Positions 1 to 64,000 of a DNA stretch of 64,000 nt are shown in pieces; the first letter of the stretch is position 1, and the number at the start of each line of letters is the position of its first letter. The notes below the pieces were generated by a model. The model saw nothing but the letters and a program-made list of their open reading frames with translations. It was not told the DNA's origin and did no database searches. Position numbers and translations under genes: made by a program. Origin of the DNA: Streptomyces orinoci (GTDB lineage Bacteria > Actinomycetota > Actinomycetes > Streptomycetales > Streptomycetaceae); assembly GCF_003121295.1 (NCBI RefSeq), contig NZ_PHNC01000012.1:124001-188000 (forward strand). The letters run 5' to 3'.

Positions 1-58
1 GGCGTCCCCCTCGGGGTTGATTGCAGTGCAACATGCGCCTTAGCACCCGTAGATCTTC

Positions 59-811
59 TCAACCCCCTGCGGTACGCGGGGCGTTGTCCGCCTCATAGGT
101 CATGCGCAGTTCCTCGTTGAGCGAGCGCTGGAAGGCGGTCACCAGGGCCTGCACCACCAGGGGCTGCATATGGGCGGAGAGCGTCTTCATGGTCTCCACC
201 TGTTCGGGGTCGTCCGATTCGCGCTCGCGGTAGGGCCCCCACACCTCCGTATGGAAGATCCGGGTCAGTTCACAGGCCGTGGCGCGGGCATGGTCCAGCA
301 GGACCTCGCGGGCGGCCAGAATGGTGTCCAGGCTCATCGGGAGGTTGAGCAACCGGAGCCCCACGCCCAGCAGTCCGGGGTCGGCCCGGAAAGTGCCGTC
401 GGGGTTGCGCGTCAGGACGTTCATGGCGGCCAGCCGCTCCAGGTCGTCCTCGCTCAGCGGGCGGCCGGCCCGGCGCTCCAGTTGGGCGAGGGTGGTCTCC
501 TCGGGCTGGTCCGGGACCCAGGAGGCCACCACCGCACGGTGGATGGCCAGATCAAGCTCGCTGAGGTCCTCCGGGAGCCGCTGGACATAGCGCTCGATGG
601 CGGCCAGGGTCAGGCCCTGGTGCTGGAGTTCCTCGATCAGGGCCAGCCGGGAGAGATGGCCGGGGCCGTAGTGGCCCACCCGGCGCGGGCCCAGCTCCGG
701 TGGCGGCAGCAGGCCGCGGGTGCCATAGAAGCGGATGGTGCGTACGGTCACTCCGGCGCGGGCGGCCAGTTCGTCGATGGTGAGGCGGGGTTCGCCGTTT
801 TCCTGGGCCAT
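59..811 (-). CDS. MerR family transcriptional regulator
   Basis: This is a predicted DNA-binding regulator of 250 residues. The N-terminal part (about residues 9-80) is a classic MerR winged helix-turn-helix: LTIDELAARAGVTVRTIRFY followed by a wing containing GHYG, then a helix with LIEELQHQGLTLAAIERYV. The remaining 150 residues form a helical effector region without the Cys cluster of metal-sensing MerR proteins, so the ligand cannot be predicted. The start is an ATG. The gene is transcribed away from a long hairpin and the M1 peptidase gene that follows. MerR membership is certain; the signal and targets are unknown. Confidence 0.9.
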   Translation of the reverse strand: MAQENGEPRLTIDELAARAGVTVRTIRFYGTRGLLPPPELGPRRVGHYGPGHLSRLALIEELQHQGLTLAAIERYVQRLPEDLSELDLAIHRAVVASWVPDQPEETTLAQLERRAGRPLSEDDLERLAAMNVLTRNPDGTFRADPGLLGVGLRLLNLPMSLDTILAAREVLLDHARATACELTRIFHTEVWGPYRERESDDPEQVETMKTLSAHMQPLVVQALVTAFQRSLNEELRMTYEADNAPRTAGG

Positions 812-912
812 CGCTGATGCCTCGCTCCGTTCCGTTCCGCGTGCTCGCCGCCCCTAACAGTAGGAGTGTGCCAGCGGTGTTGTCCCACCGCGGCCGGGGC
901 GGGGAAGCGGCG

Positions 913-943
913 GGCCCGCCGTACCGGTGCGGTACGGCGGGCC
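913..943 (-). terminator. Perfect 14-bp hairpin downstream of the M1 peptidase gene
   Basis: Arms 913-926 and 930-943 are perfect complements (GGCCCGCCGTACCG) around a 3-base loop. The hairpin lies 20 bases past the stop of the minus-strand peptidase gene. No T-run follows, as is usual for actinomycete hairpin terminators. Confidence 0.7.
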
Positions 944-963
944 GGAAACGACTCCGCGCGGAG

Positions 964-2490
964 TCAGTGGCGGTGCGATTCCTGGATCTGCTTCCAGGAC
1001 TTGGGCTGGGTCGGCTTGACCGAAGCGGCCAGGCCCCGCTTGGCGCTGGGGGTGTTGTTGGCCGGAACGCCAATGCCCCACTTGGCGGCCTCGGCGGCCG
1101 AGGGCTTGGCGGTGGTGAACAGCCAGGTGTCGAAGAGCTCCTGAAGCGGCTTGCCGGAGACCTTCTCGGCATAGCGGGTGAAGTCCTGGACCGAGGCGTT
1201 GCCATAGCGGTTGGCGGACGTCCAGCCCTTGAGGATCTCGAAGAAGACCTTGTCGCCGACCTGGTTGCGCAGCGCCTGGAGGGCGATCGGGCCCCGGTCG
1301 TAGACCGCCTCGTCGAACTGCTTGTCCGCGCCCGGGTCACCGGGCTTGACCGTCCAGAAGGGGTCCTCGGCCGGGTGGAGGCTGTAGATGTAGTCGGCGA
1401 GCTGCTGGGCGGTGCCCTCGTTCTCCTTCTCCGACCACAGCCACTGGGCGTAGGAGGCGAAGCCCTCGTTGAGCCAGATGTCGCGCCAGTCCTTGACCGA
1501 GACATTGTCGCCGAACCACTGGTGGGCCAGTTCGTGCACCACCACCGAGACATTGGCGCCCTTGGCGAACTGGGCGGGGCTGTAGAACGGCCGGGTCTGG
1601 GTCTCCAGCGCGAAGTGCGTGGGGACATTGGGCACATAGCCGCCGACCGCGGTGAAGGGGTACGGGCCGAAGACCGTGCTCTCCCAGTCGATCACCTCGG
1701 AGCTGCGCTCCACGCTGGCCTTGGCCGAATCGTAGTTGTCGCCCAGGTCCTTGCTGTAGGCGTTGACCACCGGCAGGCCATTGGCGGTGGTGTCGGTGGT
1801 GATGTCGAACCTGCCCACCGCCAGGGTGGTCAGATAGGTCGCCTGCGGCTTGGTGGAGCGCCAGTTGTAGCGGGTCCAGCCCAGCTTTGAGGACTTGGCG
1901 GCGAGCACACCGTTGCTGATGGCCTGGACGTCGTCGGGCACCGAGACCGAGATGTCATAGGTGGCCTTGTCCAGCGGGTGGTCATTGCTGGGGAACCACC
2001 AGGCCGCCGACTCCGGTTCCTGGGCCGCCACCCCGCCGTCCGGGGTGTGCTGCCAGGCGGAGAAGCCGGCCACCTTCACCTGGGAGGGGACGCCGCTGTA
2101 ACGGACCACAATGGTGAAGGACTTGCCCTGGGCGAGCGCGGCGGCCGGGGTGATCTCCAGTTTGTGCACCCCGGACTTGGCGAAGGCCGCCTTCTTCCCG
2201 TTGACCAGCACCTCCTTGGTGTCCAGCAGGAAGTCCAGGTCGAACCGGGAGAGGTCCTGGGTGGCGGTGGCGGTGAGGGTGGCCGTACCGTCCAACTGGT
2301 CGGTCTTCGGCTGGTACTTCAGCCGCAGGTCGTAGTGCGAGACGTGGTAGCCGCCGTTGCCGGCGTCCGGGTAGTACGAGTCGCCGATGCTCGGCGCGCC
2401 CGGCTTGGGCTCTGCGGCCGAGGCGGGAACGGCCAGCAGCAGAAAGGCGGCGGCAGCGGCGGCGCTCGGAACCAGGAGTCTATGACGCAC
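964..2490 (-). CDS. Secreted M1-family zinc metallopeptidase
   Basis: This is an aminopeptidase of the M1 (gluzincin) family, predicted to be exported by the Sec route. The N-terminus is a signal peptide (MRHRLLVPS followed by an Ala/Leu-rich core ending VPASAAE). The zinc site HELAHQWFGD lies near residue 319, with the third ligand in NEGFASYAQWLW. The substrate-binding stretch is FALETQTRPF, a variant of the family GAMEN motif. The start is the GTG at 2490, because GGAG sits six bases upstream and a TTG four codons earlier would overlap that ribosome site. The length of 508 residues fits the short bacterial M1 type. It is divergent from the S15 peptidase and ends at a strong hairpin. A second M1 enzyme lies downstream of the polymer synthetase, so this one may act on the same kind of substrate; that is inference. 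Confidence 0.93.
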   Translation of the reverse strand: MRHRLLVPSAAAAAAFLLLAVPASAAEPKPGAPSIGDSYYPDAGNGGYHVSHYDLRLKYQPKTDQLDGTATLTATATQDLSRFDLDFLLDTKEVLVNGKKAAFAKSGVHKLEITPAAALAQGKSFTIVVRYSGVPSQVKVAGFSAWQHTPDGGVAAQEPESAAWWFPSNDHPLDKATYDISVSVPDDVQAISNGVLAAKSSKLGWTRYNWRSTKPQATYLTTLAVGRFDITTDTTANGLPVVNAYSKDLGDNYDSAKASVERSSEVIDWESTVFGPYPFTAVGGYVPNVPTHFALETQTRPFYSPAQFAKGANVSVVVHELAHQWFGDNVSVKDWRDIWLNEGFASYAQWLWSEKENEGTAQQLADYIYSLHPAEDPFWTVKPGDPGADKQFDEAVYDRGPIALQALRNQVGDKVFFEILKGWTSANRYGNASVQDFTRYAEKVSGKPLQELFDTWLFTTAKPSAAEAAKWGIGVPANNTPSAKRGLAASVKPTQPKSWKQIQESHRH

Positions 2491-2681
2491 AGGACACTCC
2501 AACTCTTCGGGGGCGGAAGATCGTTCGCTGACCGGAGCCTATGTACTCACCTCAACCACCGGAATGTCCATGGCCATTCACGTCATGCGATCGACATGCG
2601 GCCGACATGGACGGGTCCGGGGCAACAAGTCCTTGCGCCTTACCCTTCTGTTACGGGAGTTGACGCGCGTACCCTCCGCCC

Positions 2682-4640
2682 GTGCTGAAAGTTGCGCGGG
2701 ACACCCGCATATCCTGGACAGCCCTTGTCCTGATGGCCGTTGCCGCCCTGCTGGCGGTGTTCGCCGCACCGCCGGGCATGGCGCGGGCGGCGGCGGCCGG
2801 AGGACGGGGCGGTGAGAGCAGACCCGTCTACTCCTATGACCGGGCCATCAGAGAGACGGTGTGGGTGCAGGCCCCCACCGCGGCCGGTCACCACGACCGG
2901 GTGGCCGTGGACATCATCCGGCCCCGGGAGGCGGCCGAGCGGGGCCGCAAGGTCCCGGTGATCATGGACGCCAGTCCGTACTACTCCTGCTGCGGGCGCG
3001 GCAATGAGAGCCAGAAGAAGACCTATGACGCCCAGGGCCGGCCGGTCCAGTTCCCGTTGTTCTACGACAACTACTTTGTACCGCGCGGCTATGCGGTGGC
3101 TCTGGTGGACCTCGCCGGAACCAACCGTTCCGACGGCTGTGTGGATGTCGGCGGCCGCTCCGATGTGCAGTCGGCCAAGGCGGTGATCGACTGGCTCAAC
3201 GGCCGGGCGCGCGGCTATGGTTCGCGCTCCGGGGGCCGGGCGGTCAAGGCCGGCTGGACCACCGGCGCGGTGGGCATGATAGGCAAGAGCTGGGACGGCA
3301 CCATCGCCAACGGGGTCGCCGCCACCGGGGTGCGGGGCCTGAAGACCATTGTGCCGATCAGCGCCATCAGCTCCTGGTACGACTACTACTTCGCCAAGGG
3401 CGCCGCGCTCTATGACGGCGGGCCCGACGAGCTGGCGGGCTATGTGGAGAGCCCGCAGGCCAAGGCCGGCTGCCAGGCCGTCCAGCGGAAGCTGGCCGAG
3501 GGGGCGCCGCGCAACGGCGACTGGACCGGGCTGTGGAGCGAGCGCGACTATGTGCGCGACGCGGTCAGGGTGCGGGCCAGCGTTTTCGCCGTGCATGGCA
3601 TGCAGGACCTCAATGTGCGCACCAAGCACCTGGGGCAGTGGTGGGACGCGCTGGCCGCGCATGGGGTGCAGCGCAAGATCTGGCTGTCCCAGACCGGGCA
3701 TGTGGACCCCTTCGACTACCGGCGCGGGGCCTGGGTGCCCACCCTGCACCGCTGGTTCGACCACTATCTGCTGGGCTATGACAACGGCATCGAGCATGAG
3801 CCGATGGCCGATGTGGAGCGCTCGCCCGATGTGTGGTCCACCGACCGGGTATGGCCGCCGGCCGGCACCCGGGCCACCACGCTGCGTCCGGTGGCGGGCA
3901 CCGTGCCCGGGGTCGGCGGGCTGGGCGTCAAGACCGCGCCGGGCGGGGCCACGGCGGGCTTCACCGACGACCCCAAGCGCGGTGAGAGCGACTGGGCGGC
4001 CGCCATCGACCAGCCGACGCCCGACAAGGCGGCCTTCCTCACCCGCCCGCTCGGCCATGATCTGCGGCTGTCCGGCTCGTCCACGGTGACCCTGCGGGTC
4101 ACGCCCTCCACCGGCTCGGCCCATCTGTCGGCGGTGCTGGTGGACCTGGGGCCCTCGGTCATCCGCAATTACGCGGCGGACGGCGAGGGGATCACCACGC
4201 TGCCGGAGAAGGAGTGCTTCGGGAGCGGCAACCCCGGTGACACCGGTTGCTTCCGGCGGACCGCGGCCGATGTCCAGCGGGTGGACCGGACCGTCTTCAG
4301 CCGGGGCTGGGCCGATCTCGGGCACTATGGGCCGGACGGCAAGGGGCGGGTGATCACGCCGGGGAAGTCCTACACGATCACGGTGGACCTGGCCGCCACG
4401 GATCATGTGGTTCCGGCGGGGCACCGGCTGGGGCTGGTGATCGCGGGCACGGACGCGGGTCTGATCGTGCCGGCCGCGAGCACTCCCCGGGTGAGTGTGG
4501 ATCTGCGTCACACCTCGGCCCGGCTGCCGTTGGTGGGGGGATACCGGGCGCTGGCACGGGCCCTGGGCGGCACCGCGCCGTCCCCGAGCGCCGGCTCGCC
4601 GGGCGCGGTGGGGATTCCGCGGCTCAGCCGGCTGCCGTGA
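2682..4640 (+). CDS. Secreted Xaa-Pro dipeptidyl-peptidase-like S15/CocE hydrolase
   Basis: This is a serine hydrolase of the CocE/S15 family, 652 residues long and exported. A transmembrane-type signal (TALVLMAVAALLAVFAAPPG then ARAAAAGG) precedes the mature part. The nucleophile is the Ser of GKSWDGT near residue 203. The acid is in HGMQDLNVR and the histidine in GHVDPFDY. The C-terminal third, from about residue 430 onward, has the beta-rich character of the X-Pro C-terminal domain (LRLSGSSTVTLRVTP and later strands). The family removes Xaa-Pro dipeptides or hydrolyses esters and amides; the substrate here is not fixed by sequence. The start is a GTG with no good ribosome site directly upstream (GGGAG is about 24 bases away). 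The gene stands divergent to the M1 peptidase and upstream of the pls-like gene. Confidence 0.9.
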   Translation: MLKVARDTRISWTALVLMAVAALLAVFAAPPGMARAAAAGGRGGESRPVYSYDRAIRETVWVQAPTAAGHHDRVAVDIIRPREAAERGRKVPVIMDASPYYSCCGRGNESQKKTYDAQGRPVQFPLFYDNYFVPRGYAVALVDLAGTNRSDGCVDVGGRSDVQSAKAVIDWLNGRARGYGSRSGGRAVKAGWTTGAVGMIGKSWDGTIANGVAATGVRGLKTIVPISAISSWYDYYFAKGAALYDGGPDELAGYVESPQAKAGCQAVQRKLAEGAPRNGDWTGLWSERDYVRDAVRVRASVFAVHGMQDLNVRTKHLGQWWDALAAHGVQRKIWLSQTGHVDPFDYRRGAWVPTLHRWFDHYLLGYDNGIEHEPMADVERSPDVWSTDRVWPPAGTRATTLRPVAGTVPGVGGLGVKTAPGGATAGFTDDPKRGESDWAAAIDQPTPDKAAFLTRPLGHDLRLSGSSTVTLRVTPSTGSAHLSAVLVDLGPSVIRNYAADGEGITTLPEKECFGSGNPGDTGCFRRTAADVQRVDRTVFSRGWADLGHYGPDGKGRVITPGKSYTITVDLAATDHVVPAGHRLGLVIAGTDAGLIVPAASTPRVSVDLRHTSARLPLVGGYRALARALGGTAPSPSAGSPGAVGIPRLSRLP

Positions 4641-5046
4641 CGCGGGGCGCTCCGCGGGGGTGAGGGCGCGGCCGTGGCCGGTCGCACGGTTCCCCGCGCC
4701 CCCGGCGGGGCGCCTGTCCCTGGCGAACGGCCGGTCACCCCGGCGCTGACCGGGCTCACTCGTTCCGGCGGCATCCATCCGGATGAGGGGACCGCCGAAA
4801 ACAACCTGAGAAAATGGCCAACAGTTTCCCAAGCGATCAACGGGGCCGGAGTGCTTGAAAGCCGCAGTTTTTCCCTGGAGGCGCCCCTAACGGCGGAGAA
4901 ACAGCGGTCGTGAGGCTCGTACAGTGTCTGTTCGATTTACAGAACGTTGGCCTCGATCTCCGAACCTAGGGGCCCGGAGCGACGTCTGTGGATCTGGACG
5001 TCCGTTGAGGGCGTCCGGATCACCAACGTCGAATTGAGGCGTACGC
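4641..5046. other. 406-bp non-coding leader region upstream of the pls-like gene
   Basis: I see no gene here. A nested inverted repeat lies at 4766-4797: outer arms CGGCGG/CCGCCG and inner arms CATCC/GGATG. It may terminate the S15 gene. It is followed by an unusually A-rich stretch (4797-4826) and a T-run near 4867. A short inverted repeat GTTC/GAAC lies at 4930-4945. The G+C drop suggests that the promoter of the synthetase gene lies between about 4800 and 4950, but I cannot place -35 and -10 boxes with confidence. GAGG at 5036-5039 is the ribosome site of the next gene. Confidence 0.5.
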
Positions 5047-8000
5047 ATGTCCCCGACCCTGTCCAGTTCCACGCCCACCCCACTGGATCCGCCAGTGGAG
5101 CGGGCGGTCTACCCCAGTGCATCGCCGCCCCGTGCGCGCACCCTGATCGACGTGCTCGACGCCAGCACGGCCGCCCACCCCGACGCGCCGGCCATCGACA
5201 CCGGCAGCGAGGTGCTCAGCTACCGGCAGCTGGCGGTAGAAATCGAACAGCGCGCCGAGCGGCTGCGGAAGGCCGGTGTCGGACCCGGTGACCGGGTCGG
5301 CATCCGGGTCCCCTCCGGCACCGCGGAGCTGTACCTGTCCATCCTGGCCACCCTGCGCGCCGGTGCCGCCTATGTGCCGGTGGACGCCGATGACCCCGAG
5401 GAACGCGCCGCCACGGTGTTCCACGAGGCCGGAGTCTGTGCGGTGCTCGGCGCCGAGGGCTCCCTCACCCCGGGCGAGCAGGCCCCCTCGCATGGCGAGG
5501 CGCGGTTGCCGCTGCCCACCGATGACGCCTGGATCATCTTCACCTCCGGCTCCACCGGCAAGCCCAAGGGCGTTGCCGTCAGCCACGCCAGCGCCGCCGC
5601 CTTCGTTGACGCCGAGGCCCGCCTCTTCCTCCAGGAGGAGCCGCTGGGGCCCGGCGACCGAGTGCTGGCCGGCCTGTCGGTGGCCTTCGATGCCTCCTGC
5701 GAGGAAATGTGGCTGGCCTGGCGCTATGGCGCCTGCCTGGTGCCCGCCCCCCGCTCCCTGGTGCGGGCCGGCCATGAGCTGGGCCCCTGGCTGGTCGAGC
5801 GCGGCGTCACCGTGGTCTCCACCGTCCCCACCCTGGTCGCCCTGTGGCCCGCCGACTCCCTGGACCGGGTCCGGCTGCTGATCGTCGGCGGTGAGGCCTG
5901 CCCCGCCGAACTGGTGGAGCGCTTCGCCGTGCCCGGCCGCGAGATGTGGAACACCTACGGCCCCACCGAGACCACCGTGGTGGCCTGCGCCGCCCGGATG
6001 TTCCCCGGCGAGCCGGTGCGCATCGGCCTGCCGCTGGACGGCTGGACGCTGGCCGTGGTGGACGAGGCCGGCGAGCCGGTACCGTTCGGCGGCGAGGGCG
6101 AGCTGGTGATCGCCGGCGCCGGTGTCGCCCGCTACCTCGACCCGGTCAAGGACGCCGAACGCTTCCGCCCCAACGCGGCCCTGGGCCTGGAGCGCGTCTA
6201 CCGCACCGGCGACCTGGTCAAGGCCGACCCCAAGGGCCTGGTCTTCGCCGGACGCGCCGACGACCAGATCAAGCTGGGCGGCCGCCGCATCGAGCTGGGC
6301 GAGATCGACGCCGCGCTCAGCGCCCTGCCCGGAGTGCGCGGCGCGGCCGCCGCGGTGCGCACCACCCCGGCCGGCGGCCAGCTGCTGGTCGGCTATGTGG
6401 TCACCGATGAGAAGTACGACCGTAAGGAGGCCCGGGCCCTGCTGGCCGAGCGGATGCCGGCCGCCCTGGTGCCGGTGCTGGCCGAGGTCGAGGACCTGCC
6501 CACCCGCACTTCCGGCAAGGTGGACCGCAACGCCCTGCCCTGGCCGCTGCCCAGCACCGCCGGTGACACCACGGAGCCGGGCGAGGAACTGCACGGCACC
6601 GCCGCCACCCTGGCCACCCTCTGGGAAGAGCTGCTGGGCACCCGGCCCGGCCCGGACGACGACTTTGTGGCGCTCGGCGGCAGCAGCCTGACCGCCGCCC
6701 GGATGGCCTCCGCCCTGCGTGAGAAGCACCCGGGCGTCTCGGTCGCCGGCCTCTACCGCCACACCGTGCTGCGCGACATGGCCGAGCACATCGACTCCTT
6801 GGACGACTCCCACGCGCCCAAGGCCGACAAGCACCGCCGTGTCCGCCCGGTACGCCGCCGCTCCGGCGCCGCCCAGATCCTCATCCAGCTGGGCCTGTTC
6901 GGCGTCCAGGGCCTGCGCGGCGTGACCGCCCTGGCCACCGCCGACAACATCCTCGGTCTGCTGGCGCCCCGGTCCTGGGCCCCGCACACCTCCTGGTGGC
7001 TGGTGGTCATCGGCTGGCTGCTGCTGTTCAGCGCGCCCGGCCGGTTCGCCATCGGCGCCCTGGCCGCCCGTACCCTCACCCGGAACATCACCCCCGGCAG
7101 CTACCCGCGCGGCGGCCGCGTCCACCTGCGGCTGTGGGCCGCCGAGCGCATCGTGGCCTCCTTCGGCGTGCCCTCGCTGACCGGCACCCCGTGGATGCAC
7201 TGGTACGCCCGCGCCCTGGGCTGCTCCACCGGCAAGAACATCGCCCTGCACGCCATGCCCCCGGTCACCGGCCTGGCCGAGCTGGGCGACGGATGCAGCG
7301 TCGAGCCCGAGGCGGACATCGCCGGCTGGTGGCTGGACGGCGAGGTCATCCACATCGGCGCCGTCCGCATCGGCGCCAATGCCCGGGTCGGCCACCGCGC
7401 CATGGTGATGCCCGGTGCCGCCCTGGGCCCCGGTGCCGAACTCGCCCCCGGCTCCTGCCTGGACGGCGAGATCCCGGCCGGCCACACCTGGACCGGCTCA
7501 CCGGCCCGGCCCGACCGCTCCTCCGCCCACCGGGACAACTGCCCGGTGCGCTCGGCCGACAGCCCGGACCACGGCTGGCCCGCCCCGCGCACCCAGCGCT
7601 CCCGCCGCTGGAACATCGCCTATGCGCTGTCCCTGGCCGGAATGCCGCTGCTGTCGCTGGTGGCCTTTGTCCCCGCGCTGATCGCCACCTACTTCCTGGT
7701 CAAGGACGCCACCTCGCTGAGCGAGGTCACCCTCCGCCTGCTGCTGGCGGTGCCGCCGCTGACCATCCTGGGCACCCTCTGCGCGATCCTGGTGCTCGCC
7801 GGGACCGTACGGATCCTCAACCGCGGCCTCGAGCCCGGCCTGCACCCGGCCGACGGCGGCGTCGCCTGGCGCGCCTGGCTGATCAGCCGGCTGCTGGACG
7901 GCGCCCGGCGCAGCCTGTTCCCCATCTACGCCAGCCTGTTCACCCCGGTGTGGATGCGGATGCTGGGCGCCAGGGTCGGCCGCCGCGCCGAGCTGTCCAC

Positions 8001-9033
8001 CGTGCTGCCGCTGCCCTCGCTGCTCAGCGTGGACGACGGCGCCTTCCTCGCCGACGACACCCTGGTCGCCCCCTATGAGCTGCGCGGCGGCTGGGTACGG
8101 GTGGGCCACTCGCACATCGGGCGGCGTGCCTTCGTCGGCAACTCCGGCATCGTCGGACCGGACCGCACCGTCCCCGACAACAGCCTGATCGGCGTGCTCT
8201 CCGACGCCCCCGAGCACAGCGAGCCGGGCACCTCCTGGCTGGGCCGTCCGGCCATGCCGCTGCCCCGGGTGGCCACCGCCGCCGACGCCGGGCGCACCTT
8301 CGACCCGCCCAAGCGGCTGATCCTGGCCCGGGCGAGTGTGGAGTTCTGCCGGGTGCTGCCGCTGATGTGCGGCCTGGCCCTGGCCGACCTGGTCTTCCTG
8401 GGCGAGCAGCGGGCGATGGACATCGGCGGCCTGGGGCTGGCCGCCCTGGTCGGGGCGCCGCTGCTGCTGCTGGGCGGACTGGTGGCCGGACTGCTGGCCA
8501 CCGTCTCCAAGTGGGTGCTGGTGGGCCGCTTCAAGGTGAGCGAGCACCCGCTGTGGTCCTCCTTCGTCTGGCGCAACGAGCTGTACGACACCTTCGTGGA
8601 ATCCCTGGCCGTCCCGTGGCTGGCGGGCCCCTTCACCGGCACCCCCGTGCTCAACTGGTGGCTGCGCACCCTGGGCGTACGGATCGGCCGCGGCGTCTGG
8701 TGCGACACCTACTGGCTGCCGGAGACCGACCTCATCAGCCTTGGCGACGGGGTCAGCGTCAACCGCGGCTGTGTACTGCAGACCCACCTCTTCCACGACC
8801 GGATCATGCGTATGGACACCGTCCAGCTCGACGAGGGCGCGTCCCTCGGCCCGCACGGCATCGTGCTGCCCGGCACCTCGGTCGGCGCGCACACCGCCAT
8901 CGCCCCCTCCTCGCTGGTCATGCGCGGCGAGACGGTGCCGGCCGGCACCCGGTGGGCGGGTAACCCCATCGCCGGCGAGCGGCCCGCGCCGCCCGCGCTG
9001 GTGTGTGTGGCAGGCCGGGAATGCGCGGCCTGA
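5047..9033 (+). CDS. pls: Pls/PosA-family membrane NRPS (epsilon-poly-L-lysine synthetase type)
   Basis: This single-module synthetase joins one basic amino acid into a homopolymer. Residues 30-510 form an adenylation domain with FTSGSTGKPKGV, FDAS, YGPTETT, YRTGD and SGKVDRNAL. A carrier domain follows with the phosphopantetheine Ser in LGGSS (about residue 547). There is no condensation or thioesterase domain. The rest (600-1328) alternates about six membrane helices, for example near 640-660, 855-885, 895-920 and 1105-1165, with three hexapeptide-repeat acyltransferase-like domains. This is the layout of S. albulus Pls (about 1319 residues). Eye alignment to the GrsA pocket gives D-A-E-S-I-G-T-V-V-K; the Glu at position 239 suits a cationic side chain. 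GAGG lies seven bases before the ATG. The last four codons overlap an M1 peptidase. The family call is firm; lysine as substrate is an inference. Confidence 0.93.
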   Translation: MSPTLSSSTPTPLDPPVERAVYPSASPPRARTLIDVLDASTAAHPDAPAIDTGSEVLSYRQLAVEIEQRAERLRKAGVGPGDRVGIRVPSGTAELYLSILATLRAGAAYVPVDADDPEERAATVFHEAGVCAVLGAEGSLTPGEQAPSHGEARLPLPTDDAWIIFTSGSTGKPKGVAVSHASAAAFVDAEARLFLQEEPLGPGDRVLAGLSVAFDASCEEMWLAWRYGACLVPAPRSLVRAGHELGPWLVERGVTVVSTVPTLVALWPADSLDRVRLLIVGGEACPAELVERFAVPGREMWNTYGPTETTVVACAARMFPGEPVRIGLPLDGWTLAVVDEAGEPVPFGGEGELVIAGAGVARYLDPVKDAERFRPNAALGLERVYRTGDLVKADPKGLVFAGRADDQIKLGGRRIELGEIDAALSALPGVRGAAAAVRTTPAGGQLLVGYVVTDEKYDRKEARALLAERMPAALVPVLAEVEDLPTRTSGKVDRNALPWPLPSTAGDTTEPGEELHGTAATLATLWEELLGTRPGPDDDFVALGGSSLTAARMASALREKHPGVSVAGLYRHTVLRDMAEHIDSLDDSHAPKADKHRRVRPVRRRSGAAQILIQLGLFGVQGLRGVTALATADNILGLLAPRSWAPHTSWWLVVIGWLLLFSAPGRFAIGALAARTLTRNITPGSYPRGGRVHLRLWAAERIVASFGVPSLTGTPWMHWYARALGCSTGKNIALHAMPPVTGLAELGDGCSVEPEADIAGWWLDGEVIHIGAVRIGANARVGHRAMVMPGAALGPGAELAPGSCLDGEIPAGHTWTGSPARPDRSSAHRDNCPVRSADSPDHGWPAPRTQRSRRWNIAYALSLAGMPLLSLVAFVPALIATYFLVKDATSLSEVTLRLLLAVPPLTILGTLCAILVLAGTVRILNRGLEPGLHPADGGVAWRAWLISRLLDGARRSLFPIYASLFTPVWMRMLGARVGRRAELSTVLPLPSLLSVDDGAFLADDTLVAPYELRGGWVRVGHSHIGRRAFVGNSGIVGPDRTVPDNSLIGVLSDAPEHSEPGTSWLGRPAMPLPRVATAADAGRTFDPPKRLILARASVEFCRVLPLMCGLALADLVFLGEQRAMDIGGLGLAALVGAPLLLLGGLVAGLLATVSKWVLVGRFKVSEHPLWSSFVWRNELYDTFVESLAVPWLAGPFTGTPVLNWWLRTLGVRIGRGVWCDTYWLPETDLISLGDGVSVNRGCVLQTHLFHDRIMRMDTVQLDEGASLGPHGIVLPGTSVGAHTAIAPSSLVMRGETVPAGTRWAGNPIAGERPAPPALVCVAGRECAA

Positions 9034-10448
9034 GCCTGCGGGCCAGGTTTCCGTGCAGCCGGCGCTCGCTGCTCACCGCGGCGGCCGTGGTCCCCTTGAC
9101 CGCGGCCGCCGCGGCCGGTGACGGCGCCGCGGGGCAGCCTCCGGCCGCCGGGGGACAGCGCTACTTCCCCCGGCACGGGTCCTATGGCCACCGGACCCTG
9201 GCCTATGACCTGCGGCTGGCCTATGACCCGGACCGGGCGTGGCTGGACGGCCACGCCCGGATCCGGGCGGTCGCCAATGACACCCTGGGCCGGGTCGAGC
9301 TGGACCTGGCCCGGCTGAAGGTGGGCGAGGCCCGGGTGGACGGGGAACCGGCCGCCGTCCACCGGCGGGACGGCAAGGTGCTGCTCGGCCCGGCCCGGCC
9401 GCTGGCCGCCGGACAGCCGTTCGTCATGGACATCGCCTACGCCGGGCGTCCCAAGCCGGTCAGCACCCCCTTCGGCGGGGTCGGCTGGGACCGCACCGGG
9501 GACGACCACGACGGGACCCTGGTGGCCTCCCAGCCGGTGGGCGCGCCGTCCTGGTTCCCCTGCAACGACCGGCCCGACGACAAGGCGGCCTACACCTTCG
9601 CGGTGACCGTGCCGCGCGGGCACCACGCCCTGGCCAACGGGACCTTGCGGGAGCGGCAGGAGGTGGAGGACGGGGTGCGCTGGACCTACCACCACCCCGG
9701 GCCGATGGCCACCTATCTGGCGGCGGTGTACACCGGGCGGTTCGGGGTGGACGACCTCTCCGCGCCGGTGCCGGTGCGGATCGCCTACCCCGCGGATCTG
9801 GCCGAGGAGGCCCGGTACGACCTGGGGCGGCAGCCGGAGATGCTGCGGCTGTTCACCGGGCTCTTCGGGGAGTACCCCTTCGAGTCCTATGGCGCGGTGG
9901 TGGTGGACGCGGATCTGGCGGCGCCGGTGGAGAACCAGACGCTGTCGGTGTTCGGACGCAACCATGTGGACGGGCAGCGGAGTTGGGAGACGCTGGTGGC
10001 GCATGAGATCGCGCACCAGTGGTTCGGCAACAGCGTGGGGCTGGCGGACTGGCGGCATATCTGGCTGAACGAGGGGTTCGCCACCTATGCGGAATGGCTG
10101 TGGTCCGAGCACATCGGGGAGGACGGGGCGGAGGTTCTCGCCCGGCGGGCCTGGCTGGACCTTTCGGCGCGGCGGCAGAATCTGCGGATCGCCGACCCGG
10201 GGCGGCGGCACTTGTTTGACGACCGCGTTTATGTGCGCGGCGCTTGTGCGTTGCATGCGCTGCGGCTGGCGGTGGGGGACGAGTGCTTTTTCCGGGTGCT
10301 GCGGAGCTGGCATGCGGTGCATCGGGGTGGGTGTGCGGATACGGCCGCTTTCCTCGCGCATGCGGAGCGGGTTGTGGGGCGGCCCCTGGGGACCGTGCTT
10401 CAACCGTGGCTGTTCGAGCGGTCGTTGCCGAGGTTTGATGTCGGCTGA
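9021..10448 (+). CDS. Secreted M1-family aminopeptidase, candidate polymer-degrading enzyme (Pld-like)
   Basis: This is a zinc aminopeptidase of the M1 family, 475 residues. The zinc site HEIAHQWFGN lies near residue 329, with NEGFATYAEWLW supplying the third ligand. VENQT stands for the family GAMEN motif. The N-terminus has a Tat-like signal, SRRSLLT followed by an Ala-rich core. The best start is ATG 9021, inside the last codons of the pls-like gene, so the two are translationally coupled by a 13-base overlap. An upstream GTG at 9003 would add six residues. In epsilon-polylysine producers an M1-type peptidase (Pld) trims the polymer from its end. The overlap makes that role likely here but it is unproven. 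A perfect hairpin follows the stop. Confidence 0.93.
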   Translation: MRGLSLRARFPCSRRSLLTAAAVVPLTAAAAAGDGAAGQPPAAGGQRYFPRHGSYGHRTLAYDLRLAYDPDRAWLDGHARIRAVANDTLGRVELDLARLKVGEARVDGEPAAVHRRDGKVLLGPARPLAAGQPFVMDIAYAGRPKPVSTPFGGVGWDRTGDDHDGTLVASQPVGAPSWFPCNDRPDDKAAYTFAVTVPRGHHALANGTLRERQEVEDGVRWTYHHPGPMATYLAAVYTGRFGVDDLSAPVPVRIAYPADLAEEARYDLGRQPEMLRLFTGLFGEYPFESYGAVVVDADLAAPVENQTLSVFGRNHVDGQRSWETLVAHEIAHQWFGNSVGLADWRHIWLNEGFATYAEWLWSEHIGEDGAEVLARRAWLDLSARRQNLRIADPGRRHLFDDRVYVRGACALHALRLAVGDECFFRVLRSWHAVHRGGCADTAAFLAHAERVVGRPLGTVLQPWLFERSLPRFDVG

Positions 10449-10522
10449 CCGCGGGTGGGTGGGGCTCCCACCCGCGCACCACCCGTAACCCTCATCCGAG
10501 TTGGCCGAGCTCTCCCGTGGGT

Positions 10523-10550
10523 GGCCGGGCGCCGTTGGCGGCGCCCGGCC
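10523..10550. terminator. Bidirectional terminator between the M1 peptidase and tex
   Basis: This is a perfect 12-bp stem (GGCCGGGCGCCG and its complement) with a TTGG loop. It sits between two convergent genes that stop at 10448 and 10557, so it can serve both. Confidence 0.85.
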
Positions 10551-10556
10551 GGTCGG

Positions 10557-12872
<2,316 letters not shown>

Positions 12873-12959
12873 GATCACGCTCCGCATTCTGTTCCAGCCG
12901 TGATCTGCATTGTGGCAGGTGCCGCCGACAGCGCCGAAGGAGCCGCCCGGGGGCCCGGC

Positions 12960-13772
12960 TCAGTTCCGGCCGGAGTGGGCGGCCGGGCCGCCGGAGCCCT
13001 TGCCGGCGGCGCCGGAGAGCAGGTCGGCGGGGAAGCCGCCGGCCTGCACCAGGGCCGCGGTGAAGCCCTTGGCCAGCTCGGTGAGCCGGGCCACCCCTGC
13101 CGCGCCCAGGTGTTCATAGGGAGCGGCGTCCAGCCGGTCGGTCTCCGCCTCCAGGTGGTCCCGCAGCGCGGTGCCCGCCTCGGTGAGCGCGCCCCGCTCG
13201 TCCAGCAGCCCGCGCTCGGTGAGCCGGCGGCGGGCGGCGGTCAGCTCCTCCTGGCTCCAACCCCGGGTGATCAGCAGCCATTTGTCCGACATGCCCTGGC
13301 CGGTGGCGGAGTGGCTGACCAGCGACTCCACCGGGTCCAGCCCGGAGGCGGCCAGCAGCGCCATATGCCCGTCGCCGCGGTGCTCGCGCAGCAGGGTGGC
13401 GGCATGCCACAGGGCCAGATGCGGGGCCCGGGGTATCGGCAGATCGGCATGTGCGGCGTACACCGGGCGGACCGCCCGCCCACAGCCCTCGGCGGCGCGC
13501 AGCGCCAGCTCGGCCGACTCGGCCAACTCAGCGGATTCCAGGGTCTTTTCGCCCGGCAGCCGGCGCAGGGTGGCGTCCACCGCGCGCAGCCGGGCGTCCA
13601 GTACCCGCTGCGGGTCGGCGGTGTCCCAGACCGCGGGCAGATGCCGGGCCACCAGCTCATGGCTGAAGTTGTGGAAGGCCGCGGTCACCACGCCCGGACC
13701 GACGCGGCCCATGGCGGCGCTGCGCGAGGCCAGATAGCCGGCCTGGAAGTCCTCGAAGCCCTTATGTTTCAC
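12960..13772 (-). pseudogene. SCO6745-family protein, 5' end removed by a TnpB-type insertion
   Basis: The product from KGFEDFQAGYLASRSAAMG to its end reads as an SCO6745-family protein of unknown function. The family normally has about 25-30 more residues before the GYxxxRAAxxG-type segment. Here the reading frame stops making sense at 13772, exactly where the insertion element begins. The only start left is a GTG at 13772 that falls within the junction pentamer TTCAC (GTGAA on this strand), and it has a C-rich upstream region with no ribosome site. I could not find the missing N-terminal fragment on the far side of the element (15480-15848). The gene is therefore probably dead, or makes a shortened product at low level. 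It sits next to tex, as the family member does in S. coelicolor (recalled). Confidence 0.7.
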
Positions 13773-15480
13773 ATGGGGGGTGGTGTGTCGGTGGGTGTGG
13801 GTAGGTTGGCTGGTGTTGGTCTGCGGGTGGGGTGGCTGTGGGAGGGCGGTTGTGCGGTCGATCGTTGCGCCGTTCGTTGCCCCTGGGCCGGGTGGTGTTG
13901 CTATCCGTGCGCGGCTGAAGCAGCTCACGCCCGGGGATGAGAGGGTGTTGCGGCTGGCCGGTGGCCATCTGGGTGCGCTGGCCGGGCGGGATCTCAAGGC
14001 TCGCTGTGCGGCCGGTGTTGAGCACGACAGCCATCGGTGGGCGGAGCGCAAGCGGACCTGACCGGGGAGCCGTCCTCCCGCCGGGCCGGGAGCATCACCA
14101 AGGCCACCCACGACCAGTGGGCACTGTCCCGGCGCGCCCAGCTCGCCCACATCCACAGCCTCGAAGCGGGTATCCGTACCCTCACGCACCGGCTCTCCCT
14201 CGGCGTGGGTGAGAGGGGGACGAAGAGGGCTCCGGGCGGCTACCGCTCCAGGCAGGAGTGGTTCGCCAAGAGGCGGCGTCTGGGCGTGCTTGAGGACCGG
14301 CTGGCCGCTGAGCGGGCCGACCGGCAAGCCGGGCGTGTGCGCGTCACGCGCGGCAGTGCACGCCTGCTCCATACCCGGCACCACCTGGCCGCCGCGCAGC
14401 TCACCGAGGATGAGTGGCGTCGGCGCTGGGCGGCTGGGCGCCGTTTCCTCCAGGCCGACGGCGAAGGCGGTAAACCGTTCGGCAACGAGACCATCCGCGT
14501 CACCCCGGGCGGTGAGGTATCGCTCAAACTGCCCGCTCCGCCGGCGCACTTGGCCAATGCCCGGCACGGCCGGTATGTGCTCACCGGCACGGTGGCCTTC
14601 CATCACCGGGGCGAGGAGTGGGCCGACCGCGTCACCGGCAACCGGGCGGTGGCCTACCGCATCCACGAAGACACCCAGCGCCAACGCTGGTACTTCACCG
14701 CAACCTGGACCACCCCACCACTCAAGACCGTCCCACTGGCACAGGTCCGTGCCGGTGGGCTGATCGGTGTGGACACCAACGCCGACCACCTGGCCGCCTG
14801 GCGCCTCGATACCCACGGCAACCCCATGGGTGAGCCGCGCCGGTTCTTCTTCGGCCTCTCCGGCAGCGCCGCCCACCGCGATGCGCAGATCCGTCACGCC
14901 CTGACCCGCCTGGTGCACTGGGCCAGGCGGTGCGGGGTGGCCATCGCGATCGAAGACCTGGACTTCGCAGCGGACAAGACCCGGGAGAAACACGGCGGAC
15001 GCAAGCGGTTCCGGAACCTGATCTCCGGCATGCCCGTGAGCAGAGTGCGCGCCCGGCTGGTCAGCATGGCCGCTGAACTCGGCATCACCATCGTCGCCGT
15101 GGACCCGGGCTACACCAGCAAGTGGGGCGCCCAGCACTGGCAACAACCCCTCACCCACAACAGCAGAAAGACCACCCGCCACGACGCGGCAGCCGTGGCC
15201 ATCGCAAGACGCGCCCTGGGGCATCCGATCCGGCGACGGACGGCACCGCCCCCGCATGACCGGAGAGATCGTGCGGGGCATCGGACCGTCCAGGCCCGAC
15301 CGGGCACCCCAGGGCGTGAGGAAACCCGCCCCTCCATTCCCGGACAACGGACACGATCCGCCTGCCCGGACGCGAGCGCGAAAGCGGGAGACCAGTGCGC
15401 CCAACACCGTTCGGGGCACACGGCTGAGCCCGGGCCTGGCAACAGGACCCCCTCCCGCTCAGTCACCAGGAACGGTTGAG
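13773..15480 (+). mobile_element. IS200/IS605-like element carrying only tnpB (no tnpA)
   Basis: The left boundary is inferred from the end of homology of the interrupted minus-strand gene. The pentamer TTCAC (13768-13772) directly precedes it, in the place where elements of this group have a target-adjacent motif. There is no target duplication or terminal inverted repeat, as expected for the group. A G/T-rich left end (13775-13850) precedes tnpB. The region after the last RuvC motif (about 15230-15480) is G+C-rich with protein-unlike coding, as seen where guide-RNA sequence overlaps a tnpB 3' end. The right boundary is only approximate. No TnpA transposase is present, so movement would need help from another copy. 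Confidence 0.6.
13852..15479 (+). pseudogene. tnpB: TnpB-like RuvC nuclease gene with a frameshift near 14058
   Basis: The gene begins at GTG 13852 (GGAGG six bases upstream) and reads VAIRARLKQLTPGDERVL to WAERKRT, then meets TGA at 14059. The family sequence resumes one frame away with LTGEPSSRRAG and runs to 15479. One missing C in ACC-CTG explains it. The downstream part keeps all three RuvC acids: Asp in GVDTNADH, Glu in AIEDLDF and Asp in RHDAAAVAIAR. The zinc-finger Cys pairs of standard TnpB are absent (the stretch TSKWGAQHW has none). A separate GTG at 14037 could start the long second frame. The product is therefore either inactive or a shortened RuvC protein. A sequencing error is possible. 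The last 85 residues look non-protein-like. Confidence 0.7.
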
Positions 15481-15848
15481 GACGGAGAAGCATGGCCGGC
15501 TGGGGCCGGTGGCGAAAGTGGTCATATGCCGCACGGTATCGGCGAGTTGGCGGCGTGGGCAGTCCTGGAGGTTGCGGGGTGATGGGGGACGGCATCGGCC
15601 TGGGGCTCACCTTGTCCGGGCACCTGACGGACCGCACGGCGCAGTTGATCCAGTTGATAAATGAAGTGTGATCCCCAACTGCCGTACGGCGCGAGCTCGC
15701 CAGGGAAGGCCCCGGGCCGAACTGGTGGGCGTGAGTGGCGCCGCCTGCGCGGCAGGCGGTAGGACGCCCCATGAGGAGCGCGGAGCGGCAGTGATATGCG
15801 GCTCTGCTGCGTGGGCGCGAGCACCCCTCACGGCCCGCGGCCAACCGC
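15480..15848. other. 369-bp gap with no convincing gene
   Basis: This stretch lies between the tnpB stop and the enoyl-CoA hydratase stop. It has several short open frames on both strands, none with normal codon bias, a ribosome site and a recognisable product together. A small plus-strand frame (15580-15671) reads MGDGIGLGLTLSGHL but is unsupported. It may include the right end of the insertion element. A GGCCGGC/GCCGG hairpin-like stretch lies at about 15493-15509. Confidence 0.4.
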
Positions 15849-16619
15849 TCAGCCCCGCCAGCCGAAGCGCGGTACCCGCCGCTCCAGGAAAGCGGCAACC
15901 CCTTCCACCGCCTCGCCACTCCGCCGCGCGCACCGCGCCCAGTGCGCCACGCGCTCGTCCGCCACTGCCCCCGCACCCGCTCCGACGAACTCCTTCGCCG
16001 CTGCCTGGGTCAGCAAAGAGCGCGACGCCAGGGTACGGGCGAACTCCGCCACCCGGCCGTCCAGTTCGGACGCGGGCCACACCTCGTCCACCAGGCCCGT
16101 CCGCAGCGCCCGCTGAGCGTCGATCAACTCGGCCGAGAACAGGAGGTACTTGGCCGTGGCGGGGCCCACCAGTCCGGCCAGCCGGCGGGTGGAGGAGGCC
16201 GGGTAGACGATGCCCAGCCGGGCCGGGGTGACGCCGAAGGAGGCGTCCTCGGCCGCGAAGCGCAGGTCAGAGGCGACCGCCAGCTGGCAGCCGCCGCCCA
16301 CACAGTGCCCCCGCACCACGGCCAGCACCGGCTTGGGGAAGGCTGCCAGCGCCTCTTCCGCCTCGGCCGCCAGCCGCCGCGAGGCGTCGCCGCCGTCCTC
16401 CCTCATGCCCGAGATATCGGCACCGGCGCAGAAGGTGTCGCCCTCGCCGGTGAGCACCAGCACCCGTACCCCCGGATCGTCCGCGCAGCGCCGCAGCAGC
16501 CGGGGCAGCTCCCGCCACATCCGTTCCGTCATCGCGTTCCGCCGCGCTGGATTGGCGATACGGATGGTGGCCGTGGTGTCGCTGATGTCCAGGTGCAGTG
16601 CGGGCTGTGCGGGCTCCAT
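15849..16619 (-). CDS. Enoyl-CoA hydratase/isomerase (crotonase) family protein
   Basis: This crotonase-fold enzyme of 256 residues is predicted to act on an acyl-CoA thioester in the cytoplasm. The oxyanion-hole segments are present: NPARRNAM then FCAGADISGM, and VRGHCVGGGCQLAVASDLRFA. One catalytic Glu position appears in the stretch LGIVYPASSTRRL as a non-acidic residue, so a hydratase reaction is not assured; isomerase or other crotonase chemistry remains possible. The start is ATG 16619 (MEPAQPAL). A longer frame upstream has no family similarity. It is monocistronic, transcribed away from the HATPase gene, with a 246-bp divergent gap that probably holds both promoters. Confidence 0.9.
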   Translation of the reverse strand: MEPAQPALHLDISDTTATIRIANPARRNAMTERMWRELPRLLRRCADDPGVRVLVLTGEGDTFCAGADISGMREDGGDASRRLAAEAEEALAAFPKPVLAVVRGHCVGGGCQLAVASDLRFAAEDASFGVTPARLGIVYPASSTRRLAGLVGPATAKYLLFSAELIDAQRALRTGLVDEVWPASELDGRVAEFARTLASRSLLTQAAAKEFVGAGAGAVADERVAHWARCARRSGEAVEGVAAFLERRVPRFGWRG

Positions 16620-16865
16620 GTGCCGGATGCTATCCGGGCCCGGTCCGGCCCCGCCGACGACGGGTTGCCGGAGAACCCAGTTCCGGATCGCTCGGCGAAA
16701 GGCGATCAACGCAGCCAGGAACAGTCGCGAGAGTGACTGCGGCATACGCACGCGATCAAATCACGTCGATAGCAGGCGACTTCTGGTCAGCTGCCCGGTA
16801 CCGGGTTCAACCTTCCCAAGACTTCGGTTGTGCGGTGGAGCCACGGTGAGGGGTTGGTATCGGAC

Positions 16866-17384
16866 ATGGAGATCCTCGGGAGCGTTCCCCCGGAACCGGG
16901 GCAGGCCCCGCCCTGCGAACCGGCCGCCCGCCCCGGCTACCGAGCCACCTGGCGCCTCACCGCCCCCGCGCTCCCCTCCTCGGTGCCCCGGGCCCGGCAC
17001 GAGGTACAGGACCTGATGGCCCGTCAGGGCGTGCCGCTGACCCGGGACCGGCTGGACGGGCTGCTGCTGATTGTCTCCGAACTGGTCACCAACGCCGTGC
17101 AGCACGCCGCCCTGCTCTCCCCCGAGGTGGCCGTGGAGGTGTCCATCGGCCCGGCCTGGATCCGGGTGGCGGTGGCCGACGACCACCCCTGCCGCCCCCG
17201 GCAGCTGGCGGCCGACGAGGAGCGGATCGGCGGCCGGGGGCTGCTGCTGGTCCAGGCCATCGTGGCGGAGGCGGGCGGCGCCTGCGACGTGGAGTGCACC
17301 CCGGGCGGCGGCAAGGTGGTCTGGGCCACGCTGCCGGTGCCCCCGCCCCGCCCGGCCCTCACCAGCCGGCCGACGCCCCGGTGA
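16866..17384 (+). CDS. ATP-binding protein, anti-sigma-factor-like HATPase
   Basis: This is a 172-residue protein of the small GHKL/HATPase_c_2 group (RsbW/SpoIIAB-like) that is abundant in Streptomyces. The N-box is LLLIVSELVTNAVQHA and the G-boxes lie around VAVADDHP and GGRGLLLVQAIV. Such proteins act as anti-sigma kinases or partner with regulators; no cognate sigma factor or antagonist is adjacent, so its partner is unknown. The start is ATG 16866. Its last 26 bases overlap the 3' end of the convergent idi gene, so the two transcripts are complementary at their ends. Confidence 0.85.
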   Translation: MEILGSVPPEPGQAPPCEPAARPGYRATWRLTAPALPSSVPRARHEVQDLMARQGVPLTRDRLDGLLLIVSELVTNAVQHAALLSPEVAVEVSIGPAWIRVAVADDHPCRPRQLAADEERIGGRGLLLVQAIVAEAGGACDVECTPGGGKVVWATLPVPPPRPALTSRPTPR

Positions 17385-17967
17385 CCTCCCGGATCGCCGG
17401 ACGCGCGGTGTCCAGCACGGTCATGAACCAGGCCGAGAACCGCGCCCGCTCCCGCAGCTCGTCCAGCTGGGCGGGGGTGACAAAGGCGGTCTCCTCCACC
17501 TCCGCCGGATCCGGGGCCGGCGCCGCCCGCACGGTGCCCACGAACAGGTGGTTGTACTCCTGCTCCACCAGGCCGGACAGCGGGTCGGGGTGGTTGTAGC
17601 GCACCGTCCCGGCCTCGCGCAGCAGCGCGGGCGCCACGCCCAGCTCCTCGCCGGTGCGGCGGGCGGCCGCGACAAACGGCGGCTCCCCGGGATAGGGGTG
17701 GCCGCAGCAGGTGTTGGACCAGACACCGGGGGAGTGGTACTTCCCCAGCGCCCGCCGCTGCAGCAGCAGCCGCCCGGCCTCGTCGAAGAGGAAGACCGAG
17801 AAGGCGCGGTGCAGCCGGCCGGGGGCGAGGTGCGCGGAGACCTTCTCGGCCGTACCGATGGTTCTGCCGCTCTCGTCCACCAGCTCCAGCATGATCGGTT
17901 CGGTGTTGTCGGCGGAGGGGGCGGTGCTCGACTCGGTGGTGCGGCCCTCGGCTGATGTGATCGGCAT
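17359..17967 (-). CDS. idi: Isopentenyl-diphosphate delta-isomerase, type I
   Basis: This enzyme interconverts IPP and DMAPP for isoprenoid synthesis. It is a Nudix-fold type I isomerase of 202 residues. The motifs are HRAFSVFLFDE, the active-site Cys in WSNTCCGHP, AARRTGEELGV (Nudix-like box) and EYNHLFVG with the second Glu. The start is ATG 17967 (MPITSAEGR); a longer frame upstream adds only unlike sequence. It is the last gene of a minus-strand run galE, CDF transporter, idi, and lies about 10 kb before the hopanoid operon that would consume its products. A type I enzyme near the hopanoid locus agrees with the S. coelicolor order as I recall it. Confidence 0.95.
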   Translation of the reverse strand: MPITSAEGRTTESSTAPSADNTEPIMLELVDESGRTIGTAEKVSAHLAPGRLHRAFSVFLFDEAGRLLLQRRALGKYHSPGVWSNTCCGHPYPGEPPFVAAARRTGEELGVAPALLREAGTVRYNHPDPLSGLVEQEYNHLFVGTVRAAPAPDPAEVEETAFVTPAQLDELRERARFSAWFMTVLDTARPAIREVTGASAGW

Positions 17968-18059
17968 TGACCATCCTCGGTGTCGGACTTCGACCTTCCA
18001 GTCTGCCGTACCCGGACTTTCCCGCCACGCCGGACGGCCGATGGAGGCTGCCCACCGCG

Positions 18060-19007
18060 TCAGTGGCACAACCGCGCCTCATGCGCGGCATGCCCCCCGG
18101 GCTCCAGCTGGAAGGTGCAGTGCTCCACGTCGAAATGCTCGCCCAGGCAGTCCTGGAGGTCGTGCAGCATCTTCTCGTGCCCCGCCGCGTCCAGCGCCTC
18201 CGCCTGGACCACCACATGCGCGGACAGCACCGGCATCCCGGAGGTGATCGTCCACACATGCAGGTCATGGACGTCCACCACCCCCGGCAGGGCGGTCATA
18301 TGCGCCCGTACCTGGTCCAGGTCCACATTCCGCGGCGCGGCCTCCAGCAGCACGTCCAGCGCCTCCCGCAGCAGCCGCAGGGTACGCGGCACGATCATCA
18401 GGGCGATCAGCAACGAGGCCGCCGGGTCGGCCCGGGTCCAGCCGGTGGCCATGATCACCAGGGCGGAGAGGACCACCGCCAGCGAGCCCAGCGCATCCGA
18501 GAGCACCTCCAGAAACGCCCCGCGCACATTGAGGCTCTCCCGCTGGCCGCGCATCAGCAGCCCCAGGGAGATCAGATTGGCCACCACGCCCACCAGGCCG
18601 AAGGCCACCGTGAGCCCGCCGGGCACCGCGGTCGGCTCGGCGAACCGCTGGATCGCCTCCAGCAGGATGAAGCCGCCCACGCCCAGCAGCAGCAGACAGT
18701 TGAGCAGGGCCGCCAGGATCTCGGCGCGGGCATAGCCATAGGTGCGCCGCCCGCTCGCCGGGCGGTTGGCGAAGTGGATGGCCACCAGCGCCATGGAGAC
18801 CCCCACCGCGTCGGTGGCCATATGCCCGGCGTCCGCCAGCAGCGCCAGCGAGCCGGTGAGCGCGCTGCCCACCACCTCCGCCACCAGCACGGTCAGGGTG
18901 ATGCCCAGGGTGATCCGCAGCCGTCCCCGGTAGGCGGCCGCCGCCGTGGTGCCCGCGGCCGGCGGGGGCCCGCCATGCGCATGGCCGTGGTCATGACCTG
19001 CACCCAT
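18060..19007 (-). CDS. Cation diffusion facilitator family metal exporter
   Basis: This is a proton-coupled divalent metal exporter of the CzcD/ZnT type with 315 residues. The N-terminus is His-rich (GHDHGHAHGG), followed by six predicted helices and a C-terminal cytoplasmic ferredoxin-like domain (VDVHDLHVWTITSGMPVLSAHV) and a final His cluster. Helix 2 carries the usual DAGHMATD metal site. In helix 5 the usual HxxxD is ExxxD (EVLSDALGS), so metal preference could differ from plain zinc. The start is ATG. It lies 39 bases after galE and 92 bases before idi on the same strand, perhaps as one transcript. Confidence 0.93.
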   Translation of the reverse strand: MGAGHDHGHAHGGPPPAAGTTAAAAYRGRLRITLGITLTVLVAEVVGSALTGSLALLADAGHMATDAVGVSMALVAIHFANRPASGRRTYGYARAEILAALLNCLLLLGVGGFILLEAIQRFAEPTAVPGGLTVAFGLVGVVANLISLGLLMRGQRESLNVRGAFLEVLSDALGSLAVVLSALVIMATGWTRADPAASLLIALMIVPRTLRLLREALDVLLEAAPRNVDLDQVRAHMTALPGVVDVHDLHVWTITSGMPVLSAHVVVQAEALDAAGHEKMLHDLQDCLGEHFDVEHCTFQLEPGGHAAHEARLCH

Positions 19008-19046
19008 GCCGTCCTCCCTGGCTCGCGCCGCCGCGGCCCGGGTCGG

Positions 19047-20039
19047 CTACGGCCGCCCGGCGACCGCCTGCGGGCGGTGCAGGCACCAGCCCTCCCAGGC
19101 CGAGGTGACCATGCTGCGCACATCGTGCACCGGCCGCCAGCCCAGTTCCTCGCCGATCCGCCGGTTGGCGGCCACCACCCGGGCCGGATCGCCGGGGCGG
19201 CGCGGTTCCACCTCGGGCGTCAGATCACCGCGGCCGGTGACCTCGGCGATCAGATCCGCCATCTCGCGCACCGACACCCCCCGCCCGGTGCCCACATTGA
19301 GGGTGAGGTCGCCGCCGCCCGGACGTTCGGCCAGCCGGCGGGCCGCGGCCAGGTGGGCGGTGGCCAGGTCCTCGATATGGATGTAGTCACGGATGCAGGT
19401 GCCGTCCGGGGTGTCGTAGTCATCCCCGAAGATCTTCGGCCGCTCGCCGCGGGTGATCCGGTCGAACATCATCGGGATGATGTTGAACACACCGGTGTCG
19501 GCCAGCTCCGGCCGGGCCGCCCCGGCCACATTGAAATAGCGCAGACAGGCGGTGGAGATGCCGTACGCGGCCCCCGTCGCCCGCACCAGCCACTCCCCGG
19601 CCAGCTTGGTCTGCCCATAGGGGTTGATGGGGACGCAGGGCGTCTCCTCGGTGACCAGCTCCACATCCGGCATCCCGTAGACGGCCGCCGAGGAGGAGAA
19701 GACAAAACTGGGGATCCCGGCCGCCACCACGGCCTCCAGCAGCACGGTCAGGCCGTGCAGGTTCTCCCGGTAGTAGCGCAGCGGCTGCTCCACCGACTCA
19801 CCGACCTGCTTCTTGGCCGCCAGATGCACCACCCCGGTCACACCCAGCTCGGCGAAGGCCCGGTCCAGCACCGGACGGTCCAGCACCGAGCCGTGCACCA
19901 GCGGCACATCCCCGGGCAGCCGGCCGGGCAGGCCGCTGGAGAGGTCGTCCAGTACGGCCACCCGCTCGCCGGCCTCCAGCATGGACCGCGCCACATGCGC
20001 TCCGATGTATCCGGCACCGCCGGTGATCAGCCAGGTCAT
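19047..20039 (-). CDS. galE: UDP-glucose 4-epimerase
   Basis: This NAD-dependent short-chain dehydrogenase (330 residues) interconverts UDP-glucose and UDP-galactose. The Rossmann motif ITGGAGYIGAHV starts at residue 5. The catalytic Ser lies in FSSSAAVYG and the Tyr/Lys pair in YGQTK. RDYIHIEDLA and TLNVGTGRGVSVREM are typical of GalE. It is divergent from the DUF5941-led surface polymer operon. It could supply UDP-galactose to that pathway, but that link is inferred from position only. Confidence 0.94.
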   Translation of the reverse strand: MTWLITGGAGYIGAHVARSMLEAGERVAVLDDLSSGLPGRLPGDVPLVHGSVLDRPVLDRAFAELGVTGVVHLAAKKQVGESVEQPLRYYRENLHGLTVLLEAVVAAGIPSFVFSSSAAVYGMPDVELVTEETPCVPINPYGQTKLAGEWLVRATGAAYGISTACLRYFNVAGAARPELADTGVFNIIPMMFDRITRGERPKIFGDDYDTPDGTCIRDYIHIEDLATAHLAAARRLAERPGGGDLTLNVGTGRGVSVREMADLIAEVTGRGDLTPEVEPRRPGDPARVVAANRRIGEELGWRPVHDVRSMVTSAWEGWCLHRPQAVAGRP

Positions 20040-20286
20040 GACGGCACCCTAGACCAGCGGGGCGGGCGGACGAGAAGTCAGCACGGCGGCGGAACTCCCG
20101 GTGCCGCCCGATCGTCCTGTCGGTGGCGGGCGGCCGCGGTGACCACCGGCTCCCGGTGATCCGATAGCCTCTGCCGACGTGCCGCACGCCTGCCCGGGAC
20201 CGGGTTACCGCGTGCCAGCGCCCGCTGCCCGGACATCCCGCTGGACCGAGGCGGCCGCCGTCCGCTTCCCCAAGGAGTGAGTTCGT

Positions 20287-22065
20287 CTGTCGATCGCCAT
20301 CCTCACCGGTTTGCCGCCCGCCGGCTCGTCCCTGGAGGGCGACCTGCGGTCCCTGGGCTTTGATGTGCGCACGGCGGCCGACGCCGCCGAGGCGGCCACC
20401 ATGCTGGCGGCCGTCCCGGCCGGGGAGCGGGTGGCGCTGGTGGACCCCCGCTTTGTGGGCCACCCGCACGCACTGCGCCTGGCGCTGACCGACCCCCGCT
20501 ACCCGGTGGCGGCCGTGGCGGGTGCCCTCACCGCCCGGCCGGAGGCACGCGCCGCGCTGGCCGGAGCGGCGGCCGACGGCGAGACGGCACCCGACCTGCT
20601 GGCCACCCGGCTGGAAGCGGCCGGCACCGCGGTGCACCGCCCCGAGCTGGGCGTGCTGGTCGCCGAGGTGCCGGCCGACGCCGAGGCCCGGGCCAAGGCC
20701 ATGGGCAATGTGGCTGCCATCGACGACGAGGCGCTGCGGCTGCGCAGCGCGGTGAAGTCCCGCGACGGCTTCTTCACCACCTTCTGCATCAGCCCCTACT
20801 CCCGCTATCTGGCCCGCTGGTGCGCCCGCCGCGGCCTGACACCCAATCAGGTGACCACCGCCTCGCTGCTCACCGCGCTGATCGCGGCCGGCTGCGCGGC
20901 CACCGGCACCCGGCCCGGCTTCATCGCCGCCGGAGTGCTGCTGATCGCCTCCTTTGTGCTGGACTGCACCGACGGCCAGCTGGCCCGCTACTCACTGCAG
21001 TACTCCACCCTGGGCGCCTGGCTGGACGCCACCTTCGACCGCGCCAAGGAATACGCCTACTACGCGGGCCTGGCCCTGGGCGCGGCCCGCGGCGGCGACG
21101 ACGTCTGGGCCCTGGCCCTGGGCGCCATGGTGCTGCAGACCTGCCGGCATGTGGTGGACTTCGCCTTCAACGAGGCCAACCACGACGCCACCGCCAACAC
21201 CAGCCCCACCGCCGCCCTCTCCGGGAAGCTGGACAGCGTCGGCTGGACGGTCTGGGCCCGCCGCATGATCATCCTGCCGATCGGGGAGCGCTGGGCGCTG
21301 ATAGCGGTGCTCACCGCTCTCACCACCCCCCGCATCGTCTTCCTCGTCCTGCTGGCCGGCTGCGCCTTCGCCGCCTGCTACACCACCGCCGGCCGGGTGC
21401 TGCGCTCCGTCACTCGCAAGGCCCGCCGCACCGACCGCGCCGCCCGGGCGCTGTACGACCTCTCCGACTCCGGGCCGCTGGCCGAGGGCGTACGGGCCAC
21501 GCTCGGCCGGGCCGTGCCCGCCGGCCCGTACACCGCCCCGCTGCTGGCGCTGCTCGGCGCGGCCGTGCTGCTCGCCGGACCGGTCCTCGCCCACAACGGC
21601 GCCACCTGGCAGGGCATCGCCCAGGCCCTGGCCTACACCGTGCTCACCGGCCTGGCCGTTGCCCGGCCGCTCAAGGGCGCCCTGGACTGGCTTCTCCCAC
21701 CGGTGCTGCGCGCCGGGGAATACTGCCTGGTCCTGGCGCTGGCCGCGCACTCTTCCGCCCCCGGTGCGCTCCCCGCCGCATTCGGCCTGGTGGCCGCGGT
21801 CGCCTACCATCACTACGACACGGTGTACCGCATCCGCGGTGGCACCGGCGCGCCCCCGCACTGGCTGGTGCGGGCGATCGGCGGGCACGAGGGACGGGTC
21901 CTGGCGGTGACCATCGCCGCCGTCCTGTGGCCGGGGCAAGGCTTCACGATCGCGCTGACGGTCCTGGCGGCCGCCATCGCGCTGGCGGTGCTCAGCGAGA
22001 GCATCCGCTTCTGGGTGTCCTCCGGGGCACCCGCAGTACACGACGAAACAGGAGAACCCGCATGA
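20287..22065 (+). CDS. DUF5941 / CDP-alcohol phosphatidyltransferase domain membrane protein
   Basis: This is a predicted membrane enzyme that transfers a phosphoalcohol from a CDP-alcohol. The first 150 residues (SIAILTG, then VALVDPRFVGHPHALRLALTD) form a soluble domain I recognise only as the N-terminal part of DUF5941-type proteins. A CDP-OH-P transferase domain follows with the complete active site: D-x2-D-G-x2-A-R-x8-G-x3-D-x3-D in DCTDGQLARY to GAWLDATFD. About ten hydrophobic segments follow to the C-terminus. An in-frame TGA at 20278 limits the start. CTG 20287 has AAGGAG nine bases upstream and gives SIAILTG, whereas TTG 20311 has no ribosome site. The stop overlaps the next gene (ATGA). 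The acceptor alcohol is unknown. Confidence 0.85.
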   Translation: MSIAILTGLPPAGSSLEGDLRSLGFDVRTAADAAEAATMLAAVPAGERVALVDPRFVGHPHALRLALTDPRYPVAAVAGALTARPEARAALAGAAADGETAPDLLATRLEAAGTAVHRPELGVLVAEVPADAEARAKAMGNVAAIDDEALRLRSAVKSRDGFFTTFCISPYSRYLARWCARRGLTPNQVTTASLLTALIAAGCAATGTRPGFIAAGVLLIASFVLDCTDGQLARYSLQYSTLGAWLDATFDRAKEYAYYAGLALGAARGGDDVWALALGAMVLQTCRHVVDFAFNEANHDATANTSPTAALSGKLDSVGWTVWARRMIILPIGERWALIAVLTALTTPRIVFLVLLAGCAFAACYTTAGRVLRSVTRKARRTDRAARALYDLSDSGPLAEGVRATLGRAVPAGPYTAPLLALLGAAVLLAGPVLAHNGATWQGIAQALAYTVLTGLAVARPLKGALDWLLPPVLRAGEYCLVLALAAHSSAPGALPAAFGLVAAVAYHHYDTVYRIRGGTGAPPHWLVRAIGGHEGRVLAVTIAAVLWPGQGFTIALTVLAAAIALAVLSESIRFWVSSGAPAVHDETGEPA

Positions 22066-22799
22066 TCGGCCTCGTGCTGGCAGCAGGCGCCGGACGCCGT
22101 CTGCGCCCCTACACCGACACCCTGCCCAAGGCCCTGGTGCCCGTGGACGGCGACACCACCGTCCTCGACCTCACCCTGGCCAACTTCGCGGAGGTCGGCC
22201 TGACCGAGGTCGCGATCGTCGTCGGCTACCGCAAGGAGGCCGTCTACGCCCGCCAGGCGGCGCTGGAGGAGAAGTACGGCCTCAAGCTCACCCTGATCGA
22301 CAACGACAAGGCCGAGGAGTGGAACAACGCCTACTCCCTGTGGTGCGCCCGTGAGGTGCTCGGCCGCGGTGTGATCCTGGCCAACGGCGACACCGTCCAC
22401 CCGGTCTCCGTCGAGCAGACTCTGCTCGCCGCCCGCGGCAACGGCCAGAAGATCATCCTCGCCCTGGACACGGTGAAGAACCTGGCCGACGAGGAGATGA
22501 AGGTCATCGTGGACGGCGACAAGGGCGTCCAGAAGATCACCAAGCTGATGGACCCGGCCACCGCCACCGGTGAGTACATCGGTGTCACCCTGATCGAGCC
22601 GGAGGCCGCCGCCGAGCTGGCCGACGCCCTCAAGGCCACCTTCGAGAAGGACCCCGACCTCTACTACGAGGACGGCTACCAGGAGCTGGTCAACCGCGGC
22701 TTCAAGATCGACACCGCGCCGATCGGCGACGTCAAGTGGGTCGAGATCGACAACCACGACGACCTCGCCAAGGGCCGGGAGATCGCGTGCCAGTACTGA
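22062..22799 (+). CDS. Sugar/polyol-phosphate nucleotidyltransferase (NTP transferase)
   Basis: This 245-residue Rossmann-like nucleotidyltransferase activates a phosphorylated sugar or polyol with CTP or another NTP. The signature is LVLAAGAGRRLRPYTDTLPK, with the metal Asp in LANGDTVHP. The short length and the EWNNAYSLWCAREV stretch resemble the LicC/inositol-phosphate cytidylyltransferase branch more than glucose-1-phosphate thymidylyltransferases. It lies between two CDP-alcohol transferase genes, which suggests that it makes the CDP-activated donor. This is inference. AGGAG precedes the ATG, which overlaps the previous stop. Its own stop lies inside the next gene. Confidence 0.88.
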   Translation: MIGLVLAAGAGRRLRPYTDTLPKALVPVDGDTTVLDLTLANFAEVGLTEVAIVVGYRKEAVYARQAALEEKYGLKLTLIDNDKAEEWNNAYSLWCAREVLGRGVILANGDTVHPVSVEQTLLAARGNGQKIILALDTVKNLADEEMKVIVDGDKGVQKITKLMDPATATGEYIGVTLIEPEAAAELADALKATFEKDPDLYYEDGYQELVNRGFKIDTAPIGDVKWVEIDNHDDLAKGREIACQY

Positions 22800-23848
22800 C
22801 GAGGCTCATCCCCTCGCCGGTCGTCGTCGATATCCGGGCCGGAGCCCTGAACGACCTGGCCGGCGTCCTCGCCGACCAGCGGATCTCCAGCTCCGGCAAG
22901 CTGGCCATCGCCATCAGCGGCGGCTCCGGGGCGGTGCTGCGCGAGCGGCTCGCCCCGGCGCTGCCCGGCGCCTCCTGGTACGAGGTGGGCGGCGGCACCC
23001 TGGACGACGCCATCCGGCTGGCCGACGCCATGAAGTCCGGCCACTACGACGCCGTGGTGGGCCTGGGCGGCGGCAAGATCATCGACTGTGCGAAGTTCGC
23101 CGCCGCGCGCATCGGCAAGCCCCTGGTCGCCGTGGCCACCAACCTCTCGCACGACGGCCTGTGCTCCCCGGTGGCCACCCTGGACAATGACGCCGGCCGC
23201 GGCTCCTATGGCGTGCCCAACCCGATCGCCGTGGTCATCGACCTCGATGTGATCCGCCAGGCACCGGTGCGCTACATCCGCTCCGGCATCGGCGACGCCA
23301 TCTCCAACATCTCCTCGGTCGCCGACTGGGAGCTGTCCAACCGGGTCACCGGAGAGGCCATCGACGGACTGGCCGCCGCCATGGCCCGCCAGGCCGGCGA
23401 GGCCGTGCTGCGCCACCCCGGCGGGGTCGGCGACGACAGCTTCCTCCAGGTGCTCGCCGAGGGACTGGTGCTCACCGGCATCTCCATGTCCGTCGCCGGT
23501 GACAGCCGCCCGGCCTCCGGCGCCTGCCATGAGATCAACCACGCCTTCGACCTGCTCTACCCCAAGCGGGCCGCGCCCCATGGCGAACAGTGCGGCCTGG
23601 GTGCCGCCTTCGCGATGCACCTGCGGGGCGCCCGCGAGGAGTCCGCCCGCATGGTCGAGGTGCTGCGACGGCACCAACTCCCGGTCCTCGCCGAGGACAT
23701 GGGCTTCACCGAGGACGAGTTCGTCCGCGCCGTGGAGTTCGCGCCGCAGACGCGCCCGGGGCGGTACACCATCCTGGAGCACCTCGACCTCTCCACCGAC
23801 CAGATCAGGGACGCATACGCCGACTATGCAGAAACCGTCAGTCGCTGA
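22787..23848 (+). CDS. Glycerol-1-phosphate dehydrogenase-like iron-containing alcohol dehydrogenase family enzyme
   Basis: This 353-residue enzyme is of the dehydroquinate-synthase/iron-alcohol-dehydrogenase superfamily, nearest in character to sn-glycerol-1-phosphate dehydrogenase (EgsA/AraM). It would reduce dihydroxyacetone phosphate to glycerol-1-phosphate with NAD(P)H. The dinucleotide motif is VVGLGGGKIID. The phosphate/nicotinamide segment TNLSHDGLCSPVA is typical of G1P dehydrogenases. The metal ligands lie in DAISNISSVADW, ACHEINHAFD and APHGEQCGLG. The start is GTG 22787 with GGGAG upstream, overlapping the previous gene by 13 bases. A G1P enzyme is unusual in a bacterium outside arabinose or stress loci; here it sits between phosphoalcohol-transfer genes. 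The exact substrate is inferred. Confidence 0.85.
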   Translation: MPVLTRLIPSPVVVDIRAGALNDLAGVLADQRISSSGKLAIAISGGSGAVLRERLAPALPGASWYEVGGGTLDDAIRLADAMKSGHYDAVVGLGGGKIIDCAKFAAARIGKPLVAVATNLSHDGLCSPVATLDNDAGRGSYGVPNPIAVVIDLDVIRQAPVRYIRSGIGDAISNISSVADWELSNRVTGEAIDGLAAAMARQAGEAVLRHPGGVGDDSFLQVLAEGLVLTGISMSVAGDSRPASGACHEINHAFDLLYPKRAAPHGEQCGLGAAFAMHLRGAREESARMVEVLRRHQLPVLAEDMGFTEDEFVRAVEFAPQTRPGRYTILEHLDLSTDQIRDAYADYAETVSR

Positions 23849-24605
23849 ACTCCGCCCGGTCGTCCACCCCTTGGGCGTGAAGGACCGGCGCAGCGGTGAG
23901 CACTGGGCGGGTCGCCTGTACATGCGGGAGATCTCGCTGCGGGTGGACCGGCACCTGGTGAACACCAGGGTCACGCCCAACCAGCTCACCTATCTGATGA
24001 CCGTCGCCGGTGTCCTCGCGGCCCCGGCGCTGCTGGTGCCGGGGATCCCCGGCGCCGTGCTCGGCGTGGTCATGGTCCAGCTCTATCTGCTGCTGGACTG
24101 CGTCGATGGCGAGATCGCCCGCTGGAAGAAGCAGTACTCCATGTCCGGGGTGTACCTGGACCGGGTCGGCGCCTATCTGTGCGACGCCGCGGTCCTGGTC
24201 GGCCTGGGCCTGCGCGCCGCCGACCTGTGGGGCGGCGGCCGGATCAACTGGCTGTGGGCCTTCCTGGGCACCCTCGCCGCGCTCGGCGCCGTGCTGATCA
24301 AGGCCGAGACCGACCTGGTGGGCGTCGCCCGCCACCAGCAGGGCCTGCCGCCGGTCAAGGAGGCCGCGTCCGAGCCCCGCTCCTCCGGCATGGCGCTGGC
24401 CCGCAAGGCCGCCGCGGCCCTGAAGTTCCACCGGCTGATCCTGGGCATCGAGGCATCCCTGCTGATCCTGCTCCTGGCGGTCCTGGACGCCGCCCGGGGC
24501 GACCTGTTCTTCACCCGGCTCGGCACCGCCGTGCTGGCGGGTATCGCCCTGCTCCAGACGCTGCTGCACCTGGTGTCCATCCTCGTCTCCAGCAGGCTGC
24601 GATGA
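23826..24605 (+). CDS. CDP-alcohol phosphatidyltransferase family membrane protein
   Basis: This is a 259-residue membrane protein with a CDP-OH-P transferase domain. The motif reads D-x2-D-G-x2-A-R-x8-G-x3-D (DCVDGEIARW to GVYLDRVGAYL). The fourth Asp expected four residues after the third is Ala. That residue is taken as the general base in solved family members, so the enzyme may use another residue or may not be a classical transferase. About six hydrophobic helices are visible. A conserved-looking soluble loop (GLPPVKEAASEPRSSG) lies in the middle. The start ATG 23826 overlaps the previous gene by 23 bases; its stop overlaps the next start as ATGA. Confidence 0.88.
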   Translation: MQKPSVAELRPVVHPLGVKDRRSGEHWAGRLYMREISLRVDRHLVNTRVTPNQLTYLMTVAGVLAAPALLVPGIPGAVLGVVMVQLYLLLDCVDGEIARWKKQYSMSGVYLDRVGAYLCDAAVLVGLGLRAADLWGGGRINWLWAFLGTLAALGAVLIKAETDLVGVARHQQGLPPVKEAASEPRSSGMALARKAAAALKFHRLILGIEASLLILLLAVLDAARGDLFFTRLGTAVLAGIALLQTLLHLVSILVSSRLR

Positions 24606-25498
24606 GCGCCCCCGCGCTGAAGGTCGGCGCCGTCGTGCTGACCATGGGCAACCGCCCCGAGGAACTGCGCGCCCTGCTGGAGTCGGTGGCCAAGCAGACC
24701 GGCGACCCCATCGAGGTCGCCGTGGTCGGCAATGGCTCCCCGCTGCCCGAGCTCAATGTGCCCGGCCTGGCCGTACGGACCGTGGAACTGCCCGAGAACG
24801 TGGGCATCCCGGCCGGCCGCAATGTGGGCATCGAGGCCTTCGGCCCGGCCGGCCGCGAGGTGGACATCCTGCTGTTCCTGGACGACGACGGGCTGCTGCC
24901 CGGCCAGGACACCGCCGAGCTGTGCCGCGCGGCCTTCGCCGACGACCCGGAACTGGGCATCATCAGCTTCCGGATCGCCGACCCCGACACCGGAGTCACC
25001 CAGCGCCGCCATGTGCCGCGGCTGCGGGCCTCCGACCCGATGCGCTCCTCCCGGGTCACCACCTTCCTGGGCGGTGCCAACGCGGTGCGCACCCGGGTCT
25101 TCGCCGAGGTCGGCGGCCTGCCGGACGAGTTCTTCTACGCCCATGAGGAGACCGACCTGGCCTGGCGGGCGCTGGACGCCGGGTGGATGATCGACTACCG
25201 CGCCGACCTGGTGCTGTACCACCCCACCACCGCCCCCAGCCGGCACGCGGTCTACCACCGCATGGTCGCCCGTAACCGGGTCTGGCTGGCCCGCCGCAAC
25301 CTCCCCGCACCGCTGGTCCCCGTGTATGTGGGGGTCTGGCTGCTGCTGACGCTGGCCCGGCGGCCCTCGCTGCCGGCGCTGCGCGCCTGGTTCGGCGGTT
25401 TCAAGGAGGGCTGGACGACGCCGTGCGGTCCACGGCGTCCGATGAAGTGGCGTACCGTTTGGCGCCTGACCCGACTGGGTCGCCCGCCCGTGATCTGA
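24602..25498 (+). CDS. Family 2 glycosyltransferase
   Basis: This is a GT-A fold inverting glycosyltransferase of 298 residues. The nucleotide-binding start is VGAVVLTMGNRPEELRALL. The metal-binding acidic motif is FLDDDG, and the C-terminal acceptor part contains GGANAVRTRVF, then EETDLAWRALDAGW. A hydrophobic stretch near residues 235-255 (PVYVGVWLLLTLA) may anchor it to the membrane. It follows the CDP-alcohol transferase by an ATGA overlap and precedes the ABC exporter. It is therefore likely to add a sugar to the exported product. The donor sugar cannot be read from sequence. Confidence 0.92.
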   Translation: MSAPALKVGAVVLTMGNRPEELRALLESVAKQTGDPIEVAVVGNGSPLPELNVPGLAVRTVELPENVGIPAGRNVGIEAFGPAGREVDILLFLDDDGLLPGQDTAELCRAAFADDPELGIISFRIADPDTGVTQRRHVPRLRASDPMRSSRVTTFLGGANAVRTRVFAEVGGLPDEFFYAHEETDLAWRALDAGWMIDYRADLVLYHPTTAPSRHAVYHRMVARNRVWLARRNLPAPLVPVYVGVWLLLTLARRPSLPALRAWFGGFKEGWTTPCGPRRPMKWRTVWRLTRLGRPPVI

Positions 25499-25552
25499 CA
25501 AGCTCGTGTCCGCGCCCCTTGCGGGCGCGGTCCGCGTGCTGAGAAGACGAAA

Positions 25553-26506
25553 GTGTCAACTGTGAGCGAGACAACGCACGACAGTGCGGTCGTGGTGAGT
25601 GCCCCGCCCTCACCCGACGGTGGCCTGTCGGCCGCCGAACTGGCCGGGAAATACGGCCTGTCGGTCAGCGGCGCCCGGCCTTCGCTGCCGGATTACGCCC
25701 GGCAGTTGTGGGCCCGGCGGCACTTCATCCTGGCCTTCTCCCGGGCCAAGCTGACCGCTCAGTACAGCCAGGCCAAGCTCGGCCAGCTCTGGCAGGTGGC
25801 CACCCCGCTGCTGAACGCGGCCGTGTACTACCTCATCTTCGGCCTGCTGATGGACAGCAAGCGCCATGTCGGTGACGGCACCCCCAAGGCGTTCATCCCC
25901 TTCCTGGTGACCGGGGTGTTTGTCTTCACCTTCACCCAGAGCTCGGCCATGGCCGGCGTCCGGGCGATCTCCGGCAACCTCGGACTGGTGCGCGCGCTGC
26001 ACTTCCCGCGGGCGGCGCTGCCGGTCTCCTTCGCCCTCCAGCAGCTCCAGCAGCTGCTGTACTCCATGGTGGTGCTGCTGGCCATCGTGGTCGGCTGCGG
26101 CCATATGCCCAGGCTGTCCTGGCTGATGATCGTGCCCGTGCTGGTCTGCCAGTTCCTCTTCAACACCGGACTGGCCATGGTGCTGGCCCGCCTGGGCAGC
26201 AAAACCCCCGACCTGGCACAGCTGCTGCCCTTTATCCTGCGCACCTGGATGTATCTGTCCGGCGTGATGTATCCGCTGATCAACAACCTCAAGCGGATGC
26301 ATGCCTCGTCCACGGTGGTGGACCTGGTCAGCGCCAACCCCGCCGCCGTCTATATCGACCTGATGCGTTACTGCCTCATGGGCCATATAAAGGGTGCTCC
26401 GCTGCCCCAGCATGTCTGGCTGCTGGCCATTGGCTGGGCGGTCGTCCTGGGCATCGGCGGTTTCGTCTACTTCTGGAAGGCTGAGGAGCAGTACGGCCGT
26501 GGCTGA
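25553..26506 (+). CDS. TagG/RfbA-type ABC transporter permease
   Basis: This is the membrane subunit of an ABC-2 exporter for surface polymers (teichoic acid or O-antigen type), 317 residues. The N-terminal cytoplasmic part contains DYARQLWARRHFILAFSRAKL, then QYSQAKLGQLWQVATPLLNA, a typical family start before the first helix. Six hydrophobic helices follow. The start is GTG 25553; a second GTG at 25562 is possible. The gap of 54 bases after the glycosyltransferase is the largest in this operon but has no obvious terminator. It pairs with the ATPase gene, whose GTG overlaps its stop. Confidence 0.9.
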   Translation: MSTVSETTHDSAVVVSAPPSPDGGLSAAELAGKYGLSVSGARPSLPDYARQLWARRHFILAFSRAKLTAQYSQAKLGQLWQVATPLLNAAVYYLIFGLLMDSKRHVGDGTPKAFIPFLVTGVFVFTFTQSSAMAGVRAISGNLGLVRALHFPRAALPVSFALQQLQQLLYSMVVLLAIVVGCGHMPRLSWLMIVPVLVCQFLFNTGLAMVLARLGSKTPDLAQLLPFILRTWMYLSGVMYPLINNLKRMHASSTVVDLVSANPAAVYIDLMRYCLMGHIKGAPLPQHVWLLAIGWAVVLGIGGFVYFWKAEEQYGRG

Positions 26507-27278
26507 GCAGAAGCAGAACGAGCGCATTCCCACCGTGATCGCGGACGATGTGCACATCGTCTACCGGGTGCATGGTGGCAGTACCGGGCGGGGCAGTGCC
26601 ACCGCCGCCCTCAACCGCATCATCCGCCGCAAGCCGGGTGCGGGCGTCCGTGAGGTGCATGCCGTCAAGGGTGTGAGCTTCACCGCCTACCGGGGCGAGG
26701 CGATCGGTCTGATCGGCTCCAATGGGTCCGGGAAATCAACGCTGTTGAAGGCGATCGCGGGGCTGCTGCCCACCGAGCGCGGCAAGGTCTACACCGATGG
26801 CCAGCCCTCGCTGCTGGGTGTCAACGCGGCGATGATGAACGACCTCACCGGCGAGAAGAACGTCCTGCTGGGCGGTCTGGCGATGGGCATGTCCCGGGAG
26901 CAGGTCCGCGCCCGCTACCAGGAGATCGTGGACTTCTCCGGGATCAATGAGAAGGGTGACTTCATCACCCTGCCGATGCGGACGTACTCCTCGGGCATGG
27001 CGGCCCGGCTGCGGTTTTCCATCGCCGCCGCCAAGGACCATGACGTCCTGATGATCGACGAGGCGCTGGCCACCGGTGACCGGGCGTTTCAGAAGCGCTC
27101 GGAGGAACGGGTGCGCCAACTGCGCGAGCAGGCGGGCACGGTGTTCCTGGTCAGTCATAACAACCGCTCCATCAGGGATACCTGCAACCGGGTGCTGTGG
27201 CTGGAACGCGGTGAGCTGATGATGGACGGGCCCACCGAGGAAGTGGTCTCGGCCTATGAGAAGGAGACCGCCCGTTGA
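26499..27278 (+). CDS. TagH/RfbB-type ABC transporter ATP-binding protein
   Basis: This is the ATPase of the polymer exporter, 259 residues. The motifs in order are Walker A (GSNGSGKST), signature (YSSGMAARL, the variant found in polysaccharide exporters), Walker B (VLMIDEAL) and the switch His in LVSHN. An N-terminal extension of about 55 residues carries VIADDVHIVYRVH. There is no long C-terminal carbohydrate-binding domain as in Wzt, so it is of the TagH-short/Wzm-partner kind. The start is GTG 26499, overlapping the permease stop by eight bases. Confidence 0.92.
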   Translation: MAEQKQNERIPTVIADDVHIVYRVHGGSTGRGSATAALNRIIRRKPGAGVREVHAVKGVSFTAYRGEAIGLIGSNGSGKSTLLKAIAGLLPTERGKVYTDGQPSLLGVNAAMMNDLTGEKNVLLGGLAMGMSREQVRARYQEIVDFSGINEKGDFITLPMRTYSSGMAARLRFSIAAAKDHDVLMIDEALATGDRAFQKRSEERVRQLREQAGTVFLVSHNNRSIRDTCNRVLWLERGELMMDGPTEEVVSAYEKETAR

Positions 27279-27551
27279 ACCCGTACGGTCCTGCCGGGCA
27301 ACCGGGATATTGACCGGACGCGTCATGTGAGCCATGGCATTGTATGGATCAAGCACGGACCTCGGGGTACACCGGATACTTGTACGGCGTACGCTGTAGC
27401 GTGCTTCGCGGTGATGCGCGGTGCCGCCCGGGTGCCCGCGCCACCGGCGACAAAGCCATGGGGGAGGGCTCAATGGGGAGCCGCCGGGCGGGGTCGCGCT
27501 GCGGCGTGTCCGAAATAGGATGTTCTGGGTCGGCAGTGTAGAAACGGAGAT
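27279..27551. other. Intergenic control region before the hopanoid operon
   Basis: This stretch of about 280 bases has no convincing gene. It contains a TTGACC at 27311-27316 that could be a -35 element and a palindrome (GTACG, one base, CGTAC) at 27382-27392. A TAGGAT hexamer at 27516-27521 is a plausible -10 for transcription of hpnC. No terminator-like hairpin is clear after the ABC ATPase, so read-through from the upstream operon is possible. Confidence 0.45.
27382..27392. promoter_or_regulatory. Operator-like palindrome upstream of hpnC
   Basis: GTACG and CGTAC form a perfect inverted repeat around a single G. It lies about 240 bases before hpnC in a region with no gene. The palindrome shape suits a TetR-type or similar dimeric repressor; no regulator gene adjoins it. 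Confidence 0.3.
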
Positions 27552-27560
27552 GTGACGGCA

Positions 27561-27626
27561 ATGGCTACGGGAACTCTCCAGATCCGAGGCGCGCACGCCG
27601 TCTCCGGTCCGGGCAGCCCGCGATGA
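27561..27626 (+). CDS. Short leader ORF coupled to hpnC (21 residues)
   Basis: This is a very small frame, MATGTLQIRGAHAVSGPGSPR. Its TGA overlaps the hpnC ATG as ATGA. GGAG stands 11 bases before the ATG. The hpnC start has no good ribosome site of its own, so translation through this frame would feed hpnC by coupling. The peptide matches nothing I recognise. It may be a translational relay and not a functional peptide. Confidence 0.35.
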   Translation: MATGTLQIRGAHAVSGPGSPR

Positions 27627-28522
27627 CCGCGGGGACGGACGCGCATGAGCGCGCCGTGCTCGACAAGGCCGCGCACGAGAACTTCCCGGTGGCGCCGTTC
27701 TTTCTGCCCCGCGCCTGGCGGGACGATCTGATGGCGGTTTACGGCTACGCCCGGTTTGTCGATGACATCGGCGACGGCGATCTGCCGCACCCGGCCCGCG
27801 ACGCCGAGCTGCTGGGCCTGGACCGGGAGCAGGGCCAGGACCGGCCGGCCATGCTGGACGCCTTCGAGGCCGATCTGCGCCGGGTCTTCGACCACGGCGG
27901 CACCGGCCCCCGTCACCCCCTGCTGCTCCGGCTGCGGCCCACCGTCCGCCGGTGCGCCCTGACCCCCGAGCCCTTCCTGGGCCTGATCGAGGCCAACCGG
28001 CAGGACCAGCGGGTGCGCCGCTACGACACCTACCAGGAGCTGCTCGGCTACTGCGAGCTGTCCGCCAACCCGGTCGGCCGGCTGGTGCTGGCCATCACCG
28101 GCACCGACAGCCCCGAGCGGATCCGCCGTTCGGACGCGGTCTGCACCGCGCTGCAGATCGTCGAGCATCTGCAGGACGTCGCCGAGGATCTCGCCCGGGA
28201 CCGGGTGTATCTCCCGGCCGAGGACCTGCGGCGCTTCCATGTCACCGAGGCCGACCTCGCCCGCCCCACCGCCGGCGCGTCGGTGCGCGCACTGGTCGCG
28301 TACGAGGCGGAACGCGCCCGGCACCTGCTGAATGAAGGCACCCCCCTGGTGGGTAGCGTCCACGGCAGGCTGAGGCTGTTGCTCGCGGGGTTCGTGGGCG
28401 GAGGGAGAGCCGCGCTCAGAGCGGTCGCCGCCGCGGGGCATGACGTACTCCCAGGACCGCCCAAGCCCACCAAGCTCAGCTTGCTGCGCGAGGTGGGGGC
28501 GACACTGCGAAGAGAGGGGTGA
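27623..28522 (+). CDS. hpnC: Squalene synthase subunit HpnC (hydroxysqualene synthase)
   Basis: HpnC converts presqualene diphosphate to hydroxysqualene, the second step of the three-enzyme HpnCDE route to squalene. It is 299 residues. The two Asp-rich motifs of the squalene/phytoene synthase fold are FVDDIGDGD near residue 50 and DVAEDLARDR near residue 185. Family stretches include ENFPVAPFFLPRAWR and YCELSANPVGRLVL. The ATG overlaps the stop of a 21-residue frame, and its own stop overlaps the hpnD start (GTGA). It heads the hopanoid operon. Confidence 0.95.
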   Translation: MTAGTDAHERAVLDKAAHENFPVAPFFLPRAWRDDLMAVYGYARFVDDIGDGDLPHPARDAELLGLDREQGQDRPAMLDAFEADLRRVFDHGGTGPRHPLLLRLRPTVRRCALTPEPFLGLIEANRQDQRVRRYDTYQELLGYCELSANPVGRLVLAITGTDSPERIRRSDAVCTALQIVEHLQDVAEDLARDRVYLPAEDLRRFHVTEADLARPTAGASVRALVAYEAERARHLLNEGTPLVGSVHGRLRLLLAGFVGGGRAALRAVAAAGHDVLPGPPKPTKLSLLREVGATLRREG

Positions 28523-29469
28523 GCGGGACCGTGATCGGAACGCCACACGCGTCCGCACCGGTACTCGCCGCGTACAGCTACTGCGAGGCCGTCACCGGAC
28601 AGCAGGCCGGCAACTTCAGCTATGGCATCAGACTGCTGCCGACCGCCAAGCGGCGGGCGATGTCGGCCCTGTACGCCTTCTCCCGGCGCATCGACGACAT
28701 CGGTGACGGGCCGCTGGACGCCTCCGCCAAGGAGCAGCGGCTGGAGGACACCCGGGCGGTGCTCGCCCGGATAAGGGACGGCGGGATCGACGAGGACGAC
28801 ACCGACCCGGTGGCCGTCGCGCTCGCCCACGCCGCGCGGCGCTTTCCCATTCCGCTCGGCGCGCTCGACGAACTGATCGACGGAGTCCAGATGGACGTTC
28901 GTGGTCAGACCTATGAGAGCTGGGACGACCTGGCCGACTACTGCCGCTGTGTGGCGGGCTCCATCGGCCGGCTCTCGCTGGGCGTGTTCGGCACCGTGCC
29001 CGGGGCGCGGGACACCGAACGCGCCCCCGAGTACGCCAATACACTGGGTCTGGCGCTTCAGCTCACCAACATCCTGCGCGATGTACGCGAGGACGCGGCC
29101 AACGGCCGTACCTATCTGCCCTCCGACGACCTGGCCAAGTTCGGCTGCTCGGACGGCTTCCACTCCGTCTCGCCGCCCGCCGGGTCCGACTTCACCGGGC
29201 TGGTGGCCTTCGAGGTCCGCCGGGCCCGGGCCCTGTTCGCCGAGGGCATGCGGCTGCTGCCCATGCTCGACCGGCGCAGCGGCGCCTGTGTCGCCGCCAT
29301 GTCGGGCATCTACCGCAGACTGCTGGACCGTATCGCCGAGGACCCGCAGGCCGTGCTGCGCGGCCGGGTCTCGCTGCCCGGCCGGGAGAAGGCGCTGGTG
29401 GCCGTGCGCGGCCTGTCCGGATACGACGCGCGCAGCGTCCACCGGCAGACCGCCAGGGGGCGCGCTTGA
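28519..29469 (+). CDS. hpnD: Presqualene diphosphate synthase HpnD
   Basis: HpnD condenses two farnesyl diphosphates to presqualene diphosphate. It is 316 residues. The Asp-rich motifs are SRRIDDIGDG near residue 57 and NILRDVREDAANGR near residue 190, with YCRCVAGSIG between them. The start is GTG 28519, overlapping the hpnC stop. The stop is joined to a 36-residue frame by TGATG, which in turn leads into hpnE. Confidence 0.95.
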   Translation: MSGTVIGTPHASAPVLAAYSYCEAVTGQQAGNFSYGIRLLPTAKRRAMSALYAFSRRIDDIGDGPLDASAKEQRLEDTRAVLARIRDGGIDEDDTDPVAVALAHAARRFPIPLGALDELIDGVQMDVRGQTYESWDDLADYCRCVAGSIGRLSLGVFGTVPGARDTERAPEYANTLGLALQLTNILRDVREDAANGRTYLPSDDLAKFGCSDGFHSVSPPAGSDFTGLVAFEVRRARALFAEGMRLLPMLDRRSGACVAAMSGIYRRLLDRIAEDPQAVLRGRVSLPGREKALVAVRGLSGYDARSVHRQTARGRA

Positions 29470-29579
29470 TGACCTGCGCCCACACCGGCGAGCGGTGTGT
29501 GAACCGGCACCGCGGGAGGAGCGCAACCCTCCACCGGGTAGACGCGTCCCTGACAGCAGCCGAGGGGGTGGCAGCATGA
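29469..29579 (+). CDS. Small coupled protein, possibly DUF6380-like (36 residues)
   Basis: This small frame begins at ATG 29469 (TGATG with the hpnD stop) and ends at TGA 29577-29579, overlapping the hpnE ATG. GGGG stands just upstream of the start. The C-terminal half reads RSATLHRVDASLTAAEG, which resembles the RATLRxGAASLT pattern I recall from Streptomyces DUF6380 proteins. That match is from memory and weak. Function is unknown. It fills the whole gap between hpnD and hpnE, so it at least keeps ribosomes moving into hpnE. Confidence 0.45.
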   Translation: MTCAHTGERCVNRHRGRSATLHRVDASLTAAEGVAA

Positions 29580-31024
29580 CCGCGGAACCGGTGACCAGGC
29601 CCGATCGGCTCGATACGGACGAGGCAGGCCGCCCCCAGGGGGCGGCCGCGGTGGTGATCGGGGGCGGACTGGCCGGCATCACGGCCGCCCTCCGGCTCGC
29701 CGACGCCGGGCTGAAGGTCACTCTGCTGGAGGGCCGGCCCCGGCTGGGCGGCCTGGCCTTCTCCTTCCGGCGCGGGGAGCTGACCGTGGACAACGGGCAG
29801 CATGTCTTTCTGCGCTGCTGCACCGCCTACCGCTGGTTCCTCGACCGGATCGGCGCCACCCACCTGGCCCCGGTCCAGGACCGGCTGGATGTGCCGGTGC
29901 TGGACGTCGGCCACCCCTCCGGACGGCCCCGGCTGGGCCGGCTGCGGCGCGCCGCCCTGCCGGTGCCGCTGCACCTGGCCGCCAGCCTGGCCGGCTATCC
30001 CCATCTGTCGGCCGCCGAGCGGCTGAGCGTGGGGCGGGCCGCGCTGGCGCTGAAGAAGCTCGACCCGGCCGATCCGGCCCTGGACGGCGTGGACTTCGGC
30101 GGCTGGCTGCGCGCCCATGGTCAATCCGCCCGTACCATCGAGGCGTTGTGGGACCTGGTGGGCATCGCCACCCTCAACGCCCCTGCGGAACAAGCCTCGT
30201 TGGGGCTGGCGGCGATGGTCTTCAAGACCGGTCTGCTCACCGAGCCCGGTGCCGCCGACATCGGCTGGGCCGCCGTACCGCTGGGTGAGCTGCACGACAC
30301 CCGCACCCGGGCCGTCCTCCGGCGGGCCGGGGTGCGGGTCGCCCTGCGCACCCGGGCCGAGGCGATCGCCCCGGACCCGGAGGGGGGCTGGCGGGTGACC
30401 GCACGGCATGGCACCGGTGAGAGCGAGCGGCTGCCGGCCGACACGGTGGTGCTCGCCGTGCCACAGCGCGAGGCCCATGCACTGCTCCCCGAGGGGGCGC
30501 TGGACGAGCCGGACCGGCTGCTGGAGATCGGCGCCGCGCCGATCCTCAACCTCCATGTGGTCTATGACCGCAAGGTGCTGCGCCGCCCCTTCTTCACCGC
30601 CCTGGGCAGCCCGGTGCAGTGGGTCTTCGACCGCACCGAATCCTCCGGGCTGGCCGGCGGCGGCCAGTATCTGGCCGTCTCCCAGTCGGCCGCCCAGGAG
30701 GACATCGACCGGCCGGTCGCCGAACTGCGCGAGCGCTATCTGCCCGAACTGGCCCGGCTGTTGCCCGCCGCCCGCGACGCGGTGGTACGGGACTTCTTTG
30801 TCACCCGGGAGCGTACGGCCACCTTTGCGCCCACCCCGGGCGTCGGCCGGCTGCGGCCCGGTGCCCGCACCCAGGCGGCCGGTCTGTTCCTGGCCGGAGC
30901 GTGGACCGCCACCGGCTGGCCCGCGACCATGGAGGGTGCCGTGCGCAGTGGTCTGAGCGCCGCCGACCAGGCGCTCTCCGGGCTCGGCCGGACGCCGCGA
31001 GACCTCCTGCGGGAGGCGGCATGA
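29576..31024 (+). CDS. hpnE: Hydroxysqualene dehydroxylase HpnE
   Basis: HpnE is the FAD-dependent enzyme that reduces hydroxysqualene to squalene. It is 482 residues. The N-terminal dinucleotide fold is VVIGGGLAGITAAL at about residue 24, followed by GRPRLGGLAFSF. The second FAD contact is near the C-terminus (GLFLAGAWTATGWPATMEGA). DNGQHVFLRCC is a typical amine-oxidase/desaturase-fold stretch. The ATG overlaps the stop of the small 36-residue frame. The stop overlaps another tiny frame that leads to the prenyl synthase gene. Confidence 0.94.
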   Translation: MTAEPVTRPDRLDTDEAGRPQGAAAVVIGGGLAGITAALRLADAGLKVTLLEGRPRLGGLAFSFRRGELTVDNGQHVFLRCCTAYRWFLDRIGATHLAPVQDRLDVPVLDVGHPSGRPRLGRLRRAALPVPLHLAASLAGYPHLSAAERLSVGRAALALKKLDPADPALDGVDFGGWLRAHGQSARTIEALWDLVGIATLNAPAEQASLGLAAMVFKTGLLTEPGAADIGWAAVPLGELHDTRTRAVLRRAGVRVALRTRAEAIAPDPEGGWRVTARHGTGESERLPADTVVLAVPQREAHALLPEGALDEPDRLLEIGAAPILNLHVVYDRKVLRRPFFTALGSPVQWVFDRTESSGLAGGGQYLAVSQSAAQEDIDRPVAELRERYLPELARLLPAARDAVVRDFFVTRERTATFAPTPGVGRLRPGARTQAAGLFLAGAWTATGWPATMEGAVRSGLSAADQALSGLGRTPRDLLREAA

Positions 31025-31098
31025 GACCGGGCAGCGGGCCGGACGGCCCCACCCAGCGAGCCTTCCAGGCGCGCGCTTCCGAGGCGGAGCGCGCGTGA
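31021..31098 (+). CDS. Tiny linking ORF between hpnE and the prenyl synthase (25 residues)
   Basis: The frame MRPGSGPDGPTQRAFQARA... starts with ATGA on the hpnE stop and ends with GTGA on the next gene. GGAGG lies four bases before its ATG. No function or homolog is recognised. It exactly spans the 70-base gap, like the other two short frames of this operon. It may be only a translational bridge. Confidence 0.3.
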   Translation: MRPGSGPDGPTQRAFQARASEAERA

Positions 31099-32183
31099 GC
31101 ACGATCACCCAAGGAGAGACCGTGACTTCGGCGATCCCAGCTTGCGACACCGAGGGCGTACACGCCCTGCTGGAGCGCGGACGGGCGCTTGCCACGCCGG
31201 TGCTGCGTGCCGCCGTGGGCAGACTCGCGGCGCCCATGGACACCACGGCCGCGTACCACTTCGGCTGGATCGACGCCGAGGGACGGCCCACCGACGGCGA
31301 CAGCGGCAAGGCCGTGCGTCCCGCCCTGGCCCTGCTGTCGGCCGAGGCGGCCGGCGCCGCACCGCAGACCGGGGTGCCCGGTGCGGTGGCGGTGGAACTG
31401 GTGCACAACTTCTCGCTGTTGCACGACGACCTGATGGACGGCGACGAACAGCGGCGCCACCGCGACACGGTGTGGAAGGTGCACGGCCCCGCACAGGCCA
31501 TCCTGGTCGGTGACGCGCTGTTCGCGCTGGCCAATGAGGTGCTGCTGGAGCTGGGCAGCGCGGAGGCCGCCCGGGCGACCAGGCGGCTGACCACCGCCAC
31601 CCGCAAGCTGATCGACGGTCAGGCCCAGGACATCTCCTTCGAGCACCGCGAGCGGGTCACCGTCGAGGAGTGCCTGGAGATGGAGGGCAACAAGACCGGT
31701 GCCCTGCTGGCCTGCGCCTCCTCCATCGGCGCGGTGCTCGGCGGCGCCGACGACCGTACCGCCGATGCCCTGGAGAACTACGGCTACCACCTGGGGCTGG
31801 CCTTCCAGGCGGTGGACGACCTGCTGGGGATCTGGGGCGACCCGGAGGCCACCGGCAAGCAGACCTGGAGCGATCTGCGCCAGCGCAAGAAGTCGCTGCC
31901 GGTGGTGGCTGCCCTGGCGGCCGGTGGTCCGGCCTCCGAGCGGCTGGCCCGCATCCTGGCCGCCGACGCCAAGAGCGAGAGCGAGACGGCCGGCTTCGAC
32001 GAGGAAGAATTCGCCACCCGCGCCGCGTTGATCGAGGAGGCGGGCGGCCGGGAGTGGACTTCCCAGGAGGCCCGCCGTCAGCACACCACCGCCATCGAGG
32101 CGCTGGACCGGGTGGACATTCCGCCGGCGGTCCGGGCGCAGCTGACGGCGCTCGCCGACTTCGTCGTCGTACGAAAGAGATGA
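31095..32183 (+). CDS. Polyprenyl (farnesyl/geranylgeranyl-type) diphosphate synthase
   Basis: This trans-prenyl synthase of 362 residues makes the allylic diphosphate that feeds squalene synthesis, most likely farnesyl diphosphate. The first Asp-rich motif is LLHDDLMDGD and the second is DDLLGIWGD. GKAVRPALALLSAEA and GDALFALANEVL are standard. Two starts are credible: GTG 31095, with GGAG five bases before it and coupled to the tiny linking frame, and GTG 31122, with a stronger AAGGAG. The residue upstream of the first motif that sets chain length cannot be judged with certainty by eye. Confidence 0.92.
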   Translation: MSTITQGETVTSAIPACDTEGVHALLERGRALATPVLRAAVGRLAAPMDTTAAYHFGWIDAEGRPTDGDSGKAVRPALALLSAEAAGAAPQTGVPGAVAVELVHNFSLLHDDLMDGDEQRRHRDTVWKVHGPAQAILVGDALFALANEVLLELGSAEAARATRRLTTATRKLIDGQAQDISFEHRERVTVEECLEMEGNKTGALLACASSIGAVLGGADDRTADALENYGYHLGLAFQAVDDLLGIWGDPEATGKQTWSDLRQRKKSLPVVAALAAGGPASERLARILAADAKSESETAGFDEEEFATRAALIEEAGGREWTSQEARRQHTTAIEALDRVDIPPAVRAQLTALADFVVVRKR

Positions 32184-32308
32184 TGACTATTCACCGAACC
32201 TGATCAGCGAACCTGAAGATCGCGGTCGCCGGACGGCGCCTGGCTCGGCGCCGGCCGACGGAACCCCGAGTACGGCAGAGAAGAGACTCACTGCAATAGG
32301 GGAAGCCA

Positions 32309-34261
32309 ATGACAGCGACGACCGACGGCACCGGGGCCACCGTCGAGGTGACGCCCCGGTCCGCCGCGGAGCGGGCCACCGCCCGCGCCACCGAGTATCT
32401 GCTCTCCCTCCAGGACGAGCAGGGCTGGTGGAAGGGCGACCTGGAGACCAATGTCACCATGGACGCCGAAGATTTGATGCTCCGTCAATTCCTGGGGATC
32501 CAGGACCCGCGGACCACCGAGGCCGCCGCCCGCTTCATCCGGGCACAGCAGCGCCCGGACGGCACCTGGGCCACCTTCCATGGCGGCCCGGGGGAGTTGT
32601 CCACCACCATCGAGGCCTATGCGGCCCTGCGGCTGGCCGGGGACGCCCCCGACGCCCCGCATATGGCCGCCGCCTCCGCCTGGGTCCGCGAACACGGCGG
32701 GATCGCCTCCGCCCGGGTCTTCACCCGCATCTGGCTGGCGCTCTTCGGCTGGTGGAAATGGGAGCACCTGCCCGAGCTGCCGCCCGAGCTGATGTTTGTG
32801 CCCACCTGGTTCCCGCTGAACATCTATGACTTCGGCTGCTGGGCCCGGCAGACCATTGTTCCGCTGACCATCGTCTCCGCGCTGCGGCCGGTACGGCCCG
32901 CGCCCTTCGCCCTGGACGAGCTGCACACCGACCCCCGCCGCCCCAACCCGCCCCGCCCGCTCGCCCCGGCGGCCGGCTGGGACGGCTTCTTCCAGCGCCT
33001 GGACAAGGCGCTGCACACCTACCGCCGGTTCGCCCTCAAGCCGCTGCGCCGGGCCGCCATCGGCTCCGCCGCCCGCTGGATCATCGAGCGGCAGGAGAAC
33101 GACGGCTGCTGGGGCGGCATCCAGCCGCCGGCCGTCTACTCCGTCATCGCCCTGCACCTGCTGGGCTACGACCTGCAACACCCGGTGCTGCGGGCGGGAC
33201 TTGAGTCGCTGGACCGTTTCGCCGTCTGGCGGCAGGGCGAGGACGGCCCGGTCCGGATGATCGAGGCCTGCCAGTCCCCGGTCTGGGACACCTGTCTGGC
33301 CACCATCGCACTGGCCGACGCCGGACTGCCGGCCGACCACCCGGCACTGGTCAGGGCGGCCGACTGGATGCTGGACGAGCAGATCACCCGGCCCGGCGAC
33401 TGGACCGTGCGCAGACCCCAACTGGCCTCCGGCGGCTGGGCGTTCGAGTTCCACAACGACAACTACCCGGACATCGACGACACCGCCGAGGTGGTGCTGG
33501 CGCTCAAACGCGTGGCGCATCCGCGGCCGGAGCGCGTCGAGGCGGCCGTGCGGCGGGCGATGAGCTGGACCGTGGGCATGCAGTCCAGGAACGGCGCCTG
33601 GGGCGCGTTCGACGCCGACAACACCAGCCCCTTCCCCAACCGGCTGCCGTTCTGCGACTTCGGCGAGGTCATCGACCCGCCCTCGGCCGATGTCACCGCC
33701 CATGTGGTGGAGGCGCTGGCGGCACTGGGCAAACAGCACCACCCCAGGGCCCGGCGCGGCATCGAATGGCTGCTGGCCGAACAGGAGGAGAGCGGCGCCT
33801 GGTTCGGCCGCTGGGGCGTCAACTACATCTATGGGACCGGGGCGGTGGTCCCCGCGCTCACCGCCGCCGGACTGCCCGCCTCCCACCCGGCCGTCCGCCG
33901 GGCCGTCGAATGGCTGCAACGGGTGCAGAACCCGGACGGCGGCTGGGGCGAGGACCTGCGCTCCTACCGCGACCCGGAGTGGATCGGCCGCGGCGCATCC
34001 ACCGCCTCCCAGACCGCCTGGGCCCTGCTGGCCCTGCTGGCGGCCGGCGAACGGGAGTCCGCCGCGGTGCGACGGGGGGTGGACTGGCTGGCCCGGACCC
34101 AGCGCGAGGACGGGTCCTGGGACGAGCCCTACTTCACCGGCACCGGCTTCCCCTGGGACTTCTCCATCAACTACCACCTCTACCGCCAGGTCTTCCCGCT
34201 GACCGCGCTGGGCCGCTACCTCAACGGCGAGCCCCTGACCGCCGGCCGCCGGGAGGGCTGA
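32309..34261 (+). CDS. shc: Squalene-hopene cyclase
   Basis: This class II triterpene cyclase folds squalene to hopene and diplopterol at the membrane face. It is 650 residues, the usual size. The catalytic acid motif DxDD is DIDDTAE, with its first Asp near residue 388. Several QW repeats are present, for example QRPDGTWATFHG, QENDGCWGG, QSRNGAWGAF, QNPDGGWGED and QREDGSWDE. It follows the prenyl synthase after 125 bases, with GGGG before the ATG. The stop overlaps the hpnG start as TGATG. It is the defining enzyme of this operon. Confidence 0.97.
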   Translation: MTATTDGTGATVEVTPRSAAERATARATEYLLSLQDEQGWWKGDLETNVTMDAEDLMLRQFLGIQDPRTTEAAARFIRAQQRPDGTWATFHGGPGELSTTIEAYAALRLAGDAPDAPHMAAASAWVREHGGIASARVFTRIWLALFGWWKWEHLPELPPELMFVPTWFPLNIYDFGCWARQTIVPLTIVSALRPVRPAPFALDELHTDPRRPNPPRPLAPAAGWDGFFQRLDKALHTYRRFALKPLRRAAIGSAARWIIERQENDGCWGGIQPPAVYSVIALHLLGYDLQHPVLRAGLESLDRFAVWRQGEDGPVRMIEACQSPVWDTCLATIALADAGLPADHPALVRAADWMLDEQITRPGDWTVRRPQLASGGWAFEFHNDNYPDIDDTAEVVLALKRVAHPRPERVEAAVRRAMSWTVGMQSRNGAWGAFDADNTSPFPNRLPFCDFGEVIDPPSADVTAHVVEALAALGKQHHPRARRGIEWLLAEQEESGAWFGRWGVNYIYGTGAVVPALTAAGLPASHPAVRRAVEWLQRVQNPDGGWGEDLRSYRDPEWIGRGASTASQTAWALLALLAAGERESAAVRRGVDWLARTQREDGSWDEPYFTGTGFPWDFSINYHLYRQVFPLTALGRYLNGEPLTAGRREG

Positions 34262-34911
34262 TGGCCGCCGGCACGGGAACCCCCGCCCCCGCACCGCTGC
34301 TGATCGCCTGTGCGCTCGGCATCGAGCGCCTCGCCCTGCGCGGCGGCCTCGGCGGTGCGGCCGGTCCCGTGACCGTACTGCGCACCGGCATGGGCCCGCA
34401 GGCCGCGGACCGTGCCATCACCCGGGCACTGGGCGAGGGCGCGCCGCTGAGCGAGGCGGCCGTGATCGCCACCGGATTCTGCGCCGGCCTGGCCCCCGGG
34501 ATGCACCCCGGGGACCTGGTCGTCGCCGATGAGACCCGCGACCGGGACGGCCGCACCGAGTGCGCCGGGGTGGAGCTGCTCGCCAAGGAACTCGCCCGCT
34601 CGGTGGGCGGCCGGGCCATCCACACCGGCCCGCTGGTCGGTTCGGACCATGTGGTCCGCGGCGCCGAGCGGGCCGCCCTGCACGCCGCGGGGGCGCTGGC
34701 GGTGGACATGGAGTCCGCCGCCACGCTCCGGAGTGCCGTGCGGGCCGGTTCACGCCCGGTTGCGGCCGTCCGGGTGGTCGTGGACGCTCCGGAACATGAA
34801 CTCGTACGAATCGGGACCCTGCGCGGTGGAATATCGGCATTCCGTGTGCTGCGCACCGTCCTACCGGCTTTTTTCGAATGGCACCGTTCTTTGCTGCTCC
34901 CCAGGAGGTGA
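34261..34911 (+). CDS. hpnG: Hopanoid-associated phosphorylase HpnG
   Basis: HpnG is a nucleoside-phosphorylase-fold enzyme that releases adenine from adenosylhopane to give ribosylhopane. It is 216 residues. Family stretches are CALGIERLALRGGL, VLRTGMGPQAADRAI, GFCAGLAPGMHPGDLVVADE and the substrate/phosphate part AVDMESAATLRSAV. The ATG overlaps the shc stop, with GGGAGG upstream. It is directly followed by hpnH, the enzyme that makes its substrate. Confidence 0.93.
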   Translation: MAAGTGTPAPAPLLIACALGIERLALRGGLGGAAGPVTVLRTGMGPQAADRAITRALGEGAPLSEAAVIATGFCAGLAPGMHPGDLVVADETRDRDGRTECAGVELLAKELARSVGGRAIHTGPLVGSDHVVRGAERAALHAAGALAVDMESAATLRSAVRAGSRPVAAVRVVVDAPEHELVRIGTLRGGISAFRVLRTVLPAFFEWHRSLLLPRR

Positions 34912-34916
34912 GCCAG

Positions 34917-35942
34917 ATGGCCATGCCGCTTCGTCAGACCATCCGTGTCGGGACCTATCTGCTTGAACAGAAGCTGCGGAAGCGGGAGAAGTTCCCGCTC
35001 ATCGTGGAGTTGGAACCGCTTTACGCCTGCAATCTCAAATGCGAGGGCTGCGGCAAGATCCAGCATCCCGCCGGTGTGCTCAAGCAGCGCATGCCCGTGG
35101 CGCAAGCGGTGGGTGCGGTACTGGAGTGCGGAGCGCCGATGGTCTCCATCGCCGGCGGCGAACCGTTGATGCACCCGCAAATCGACGAAATCGTCCGGCA
35201 GTTGGTGGCCAAACGTAAATACGTCTTCCTGTGCACCAATGCCGTCCTGCTGCGCAAGAAGATGGACAAGTTCACCCCCTCCCCGTATTTCGCGTTCGCC
35301 GTGCACATCGACGGCATGCGTGAGCGGCATGATGAATCGGTCGCCAAGGAGGGCGTGTTCGACGAGGCGGTGGCGGCCATCAAGGAGGCCAAGCGGCGCG
35401 GCTTCCGGGTCACCACCAACTCGACGTTCTTCAACACCGACACCCCGCAGACCATCGTCGAGGTGCTGGACTTCCTCAACGACGAACTGAAGGTGGACGA
35501 GATGATGATCTCGCCCGCCTATGCCTATGAGAAGGCCCCCGACCAGGACCACTTCCTGGGCGTGGAACAGACCCGGGAACTGTTCAAAAAGGCCTTCTCC
35601 GGCGGCAACCGGCGCCGCTGGCGGCTCAACCACAGCCCGCTCTTCCTGGACTTCCTGGAGGGCAAGGCCGACTTCCCGTGCACCGCCTGGGGAATCCCCA
35701 ACTACTCGCTCTTCGGCTGGCAGCGGCCCTGCTACCTGATGAGCGACGGCTATGTGCCCACCTACCGGGAGCTGGTGGAGGACACCGACTGGGACAAGTA
35801 CGGGCGGGGCAAGGATCCGCGCTGCGACAACTGCATGGCGCACTGCGGTTATGAGCCCACGGCCGTGCTGGCCACCATGGGGTCGCTGCGCGAGACCATC
35901 CGGGCCGCCGGCGAGACCATCGCCGGGAACCGGGCCCGCTGA
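34917..35942 (+). CDS. hpnH: Adenosyl-hopene transferase HpnH (radical SAM)
   Basis: HpnH adds the adenosyl group of SAM to hopene to start the bacteriohopane side chain. It is 341 residues. The 4Fe-4S motif CNLKCEGC (CxxxCxxC) lies at residues 38-45. GGEPLMHPQI is the SAM-binding GGE motif. A C-terminal Cys set CDNCMAHCGYEP resembles a twitch or SPASM-like tail. The start is ATG 34917 with AGGAGG ten bases upstream. A frame open further upstream overlaps hpnG and is not needed. Confidence 0.95.
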   Translation: MAMPLRQTIRVGTYLLEQKLRKREKFPLIVELEPLYACNLKCEGCGKIQHPAGVLKQRMPVAQAVGAVLECGAPMVSIAGGEPLMHPQIDEIVRQLVAKRKYVFLCTNAVLLRKKMDKFTPSPYFAFAVHIDGMRERHDESVAKEGVFDEAVAAIKEAKRRGFRVTTNSTFFNTDTPQTIVEVLDFLNDELKVDEMMISPAYAYEKAPDQDHFLGVEQTRELFKKAFSGGNRRRWRLNHSPLFLDFLEGKADFPCTAWGIPNYSLFGWQRPCYLMSDGYVPTYRELVEDTDWDKYGRGKDPRCDNCMAHCGYEPTAVLATMGSLRETIRAAGETIAGNRAR

Positions 35943-36046
35943 CCGCGGGCGGCAGCACCCTGCCCGTGGCCTGAGGGGTGACAGCACAATCGGGCTCGCC
36001 AAGGGCCCCGGGAACAAAGGCCGACAGAGTTAAGGAGGGGGCCGGG

Positions 36047-37957
36047 ATGTCCTTGCTGGAGAACATCCGCAGTCCACGAGACCTGAAGGCGCTCGATACG
36101 GAGGAACTGACCGAACTCGCCGAGGAGATCCGCCACTTCCTGGTGCACGCGGTGGCCAGGACCGGCGGTCATCTGGGACCCAATCTCGGAGTGGTGGAGC
36201 TGACCATCGCCCTGCACCGCTCCTTCGACTCACCGTCCGACCGCATCCTGTGGGACACCGGGCACCAGTCCTATGTCCATAAACTGCTCACCGGGCGGCA
36301 GGACTTCTCCAAACTGCGCCGCAAGGGCGGGCTGTCCGGCTATCCCTCGCGCGCCGAGTCCGAGCACGATGTCATCGAGAACAGCCATGCCTCCACGGTG
36401 CTCGGCTGGGCGGACGGCCTGGCCAAGGCCAACCAGGTGCTGGGCCGCTGGAACGACCATGTGGTGGCCGTCATCGGCGACGGAGCGCTCACCGGCGGCA
36501 TGGCCTGGGAGGCGCTCAACAACATCGCCGCCGCCCGGGACCGCCCGCTGATCATCGTGGTCAATGACAATGAGCGCTCCTACGCCCCCACCATCGGCGG
36601 CCTGGCCAACCATCTGGCCACCCTGCGCACCACCGACGGCTATGAACGCTTCCTGGCCCGCACCAAGGAAGCGGTGCAGAGCGTGCCGCTGGTCGGCAAG
36701 CCCCTTTATGAATCGCTGCACGGCGCCAAGAAGGGCTTCAAGGACGCCTTCGCCCCCCAGGGCATGTTCGAGGACCTGGGGCTGAAATACCTGGGGCCGA
36801 TAGACGGGCACGACATCGCCGCCGTGGAGTCCGCGCTGCGCCGGGCCAAACGGTTCCACGGCCCCGTACTGGTGCACTGCCGCACCCAGAAGGGCCGCGG
36901 CTACCGGCCGGCCCTGGAGGACGAGGCGGACCGCTTCCACACCGTGGGCTCGATGAACCCGCTCACCTGCGAGCCGCTGGCCCCCTCCGGCGGCCGCTCC
37001 TGGACCTCGGTGTTCGGCGAGGAGCTGGTGCGCATCGGCGCCGAACGGCCGGATGTGGTGGCCATCACCGCCGCCATGCTGGACCCGGTGGGGCTCACCG
37101 GGTTCGCGCGGGCCTACCCCGACCGCGTCTGGGACGTGGGCATCGCCGAGCAGCACGCGGCCACCTCGGCCGCCGGCCTGGCCACCGGCGGACTGCACCC
37201 GGTGTTCGCGGTCTACGCCACCTTCCTCAACCGCGCCTTCGACCAGGTGCTGATGGATGTCGCCCTGCACAAGTGCGGCGTCACCTTCGTCCTCGACCGG
37301 GCCGGGGTCACCGGCCCCGACGGCCCCAGCCACAACGGCATGTGGGACATGTCCCTCCTCCAGGTGGTGCCGGGCCTGCGGATCGCCGCCCCGCGCGACG
37401 CCACCCAGCTGCGCGCCCAGCTGCGCGAGGCGGTGGAGGTGCCGGACGCGCCCACCGTGCTGCGTTACCCCAAGGAGCAGGTGGGCCCGGACATCGAGGC
37501 GGTCGGCCGGGCCGGCGGCATGGACGTACTGCGGCACCCGGCGGAGGAGAACCCGGATGTGCTTCTGGTCGCGGTCGGCACCATGGCCCAAGTGGCCCTG
37601 GACACGGCGGATTTGCTGAAGGACCGGGGCACCGGCTGCACCGTGGTGGACCCGCGCTGGGTCAAGCCGGTGGACGCGGCCCTGCCGGAGGTGGCCCGGA
37701 GCCACCGGATGGTCGCCGTGGTGGAGGACAACGTCCGTACCGGCGGGGTCGGCTGGTCCGTCGCCCAGGCGCTGCGGGTTGCGGGCGTGGACCTGCCGGT
37801 GGAGACCCTGGGCCTGCCCGAGCAGTTCCTGGCCCATGCCAAGCGCTCCGAGGTGCTGGCGGACGCGGGGCTCACCCCGGTGGAGATCGCCGGCCGGATC
37901 AGCGCCGTACTGGCCCGTACCGCCCGCCCTGCCGCGGTGGTCAAGGAGAACGCATGA
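36047..37957 (+). CDS. dxs: 1-deoxy-D-xylulose-5-phosphate synthase
   Basis: DXS makes deoxyxylulose phosphate from pyruvate and glyceraldehyde phosphate with thiamine diphosphate, the first step of the MEP pathway. It is 636 residues. The TPP motif runs from [16 protein letters not shown] to [10 protein letters not shown]. The transketolase central domain has [18 protein letters not shown], and the C-terminal domain holds [19 protein letters not shown] precedes ATG 36047. The gap of 104 bases after hpnH may hold a weak internal promoter. Placement in the hopanoid operon ties precursor supply to hopanoid synthesis. A second dxs elsewhere in the genome is likely but not visible. Confidence 0.96.
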
Positions 37958-39342
37958 CCGACGGGGGCTTCGACCTGGCCCGGCTGCTGGCCGAGCGCGG
38001 TGGCGAACGCTATGAGCTGCACGCCCGCCATCTCAACCACCAGCTGCCGAGGATGCTGCGCACCATCGGCTTCGACAAGGTCTACCAGCGGGCCGAGGGC
38101 GCCTACTTCTGGGACGAGGAGGGCCGGGACTACCTCGATATGCTGGCCGGCTTCGGGGTGATGGGCCTGGGCCGGCACCATCCGGTGGTGCGCAAGGCGC
38201 TGCACGACGTCCTGGACGCCTCGCTGGCCGACCTCACCCGCTTCGACTGCCCGCCGCTGCCCGGACTGCTGGCCGAGCGGCTGCTGTCCTACACCCCGCA
38301 TCTGGACCGGGTGTTCTTCGGCAACAGCGGCACCGAGGCGGTGGAGACGGCGCTGAAGTTCGCCCGCTACGCCACCGGCAGGCCCAGGGTGCTCTACTGT
38401 GTGCACGCCTTCCATGGGCTGACCACCGGCTCGCTGTCGGTCAACGGCGAGGAGGGCTTCAAGGACGGCTTCGCCCCGCTGCTGCCCGACACCGCCGTCC
38501 CGCTGGGCGATCTGGCCGCACTGGAACGGGAGTTGCGGCGCGGCGATGTGGCGGCGCTGATCGTGGAACCCATCCAGGGCAAGGGGGTGCACCAGCCGCC
38601 GCCCGGCTATCTGCGCGCCGCCCAGGAGCTGTTGCACCGGCACAAGGCGCTGCTGATCGCCGACGAGGTGCAGACCGGCCTCGGACGCACCGGGGAGTTC
38701 TTCGCCTACCAGCACGAGGCCGGGGTGGAACCCGACCTGGTGTGTGTGGCCAAGACCCTCTCCGGCGGCTATGTGCCGGTGGGGGCCACCCTGGGCAAGG
38801 ACTGGATCTTCAAAAAGGTGTATTCCTCCATGGACCGGGTGCTGGTGCACTCGGCCAGCTTCGGCTCCAACGCCCAGGCCATGGCGGCCGGTCTGGCGGT
38901 GCTGGCGGTGATGGAGGACGAGGGGATCGTGGCCAACGCCCGGGCCACCGGCGAGCTGCTGCGCGGCCGGCTGGCGGCGCTGGTGGACAAGTACGAGCTG
39001 CTGCACGAGGTGCGCGGCCGGGGCCTGATGATCGGTATCGAGTTCGGCCGGCCCAAGTCCCTGGCGCTGCGCAGCCGTTGGACGATGCTCCAGGCGGCGC
39101 GCAAGGGACTGTTCGCGCAGATGGTGGTGGTGCCGCTGCTCCAGCGGCACCGCATCCTCACCCAGGTCTCGGGTGACCACCTGGAGGTCATCAAACTGAT
39201 CCCGCCGCTGATCATCGGGGAGCGGGAGGTGGACCGCTTTGTGGACGCCTTCACCGCGGTGATGGACGAGGCCCATGGCGGCGGTTCGCTGATCTGGGAC
39301 TTCGGCCGGAACCTGGTGAAACAGGCGGTGGCGGCCCGCTGA
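37954..39342 (+). CDS. hpnO: Class III aminotransferase HpnO (aminobacteriohopanetriol type)
   Basis: This PLP-dependent aminotransferase of 462 residues is of the ornithine/acetylornithine class III fold. In hopanoid clusters it converts ribosylhopane-derived aldehyde to aminobacteriohopanetriol. The motifs are [18 protein letters not shown], the PLP Asp in [15 protein letters not shown], and the Schiff-base Lys in [14 protein letters not shown] near residue 267. The ATG overlaps the dxs stop. It is the last gene of the operon. Its stop is three bases from the stop of the convergent phosphatase gene. Confidence 0.94.
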
Positions 39343-39345
39343 GGC

Positions 39346-40146
39346 TCAGCCGTCGAGCAGCCGCTCCCGCAGCCGCTCGACGGTGGCCGGGGCGAGCGAG
39401 AGGCCCTCGCTCAGATAGCGCTCGCTCGTCCCCCAGGTCTCCTCGATGGCCGCGAAGGCGGCGGCCAGATACTCGGCGCGGGCCTCGAACAGCGGCGAGA
39501 GCAGCTCCATCACCTCCGGGGAGGTGGCACTGTCCGACCCGCGCCGCACGGCATAGCGGCGGTGCGGGGCATTGGACTCCAGATAGTCGGCCTCGATGGC
39601 GTCCCGGGGCACCCCCAGCGCCAGCAGGGTGGCCGCGATGGACAGCCCCGCCCGGTCCTTGCCGGCCGCGCAGTGCATCAGCGCCGGCACCGCGTCCTCG
39701 GCCAGCTCGTGCAGCACCCGGCTGTGCTCGGCGGTGCGGGTGGTGACGATCAGACGGTAGGAGTCGGCCATCCGCTGGGCCGCCCGGCCCTCGGCAAGCA
39801 CCTCCCGCAGCCGCTCCATGCCGCCCTCGCGGACCATCTCCCAGAACTCGCTGCCGTCCGCCGGGTCGCTCAGCGGCAGATTGACATAGCGCACTCCGGG
39901 CAGCGCCACATCCGTGCCCTCCAGCGCGATATCGGCGGCATTGCGGAAGTCGAAGACGGTGTGCAGCCCCAGCGAGGCGAGAAAGGCCGCGTCCGCCTCG
40001 GTGGCCGAGGCCAGATGCCCGCTGCGGAACAGGACGCCGGGCCGCACCCGCCGGCCGTCGGCGGCCGGCAGGCCGCCCAGATCGCGGAAGTTGCGGACTC
40101 CCGCCAGTTCCGGCTCGGCGGTGGGGACATGCGGCGTCTGAGTCAC
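39346..40146 (-). CDS. Tyrosine-protein phosphatase (PTP/DSP-like, MptpB family)
   Basis: This phosphatase has the CX5R loop HCAAGKDRAGLS and is 266 residues. The N-terminal RNFRDLGGLP and RRVRPGVLFRSGHL stretches are characteristic of the actinobacterial tyrosine phosphatase family related to M. tuberculosis PtpB, some of which accept phosphoinositides and phosphoserine as well. The start is GTG 40146 with AAGGAG upstream. It converges on hpnO with a three-base gap. Confidence 0.9.
   Translation of the reverse strand: MTQTPHVPTAEPELAGVRNFRDLGGLPAADGRRVRPGVLFRSGHLASATEADAAFLASLGLHTVFDFRNAADIALEGTDVALPGVRYVNLPLSDPADGSEFWEMVREGGMERLREVLAEGRAAQRMADSYRLIVTTRTAEHSRVLHELAEDAVPALMHCAAGKDRAGLSIAATLLALGVPRDAIEADYLESNAPHRRYAVRRGSDSATSPEVMELLSPLFEARAEYLAAAFAAIEETWGTSERYLSEGLSLAPATVERLRERLLDG
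39350..39383. terminator. Inverted repeat at the hpnO/phosphatase convergence
   Basis: CCGTCGAGC (39350-39358) and its complement GCTCGACGG (39375-39383) form a perfect 9-bp stem with a 16-base loop. It lies just after the hpnO stop and inside the end of the phosphatase gene. It may stop hpnO transcripts. Confidence 0.4.
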
Positions 40147-40313
40147 GGGCGCTCCTTGGGCTCGGCCGTCGGCGGTGGGTCGCCGATGGCGGGAAAACTG
40201 ACCCTACGACACCGGTTTTACGGCGCATCGGCCCGTCCGGCAGCCCCTTGGCGGGCGTATTCCTCCGTAGGGGACCAAACCGGGGTGGGATACATCACGG
40301 CTCGTCAACCCCT

Positions 40314-40333
40314 GGTTACGGTGGCGTAGGTCA
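40314..40333 (+). promoter_or_regulatory. Operator-like TTACG/CGTAG box upstream of the SGNH hydrolase gene
   Basis: The stretch TTACGGTGGCGTAGG has near-palindromic arms TTACG and CGTAG. It resembles boxes I recall upstream of actinomycete lipid genes controlled by TetR-type regulators. It lies 30-45 bases before the GTG start, where it would overlap a promoter. Confidence 0.3.
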
Positions 40334-40359
40334 CTTGCGAGGGTGAAAGATGTGCTGAC

Positions 40360-41151
40360 GTGGCAGACGATTCGAATTCAATCAACAAGAGCGCGATCGG
40401 GTCGTACGCGGCAGTCGGGGACAGCTTCACCGAGGGCGTCGGGGACCCGGGTCCCGATGGCGCCTTCGTCGGCTGGGCCGACCGGCTGGCCGTACTCCTG
40501 GCCGATCAGCGGGAAGAGCACACCTTCCGGTACGCCAACCTCGCCGTCCGCGGCCGCCTGCTGGACCAGATCGTGGAGGAGCAGGTGCCAAGGGCCAAGG
40601 AGCTCGGGCCCGATCTCGTCACATTCTGCGCGGGGGGCAATGACATTCTGCGGCCGGGCTCCGACCCGGACGATGTGGCCGAGCGCTATGCGGCGGCCGT
40701 CGCCGACCTGACCTCCTCGGTCGGCACGGTGCTGCTGTGCACCGGCTTCGACACCCGGGGCATGCCGGTGCTCCGCCATCTGCGGGGGAAGATCGCGACC
40801 TATACCGCCCATGTCCGGGCCATCGCCGACCGGCATGGCTGCCCGGTGCTCGACCTGTGGTCGCTGCGCTCGGTGCAGGACCGGCGGGCCTGGAGCGAGG
40901 ACCGGCTGCATCTGTCGGCCGACGGGCACACCCGGGTGGCACTGCGCGCCGCCCAGGTGCTGGGCCTCGCGGTGCCCGCCGACCCGGACCAGCCATGGCC
41001 GGCGGAGGAGGAGCGCACCCCCGCCGAGGTGCGCCGGGACAATATCCACTGGGCGCGCGAGCACTTGGTGCCCTGGATCGGCCGCCGGCTGCGCGGCGAG
41101 TCCTCCGGGGACCATGTGGAGCCCAAGCGCCCGGACCTGCTGCCGCTGTAG
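40360..41151 (+). CDS. SGNH/GDSL-family hydrolase
   Basis: This is a lipase/esterase-fold serine hydrolase of 263 residues. The four SGNH blocks are visible: block I AVGDSFTEGVGD, block II NLAVRGRL, block III CAGGNDILRPG and block V DRLHLSADGHTRVA. There is no signal peptide, so it is probably cytoplasmic. The start is GTG 40360. It stands alone, divergent from the phosphatase gene. The substrate is unknown. Confidence 0.92.
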   Translation: MADDSNSINKSAIGSYAAVGDSFTEGVGDPGPDGAFVGWADRLAVLLADQREEHTFRYANLAVRGRLLDQIVEEQVPRAKELGPDLVTFCAGGNDILRPGSDPDDVAERYAAAVADLTSSVGTVLLCTGFDTRGMPVLRHLRGKIATYTAHVRAIADRHGCPVLDLWSLRSVQDRRAWSEDRLHLSADGHTRVALRAAQVLGLAVPADPDQPWPAEEERTPAEVRRDNIHWAREHLVPWIGRRLRGESSGDHVEPKRPDLLPL

Positions 41152-41207
41152 CGGGGCCGTACCGGACCTGCCCGCCGTACCGCGCGCCATGCGGCGGGGC
41201 CGGCCCC

Positions 41208-41711
41208 TCAGACCAGCCGCCCGTGCGGCAGCTCGGCCCAGACGACCCGGCCCCGGCCGGCGTCGTCGGGCCGGACCCCCCACGCCTGGGACAGCGCGCC
41301 GACCAGCAGCAGCCCGCGCCCGCTCTCCTCGTCCGCGCCGCTGCACCGCGCCCGTGGCTCAGTGGAGGCGCGCCCCTGGTCCGCCACCTCTATGCGCAAA
41401 TGCGCTTCCCCGAAACGCAGTTGGCAGCTCACGTTTTCGCTGTCGGTGTGCCGCACCGCGTTGGTGAAGAGTTCAGACACCACCAACTGTGCGTCGTCGC
41501 ATGCCGTTTCATCGACACCCCACTCGTGCAGCCGGGCGAGAACCTGCCGCCGCGCCTCGGCCACACAGGCGTTGAGCGCCGGAAAGTTGAAGGAGTAGAA
41601 GTGGGCGTCCTGCGGGCGCCCGGTGAGGCGGCCGCCGAGGCGCCCCAGGGAAGGTGCGTCTTGGGAGGGGACCACTCCGCAACTATGTGCGATGTGACGG
41701 ACGTGTGGCAA
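41208..41711 (-). CDS. ATP-binding regulatory protein (HATPase_c_2)
   Basis: This is a small GHKL ATPase of the RsbW-like class, up to 167 residues. The N-box is AQLVVSELFTNAVRHT and the G-boxes are around RIEVADQGR and GRGLLLVGALS. It is divergent from an XRE-DUF5753 gene that is followed by DUF397. This trio is a repeated Streptomyces arrangement like the whiJ/abaA loci, where the parts act together on development or antibiotic control. The longest start is TTG 41711; GTG 41675 is an alternative, and neither has a strong ribosome site. Its upstream region carries two palindromes. Confidence 0.85.
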   Translation of the reverse strand: MPHVRHIAHSCGVVPSQDAPSLGRLGGRLTGRPQDAHFYSFNFPALNACVAEARRQVLARLHEWGVDETACDDAQLVVSELFTNAVRHTDSENVSCQLRFGEAHLRIEVADQGRASTEPRARCSGADEESGRGLLLVGALSQAWGVRPDDAGRGRVVWAELPHGRLV

Positions 41712-41718
41712 GCTTCAG

Positions 41719-41754
41719 TCTGCAAATTGCAGAATCGACCGGACACTCTGTCCG
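41719..41754. promoter_or_regulatory. Two perfect palindromes between divergent regulator genes
   Basis: TCTGCAA-A-TTGCAGA lies at 41719-41733 and CGGACA-CTC-TGTCCG at 41740-41754. Their centres are 21 bases apart, two helical turns. CAGTCTGCA occurs at 41716 and again at 41760. They lie in the 100-base divergent gap between the HATPase and XRE genes, so the XRE protein or its partner may bind here. Confidence 0.5.
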
Positions 41755-41811
41755 CCCTACAGTCTGCATGGCACACTGCTGGCATATGACGGGAGTTGGA
41801 GGGGGTGGACA

Positions 41812-42678
41812 ATGGGGGACGCACGGCCCACCGGGGCTCCGACCGTGCTGCGCGTCGTACTCGGCAAGCGGCTCCAGGACCTCAGGGAGAAGGCCGGGCT
41901 CTCCTTCCAGGACGCCGGCCGGGCGCTCGATGTCACCCATGCCACGGTGCGCCGGATGGAAAAGGCCGAAGTCGGCCTGAAAATCCCCTACGTCGAAAAA
42001 CTCCTCCACCTCTATGGCGTGCACAACCAGACGGAGGTCGAGGGATTCCTGGCCCTCGCCCGGGAGGCCAACCGGCCCGGCTGGTGGCACCGCTTCCGCG
42101 ACGTCCTGCCCGAATGGTTCAGCGCCTTTGTCAGCCTGGAGGGCGAGGCCAACGTCATCCGCGCCTATGAACCGCACTATGTCCCCGGCCTGTTGCAGAC
42201 CGAGGACTACGCCCGCGCCGTACTGCGCGCCGGCCAGCCGCACGCCCCGCGGGAGGAGATCGAACGCGGGGTGGCCGTCCGCCGGGAACGCCAGCACCTG
42301 CTCACCCGGGACAACGCCCCGCTGCTGTGGGTGGTGATGGACGAGACCGTACTGCGCCGGCCCATCGGCGGCCCGGAAGTGATGCGCGCCCAGATCTCCC
42401 GGCTCATCGAGGCCACCGAACTGCCCCAGGTGCGGCTCCAGATCATGCCCTTTGCCTCCGGTCCGCATCCGGCCATGTACGGACCGTTCCATATCTTCCG
42501 GTTCCCCATCGACGAACTCCCGGACATCGCCTACGCCGAAAACCTCATCGGCGCCTCGTACTTCGACCAGCGCGAGGATGTCTCGGCCTTTCTCGAAGCG
42601 CTGGACCGGATGTGCGCGCAGGCCGCGCCGGCACACACCACCAAGGCATTCCTGGGTGGCATTCGTAAGGAGATCTGA
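41812..42678 (+). CDS. XRE-family regulator with DUF5753 domain
   Basis: This is a DNA-binding regulator of 288 residues. The N-terminal helix-turn-helix (LQDLREKAGLSFQDAGRALDVTHATVRRMEKAEVG, within about residues 18-60) is followed by the DUF5753 sensor-like domain (WFSAFVSLEGEANVIRAYEP, VPGLLQTEDYARAVLRA, and the later VRLQIMPFASG). It is paired with DUF397 four bases downstream, as in WhiJ-like systems. The start is ATG 41812 with GGAGGGGG upstream. The two palindromes in the upstream gap are likely operators. Confidence 0.94.
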   Translation: MGDARPTGAPTVLRVVLGKRLQDLREKAGLSFQDAGRALDVTHATVRRMEKAEVGLKIPYVEKLLHLYGVHNQTEVEGFLALAREANRPGWWHRFRDVLPEWFSAFVSLEGEANVIRAYEPHYVPGLLQTEDYARAVLRAGQPHAPREEIERGVAVRRERQHLLTRDNAPLLWVVMDETVLRRPIGGPEVMRAQISRLIEATELPQVRLQIMPFASGPHPAMYGPFHIFRFPIDELPDIAYAENLIGASYFDQREDVSAFLEALDRMCAQAAPAHTTKAFLGGIRKEI

Positions 42679-42682
42679 ACCT

Positions 42683-42943
42683 ATGGATCTGGACCATATA
42701 TACAACGGCATGCCCGCCGCCGACCTGGGCACGGAGGGCTGGCACAAGCCGTGGAGCGGCGGCAACGGGGGCAGCTGCGTCGAGGCCATGCGGCTCATGG
42801 ACGGGCGGGTGGCGCTGCGCCAGTCAACCGATCCGGAGGGTCCGGCACTGATCTACACGCGTCACGAGATGGAAACCTTTATCCGCGGGGCCAAGGAAGG
42901 GCAGGCCGACTTCCTGCTCGCCGGTTCCGGTGTGGCCGACTGA
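42683..42943 (+). CDS. DUF397 domain protein
   Basis: This is an 86-residue DUF397 protein, the usual small partner of XRE-DUF5753 regulators, which counteracts or modifies the regulator. The family core is WHKPWSGGNGGSCVEAMRL, then VALRQSTDPEGPALIYTRHEMETFIRGAKEGQ. It starts four bases after the XRE stop, with AAGGAG about 11 bases upstream of its ATG. Confidence 0.92.
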   Translation: MDLDHIYNGMPAADLGTEGWHKPWSGGNGGSCVEAMRLMDGRVALRQSTDPEGPALIYTRHEMETFIRGAKEGQADFLLAGSGVAD

Positions 42944-42952
42944 ACAACGGCC

Positions 42953-43798
42953 GTGACAACGCAGGGGGAAAGCCGAGTGAACCAAGAGGACTTGACCGGC
43001 CGGGGATTCACGGCGCAGGAGATAGACACCAGCAGACCGCACCCGGCCCGGATGTACGACTACTATCTGGGCGGCCGGGACAATTACGAGGTGGACCGCC
43101 AGGCGGCGGAGAGCGTCATCCGGCTCGTCCCCGACGCCCGCCCCAGTGCCCGTGCCAACCGGGCCTTTATGCACCGCGCGGTCCGCGAGGTGGTACGGCG
43201 CGGAGTGCGGCAGATCATCGACATCGGCACCGGCATCCCCACCTCGCCCAACACCCATGAGGTGGCAAGGGAGTCGGCGCCGGACGCCAGGGTGGTCTAT
43301 ATCGACAACGACCCCATCGTGGCCACCCACGCGGGCGCCAAGCTCACCAACACCCCCGGCACCGGCTTTGTGCTGGCCGATGTCCGCGAGCCGGAGGCGA
43401 TCCTGGCCCACCCGGTGGTGCGGGAGCTGATCGACTTCGATCAGCCGGTGGCCCTGCTGCTGGTGGCCGTACTGCACTTCATCAAGGACGAGGAGGACCC
43501 GGCCGGCATCCTGGCCACCCTCGGCCAGGCCCTGCCGGCCGGCAGCTGTCTGGTGCTCACCCATGGTACGGGCGACTTCCACCAGCACATCGAGGGCGAT
43601 GCGGCCGACTTCTACAAGAACGCCACCGCCCAGCTGAGGGTGCGCAGCTTCGCCGAGTTCGTCCCCTTCTTCGACGGGTACGAGCTGCTCGAACCGGGCG
43701 TGGTCCAGGCGCCGTTGTGGCGGCCGGAGGGAGAGCCGCCCACGACGGAGGAGCTGGCCAGGGTGGCCTTCTACGCGGGGGTGGGGGTCAAGGAGTAA
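42953..43798 (+). CDS. SAM-dependent methyltransferase (PF04672 type)
   Basis: This is a 281-residue member of the actinobacterial S-adenosylmethionine methyltransferase family that begins with the HPARMYDYYLGGRDNYEVDR box. The SAM site is IIDIGTGIPTSPNTHEVA, then VVYIDNDPIVATHA. VALLLVAVLHFIKDEEDP is also typical. The substrate is unknown for the family. It follows the DUF397 gene closely, as is common. A second GTG at 42977 is an alternative start. Confidence 0.9.
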   Translation: MTTQGESRVNQEDLTGRGFTAQEIDTSRPHPARMYDYYLGGRDNYEVDRQAAESVIRLVPDARPSARANRAFMHRAVREVVRRGVRQIIDIGTGIPTSPNTHEVARESAPDARVVYIDNDPIVATHAGAKLTNTPGTGFVLADVREPEAILAHPVVRELIDFDQPVALLLVAVLHFIKDEEDPAGILATLGQALPAGSCLVLTHGTGDFHQHIEGDAADFYKNATAQLRVRSFAEFVPFFDGYELLEPGVVQAPLWRPEGEPPTTEELARVAFYAGVGVKE

Positions 43799-43812
43799 AT
43801 GCGGGCCGCCCC

Positions 43813-45021
43813 CTACCGCGTCAGCGAACGGGCCTGCGCGCCCACCCGCCGGACGCTCAGGCCCAGCGCCAGGGCGGCGGCCACTGCCGGCTGGACCACC
43901 GCCGGGGTCAGCGACGCCTGCGGCGAGACCACGCTCTGCCACAGCAGCGGCCCGGCCACGATGGTGCACAGCAGGGTGGGAGCCGTGTACCAGATGAGGA
44001 AGGGCAGCACCGCGTACCAGTCCAGCGAGCCATACAGCAGGTCGTAACGCATCCCGCCGCGGTAGGCCGTCATCAGCGCGGCCCCCACCGCGGCGGGCGC
44101 CCCCACCGTGGAGACCAGCGCCCACAACTGCCAGTCGGCGCCCGGCAGTCCGGCCAGCCGGGCAGTGGCCCAGGCGACGGCCGGCCCCAGCACACAGAGC
44201 ACGGCGGTGGGTACCGCGAAGTGGCTCAGGGGCACCGTCCGCGGGGCGAAGGGCAGCAGCCGGGTGCGGGTGAGGTTGTCGGTGTCCTGCCGGGCACCCT
44301 CGCTCAGTGCCGAGGCCGCCAGATACAGGGGCATCACCAGGACCCAGCCGAACAGCGCCGCCTGTGGAGCGCTCACCGCCGCATGGTGCGGGGAGTTCCC
44401 CCACTGCCGCATCAGATGCAGCAGCAGCACACCGGCCGCCGGCCACACCACGGCCGCCGCCGTACGAGCCGGCCGGTGCAGCAGCGCCACCGCGTCCCGC
44501 CATGGCAGCACCAGCCAGGCACCGCCCGCCGGAACGCCCGGCGAGAAGCGTGCCCGGCCCCGTCCGGCCCGGGCCACCGTCTGTGCCACCAGGGCGATTC
44601 CACGTATGCCCAACAGCGCCGCGCCCTGCCCGGCCCGCGAGCCGTGCCGGGCCCGGGTGGCGAGCTCCGCCGCCGGCAGGGACCCCAGCAGCCCGGCGGC
44701 GTACCCCAGCAGTGCCGCCCCGGTGCCCGCGGTCAGGGCCGGCACGGTGCCGGACGCGGCCGGGGCGCCCACGGCCCGCCCCGCCGCCGGCGCGATGCGC
44801 AGCACACCGGCCGCCACGACCAGCACGGCGACCAGGGTGAGCAGCGACTGCCACAGCCCGGACAGCCGGGGGCGCCCGGAGCGGTCGCGCCGGGCGCGGC
44901 GCGCCTCGCTCAGCGCCTCGGCGCCGGCGGCGGTCAGCTCCAGGCCCGCCTCCGGCGGCCCCGGCGCGGCGAACCGCGAACTCCGGCCGATCCGGGCCGA
45001 ATTGCCGTGCATTACCGCCAC
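43813..45021 (-). CDS. Polytopic membrane protein, ABC-exporter permease partner (DUF6297-like)
   Basis: This is a protein of 402 residues with about ten hydrophobic helices, for example WQSLLTLVAVLVVAAGVL and TVPLSHFAVPTAVLCVLGP. The start GTG 45021 overlaps the stop of the ABC ATPase gene by ten bases, so it is the membrane half of that transporter. I think it belongs to the DUF6297 group found next to such ATPases in Streptomyces, but it is shorter than the roughly 500 residues I recall. The substrate is unknown. Confidence 0.7.
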   Translation of the reverse strand: MAVMHGNSARIGRSSRFAAPGPPEAGLELTAAGAEALSEARRARRDRSGRPRLSGLWQSLLTLVAVLVVAAGVLRIAPAAGRAVGAPAASGTVPALTAGTGAALLGYAAGLLGSLPAAELATRARHGSRAGQGAALLGIRGIALVAQTVARAGRGRARFSPGVPAGGAWLVLPWRDAVALLHRPARTAAAVVWPAAGVLLLHLMRQWGNSPHHAAVSAPQAALFGWVLVMPLYLAASALSEGARQDTDNLTRTRLLPFAPRTVPLSHFAVPTAVLCVLGPAVAWATARLAGLPGADWQLWALVSTVGAPAAVGAALMTAYRGGMRYDLLYGSLDWYAVLPFLIWYTAPTLLCTIVAGPLLWQSVVSPQASLTPAVVQPAVAAALALGLSVRRVGAQARSLTR

Positions 45022-45632
45022 GGCGCCGCCTCCTCACCCAGCACGGCCGCAGGCCCGCCCTGGGCCGCACAGCGGCCCGAGGCCAGCAGCATCACCTGGT
45101 CGGCGACCGTCTCCACCAGCGCCCGTTCATGGGAGACCAGGACGATGCCGGTGCCCGCCCGTTTGGTCTCCCGCAGCACCTCGGCCAGCCGCTCCCTGGC
45201 GCGGGCGTCCAGGCGCTGCTCCGGCTCGTCCAGCAACAGCAGGCGGGCCGGGCGCACCAGGGCGGCGCTCAGCAGCAGGGCCTGGCGCTGCCCCGCGGAG
45301 AGGGTGTCGGGAAAGGCGCCATGACGGGCAGCCAGCTCCAGATGGTTGAGCACGGTGGCGGCGGCCCCGGCCGCCCGGCGGCCCAGACCATGGGCGGCGG
45401 CGACCATCCGGATGTGCTCGGCCACCGTCAGATCGGGGAAGCGCTCCCCGCCGTCCATGGCCACGGCCACATCGCGGCGGAATCCGGGATCCTGCTCACG
45501 CACCGGTGCGCCGTCGAAGAGCCCCCTGCCCTCGTCGGCCGTCTGCCGTCCGGCCGGCGCCCGCAGCAGGGTTGACTTTCCCGAGCCGTTGGCGCCGACC
45601 AGGGCGATACAACGGCCGGGATCCACCCGCAC
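45012..45632 (-). CDS. ABC transporter ATP-binding protein, N-terminally short
   Basis: This is an ATPase of 206 residues with Walker A GANGSGKST near residue 17, signature LSAGQ, Walker B LLLLDEPE and switch His in LVSHE. ABC ATPases normally have 30 or more residues before Walker A, including an aromatic residue that stacks on adenine. Here the frame upstream of GTG 45632 reads YAQHWFRSVPDSQKSK, unlike a family N-terminus, so the first beta strands are missing. It may be decayed or may start from a degenerate upstream segment. It forms an overlapping pair with the membrane protein. Confidence 0.75.
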   Translation of the reverse strand: MRVDPGRCIALVGANGSGKSTLLRAPAGRQTADEGRGLFDGAPVREQDPGFRRDVAVAMDGGERFPDLTVAEHIRMVAAAHGLGRRAAGAAATVLNHLELAARHGAFPDTLSAGQRQALLLSAALVRPARLLLLDEPEQRLDARARERLAEVLRETKRAGTGIVLVSHERALVETVADQVMLLASGRCAAQGGPAAVLGEEAAPWR

Positions 45633-45862
45633 CTTGCTTTTCTGCGAATCGGGTACGGAGCGGAACCAGTGTTGCGCATAGGGTGGTTGCAGGCTGTGGG
45701 AGGGGACCGGCAGCAGCCAGGAGCTTTCTCACCCCGCCCGTACCCCCTCCGAGCACGCACGGGCGCATGGCGCAAACCCCCGATCCCGGAAGTGAATTTC
45801 CGCGCCGGATGTCCTAATGTTCGTTTGGGTGACGACCGGTCACGCCGGGCGAGGAGGGGGCA

Positions 45863-46672
45863 GTGAGCGGGGTAGTGATCTATCTGCCGCCGGGAGTCGG
45901 CGACCACGGGGAGGAGCCCGACGGCGGGGTGACCCTGCGGCTCGGCGCGGGGGAGACGGCCCGGTTCGGGCGCGGCTCCGCGACAACCCCGGTGGAACTC
46001 CGGCTGATTGACGCGGCCATCTCCCGGCTGGCGGGGGAGATCCGGGTGACCGAGGACCACTGGCAGCTGAGCAACCACAGTACGACACAGAGCTATCTGG
46101 TGGAGAACCCGGAAGGTGCGGGGGAGTACCTCAGGGTGCCGCCCCGGCGGGCCGGAGCGCCCATCCCCTTCGAGTTCTCCCGTGTGGTGCTGCCCACCCG
46201 CCGGGACACCACGGTGGCCTTCCAGGTGTTCGCGCCCGACCACCTCTATATGGATCCGGACGCGGTGGGCGGCCATCGCGGGACCCGCACCGTGACGGCC
46301 TACTCCCTGGACGAGACGGCCATTTACTTCCTGGTGCTGGTCGCGCTCTGCGAACCCAGGCTGCGTGACGAGTCACCGCTGGCGGTGCCGACCACCCCGC
46401 AGATTGTCGAGCGGCTGCGGGCCCACCCCGCCTGCGCCCGGCTGACCGCCCGCGCGGTCAGCTCGCATATCGACTACCTCGCCGAGGAGAAGATGCGGAT
46501 CAGCGCCCCGGACGAGTACGGGCCCGCCCGGGGCGGCCGGCGCAACGGCAAGCGGGAATCGATCGTCGGACTCGCCCTGCGCTTCGGGCTCGTCAGGGAG
46601 GAACACCTCACCCTGCTGCCGCCCCGGACCGGAGGAGGCCATGGTGTCCATACCGGCCGACACCTCGGATGA
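45863..46672 (+). CDS. FHA-domain protein partnered with a Ser/Thr kinase
   Basis: This is a 269-residue protein. The first 100 residues have an FHA-like pattern: RLGAGETARFGRGS, then AISRLAGEIRVTEDHWQLSNHS, giving the GR and SxxH-like elements. FHA domains bind phosphothreonine. The C-terminal half contains a helical region (TPQIVERLRAHPACARLTARAVSSHIDYL) that looks like a winged helix. It overlaps the kinase gene by 32 bases, so it is probably a substrate or adaptor of that kinase. The start is GTG 45863 with GGAGG upstream. Confidence 0.8.
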   Translation: MSGVVIYLPPGVGDHGEEPDGGVTLRLGAGETARFGRGSATTPVELRLIDAAISRLAGEIRVTEDHWQLSNHSTTQSYLVENPEGAGEYLRVPPRRAGAPIPFEFSRVVLPTRRDTTVAFQVFAPDHLYMDPDAVGGHRGTRTVTAYSLDETAIYFLVLVALCEPRLRDESPLAVPTTPQIVERLRAHPACARLTARAVSSHIDYLAEEKMRISAPDEYGPARGGRRNGKRESIVGLALRFGLVREEHLTLLPPRTGGGHGVHTGRHLG

Positions 46673-48080
46673 CGACCGTACCGATGTGCTCCCGCCCGGC
46701 TACCGCCTGGGCCGCTGGGAGGTCACCGGCCAGATCGGCTCCGGCGGCTGGGCAACGGTCTACGCCGGGCGCCCGGTTGACGGAACAGACGCCGGAGAAG
46801 GGGAAGAGGTCGCGCTCAAGATCCTGCCGACCGCCGGGCTCGGCCCCAGCCAGGCCCGCAAGGTGGCGGACACCGCGCGCCGGGAGGTGGAACTCGGCCG
46901 CCGCACCGGCCACCCCAGGCTGATCCGCCTGCTGGAGTCGCTGGTGCTCAGCGACCCCCGATACCCCTTGCTGGACGGCGCCATTGTGCTGGTGATGGAA
47001 CGGGCCGCGGACAGTCTGCGGACGCTGCTGGCCGCCGGGGTGAGTGAGGACGAGGCCGCCGGGCTGTTCACCGGAATCTGCGAGGGGCTGGCTCATCTGC
47101 ACCGCAGCGGGTGGGTGCACGGGGACCTCAAACCGGACAACGTCCTGGTCATGGCCGATGGTTCGGTCAGGCTCTCCGACTTCGGGCTGGCCACCGAACT
47201 CACCGGCACCCATGGCACCCACGGCTATGCACCCCCGATGGGCACCCTGGACTATCTGCCGCCCGAGCGCTGGAAGGCCCCGCTGGGCGAACACGGCGTA
47301 AAGGTCCGGCCCAGCGCCGACATCTGGGCCCTGGGCATCATGATTCATGAAGCCTTCGCCCATGGCGCCGCCCCCTTCCCCGGCGCCACCCCGGCCGCCC
47401 GAGGCGCCGCCGTCCAGGAGTACGCCGAGGGGCGCGCCCCGCTGCGCCTGTCCGGCGAACTCCCCCCGTTCTGGCGTGAGCTGGCCGCAGACTGCCTGGC
47501 CCCCACCCATGCCGAGCGCGGCGCCCACACCGCCGAGAGCCTGCTGGCCCGTATCAACGGCCGGCCGGACGGCACCGCGTCGGCGGCCGGTGCCGCAATC
47601 CGCCGCCGGAGATGGCTGGTTCGTTCCACGGTGCTGGCCGCCGCGGGCTGCGGGGCGGCCGCCGCCATCTGGTCGTACGCCCTGCCCGGCAACGCACATG
47701 ACCACCCGGCCGCAGTGGGCTCCACCGGCAGCGCCTCCCAGTCGGCGGGCAGCATCCGGGTGTTCAACATCGAGCAGAGCTGCCGGCAGCGCAACGACCG
47801 CAGTCCGCAGTGCAGTCTGGGCCTGGCCATCGACCCCCTGCAGCCCTACACCATCGACAATGTGGTGCCCACCCGGGTCTGGCACGGCGATGTCCTGCCC
47901 GTGGACTGCCGGCTGCCCAAGGGCATTCCCATCATCGACGAGGCCGGCACCGAGTCCGCGCAGTGGTTCCGGGTCCGGCTGCCGGAGGGTTCCAGGCGGA
48001 CCACGGCCTGGCTGCCGGCCGTCCGTACCCAGGACCGTCCCGCGGTCCCCGAGTGCCCCCGCCCCACGCCCCTGAGGTGA
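46641..48080 (+). CDS. Membrane-anchored serine/threonine protein kinase (PknB-like)
   Basis: This is a Hanks-type kinase of 479 residues. Residues 20-300 form the kinase domain: glycine loop GQIGSGGWATVYAG, ATP Lys in EVALKIL, catalytic loop HGDLKPDN, metal DFG in LSDFGLA, and APE-like PPERW. A single membrane helix follows (VLAAAGCGAAAAIWSYAL near residue 335). An extracytoplasmic domain of about 120 residues contains two Cys (EQSCRQ and QCSLG) and a beta-rich region. There are no PASTA repeats. It is translated from within the end of the FHA gene. Confidence 0.93.
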   Translation: MVSIPADTSDDDRTDVLPPGYRLGRWEVTGQIGSGGWATVYAGRPVDGTDAGEGEEVALKILPTAGLGPSQARKVADTARREVELGRRTGHPRLIRLLESLVLSDPRYPLLDGAIVLVMERAADSLRTLLAAGVSEDEAAGLFTGICEGLAHLHRSGWVHGDLKPDNVLVMADGSVRLSDFGLATELTGTHGTHGYAPPMGTLDYLPPERWKAPLGEHGVKVRPSADIWALGIMIHEAFAHGAAPFPGATPAARGAAVQEYAEGRAPLRLSGELPPFWRELAADCLAPTHAERGAHTAESLLARINGRPDGTASAAGAAIRRRRWLVRSTVLAAAGCGAAAAIWSYALPGNAHDHPAAVGSTGSASQSAGSIRVFNIEQSCRQRNDRSPQCSLGLAIDPLQPYTIDNVVPTRVWHGDVLPVDCRLPKGIPIIDEAGTESAQWFRVRLPEGSRRTTAWLPAVRTQDRPAVPECPRPTPLR

Positions 48081-48187
48081 GACGGGCCGCCCGCCACCGC
48101 CCCGGAACGTTCCGGATGTCCCGGCCGCCGCCCGCGCGGCTACTTTTCGGGCCGTCCAACGTCATTCCCGGATGAAGGAGCGGTGGC

Positions 48188-49238
48188 GTGCCTGGCCCAG
48201 CCGCACGACGCGGAAGATGCGGAAGACTGAGAACGATGACCCTGCTGGCCATGGCGGCCGTGTCCGCCCTGGCCCAGCCCGCCTGGGCGCAGCCCGCCGG
48301 CCGGATACCCGGCCCCCTGGGCCACAAGGCACCGGCCACGGCCAAGGCCACCGCGGACTGCTACATCCCCCCCGGACCGGGACATCGCGGTGACCCGCAA
48401 GGTCTATGAGGTCGGCCAGCGCCGCAATGTCTCCGACAAGGTGATGCCGGCCGGCTTCGAGACCGGCTGGATCGAATCCCGGATGAACAACCTGGACTGC
48501 GGCGACCGCGACTCCCTCGGCGTCTTCCAGCAACGGCCCTCCCAGGGCTGGGGAACCCGCGAGCAGATCCTCGACGTGGACTACGCGGCCAATAAGTTCT
48601 TCGAGGTCGCCCAGCAGATGGAGCCGGGGATGGAGGGCAGCACCGCGGGACAGCTCGCCCAGGCCGTCCAGCGCTCCGCCTACCCCCTGAAGTACGACCA
48701 GGTGGAGGGCACCGCCCGGGAGCAGCGGGAGGAGGCCCGGCAGCCCTACGGCACCATCGGCGCCAAGTACGACAGCCTGGGCGGCCGCGGTGGGGTACTG
48801 GGCCCGCCGGTCCGGGCCGAGGAGGACTCCTCGCTGGGCGGCCGCTTCCAGCTCTTCCAGAACGGGATCATCATCTGGCACCCGGATACGGCCTTCGCCG
48901 TCTACGGCGACATCCTGGCCAAGTTCTGGGCCACCGACGCCGAACGGCACTGGGGCTTCCCGACCATGGACGAGGCCGGCGCGGCGGCGGCACCGGATGG
49001 CACCAAGGGCCGCTACCAGGTCTTCGAGCGGGGGCTGTTCCTGTGGTCGCCGCAGACCGGCGCCCATCCCCTGCAGGGCGCGGTCTATGACGCGTTCCAG
49101 GGCGCGGGCCGCGAGAAGGCACTGGGCTACCCGCTCACCGACGAGACCGACGAGCCCGGCGGCAGCAAGGCCCAGCGCTTCCAGAACGTCACCATCCACT
49201 GGACCGCCGCCAAGGGCACCTGGATCACCAAGAACTGA
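48188..49238 (+). pseudogene. Secreted LGFP-repeat protein interrupted by a C-tract frameshift
   Basis: The start is GTG 48188 with AAGGAG seven bases upstream, followed by a signal peptide (MTLLAMAAVSALAQPAWAQ). The frame runs to CYIPPG and would stop at 48409. The true continuation, DRDIAVTRKVYEVGQRRNVSDKV, lies in another frame from 48375 on. Removing one C from the run of seven C at 48367-48373 restores CYIPPDRDIAVTRKV. The rest is intact: an N-terminal domain (FETGWIESRMNNLDCGDRDSLGVFQQRPSQGWG) and three LGFP-type repeats between residues 190 and 345 that would bind cell-wall polymers. It is either a real frameshift, slippage regulation or a sequencing error. Confidence 0.75.
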
Positions 49239-49257
49239 ACTCGCATCAGGAGGATGT

Positions 49258-50259
49258 GTGTTGAGCGAGAACCGTCCCAGCCGCAGGAGCATGCTGAAGG
49301 CCGCCGGCGGACTCTCCGCGGCGATGGCCCTGGGCGCCGGAGGTGTGCTGGGCTCGGCGTCCTCGGCGAGCGCCGCCGACGACGGCTTCGGGCTGCGCAT
49401 CGTGGAACGCGGCGAGAGCGATCCCCGTATGTGGTACTACCGGTTCAGCACGCCCGAGATCGGCTGGAACCCGGCCGTCAATGTGCTGCTGCCCGACGAC
49501 TACCACACCAGCGGGCGCACCTATCCGGTGCTCTATCTCTTCCACGGCGGCGGCACCGACCAGGACTTCATCACCTTCGACCGGCTGGGCATCCGGGACT
49601 GGACCGCCGGCAAGCCGATCATTGTGGTGATGCCGGACGGCGGGCACGCGGGCTGGTACTCCAACCCCGTCACCTCCAACGTCGGCCCCCGAAACTGGGA
49701 GAGCTTCCATATCAACCAGCTGATCCCCTGGATCGACGCCAACTTCCGGACCTTCGCCGAGTACGACGGCCGTGCCGTCTCCGGGTTCTCCATGGGCGGC
49801 TTCGGCGCGCTGAAGTACGCGGCCAAGTACTACGGCCACTTCGCCTCGGTGAGCGCCCACTCCGGCCCGGCCAGCCTGCGCGGCACGGTCGCCGGAATCC
49901 CCGGCGCGGTGGTCCACTGGGCCAATGCCTCCTCCGCGGCCATCGAGCTGGGGGGCGGGACGGTCTATGGCGTGCCCTGGGATGAGAACCGCGTCAATAT
50001 GGACAACCCCTGCCAGCGGCTGGACAGTTACCGCAACAAGCGGCTCTTTATGGTCGCGGGGACCAGTCCCGAGCCGATCAACTGGTTCGACACCATGAAC
50101 GAGGTCGGTGTGCTGCAGACCCAGCGCGAGTTCCGCGGCCTGCTGGACCGGGCCGGGATCCCCTTTGAATGGCATGAGGTGCCGGGCGGGCACTTCGTCC
50201 GGCCGGATCTGTTCCAGAACGATCTGGATGGGATCATCGACCGCCTGCGCAAGGCGTAG
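49258..50259 (+). CDS. Tat-exported alpha/beta hydrolase (esterase D / antigen 85-like)
   Basis: This is a secreted esterase of 333 residues. A Tat signal SRRSMLKAAGG is followed by a hydrophobic stretch ending SASAAD. The fold has LYLFHGGGTDQDFITF (oxyanion), the nucleophile Ser in GFSMGGFGAL, and the final His in VPGGHFVRPDLF. It is of the putative esterase group that includes mycolyltransferase antigen 85 and feruloyl esterases. AGGAGG lies just upstream; GTG 49258 and TTG 49261 are both possible starts, and TTG has the better spacing. A perfect 12-bp terminator follows. Confidence 0.9.
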   Translation: MLSENRPSRRSMLKAAGGLSAAMALGAGGVLGSASSASAADDGFGLRIVERGESDPRMWYYRFSTPEIGWNPAVNVLLPDDYHTSGRTYPVLYLFHGGGTDQDFITFDRLGIRDWTAGKPIIVVMPDGGHAGWYSNPVTSNVGPRNWESFHINQLIPWIDANFRTFAEYDGRAVSGFSMGGFGALKYAAKYYGHFASVSAHSGPASLRGTVAGIPGAVVHWANASSAAIELGGGTVYGVPWDENRVNMDNPCQRLDSYRNKRLFMVAGTSPEPINWFDTMNEVGVLQTQREFRGLLDRAGIPFEWHEVPGGHFVRPDLFQNDLDGIIDRLRKA

Positions 50260-50274
50260 GCGGGCTGTGCGGAG

Positions 50275-50303
50275 GGGTGCCGGGCCGGGCCGGCCCGGCA
50301 CCC
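50275..50303. terminator. Bidirectional terminator after the esterase gene
   Basis: This is a perfect 12-bp stem, GGGTGCCGGGCC and its complement, with a 5-base loop. It sits between convergent genes that stop at 50259 and 50306. Confidence 0.85.
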
Positions 50304-50305
50304 GT

Positions 50306-50734
50306 TCACCGATTCCGGTTGCGCAGCGCGGACTTGACCGCATAGGCCACCGGCGGAACGCACAGCATAAAGAGCCAGTCGCCGGTGGCGGCGGTCAGGC
50401 CCACGGCGGCCGCCCCGCCCAGCGGGAGGACGGCCCGGCGCAACCGCTCCCCGGTGGTCGGGGCCGTACCCTCCGGTACCGCAACCTCACTCCCGCTCGA
50501 CGGCTGCCCGAACGGCCGGGGCTCCGGCAGGTCACCGAAGACGGCCAGCACCTCGTCCCGGGTCACCGCGGACTGGACGGCCGCGAGCCGTTCGCCGTAT
50601 TCGTCGATGGTCAGCCGGCCGGCTCTGCTGTGTTCGGTCAGGGCCTCCGTGGCCTGCTCACGCTCTTGATGACCGATGCGGATGCCGGTTGCGGGGAGCC
50701 GGGAGTCGGTGGAATCGCTCACGGAGTTGATCAT
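50306..50734 (-). CDS. DUF1707 (SHOCT-like) domain protein
   Basis: This is a 142-residue protein with an N-terminal DUF1707 domain: IGHQEREQATEALTEHSRAG, then LTIDEYGERLAAVQSAVTRDEVLAVFGDLP. A C-terminal hydrophobic segment (LGGAAAVGLTAATGDWLFMLCVPPVAYAV) probably anchors it in the membrane. The family is common in actinobacteria with unknown function. The start is ATG 50734, or GTG 50722. It is divergent, by only 40 bases, from the truncated alkB copy. Confidence 0.85.
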   Translation of the reverse strand: MINSVSDSTDSRLPATGIRIGHQEREQATEALTEHSRAGRLTIDEYGERLAAVQSAVTRDEVLAVFGDLPEPRPFGQPSSGSEVAVPEGTAPTTGERLRRAVLPLGGAAAVGLTAATGDWLFMLCVPPVAYAVKSALRNRNR

Positions 50735-50773
50735 ATTCGGCCTGCGGCTCTCCTCCCGAACATAATGGAACGG

Positions 50774-50989
50774 ATGAATGAAGGGCTGTTCCCCCGGCAG
50801 GAGGCGGAGATCGCACCCGGTGCCGTCCATGTGCCGGACTGGCTCGACCTCGGCGCCCAGCGCGAGCTGCTCACCGCCTGCCGGGAGTGGGCGCGGCCGC
50901 CGGCCGGCCTGCGGACGGTGCGGATGCCCGGCGGGGGCGCCATGTCGGTGCGGCAGGTGTGCCTGGGGTGGTACTGTGTAACCGCATGA
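50774..50989 (+). pseudogene. Stranded 5' fragment of alkB
   Basis: This encodes the first 66 residues of an AlkB-type dioxygenase (MNEGLFPRQEAEIAPGAVH to MSVRQVCLGW) and then YCVTA and a stop. The same segment, with seven residue changes and many silent changes, begins the complete alkB gene at 55189. This fragment keeps the high GC3 of the host and its own upstream region next to DUF1707, so it is the original 5' end of the gene, cut off by insertion at about 50971. Confidence 0.85.
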
Positions 50990-51112
50990 TGCTGACCCAC
51001 CGGCCTGGCCTGTCCCGACGAGCCGTGCCTGTCTCGGAGCCGTAGAACCCGGCGTCTACCCGCCGCGATGGCTGGGCCATCAGAACCACACGACCAGTAC
51101 CGAGGTCGTAAC

Positions 51113-51137
51113 GGCCCGCAAAGGAAACCGGCGGGCC
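51113..51137 (-). terminator. Hairpin downstream of the 792-residue gene
   Basis: GGCCCGC (51113-51119) and GCGGGCC (51131-51137) are perfect complements with an 11-base loop. It lies 28 bases past the stop of the minus-strand gene. Confidence 0.5.
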
Positions 51138-51164
51138 GCCATAAAACATCGAGGCCGGGATCGA

Positions 51165-53543
51165 TCAGTCCAGGATCGTCTCCTGAGACTCCTCGGATTC
51201 CGGATCACCTTCCTCCGACACATAGATCTCCATGGTCCTGCGTCGGAAGTTCTCTACGTCGGTCAGAATGCCGACCAGCAGTTTGTGCAATTCATCTAGC
51301 TGGTCCACCGGGACGATCGGGGTATGGCCCCCGACTTCCGGCTCCAGGGTGTGCAGATGGTCGAGGGCGTCCCGGGCGCCTTGCACCCCGAGGTAGAGGG
51401 CCTTACGGTGGGCGGCGGCGCGCTGGCTGGGAGGCACCGGAGTGTCTTCGCTCTGGGGAGCCGTCACTGGGACAACGGGCAGAGCACCCTCAGCCCACTG
51501 ATCAGCGCCGTACTGGAACAGTGTCGTCACTGGGTTCATGGTGACGGGCGTCTCGCCGGGAGAGGCGCTGGTGGAGGCGCCGCCGTCTGCTGTCGCCGTC
51601 TCACCGTTCGACGAGGGCGCGGCCGGCCCTGGGACTGTACGGATGACCGCCGAGAGTGGCACGGCCTTCGCCGCGCGGTTCGGGTCTGAGGCCGCGACGA
51701 CATCCCACTCGTACAGCCGCACTGGCACACCGTCGGCGTCACGGGCGATGCGGTCTGGGGCGTCGAGATCGACCTTGAAGTACACGTAGGGCGGCTCTGC
51801 GGAAGCGGCTGATTCCTTGCCGGTGAGGCTCTGCTTCGGCACGGAATTCTGCGGCAAATCGTCGCTGCGGAACGTGTTGGCTGCCAACGCGAGGGTCCAC
51901 AGACCGAGTTCGTTCGCTGGCGATGAGAGCCCTTCGATGACCTTGTTCACGTCCGAGCGGAAGGGGACGCCGCCCTTCTCTCTTTTGGCGCCCAGCGACG
52001 AGCCGACGTTCCTGGTCAGGAGCTTGTCGGCGATCAGTGCGACACCGCCGGCCACAGCCAGGGTACGGCGTGCGTCGTCGTCGCCGTTCATCGCCGGTGC
52101 GATCAGCTTGGTGAAGTCGTCGGTGGGGCGTGGAGTCCAGCCCTGGGTGACGTCGTTCGACAGCACGCCACCGTTGTTCCACGCGTTGCGTGCCTGCTTG
52201 GTGACGAGTTTCTTCTTCGCCCGCCAAGGCAGATCGATGATCGGCCCGAGCAACTCGCCGAATCCCTTCATACTCATCCGCTGGCCGCCCTTGATGGCCT
52301 TGGCTTGGTCCTTGAGAAGTTCCAGGAGATCCGGCTGCGTTAGGGCGCTAACCAAGTAGACGGCACGCCACAGGGCCGTTCCGGTAGGGGCCGAATCGCG
52401 TCCGAATACCTGCGGAAGCTTGGCCACGGGAATGCGTCCGACGGCAAGGCCATAAACCGCCTGGAGATCGGCCGTGTTCCAGCGTGGGTCGCCCTGCTGG
52501 ATGATTCGCTTCAGGGCTCGGGTGATGACCTCGACGTTCTGAGCTGCGGCGTCCCACTGCTTGAACTCGACGTGTACTGAGGCCAGTACGGAACGGATGG
52601 CGTCGTCGAAGATGTCCTCGGGAGACAGCACCTGGCCGTCGTGTCCATCAACCCCGACGGCGATCTGTGCCGGAACGACGTAGGACTGGGCGATCTGAGC
52701 AGCCCGAAGGCCTGGCGTCGCTCCCTTCATCTCGTCATCGAACTCCTTCCGTAGTCCCTGCCACCACCGCGCCCGGCTGGCAGCCAGCTGCTGGCCGAGA
52801 TCAGGACCGGCAGTCGTCCCTGCCGCAAAAGCGCTGCCGAGTAGTGCGTCGGTGGCCAGGTCGGCCACCTCCGAGGGTTCGACGCCATGCCCGGCCAGTA
52901 CCGCCCAGGCGCTGGCGAGCCGGGTAATGCCGTCACGAACGACGAGAACGGGGAACGGCTTCGTACCGTCCTCGAAGGCAATCTCGGCAGGATGGGTAAT
53001 CAGGTTGCGGCTGACGGAGCGTGTGAGAATGGAGGCCGCATAGTTGTTGAGCGAGAGCGTCGCGTGGATGGTCTGCCACACGTGGTTCCGTAGGTGAGTG
53101 AGGTTCTCATAGCGGTACTGCAAGATCGCACTGGGACGGCCCTCATGAGTTATCCCGTGCACCTGTGGGTCGGCTACCTCTGAGACCTCCATACTGGTAC
53201 GAGGCTGGGGGCCGGGAAACAGTTCGCTCAGCAGGACCCGGGTGACGACGGAGTGCAGCGTCGCCCCCTCGACGTTTTCGACGGTCAGGAGACCCGAGAG
53301 CTCATCCGATGTCGGCCGGAGCTGAACTGCCAGTGCTTCGGGTTTAGTCGTGGCGCGCGCCAAGATGCCCCACGCAGTGTCCGGCAGCCAGGTGCTTGTA
53401 TTGGCCCGACCAGCCGCAGTCACCGCCGCGATATTGCTGTCCGTTGAGTCGGAAGGTAGGCGGGGCGAAATGTTAGTTACCCGGACCATGTCCGCCCCCC
53501 AGGGGACGTCAATGGAAAGGACTGCGGGTGTGTCGGTGGTCAT
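51165..53543 (-). CDS. Unrecognised 792-residue island protein with a DGxxR motif
   Basis: I do not recognise a family for this large soluble protein. It has no signal peptide or membrane helix. The first 240 residues include RRENLTHLR-like THEGRPSAILQYRYENLTHL, then HPAEIAFEDGTKPFPVLVV, followed by RDGITRLASAW at residues 203-213. The stretch is reminiscent of the DGQHR/ParB-like motif of DndB and ParB-fold proteins. The middle is helical (AKAIKGGQRMSMKGFGELLG). A Ser/Gly/Thr-rich linker near residues 645-680 precedes a C-terminal helical domain with an acidic tail (EEGDPESEESQETILD). The ATG has GGAG about ten bases upstream. It is the main cargo of the alkB island, so an anti-phage or maintenance role is possible but unproven. 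Confidence 0.7.
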   Translation of the reverse strand: MTTDTPAVLSIDVPWGADMVRVTNISPRLPSDSTDSNIAAVTAAGRANTSTWLPDTAWGILARATTKPEALAVQLRPTSDELSGLLTVENVEGATLHSVVTRVLLSELFPGPQPRTSMEVSEVADPQVHGITHEGRPSAILQYRYENLTHLRNHVWQTIHATLSLNNYAASILTRSVSRNLITHPAEIAFEDGTKPFPVLVVRDGITRLASAWAVLAGHGVEPSEVADLATDALLGSAFAAGTTAGPDLGQQLAASRARWWQGLRKEFDDEMKGATPGLRAAQIAQSYVVPAQIAVGVDGHDGQVLSPEDIFDDAIRSVLASVHVEFKQWDAAAQNVEVITRALKRIIQQGDPRWNTADLQAVYGLAVGRIPVAKLPQVFGRDSAPTGTALWRAVYLVSALTQPDLLELLKDQAKAIKGGQRMSMKGFGELLGPIIDLPWRAKKKLVTKQARNAWNNGGVLSNDVTQGWTPRPTDDFTKLIAPAMNGDDDARRTLAVAGGVALIADKLLTRNVGSSLGAKREKGGVPFRSDVNKVIEGLSSPANELGLWTLALAANTFRSDDLPQNSVPKQSLTGKESAASAEPPYVYFKVDLDAPDRIARDADGVPVRLYEWDVVAASDPNRAAKAVPLSAVIRTVPGPAAPSSNGETATADGGASTSASPGETPVTMNPVTTLFQYGADQWAEGALPVVPVTAPQSEDTPVPPSQRAAAHRKALYLGVQGARDALDHLHTLEPEVGGHTPIVPVDQLDELHKLLVGILTDVENFRRRTMEIYVSEEGDPESEESQETILD

Positions 53544-54497
53544 GGGTATGGATCTCCAATGTGGTTCGGAGTGGTTTGCTGCGATTGCGAGTTACGTGAA
53601 CTCGCTGTACGGATTACTGCGTCAAAGGTTTTGACCGAAACCGCCCTGTCTGCCCAGGATAATTCAGATGGAAGTCGGGTTGACCTGTAGCTCACATTTG
53701 GGTAGAACCGGTGTTGGTAAGCGGTGTAAACCTCGGGTTTTGTGGGTGCCAGAAACAGCAGACCTCGGTTGCCGGGTAGAGAAGAGCCGTCAATGCAGGC
53801 GATTCCGAGGCAGGGGATCAAAGTTCGAACTGTGCGTCATGAGGTGGTACCAGGTGCCACGGGCTGGTATGCATGGAGGGCAAGCCGCCGAGGATCATCC
53901 GACGAGCGATGTAAACAACTAGTTGAGAACGCCTTGTTTGGCCTGCTGGGGAGTGCCGCTTGGCTATGCGGGCAATGAGCTGCTTTGTGAGCTTAACTAG
54001 TCTTGCGGCGAGCTGTTCGCTTACCGGTAACGGCACCCACGCAATCTTGGAGTTGGCGACCTTTATGTGCGTGGCATATCGTCCTCGTGGCCAGCCCATT
54101 GAGTACGGTGTGGGCCTTGCCGCAGGGATGCGTAATCGGCCATCTAAGGGGGAGATCCACTTATATCGACTTCTCGGGATTCCCCTACGTGTCGGTTCAG
54201 GTGCGCACATCTTCCCAAGCCTATAGCCGTCTGGAGGCACCGACGATGAAGGGGGGATCCTCACACGGATGGGTTATTTCTTCGGTATTGCTCATCCAGG
54301 GCTCCTGGGCAGTGCCATTGCCTCCGAGGCAAGGATGATGGGACGCCGCTGGCGTGATATCGGCGCTCGCTTGGCATCACCGTATACATGAGCCACAGCC
54401 ACGTGTGGTCGCTTTCTGGCCTGCACTCATCCTGGGCGCAGTATATACGTCCGATGCTGTACGCACCGCGCAGGAGTCAAACGCGTCATTTCTACGC
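53544..54497. other. Island interior without a clear gene
   Basis: This stretch of 954 bases has visibly lower G+C than the host and mixed codon quality. The best frame is on the minus strand at 53818-54264 (148 residues, with VPLPVSEQLAARLVKLTKQLIARIAKRH), in the same direction as both island genes. I cannot identify it and it may be a remnant. A plus-strand frame at 54003-54338 covers the same DNA and is less likely. The repeat GAGTT-ACGTG-AACTC lies at about 53590-53605, near the promoter region of the 792-residue gene. Confidence 0.35.
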
Positions 54498-54836
54498 TCA
54501 GCTCAAGTCGCCCTTTGCTCGCGGGTAGTTGGCGAAGATCTGAGGGAGAGGGCTTAGCCCGAGCTTGTCCAGATGTGCCAGGGCGGCGGCGACGGCTGCG
54601 ACTTCGCCAAGGACACTGTCGCGCTGGATGATCCAAACAAACTCGTTCTCTGATGTCGGTAATATGCGAGGAAGGGTGGTTAGTCCGATTCGTTCGAACT
54701 CATCGCTAATCTTCGCGCACAACTCGGAGCTGAGTCTGGCTCGTTCCGGTGCTGCGTGCTTCTTGATGAAGCGCATAGACAAGCGCTTGATGCCGTGATC
54801 GACCTCGACGGCGTGCCTGATAATTGTGAAGTCCAT
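54498..54836 (-). CDS. Unknown 112-residue island protein
   Basis: This is a small soluble protein with a believable sequence: MDFTIIRHAVEVDHGIKRLS, then KKHAAPERARLSSELCAKISDEFERIGL, and a C-terminal helical stretch VLGEVAAVAAALAHLDKLG. No family is recognised. It has no membrane segment. An AT-rich stretch (TTAGTAATTTACTGAAATAG at 54841-54860 region) directly upstream looks like its promoter. It is on the same strand as the 792-residue gene and may act with it, although 950 bases separate them. Confidence 0.55.
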   Translation of the reverse strand: MDFTIIRHAVEVDHGIKRLSMRFIKKHAAPERARLSSELCAKISDEFERIGLTTLPRILPTSENEFVWIIQRDSVLGEVAAVAAALAHLDKLGLSPLPQIFANYPRAKGDLS

Positions 54837-55188
54837 AACTTAGTAATTTACTGAAATAGTAACTGAGTTGGGAAGGGTGGAGCCCGGACCCGCTTCAGGG
54901 GAGAGGTGGATCTGAGGCGTCGGCGGTGTAGTCAAGCGGCTGAAGATCGCAACACATCGCTCATGTCGACGCGCCCTCGTGCGCCTGGTGGTTGCTGCCC
55001 TTCCATATGGTCAAGGGTGGTAACCAAAGAGGAAGGCCGCCCGTCAATCGGGTGGGCGCTCTTGAAGGTTGCAGAAGATCACAACCCATGTGCACCGGAA
55101 TCAGGTGTTTGCGCAACCGCAGATTGGTGCGACGCCGCTCACCGGCGACGTTTCCCAGCAGTAGGGGTCAGCTGCGAACATGGGAGCG
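54837..55188. other. Island right-end non-coding region with a short repeat
   Basis: No gene is seen here. GAAGATCGCAACACAT at 54942-54957 recurs as GAAGATCACAACCCAT at 55074-55089 (14 of 16 identical). An imperfect hairpin GCCGCCCG/CGGGTGGGC lies near 55037-55058. The region must hold the promoter now used by the intact alkB. Confidence 0.4.
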
Positions 55189-55920
55189 ATGGAAGACGGA
55201 TTGTTCCCGCGCGACCGAGCGGAGATCGCCCCCGGCGCCGTTCACGTTCCGGACTGGCTCGATCTCGACGCCCAGCGCGAACTGCTCGCGGCCTGTCGGG
55301 AGTGGGCACGGCCACCGGCGGGGCTGCGGACGGTGCGTACGCCCGGCGGGGGCGCCATGTCAGTACGGCAGGTTTGCTTGGGCTGGCATTGGGCCGTGGT
55401 GCCCCGCTGCCCGAACTGCGGGAAATCGGTACGGGAAAATCCGCAGTGCCCCGGGTGGCACTGGTATCCGTACGGCTATGCCCGCACCGTGGTGGACGGT
55501 GACGGCGCCCCCGTCAAACCCTTCCCGCCACGGCTGGACCGGCTGGCCCGGGATGCGGTGGCCCGGGCGTACGGCCGGCCCGCGGGGGCGGAGGCGTATG
55601 ACATCGCGCTGGTCAACTTCTATGACGCCGACGCCAGGATGGGACTGCACCGGGACAGCGACGAACGGTCGGACGCCCCGGTGGTCTCGCTCAGCCTGGG
55701 AGACTCCGGGATCTTCCGGTTCGGCAACACCGAGGGACGCCACCGCCCTTGGACGGATCTGGAACTGCGCAGCGGCGACCTGATCGTCTTCGGGGGACCC
55801 TCCCGGCTCGCCTATCACGGGGTGACCCGGATCATCCCCGGCACCGCACCCGCCGGGCTGGGGCTCACCGGGCGGCTGAACATCACCCTGCGGGTCAGCG
55901 GACTGGCGCCCGGGCCCTGA
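55189..55920 (+). CDS. alkB: Alpha-ketoglutarate-dependent dioxygenase AlkB
   Basis: This DNA-repair dioxygenase removes alkyl groups from N1-methyladenine and N3-methylcytosine. It is 243 residues. The iron site has the HxD motif in LHRDSDE and the distal His in AYHGVTR; the oxoglutarate Arg lies in LNITLR. FYDADARMGLHRD and GDLIVFGGPSRLAYHG are typical. A Cys pair in PRCPNCGKS may bind zinc. The start is ATG 55189; ATG 55180 would add three residues. Residues 1-66 have AT-richer codons and are a diverged second copy of the fragment at 50774, brought by the island. The rest is host sequence. Confidence 0.93.
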   Translation: MEDGLFPRDRAEIAPGAVHVPDWLDLDAQRELLAACREWARPPAGLRTVRTPGGGAMSVRQVCLGWHWAVVPRCPNCGKSVRENPQCPGWHWYPYGYARTVVDGDGAPVKPFPPRLDRLARDAVARAYGRPAGAEAYDIALVNFYDADARMGLHRDSDERSDAPVVSLSLGDSGIFRFGNTEGRHRPWTDLELRSGDLIVFGGPSRLAYHGVTRIIPGTAPAGLGLTGRLNITLRVSGLAPGP

Positions 55921-56090
55921 GCTGCGGCTCCCGAAAACCGGATGCGGGACAGCGGCGGCGGGCGGCACAGTGGGACACCGCCGGCCGCCGGTCCGGCCGT
56001 CCGGGCCGCGACGGGGGTGGGCCCGGAACGGCGGGCGCCGGCCGGCGGCGGATAATGGGAGGACCTGCCTTCTCGCCTCCTGGAGGTGCC

Positions 56091-57233
56091 GTGTCCGGCT
56101 TCCGCTCGCTCAGCTCCCCGCTAGACGCCCTGCGCCCGGCCGCGTTCGGCGCCGATCCGGCCGGGGAGCGGCTGGCCCGGATCAGACGGTCGCCCAACTT
56201 CGCGGACGGGGTGTTCGTCAACCCGATGGCCGCCGCCCGGAAGCCCTCCGGCTCGATGCTGAAGTATCTGCCCACCTACTTCCGCAAGGAGGAGCGCGCC
56301 CGGCGCACCCCCGGCCACCCCATCCCGGTCCACCCGACCACCGTGGCCGATCTGGCCGTTCCCGCCGTCTCCGGGCTCCGGCTCACCTGGATGGGACACT
56401 CCAGCGTGCTCGCCGAGATCGACGGCCACCGGGTGCTCTTCGACCCGGTCTGGTCCGAGCGCTGCTCACCCTTCGGCTTCGCCGGTCCCCGGCGCCTGCA
56501 CCCGGTGCCGGTCCCGCTGGCCGAGGTGGGACGGGTGGACGCGGTGATCATCTCGCATGACCACTACGACCACTTGGACATGCCGACCGTCCGCGCCCTG
56601 GCCCGCCTGGGCACGGCCTTTGTGGTGCCGCTGGGCGTGGGGGCACACCTGGAGCACTGGGGCGTACGCCCGGCCCTGATCACCGAGCTGGACTGGCATG
56701 AGTCCACCACCGTAGGCGAGTTGACGCTCACCGCCACCCCGGCCCGGCACTTCTGCGGCCGGGCGCTGCGCAATGTCCAGCACACCCTGTGGGCCTCCTG
56801 GGTGGTCGCCGGTCCCGAGCACCGGATCTTCCACAGCGGGGACACCGGATACTTCCCCGGCTTCGCCGGAATCGGGGCGCAGTACGGGCCGTTCGACGCC
56901 ACCATGGTGCAGGTCGGGGCGTATTCGGAGTTCTGGCCCGACATTCATATGACCCCGGAGGAGGGCATCCGGGCCCATCTGGACCTGGGTGGCGGGCTGA
57001 TGATGCCCATCCACTGGGGGACCTTTGTGCTGGCGCCCCATCCCTGGGCGGACCCGGCCGAGTTGAGCGTGGCCGCCGCCCGGGAGGCCGGGACGCGGTG
57101 TGCGGTACCGCGCCCCGGGCAGCCCTTTGAACCGGCCGAAGGACTGGAGCCGGACTACTGGTGGGCCCCGCCGGGCTCGGGCGCGGAGCCGGTGCCCGTA
57201 CCGGCCCCGCCGCTGCCCGTCCCGGCGGCCTGA
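56091..57233 (+). CDS. MBL-fold metallo-hydrolase (UlaG/NAPE-PLD-like)
   Basis: This is a metallo-beta-lactamase-fold hydrolase of 380 residues. The metal motif SHDHYDHLD gives HxHxDH. Further ligands are probably His in ARHFCGRAL, Asp in HSGDTGYFPGF and His in MMPIHWGTF. The long N-terminal part (MAAARKPSGSMLKYLPTYFRK) and ESTTVGELTLTATPARHF match the NAPE-PLD-like lipid phosphodiesterase branch. There is no signal peptide. The start is GTG 56091 with GGAGG six bases upstream. It converges on the amidohydrolase gene with four bases between the stops. Confidence 0.9.
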   Translation: MSGFRSLSSPLDALRPAAFGADPAGERLARIRRSPNFADGVFVNPMAAARKPSGSMLKYLPTYFRKEERARRTPGHPIPVHPTTVADLAVPAVSGLRLTWMGHSSVLAEIDGHRVLFDPVWSERCSPFGFAGPRRLHPVPVPLAEVGRVDAVIISHDHYDHLDMPTVRALARLGTAFVVPLGVGAHLEHWGVRPALITELDWHESTTVGELTLTATPARHFCGRALRNVQHTLWASWVVAGPEHRIFHSGDTGYFPGFAGIGAQYGPFDATMVQVGAYSEFWPDIHMTPEEGIRAHLDLGGGLMMPIHWGTFVLAPHPWADPAELSVAAAREAGTRCAVPRPGQPFEPAEGLEPDYWWAPPGSGAEPVPVPAPPLPVPAA

Positions 57234-57237
57234 GAAA

Positions 57238-60200
57238 TCAGCCGTGTTCGTGCTCGCAGCAGGAGTCCCGCCGCAACTGCCGCCCCACGTCCAGCCATTC
57301 GCCATGCGCGGGCCGGGCGTGCGGCGTCTCCTGGTAGGCGCCCACCAACTCGCCCTGGGCGAAGGGCACTCCGCCGCGTAGCACCGACTCCGTCCGCAGC
57401 AGCGAGTCGAAGTCGGTGAACGGATCCCCGTCCACCACCGTGAGATCCGCCAGTTTGCCGGGCTCCAGGGTGCCCAGATCCCGGTCGGCGCCAAAGACCC
57501 GGGCCGGGATCAGCGTGGCCGTACGCAGCGCCTCGGCCGCCGACAGCCCATAGCGGTGCAGCGCCCGCAGGCCGATATGCAGCGAGAGCCCCACCGGCAC
57601 CAAGGGGGCGTCGGTGCCCAGGGCCACCAGTCCGCCGCCGGACAGGATCCGCCGGTAGACCTCGATCTCGGTGCGCAGGGTGGCCAGTTGGTCGTCGGTC
57701 GGCGGGGTCCCGGCCGCCTTGCGCACCAGGTCCCGGTCCCAGGGCGGCATCAGCCGGGTCACCCGGGGATCCTCGGCCAGCCCGGGGTCGGCGCCCAGCA
57801 GCGGGACGGAGGTGAAGATGGTGGCGATCATATGGAAGCCGTCGCCGGTGTAGATCTCCGTCAGATCCTGGTAGGAGTGACCGGTGGCGCTGGTGGCATG
57901 CCCGAACTCCAGCCGCTGGGTGGCCTGGAGATGGGTGGTCAGGTCCTGCCCCAGCTGGATGCCCGGCGAGCAGAGATGGCTGCCGGAGCGCACCCCCAGC
58001 CGCTGGTGGGCGAACCGGGCCGCCTCCGCCATCAGCCAGCCGGGCGCCCGCACATAGGTCTTGACGAAGTCCCAGTCCAGCGGCTCGGCCCGGGACAGCG
58101 AGCGGCGCAGCCCCTCCTCGGTGCGGTGGGCGCGGCCCATGCTGTACGCCACCCTGGCCCCGTCCAGCAGCTCGCCGCAGGTCAGCAGGCGCGGACCGGC
58201 CAGCGCCCCGGCGGCCACCGCCTCCCGGATCCGGGCCTGCTCATAGGCGGGACCGCCCAGGGACACCGCGGTGGTGATGCCATAGGCCAGCTGCAGCGCG
58301 GTCTGCCGCCCGCCGTAGGTGCTCTGCCAGGGATGGGTGTGGGCATCCCACAGGCCCGGGATCACGGTGCGCCGGGAGGCGTCCACGGTGTGCGCCGCGC
58401 CGCGCCGGGCCCGGTGCGGTTCCACGGCCGAGATCCGTCCGCCCCGCACCAGGATGTCCACGTCCTCGCGGACGGCGGTGCCGGTGCCGTCCCAGAACCG
58501 CCCGGCGTGCACCACGGTGTCCGGCGGAGTGGGGCGGCGGTAGTCCAGGGCGACGGGGATGGTGCGGGTGCTGCCGTCCGCCACCGTCAGCAGCCGCAGC
58601 CGCCCGGCCGACAGATACAGCAGCCGGCGGGAGTCGGCGGACCAGGAGGGATGGTCGGCGGCCTCCTCGGTCAGCCGGCGCGGGGCGCCCTCGGGGGTGC
58701 CGTCCGGCCGTACCGGAAGCAGCCAGAGCGCCGATTCGCTGATCACCGCCATGGAGCGGCCGTCCGGCGACCACACCGGGCCGGAGTCGAAGCGGTCGGA
58801 GACCGAGGCGTGCGGGGCCAGCGCATGCAGCCGGAAGGCGCCGCTCGCGGCGTCCACCACCCGGATCAGGTTGTAGCCCTCGCGGAAGCGCTGGTTGAGG
58901 CGGTTGCGGTCGCAGTAGGCGATAAAGCGGCCATCGGGCGACCAGCTGGGCCTGCCGGGCAGGCCGCCGCCGCCCATGGGGGCGGTCAGCAGCCGCTCGG
59001 TGCCGCTGTCCAGCTCGCGGACGATCAGGTTTCCGCTCATGTCCAGGCAGGCCAGCCGCTTGCCGTCCGGTGACAGCGCCGGGCTGACCCGGCCGCCGTC
59101 CGCCAGGACGCTCTCCCGGCCGGAGGCCAGCTCACGGCGGCGTACCGCCAGCAGGCCGTCACGGTCGTCGGCCCAGATCAGCGCCTTGCCATCGGGGGTC
59201 CAGGAGGGGCCCAGCAGATAGTGCGCGGCATCGGCCGTGACCACCCGGCGCGGTGCCCGGCCGCCCGAAGTGTCCGCCACCCACAGCGAGTTGAGCGCGG
59301 CGAAGGCCACCTGACGGGCATCGGGCGACAGCACCGGCAGATGCACCGAGCGCACCTTGCGCACACCCTCGCCCGCCAGGTCGTACCGCTTGACCCGGTA
59401 GCGCGGCCGGTCCAGCGGCAGGGCGGCCTTGAACGGCACGGTGGCGCTGACGTCCGCGCGCCCGGCCGCCACCCGGAGGACGGTGAACTGCCCGTCCACG
59501 GTCAGCAGCAGCTCGTCCCTCGACACCCAGCGCGGCGGAACCGGCTCCAGATCCCCCTTCACCGGCACCACGGCCCCGTCCACCACCAGGGTGCAGGAGG
59601 CGGTGGGGGCGGGGGTGGTCCGCAGACAGGCCAGCCGGCCGGCCGCCGAGACGGCGGGCGTCATCACCGAGACCTGGCCGGGGTCGGAGTGCTCGGTGCG
59701 CACCCGGCCCTTGCCGTCCGCGGGCACCGAGGCGATGGTGCGCGCCACCAGCGCGCCGCCCTCCAGATGCCCGCGGACGAACAGCAGCCGCTGCCCGTCC
59801 GGGGACCACACCGGGTCGAAGTCCTCCCAGGCGCCGTCCTGTTGGGGGCCGTCCTGCCCGGGCAGCCCGGTGACCCGGGTGAGCGCGCCGGTGCGTACGT
59901 CCACCACCCACACCCGGTACGGGCTGCCCTGCACCGGGTCGCCGCCGCGCTCGGAGGCGAAGGCGATCCGGGTGCCGTCCGGCGACCAGGAGGGCCCCCG
60001 GTCGTCCCAGGGCCCGTCGGTCAGCTGCCGCAGCCCCGAGCCGTCGGGCCGCAGCGTCCAGATATGGAACCCGCCGCCCCGGTAGGCGCAGACCGCCAGC
60101 AGGCGGCCGTCGGGGGAGTGCACCGGGCGGGTGGGCTCCAGATCCGCGGGGGTGATGGCCCGCGCCTGGCCGCCCTTGCGGGGGACGGACCACAGGACGT

Positions 60201-60435
60201 TCTGCACCTCGGCGATCAGCCGGTCACCGGCGGGCGAGAGGGTGGCTGCGCCATTGGTGGCCCCGGTGAAGGACAGCACGGTCCGGTGCGCTTGCCCGGC
60301 ATCCCCGGCATCCCCCGCTTCCGCGGCCTCGGCCACCGCCGGCAGCGTCCCGGACAGCCCGGTCACCGCGGCGGTGCCGGCGGTGGCCTGCAGGAAGTGG
60401 CGTCTGGAGAGCGGGGAGGGTTCGAAGACGGCCAA
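57238..60435 (-). CDS. Tat-exported TolB-propeller/amidohydrolase fusion
   Basis: This is a secreted 1065-residue enzyme. A strong Tat signal LSRRHFLQAT is followed by a hydrophobic region. Residues 50-640 hold many TolB-like propeller repeats (for example WSPDGTRIAFASERGG, and the repeated SPDGKRLA pattern). The C-terminal 400 residues form an amidohydrolase with HTHPW as the first metal motif, further His in RSGSHLCSPG and GHATSATGHSY, and the Asp in LGTDAPLVP. Such fusions are thought to hydrolyse peptides or cyclic amides outside the cell. The start is a TTG with AGGAGG four bases upstream. Two related inverted repeats precede it. Confidence 0.9.
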   Translation of the reverse strand: MAVFEPSPLSRRHFLQATAGTAAVTGLSGTLPAVAEAAEAGDAGDAGQAHRTVLSFTGATNGAATLSPAGDRLIAEVQNVLWSVPRKGGQARAITPADLEPTRPVHSPDGRLLAVCAYRGGGFHIWTLRPDGSGLRQLTDGPWDDRGPSWSPDGTRIAFASERGGDPVQGSPYRVWVVDVRTGALTRVTGLPGQDGPQQDGAWEDFDPVWSPDGQRLLFVRGHLEGGALVARTIASVPADGKGRVRTEHSDPGQVSVMTPAVSAAGRLACLRTTPAPTASCTLVVDGAVVPVKGDLEPVPPRWVSRDELLLTVDGQFTVLRVAAGRADVSATVPFKAALPLDRPRYRVKRYDLAGEGVRKVRSVHLPVLSPDARQVAFAALNSLWVADTSGGRAPRRVVTADAAHYLLGPSWTPDGKALIWADDRDGLLAVRRRELASGRESVLADGGRVSPALSPDGKRLACLDMSGNLIVRELDSGTERLLTAPMGGGGLPGRPSWSPDGRFIAYCDRNRLNQRFREGYNLIRVVDAASGAFRLHALAPHASVSDRFDSGPVWSPDGRSMAVISESALWLLPVRPDGTPEGAPRRLTEEAADHPSWSADSRRLLYLSAGRLRLLTVADGSTRTIPVALDYRRPTPPDTVVHAGRFWDGTGTAVREDVDILVRGGRISAVEPHRARRGAAHTVDASRRTVIPGLWDAHTHPWQSTYGGRQTALQLAYGITTAVSLGGPAYEQARIREAVAAGALAGPRLLTCGELLDGARVAYSMGRAHRTEEGLRRSLSRAEPLDWDFVKTYVRAPGWLMAEAARFAHQRLGVRSGSHLCSPGIQLGQDLTTHLQATQRLEFGHATSATGHSYQDLTEIYTGDGFHMIATIFTSVPLLGADPGLAEDPRVTRLMPPWDRDLVRKAAGTPPTDDQLATLRTEIEVYRRILSGGGLVALGTDAPLVPVGLSLHIGLRALHRYGLSAAEALRTATLIPARVFGADRDLGTLEPGKLADLTVVDGDPFTDFDSLLRTESVLRGGVPFAQGELVGAYQETPHARPAHGEWLDVGRQLRRDSCCEHEHG

Positions 60436-60895
60436 CTGTCCTCCTGCGCTGCGGGAGTTGTGTCAACTCCGGGTCTTGAGTCATCCGGTTCCGGATCACC
60501 TCGCGGAGGATCGATCGTCGCATGAAGATCCGGTAGCGGGTCAATACCACGGGAGTTGGGCCGGTCGGTCCAACTCCATTGGCAGGATGGGTAATCGGCG
60601 GGCAGAGTGGCCGATTTCGGGCGGGATGGGAGTGAGGGTGAGGGTGGGGCTCGCGGGTGGGTTTTGGTTGGTGGGCGTGGGCTGACCTGCGGGGTGGGGG
60701 CGGCGCCGGTGGTGGGTGCGGCGGGCCGGGACCGGTCAGGGCCGCCGGGCCGGTCCCGCCCCGCGGCCGGTGAGTGACCTGCGGCACACCTCTGGGGCGG
60801 GCCTGCCCGGGCAACCCGTACACCGGCACCCCGCGGGGTGGGGTATTGTTCTCTTGCGCGGTCGGCGCGGGCGAAAGTCCGGGCCGGACAAGCAC
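60436..60895. other. 460-bp intergenic region between the amidohydrolase and tRNA-Pro
   Basis: No gene is seen. It contains the AGGAGG of the amidohydrolase gene, two GGAGTTG inverted repeats (60454-60577), a G/T-rich stretch at 60600-60720 and, just before the tRNA, a TATTGT hexamer at 60844-60849 that could be the -10 of the tRNA promoter. Confidence 0.45.
60454..60577. promoter_or_regulatory. Two GGAGTTG/CAACTCC inverted repeats upstream of the amidohydrolase gene
   Basis: The first is GGAGTTG-TGT-CAACTCC at 60454-60470, nine bases beyond the ribosome site. The second is GGAGTTGG-N10-CCAACTCC at 60552-60577. The same arms used twice within 125 bases suggest operator sites for one dimeric regulator. 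The first could also occlude the ribosome site as a hairpin. Confidence 0.45.
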
Positions 60896-62394
<1,499 letters not shown>

Positions 62395-62689
62395 GGTGAT
62401 CGCTTCCAAAGGTTGCGCATTGAACTGCTACACCAGTGTCGATCCGGGCGTGGCGGTCCCGCGATCGCATGCGACCACATCGACGTCAGCGCGGCTCTGA
62501 TCTGCTGTGATCCCTTGGCGGGGCGCAAGCGCGTTCGACTGCGTCCCGGGTGCTGAAGTCCCTGCTGCGGCCTGGGGTGGGCGATGTCGGATATTGGCAG
62601 TGCCGCGGGGGGATGGTGAGACCTGCTCGCAGAACGTGATCAGTTGGCGTCCGGGTGTTGGAGTCCGTCCGGGAGTGCTTTGTCTGTTG

Positions 62690-63029
62690 TTGTTCTTTGA
62701 CGGACGCCAGCGCGGTGGCGGGGGCCGACGCCCTCGCCGTCCTCGCGCTGCGTTGGGCCATCCACCGCGAGGACGGAGTATGGCCGCAGCGTGTACCTCC
62801 ACGACGCCCTTCAGCTCAGTCCACCTGGAACGATGCCAGCGCGTCCTCGGCCTCACACCCGACGGGGCTCGCGAGCTGCCGCGCGCCAGGGCGGCGGGCC
62901 AGCACACGCTGTACACACCGCATCCGAGGAACGGGGCGAGTAGCTGCTCGGCCTCAGCGCCGAGCAGCACGCCGCCGGCCTGGCCCTTACCGAGCTCGCC
63001 GACGACGAGCCGACGGAGGGCGCTCAGTG
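62690..63029 (+). pseudogene. Degenerate coding sequence in the tRNA-Pro element
   Basis: Protein-like text continues across frames on the plus strand: VAGADALAVLALRWAIHRED, then YGRSVYLHDALQLSPPGTM after a shift near 62775, then LLGLSAEQHAAGLALTELADDEPTEGAQ before the stop at 63027-63029, with an in-frame TAG near 62940. This looks like one former gene of about 110 residues broken by frameshifts and a stop. The identity is unknown. It abuts the small CLHCG gene by overlapping its start. Confidence 0.35.
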
Positions 63030-63158
63030 AGGTTCGCGCCATTCATCCACTGCCTACATTGTGGCCTCGTCGGCATCCCGTCCGAGGAGCGCCGTCGGCG
63101 GGTGGCCGGGATGGCGCAGGCCCGCCGTGCGGGCTTGTACCAGGGACGGAGGGGGTGA
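63027..63158 (+). CDS. Small CxxC protein (43 residues) upstream of an integrase remnant
   Basis: This small frame reads MRFAPFIHCLHCGLVGIPSEERR... and ends RRG. It starts at GTG 63027 and its stop overlaps the next start (TGATG). The single CLHC pair and basic helix could be a small DNA-binding or accessory protein of the integrase module. No homolog is certain. Confidence 0.35.
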   Translation: MRFAPFIHCLHCGLVGIPSEERRRRVAGMAQARRAGLYQGRRG

Positions 63159-63610
63159 TGACCACGGGCATTAAGCAGCACCGAGGTGGTCGTTGACGCT
63201 GAGCTTGCCCCTGCCCAGCCCGTCGGCGGGGCGGCGGAGGCTTACGACCCGGCGGCGGCTGCGGTGCTCGCCGTGCTCGAGCACGGTACCGACGAGCACA
63301 TCGAGGCCGTGCGTCCGCGCAGGACGAAGATCTCCTACGCCCGCGACTGAGCGCTGTGGACGGAGTTCCACGGCTGGCTCGCCGAGCGCACCGGCACCGA
63401 GCTGCCGCTTACCGCCATCACCAAGGGCACGATGGTGGCGTTCGTGACGTGGCTGGACCAGGTGAAGGAGGCCGCGCCCAACTCGATCGACCGCCGGATC
63501 ACCAGGGTGGCCGGCACCGCCCGGCGGTCTCCGTGCAACGTGACCGTGCCCAAGGATGCCGCGCTCGCTGTTCAGCAGCTGGCCAAGCGGTTTCGCGCGC
63601 AAGGCAGAGG
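63158..63610 (+). pseudogene. Second tyrosine-recombinase remnant with an internal TGA
   Basis: The sequence VDAELAPAQPVGG to KISYARD, then TGA at 63348-63350, then ALWTEFHGWLAERTGTELPL, TAITKGTMVAFVTWLD and SIDRRITRVAGTARR reads as the N-terminal core-binding domain of an actinomycete integrase. The TGA stands where family members have Trp (TGG). A frameshift also separates MTTGIKQHRGGR from VDAE. The catalytic domain is absent: similarity ends near 63590, directly before the terminator of the neighbouring gene. Confidence 0.65.
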
Positions 63611-63615
63611 GGCCG

Positions 63616-63664
63616 GACGCGCCGGGGCGGGGCGCCCGGAAGAAGTGCCCCGCCCCGGCGCGTC
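63616..63664 (-). terminator. Perfect 18-bp hairpin terminator of the FG-GAP gene
   Basis: Arms 63616-63633 and 63647-63664 (GACGCGCCGGGGCGGGGC and its complement) match perfectly around a 13-base loop. It lies five bases beyond the stop of the minus-strand FG-GAP gene, and cuts off the integrase remnant on the other strand. Confidence 0.85.
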
Positions 63665-63669
63665 TGTGC

Positions 63670-64000
63670 TCAGCTGAGGGCCGTGAAATCGCCCCAGCCG
63701 CCCGTGCCGACAGGGAACGGATCGCCGTGATCGCGAATGGTGATCTTCGGGTAAAAGAGGAGCCCGGCGGTGTTGTCGGTGGTGGTGGCCCAGAGGTCCG
63801 GGACACCGTCGTTGTCGGCGTCGCCTCCGGAGGCGATCAGGGGGCGGTTAGCCGCGGTCCAGCTCCGGCCGAACTGGAGGCGCGTGCTCCCGTCGCCCAG
63901 GCCCTCACCGGCCGGCCCGCTTCCCGGGTACACATAGATCTCACCCGAGCTGCGCCGACGGGACACCAGGTCGACGCGGCCGTCACCGGTGACGTCCCCG
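63670..64000 (-). CDS. FG-GAP/VCBS repeat protein, C-terminal part (runs off the window)
   Basis: Only the last 109 residues are in the window. They contain one whole and one partial FG-GAP repeat with calcium-binding loops: DVTGDGRVDLVS at the window edge, and GGDADNDGVPDLWATT. Between them is EIYVYPGSGPAGEGLGDGSTRLQFG. Such repeats form secreted beta-propellers. The full gene, its signal peptide and any catalytic domain lie beyond 64000. A perfect hairpin follows the stop. Confidence 0.88.
   Translation of the reverse strand, partial: GDVTGDGRVDLVSRRRSSGEIYVYPGSGPAGEGLGDGSTRLQFGRSWTAANRPLIASGGDADNDGVPDLWATTTDNTAGLLFYPKITIRDHGDPFPVGTGGWGDFTALS

Follow-up and report, generated by a model that had tools for sequence, protein, structure and literature searches.

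In this work we present an analysis of a Streptomyces-type chromosomal locus in which a small foreign-looking gene cassette sits inside alkB; the window, that is the whole stretch of DNA analysed, is 64,000 nucleotides long. alkB is still a whole gene here because a second, diverged 5' end adjoins its 3' half. Our leading but tentative reading is that the cassette and a foreign alkB 5' end were acquired together in a homology-driven event, which left the resident 5' end behind as a stub; ordinary recombination between related alkB genes is most likely responsible, rather than a specialised integrating element. If this is right, a repair gene can take up a foreign cassette with no recombinase involved and still survive, while a loop of the enzyme is altered simultaneously. 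Two testable leads emerge, the AlkB allele with the insert and the unnamed cassette of three genes. Beyond what an earlier note on this DNA had observed, we report a 24-codon insert placed where the left copy ends and an extra block of about 7 kb upstream.

Organisation of the locus

The left anchor of the locus is an open reading frame on the + strand (42953..43798), which we take to encode a methyltransferase-like protein and which lies 5' of alkB in all 15 syntenic relatives; the right anchor, recognised by synteny with the relatives, is a + strand gene (56256..57233) whose product is presumably of the metallo-beta-lactamase (MBL) fold. The left anchor is followed by a Streptomyces-like block of about 7 kb (43799..50731), whose genes we assume to be those of a transporter, an FHA protein, a kinase and an esterase, and which also holds a DUF1707 gene (Pfam). 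This block (43.8-50.7 kb, 5' of the stub) was missing at the locus in 11 of 11 relatives compared, and its 45.8-50.3 kb portion was found at other genomic places in G258 and G035.

Codons 1-71 of alkB are doubled, as a direct repeat of 212 nt (50765-50976 and 55180-55391) with 82% identity and a spacing of 4415; the heptamer CGAACAT, directly 5' (50757 and 55175), is also common to both copies. The left copy (N) is a stub on the + strand (50757..50989, ATG at 50774), in which homology is lost at codon 69-71 and a few unrelated codons follow, the reading ending ...MSVRQVCLGWYCVTA at a stop at 50989. The insertion then comprises a left flank (50977..51161), the cassette core (51162..54918) and a right flank (54919..55174), neither flank having a match among 168 fetched loci. 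The second 5' end (N', 55175..55386, + strand) is AT-richer and likely foreign; it leads through a stretch (55387..55464, + strand) that holds a 24-codon (72-nt) in-frame insert into a complete alkB of 246 aa (55180..55920, + strand). In 500-bp windows the GC content was 55-68% between the alkB copies vs 68-77% outside. The repeat, the dead end of the left copy and the lower GC between the copies bear out the proposal of the earlier note that alkB is split by foreign-looking DNA.

All 15 syntenic relatives possess a single alkB, open to its end, with neither cassette nor insert; the outcome which the earlier note had set against its own reading, the intervening DNA in strains with a normal alkB, was thus not seen. 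The similar split loci it suggested looking for did not appear either: among the other genomes that gave a match, 61 in number, none has a separated 5' piece. In the wider alkB survey 213 genomes gave a match, 208 of them with one 5' copy; four others have two 5' copies because they hold a second alkB, which in two cases is truncated at a different point.

When compared with the relatives, homology stops on the left at 50976-50984 and starts on the right at 55446-55453, and the two junctions share a near-repeat, matching at 14 of 17 bp (50960-50976; 55447-55463). The left junction is abrupt, as seen from the recipient side. The right junction lies within homology and the 3' half runs on unbroken to the MBL gene, as in the relatives. 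Single-strand folds at the junctions were no better than those of shuffles. We also considered whether the right end had a tRNA as its target and rejected this: no tRNA was found there, and Rfam gave no match on 50700-55500.

The right-hand AlkB and its insert

The 246-aa frame is open and matches Pfam 2OG-FeII_Oxy_2 (E 1.2e-42, 146.7 bits vs a cut-off of 31.2). H157-x-D159 and H213 are present, residues which we take to be the ligands, and from the open frame and these conserved positions we infer that the right-hand alkB is alive. The protein missed the NCBIfam AlkB equivalog cut-offs (103.1 bits vs 267; 85 vs 231.05), and its cellular role in DNA repair is therefore putative.

The 24-codon insert carries C-X2-C-X9-C-X3-H (C77, C80, C90, H94), from which a zinc-knuckle-like loop is predicted, presumably adjoining the AlkB lid; as a copy of WHW stands on each side of the insert, its limits are ambiguous. 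The insert allele was found in at least seven other genomes, with no stub in the DNA examined there, and in G086 and G302 it occupies the same locus without the cassette. An alignment of the inserts left out the second G235 copy and G302, whose last Cys and His are closer together by one residue. The insert diverges roughly in step with the rest of the gene; in G033, G291 and G235 its identity (0.88-0.93) is above that of the 5' half (0.80-0.85). The allele is scattered across tree branches. This gene-like divergence, the scattered branches and the same-locus presence without the cassette weaken the idea that the insert is an integration scar. Among the literature matches listed, in the portions available, none concerned a bacterial AlkB insert allele (zinc, nucleotide recognition lid).

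The cassette and its relatives

The cassette, which recurs in Streptomyces, consists of three genes on the - strand: one for a 792-aa protein (51165..53543), a broken middle gene (53648..54295) spread over several frames with stops, which is an open 226-aa frame in L014, and one for a 112-aa protein (54498..54836), the conserved partner of the 792-aa gene. Its core is alignable across almost its whole length in L011, L014 and L015. The three island ORFs had no recombinase match in Pfam, PADLOC or NCBIfam, in agreement with the statement of the earlier note that no recombinase is present, and the cassette proteins of the window gave no match of any kind in these collections. Searches left the family of the 792-aa protein unassigned: there was no PDB match, in a Pfam scan of 20 family members two families were hit, each by a single sequence (E 0.037 and 0.064), PHROGs gave only weak matches to the cassette (best E 0.12) and the AlphaFold2 model had a mean pLDDT of 38.6. 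Its RDGITRLASA stretch may resemble ParB/DGQHR-type motifs.

A tRNA scan of nine cassette loci showed that five adjoin tRNA-Pro (L011, L012, L014, L015, L018); L011 and L014 have a flanking repeat, and L012 and L015 an integrase-like gene. alkB lies beside the cassette in none of 14 cassette loci. In three loci the cassette is close to known defence genes. Plasmid records held three distant cassette relatives, as well as four alkB 5' matches, two of which were inspected and proved uninterrupted, with no insert. Phage records yielded neither the cassette nor the N' 5' end. Viral contigs contained no relative of the cassette protein and no match to the alkB 5' half searched as two short patterns, and the full alkB query found there one diverged, uninterrupted alkB (L112).

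Divergence and origin of the two 5' ends

N and N' differ silently in 22 codons and by residue in six (NG86: dN 0.06, dS 0.709). In a simulation with 16 random changes, six or fewer residue changes occurred in only 0.4% of trials. Since the differences are mostly silent, the copies diverged as working genes, under selection, and were then brought together. The right-hand gene is thus, in line with the earlier note, made whole by a diverged 5' end and not by a fresh duplicate, and a recent tandem duplication was rejected on the silent divergence. In the tree the two N copies are sisters with support 0.894, next to the syntenic clade with 0.765. The 3' half of the right alkB is placed near the same clade; its nearest tip, L038, is a non-syntenic genome (support 0.822), which counts against our leading reading.

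That the left copy is native and the right one foreign is moderately supported by sequence comparison. At the 32 sites differing between the copies, all seven relatives with data were nearer the left copy (12-16 vs 7-9), as were 26 of 50 other genomes. Silent distance to the right copy exceeded that to the left in six of six relatives, third-position identity to 15 relatives was 0.58 for the left copy, 0.51 for the right and 0.59 for the 3' half, and GC3 was 60/64 vs 51/64 for left and right (Fisher p 0.035). By dN of six relatives, the right copy was closer in four, tied in one and farther in one. The relatives did not favour the left copy at nine GC-neutral sites, which counts against the leading reading, and the two copies were not told apart when N was regressed against 3'-half identity over 57 genomes. 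No GC3 change point inside the right gene was supported (permutation p 0.36). The foreign origin which the earlier note gave to the right 5' end is favoured by silent sites and codon usage, and not by residue-changing sites. The similarity of insert alleles to the clade, 5' minus 3', averages -0.053 (range -0.124 to -0.011), the right copy having -0.087; this low 5' similarity, together with the same-locus insert alleles of G086 and G302, would allow a wholly native right copy. No donor with the cassette plus the N' 5' end was present among the material searched.

How the locus may have arisen

According to the leading reading, the incoming segment would have carried the cassette 5' of the N-terminal part of a related, insert-bearing alkB, and would have entered the resident alkB through homology-driven recombination. 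The right join would have used alkB homology at or beyond the insert, putting the foreign 5' end in frame with the resident 3' half, and the left join, at codon 69-71 and with no homology, would have severed the resident 5' end as the stub. Cassette insertion and allele swap would then have happened together, turning an ordinary AlkB into one with a zinc-knuckle-like loop, presumably an active hybrid enzyme. The stub ends at most about two codons from the start of the insert, for which we estimate a chance of roughly 2%; as the left end would be random, this reading leaves the proximity as a coincidence.

The same coincidence remains in the strongest alternative, less probable in our view, in which the right alkB, an insert allele, is the resident and the stub was part of DNA that arrived upstream of it. 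This DNA, about 11.4 kb long (43.8-55.17 kb) and holding the alkB 5' fragment of a related strain and the cassette, would have come to lie between alkB and the methyltransferase gene. The cassette-free insert alleles at this locus in G086 and G302, the upstream 7 kb block, likewise extra here, and the residue-changing distances, leaning slightly to the right copy, all fit; in one version, a single crossover of a circle bearing a 3'-truncated alkB piece would require no recombinase and would yield a full copy beside a truncated one. Against it, the left copy is more like the syntenic relatives in GC3 and silent sites, and the upstream neighbour of the stub, DUF1707, is an unusual one for alkB: of 77 upstream regions, four gave a weak match to it.

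The closeness of stub end and insert would be accounted for by a site-specific integrative element with attB at alkB codons 69-71, bringing a replacement 5' end and linker and having since lost its integrase; it would work in the manner of dusA islands or of SXT in prfC. We consider this rather unlikely, even though the near-repeat lies at both junctions, some cassette relatives adjoin tRNA-Pro and have a flanking repeat or an integrase-like gene, and the anatomy resembles that of dusA islands, as far as the excerpt consulted describes them (PMC4482086). The near-repeat, the only candidate for an att core duplication, also occurs in insert alleles without the element, and as the insert allele exists elsewhere without a stub, insert and near-repeat are no evidence for an att site. 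No integrase was recognised in the insertion, no further alkB split in this way emerged from the 61 other genomes or the 213-genome survey, and none of the 14 cassette loci has alkB. The view of the earlier note that an element equipped with an attachment site was at work is accordingly not supported. The literature search found nothing on alkB as attB with an integrase in Streptomyces, and, by title and abstract start, nothing on a truncated alkB with a genomic island in this genus.

An old tandem alkB duplication in the lineage, with later loss of the 3' half of the first copy and insertion of the cassette between, would explain why the two 5' ends are mutual closest relatives; it seems improbable, since dS of 0.71 is as large as that between clade species (0.12-0.87; 15 pairs, six genomes) and both copies have been under selection, and a single alkB lies in the fetched stretch of all 15 syntenic relatives. 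Least credible of all would be a mobile family landing in the alkB lid codons and each time swapping the nucleotide-recognition lid for a zinc-knuckle version, the other insert alleles being scars after loss by recombination between duplicated 5' ends.

Comparison with known systems

The mechanism favoured here, homology-driven acquisition with a displaced 5' end, is close to already known cases. SXT in prfC gives a hybrid prfC product. In the portions of the literature consulted, SXT/R391 ICEs likewise enter the 5' end of a conserved gene, but are integrase-driven with nearly identical attP and attB (PMC2791158), a repeat which the alkB locus does not have. Genomic islands and prophages at the 5' end of dusA, described with a dedicated integrase in >200 genomes, also split a conserved gene near its start, leave a 5' remnant and supply a new 5' end (PMC4482086). 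The alkB locus differs from them in having no recognised integrase and no recurrent site, and its new 5' end adds a 24-codon loop. The tRNA-Pro loci of Streptomyces share the cassette core, but sit beside tRNA-Pro and not in alkB. For displaced T6SS effectors and orphan immunity gene arrays, the part of the source available proposes that one side joins through homology and the other side without it (PMC5361080); there, as in our leading reading, a foreign module would be added and the old gene displaced, but an immunity gene is retained, whereas what the alkB locus retains is a repair gene's 5' stub. Homology-facilitated illegitimate recombination is the mechanism we propose for the two dissimilar junctions of alkB; the consulted part of its description reports it from naturally competent species and, at low frequency, from E. 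coli conjugation (PMC3240628).

Structure of the alkB locus

The 5′ end of alkB, about 71 codons long, is present twice in the window, at 50765-50976 and 55180-55391, the two copies lying 4415 bp apart and sharing 82% identity across 212 nt. The left copy gives way to a few unrelated codons, closed by a stop at 50989; the right one continues into a full-length AlkB of 246 aa (Pfam 2OG-FeII_Oxy_2, 146.7 bits), in which residues H157, D159 and H213 are present. GC content, calculated in 500-bp windows, is 55-68% between the copies vs 68-77% outside, the whole genome being 7.5 Mb in size. The earlier note, which described a dead-ending left copy, a complete right one and foreign-looking DNA between them, was thus correct on these points.

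The comparison with intact-alkB strains that it proposed also defined the junctions: homology to relatives stops at 50976-50984 on the left and starts at 55446-55453 on the right. All 15 relatives at the locus (G413, G342, G280, G258, G297, G035, G060, G051, G560, G601, G653, G715, G550, G731 and G631) carry a single alkB in the fetched stretch, open to its own end and free of a 24-codon insert found in the window's right copy. Upstream of alkB all of them have a homologue of the methyltransferase-like gene (42953..43798), and downstream lies the metallo-beta-lactamase-fold (MBL) gene (56256..57233). These genomes are a clade sample and not a random one, because they were chosen by best match of alkB, MBL or the neighbouring amidohydrolase. 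As the genome set holds one genome per species, mostly 75-82% identical at the locus, the true sister is missing from the comparison.

A further ~7 kb of Streptomyces-like DNA (43799-50731), absent at the locus in the 11 relatives compared, separates the methyltransferase gene from the stub, and a 4.4-kb part of it matches one stretch at another position in both G258 and G035.

The search for similar split alkB loci with different cargo, suggested in the same note, gave none at the same codon. In 61 of 61 other matching genomes the 5′ and 3′ pieces of alkB are adjacent or form one continuous match. A wider search (249 genomes, 213 matching at E 1e-12), in which open-frame length is no test for a stub because even the stub of the window has a long frame, gave two 5′ copies in five genomes: besides the window's own, four from another genus, which have a second alkB. 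In the L174/L175 pair of loci this second gene has lost its middle (G522) or breaks off near codon 63, and 8 kb of sequence shows no 3′ half (G610). Remnants of alkB exist elsewhere, none seen with the window's cassette or at the same codon.

Origin of the two 5′ ends

In trees the two 5′ ends group as sisters (0.894 support) next to the syntenic clade (0.765), and the 3′ half falls inside a clade of 22 containing all 15 syntenic rows (0.909), its closest tip being L038, a locus from a non-syntenic genome (0.822). Several measures favour the left copy as the resident one. Where the copies differ, 7 of 7 relatives with data are closer to the left, vs 26 of 50 other genomes, in an alignment without the remaining syntenic genomes; in 6 of 6 the right copy is the more distant one at silent sites; third-position identity to the 15 relatives is 0.58 for the left copy, 0.51 for the right and 0.59 for the 3′ half; and GC3 is 0.94 on the left vs 0.80 on the right. 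Against it, residue-changing distance is smaller to the right copy in 4 of 6 and equal in 1 of 6, nine GC-neutral sites favour neither copy decisively, and other insert alleles are likewise less similar to the clade in their 5′ than in their 3′ part. Regression over 57 genomes failed to tell the copies apart, and no significant GC3 switch was detected within the right alkB.

The insert allele

The window's gene carries 24 codons that most of the AlkB proteins found lack, so these align to the right-hand protein as two separate blocks, one covering residues 1-71 and one starting at about residue 90. A search of 100 genomes gave matches in 62, of which, besides that of the window, G033 and G003 alone matched without interruption. 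Fourteen DNA stretches among the matches listed ran straight through, eight (from seven genomes) with the insert and six without. Insert alleles of the C-X2-C-X9-C-X3-H type (55387-55464 in the window; L084-L091 elsewhere) are scattered across at least seven other genomes. The two first Cys, the third Cys and the His are invariant across seven alleles, aligned without that of G302, which is one residue shorter before His; we presume that the insert binds zinc and lies beside the nucleotide-recognition lid of AlkB.

Around each of the eight alleles 8-20 kb of fetched DNA showed no stub, and whole-genome protein searches of G033, G003 and G133 found one alkB 5′ copy apiece. Since insert alleles are dispersed over the trees of both alkB halves, and in G086 and G302 one occurs downstream of the same upstream genes without the cassette, the insert-bearing alkB is a natural allele. 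WHW is repeated at the insert ends, giving a 14/17 bp near-repeat at both junctions, which we rejected as att-site evidence, the WHW repeat being part of this allele. In G235 two near-identical insert-type copies (L086, L087) lie on different contigs, one with its frame broken by a 1-base gap, which may be an assembly matter.

The cassette

The core at 51162-54918 comprises a 792-aa gene, a middle gene and a 112-aa gene. This unnamed cassette (112 aa, ~226 aa and 792 aa) recurs in Streptomyces loci L011-L024: a genome_contigs search found the 792-aa gene in 14 loci, named Streptomyces among the carriers, and the 112-aa gene accompanies it in 13, the exception being L019, where the match starts 85 bases from the contig start. 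The core aligns nearly completely with L011, L014 and L015. None of the 14 loci has alkB at the cassette, and the window's two cassette flanks had no match in 168 fetched loci. As the window's middle gene is broken across several frames, its cassette may be dead. Distant plasmid relatives of the 792-aa protein at 26% identity were found in L115 and L116 (a Tsukamurella plasmid and a linear plasmid recorded under Kutzneria/Streptomyces), with a third plasmid hit besides.

Among nine cassette loci scanned, tRNA-Pro(CGG) lies upstream in five (L011, L012, L014, L015, L018), tRNA-Thr is present in L020, and three have no tRNA. Repeats of 47 bp (L011) and 54 bp at 80% (L014) surround the cassette. 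Adjacent genes in L012 and L015, which we take to be putative integrases, pass the Pfam cut-off for a LacI helix-turn-helix, and their Phage_integrase match falls short of it; a suspected third such piece, in L011, had no match. Six of nine neighbouring proteins, hand-picked from four loci, match PADLOC models (three do not): L014 has a CBASS cyclase fragment and a pPIWI-type protein, L011 a type IV restriction protein and L018 three type I-E Cas proteins. The cassette is a candidate defence or accessory module.

Discussion

Because the junctions are unlike, one 5′ end is foreign-looking and no recombinase was recognised in the insertion (three island ORFs; Pfam, PADLOC, NCBIfam), we favour acquisition that would have combined homologous recombination on one side with an illegitimate join on the other. 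As a guess, pairing may have stalled where homology runs out, which would account for the abrupt left end near the insert site. A single crossover, by which a circle would have entered, remains as a rival, as does a site-specific element, favoured by the tRNA genes, repeats and putative integrases of some other cassette loci and disfavoured by the lack of a recognised recombinase here. An old duplication is a further rival. Of the codons that differ between the copies, 22 are silent changes and 6 change the residue (NG86 dN 0.06, dS 0.709), dS between clade genomes being 0.12 to 0.87 (fifteen pairs of six genomes). Judging from these codons, both copies were under selection while diverging, unexpected for a stub, so they were brought together.

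Acquisition by recombination and an illegitimate join has a parallel in displaced T6SS modules, for which a mechanism of integrase-free kind is proposed (PMC5361080). Integration into a gene's 5′ end is itself already known, from SXT in prfC (PMC2791158) and dusA islands, the latter supplying a new 5′ end (PMC4482086).
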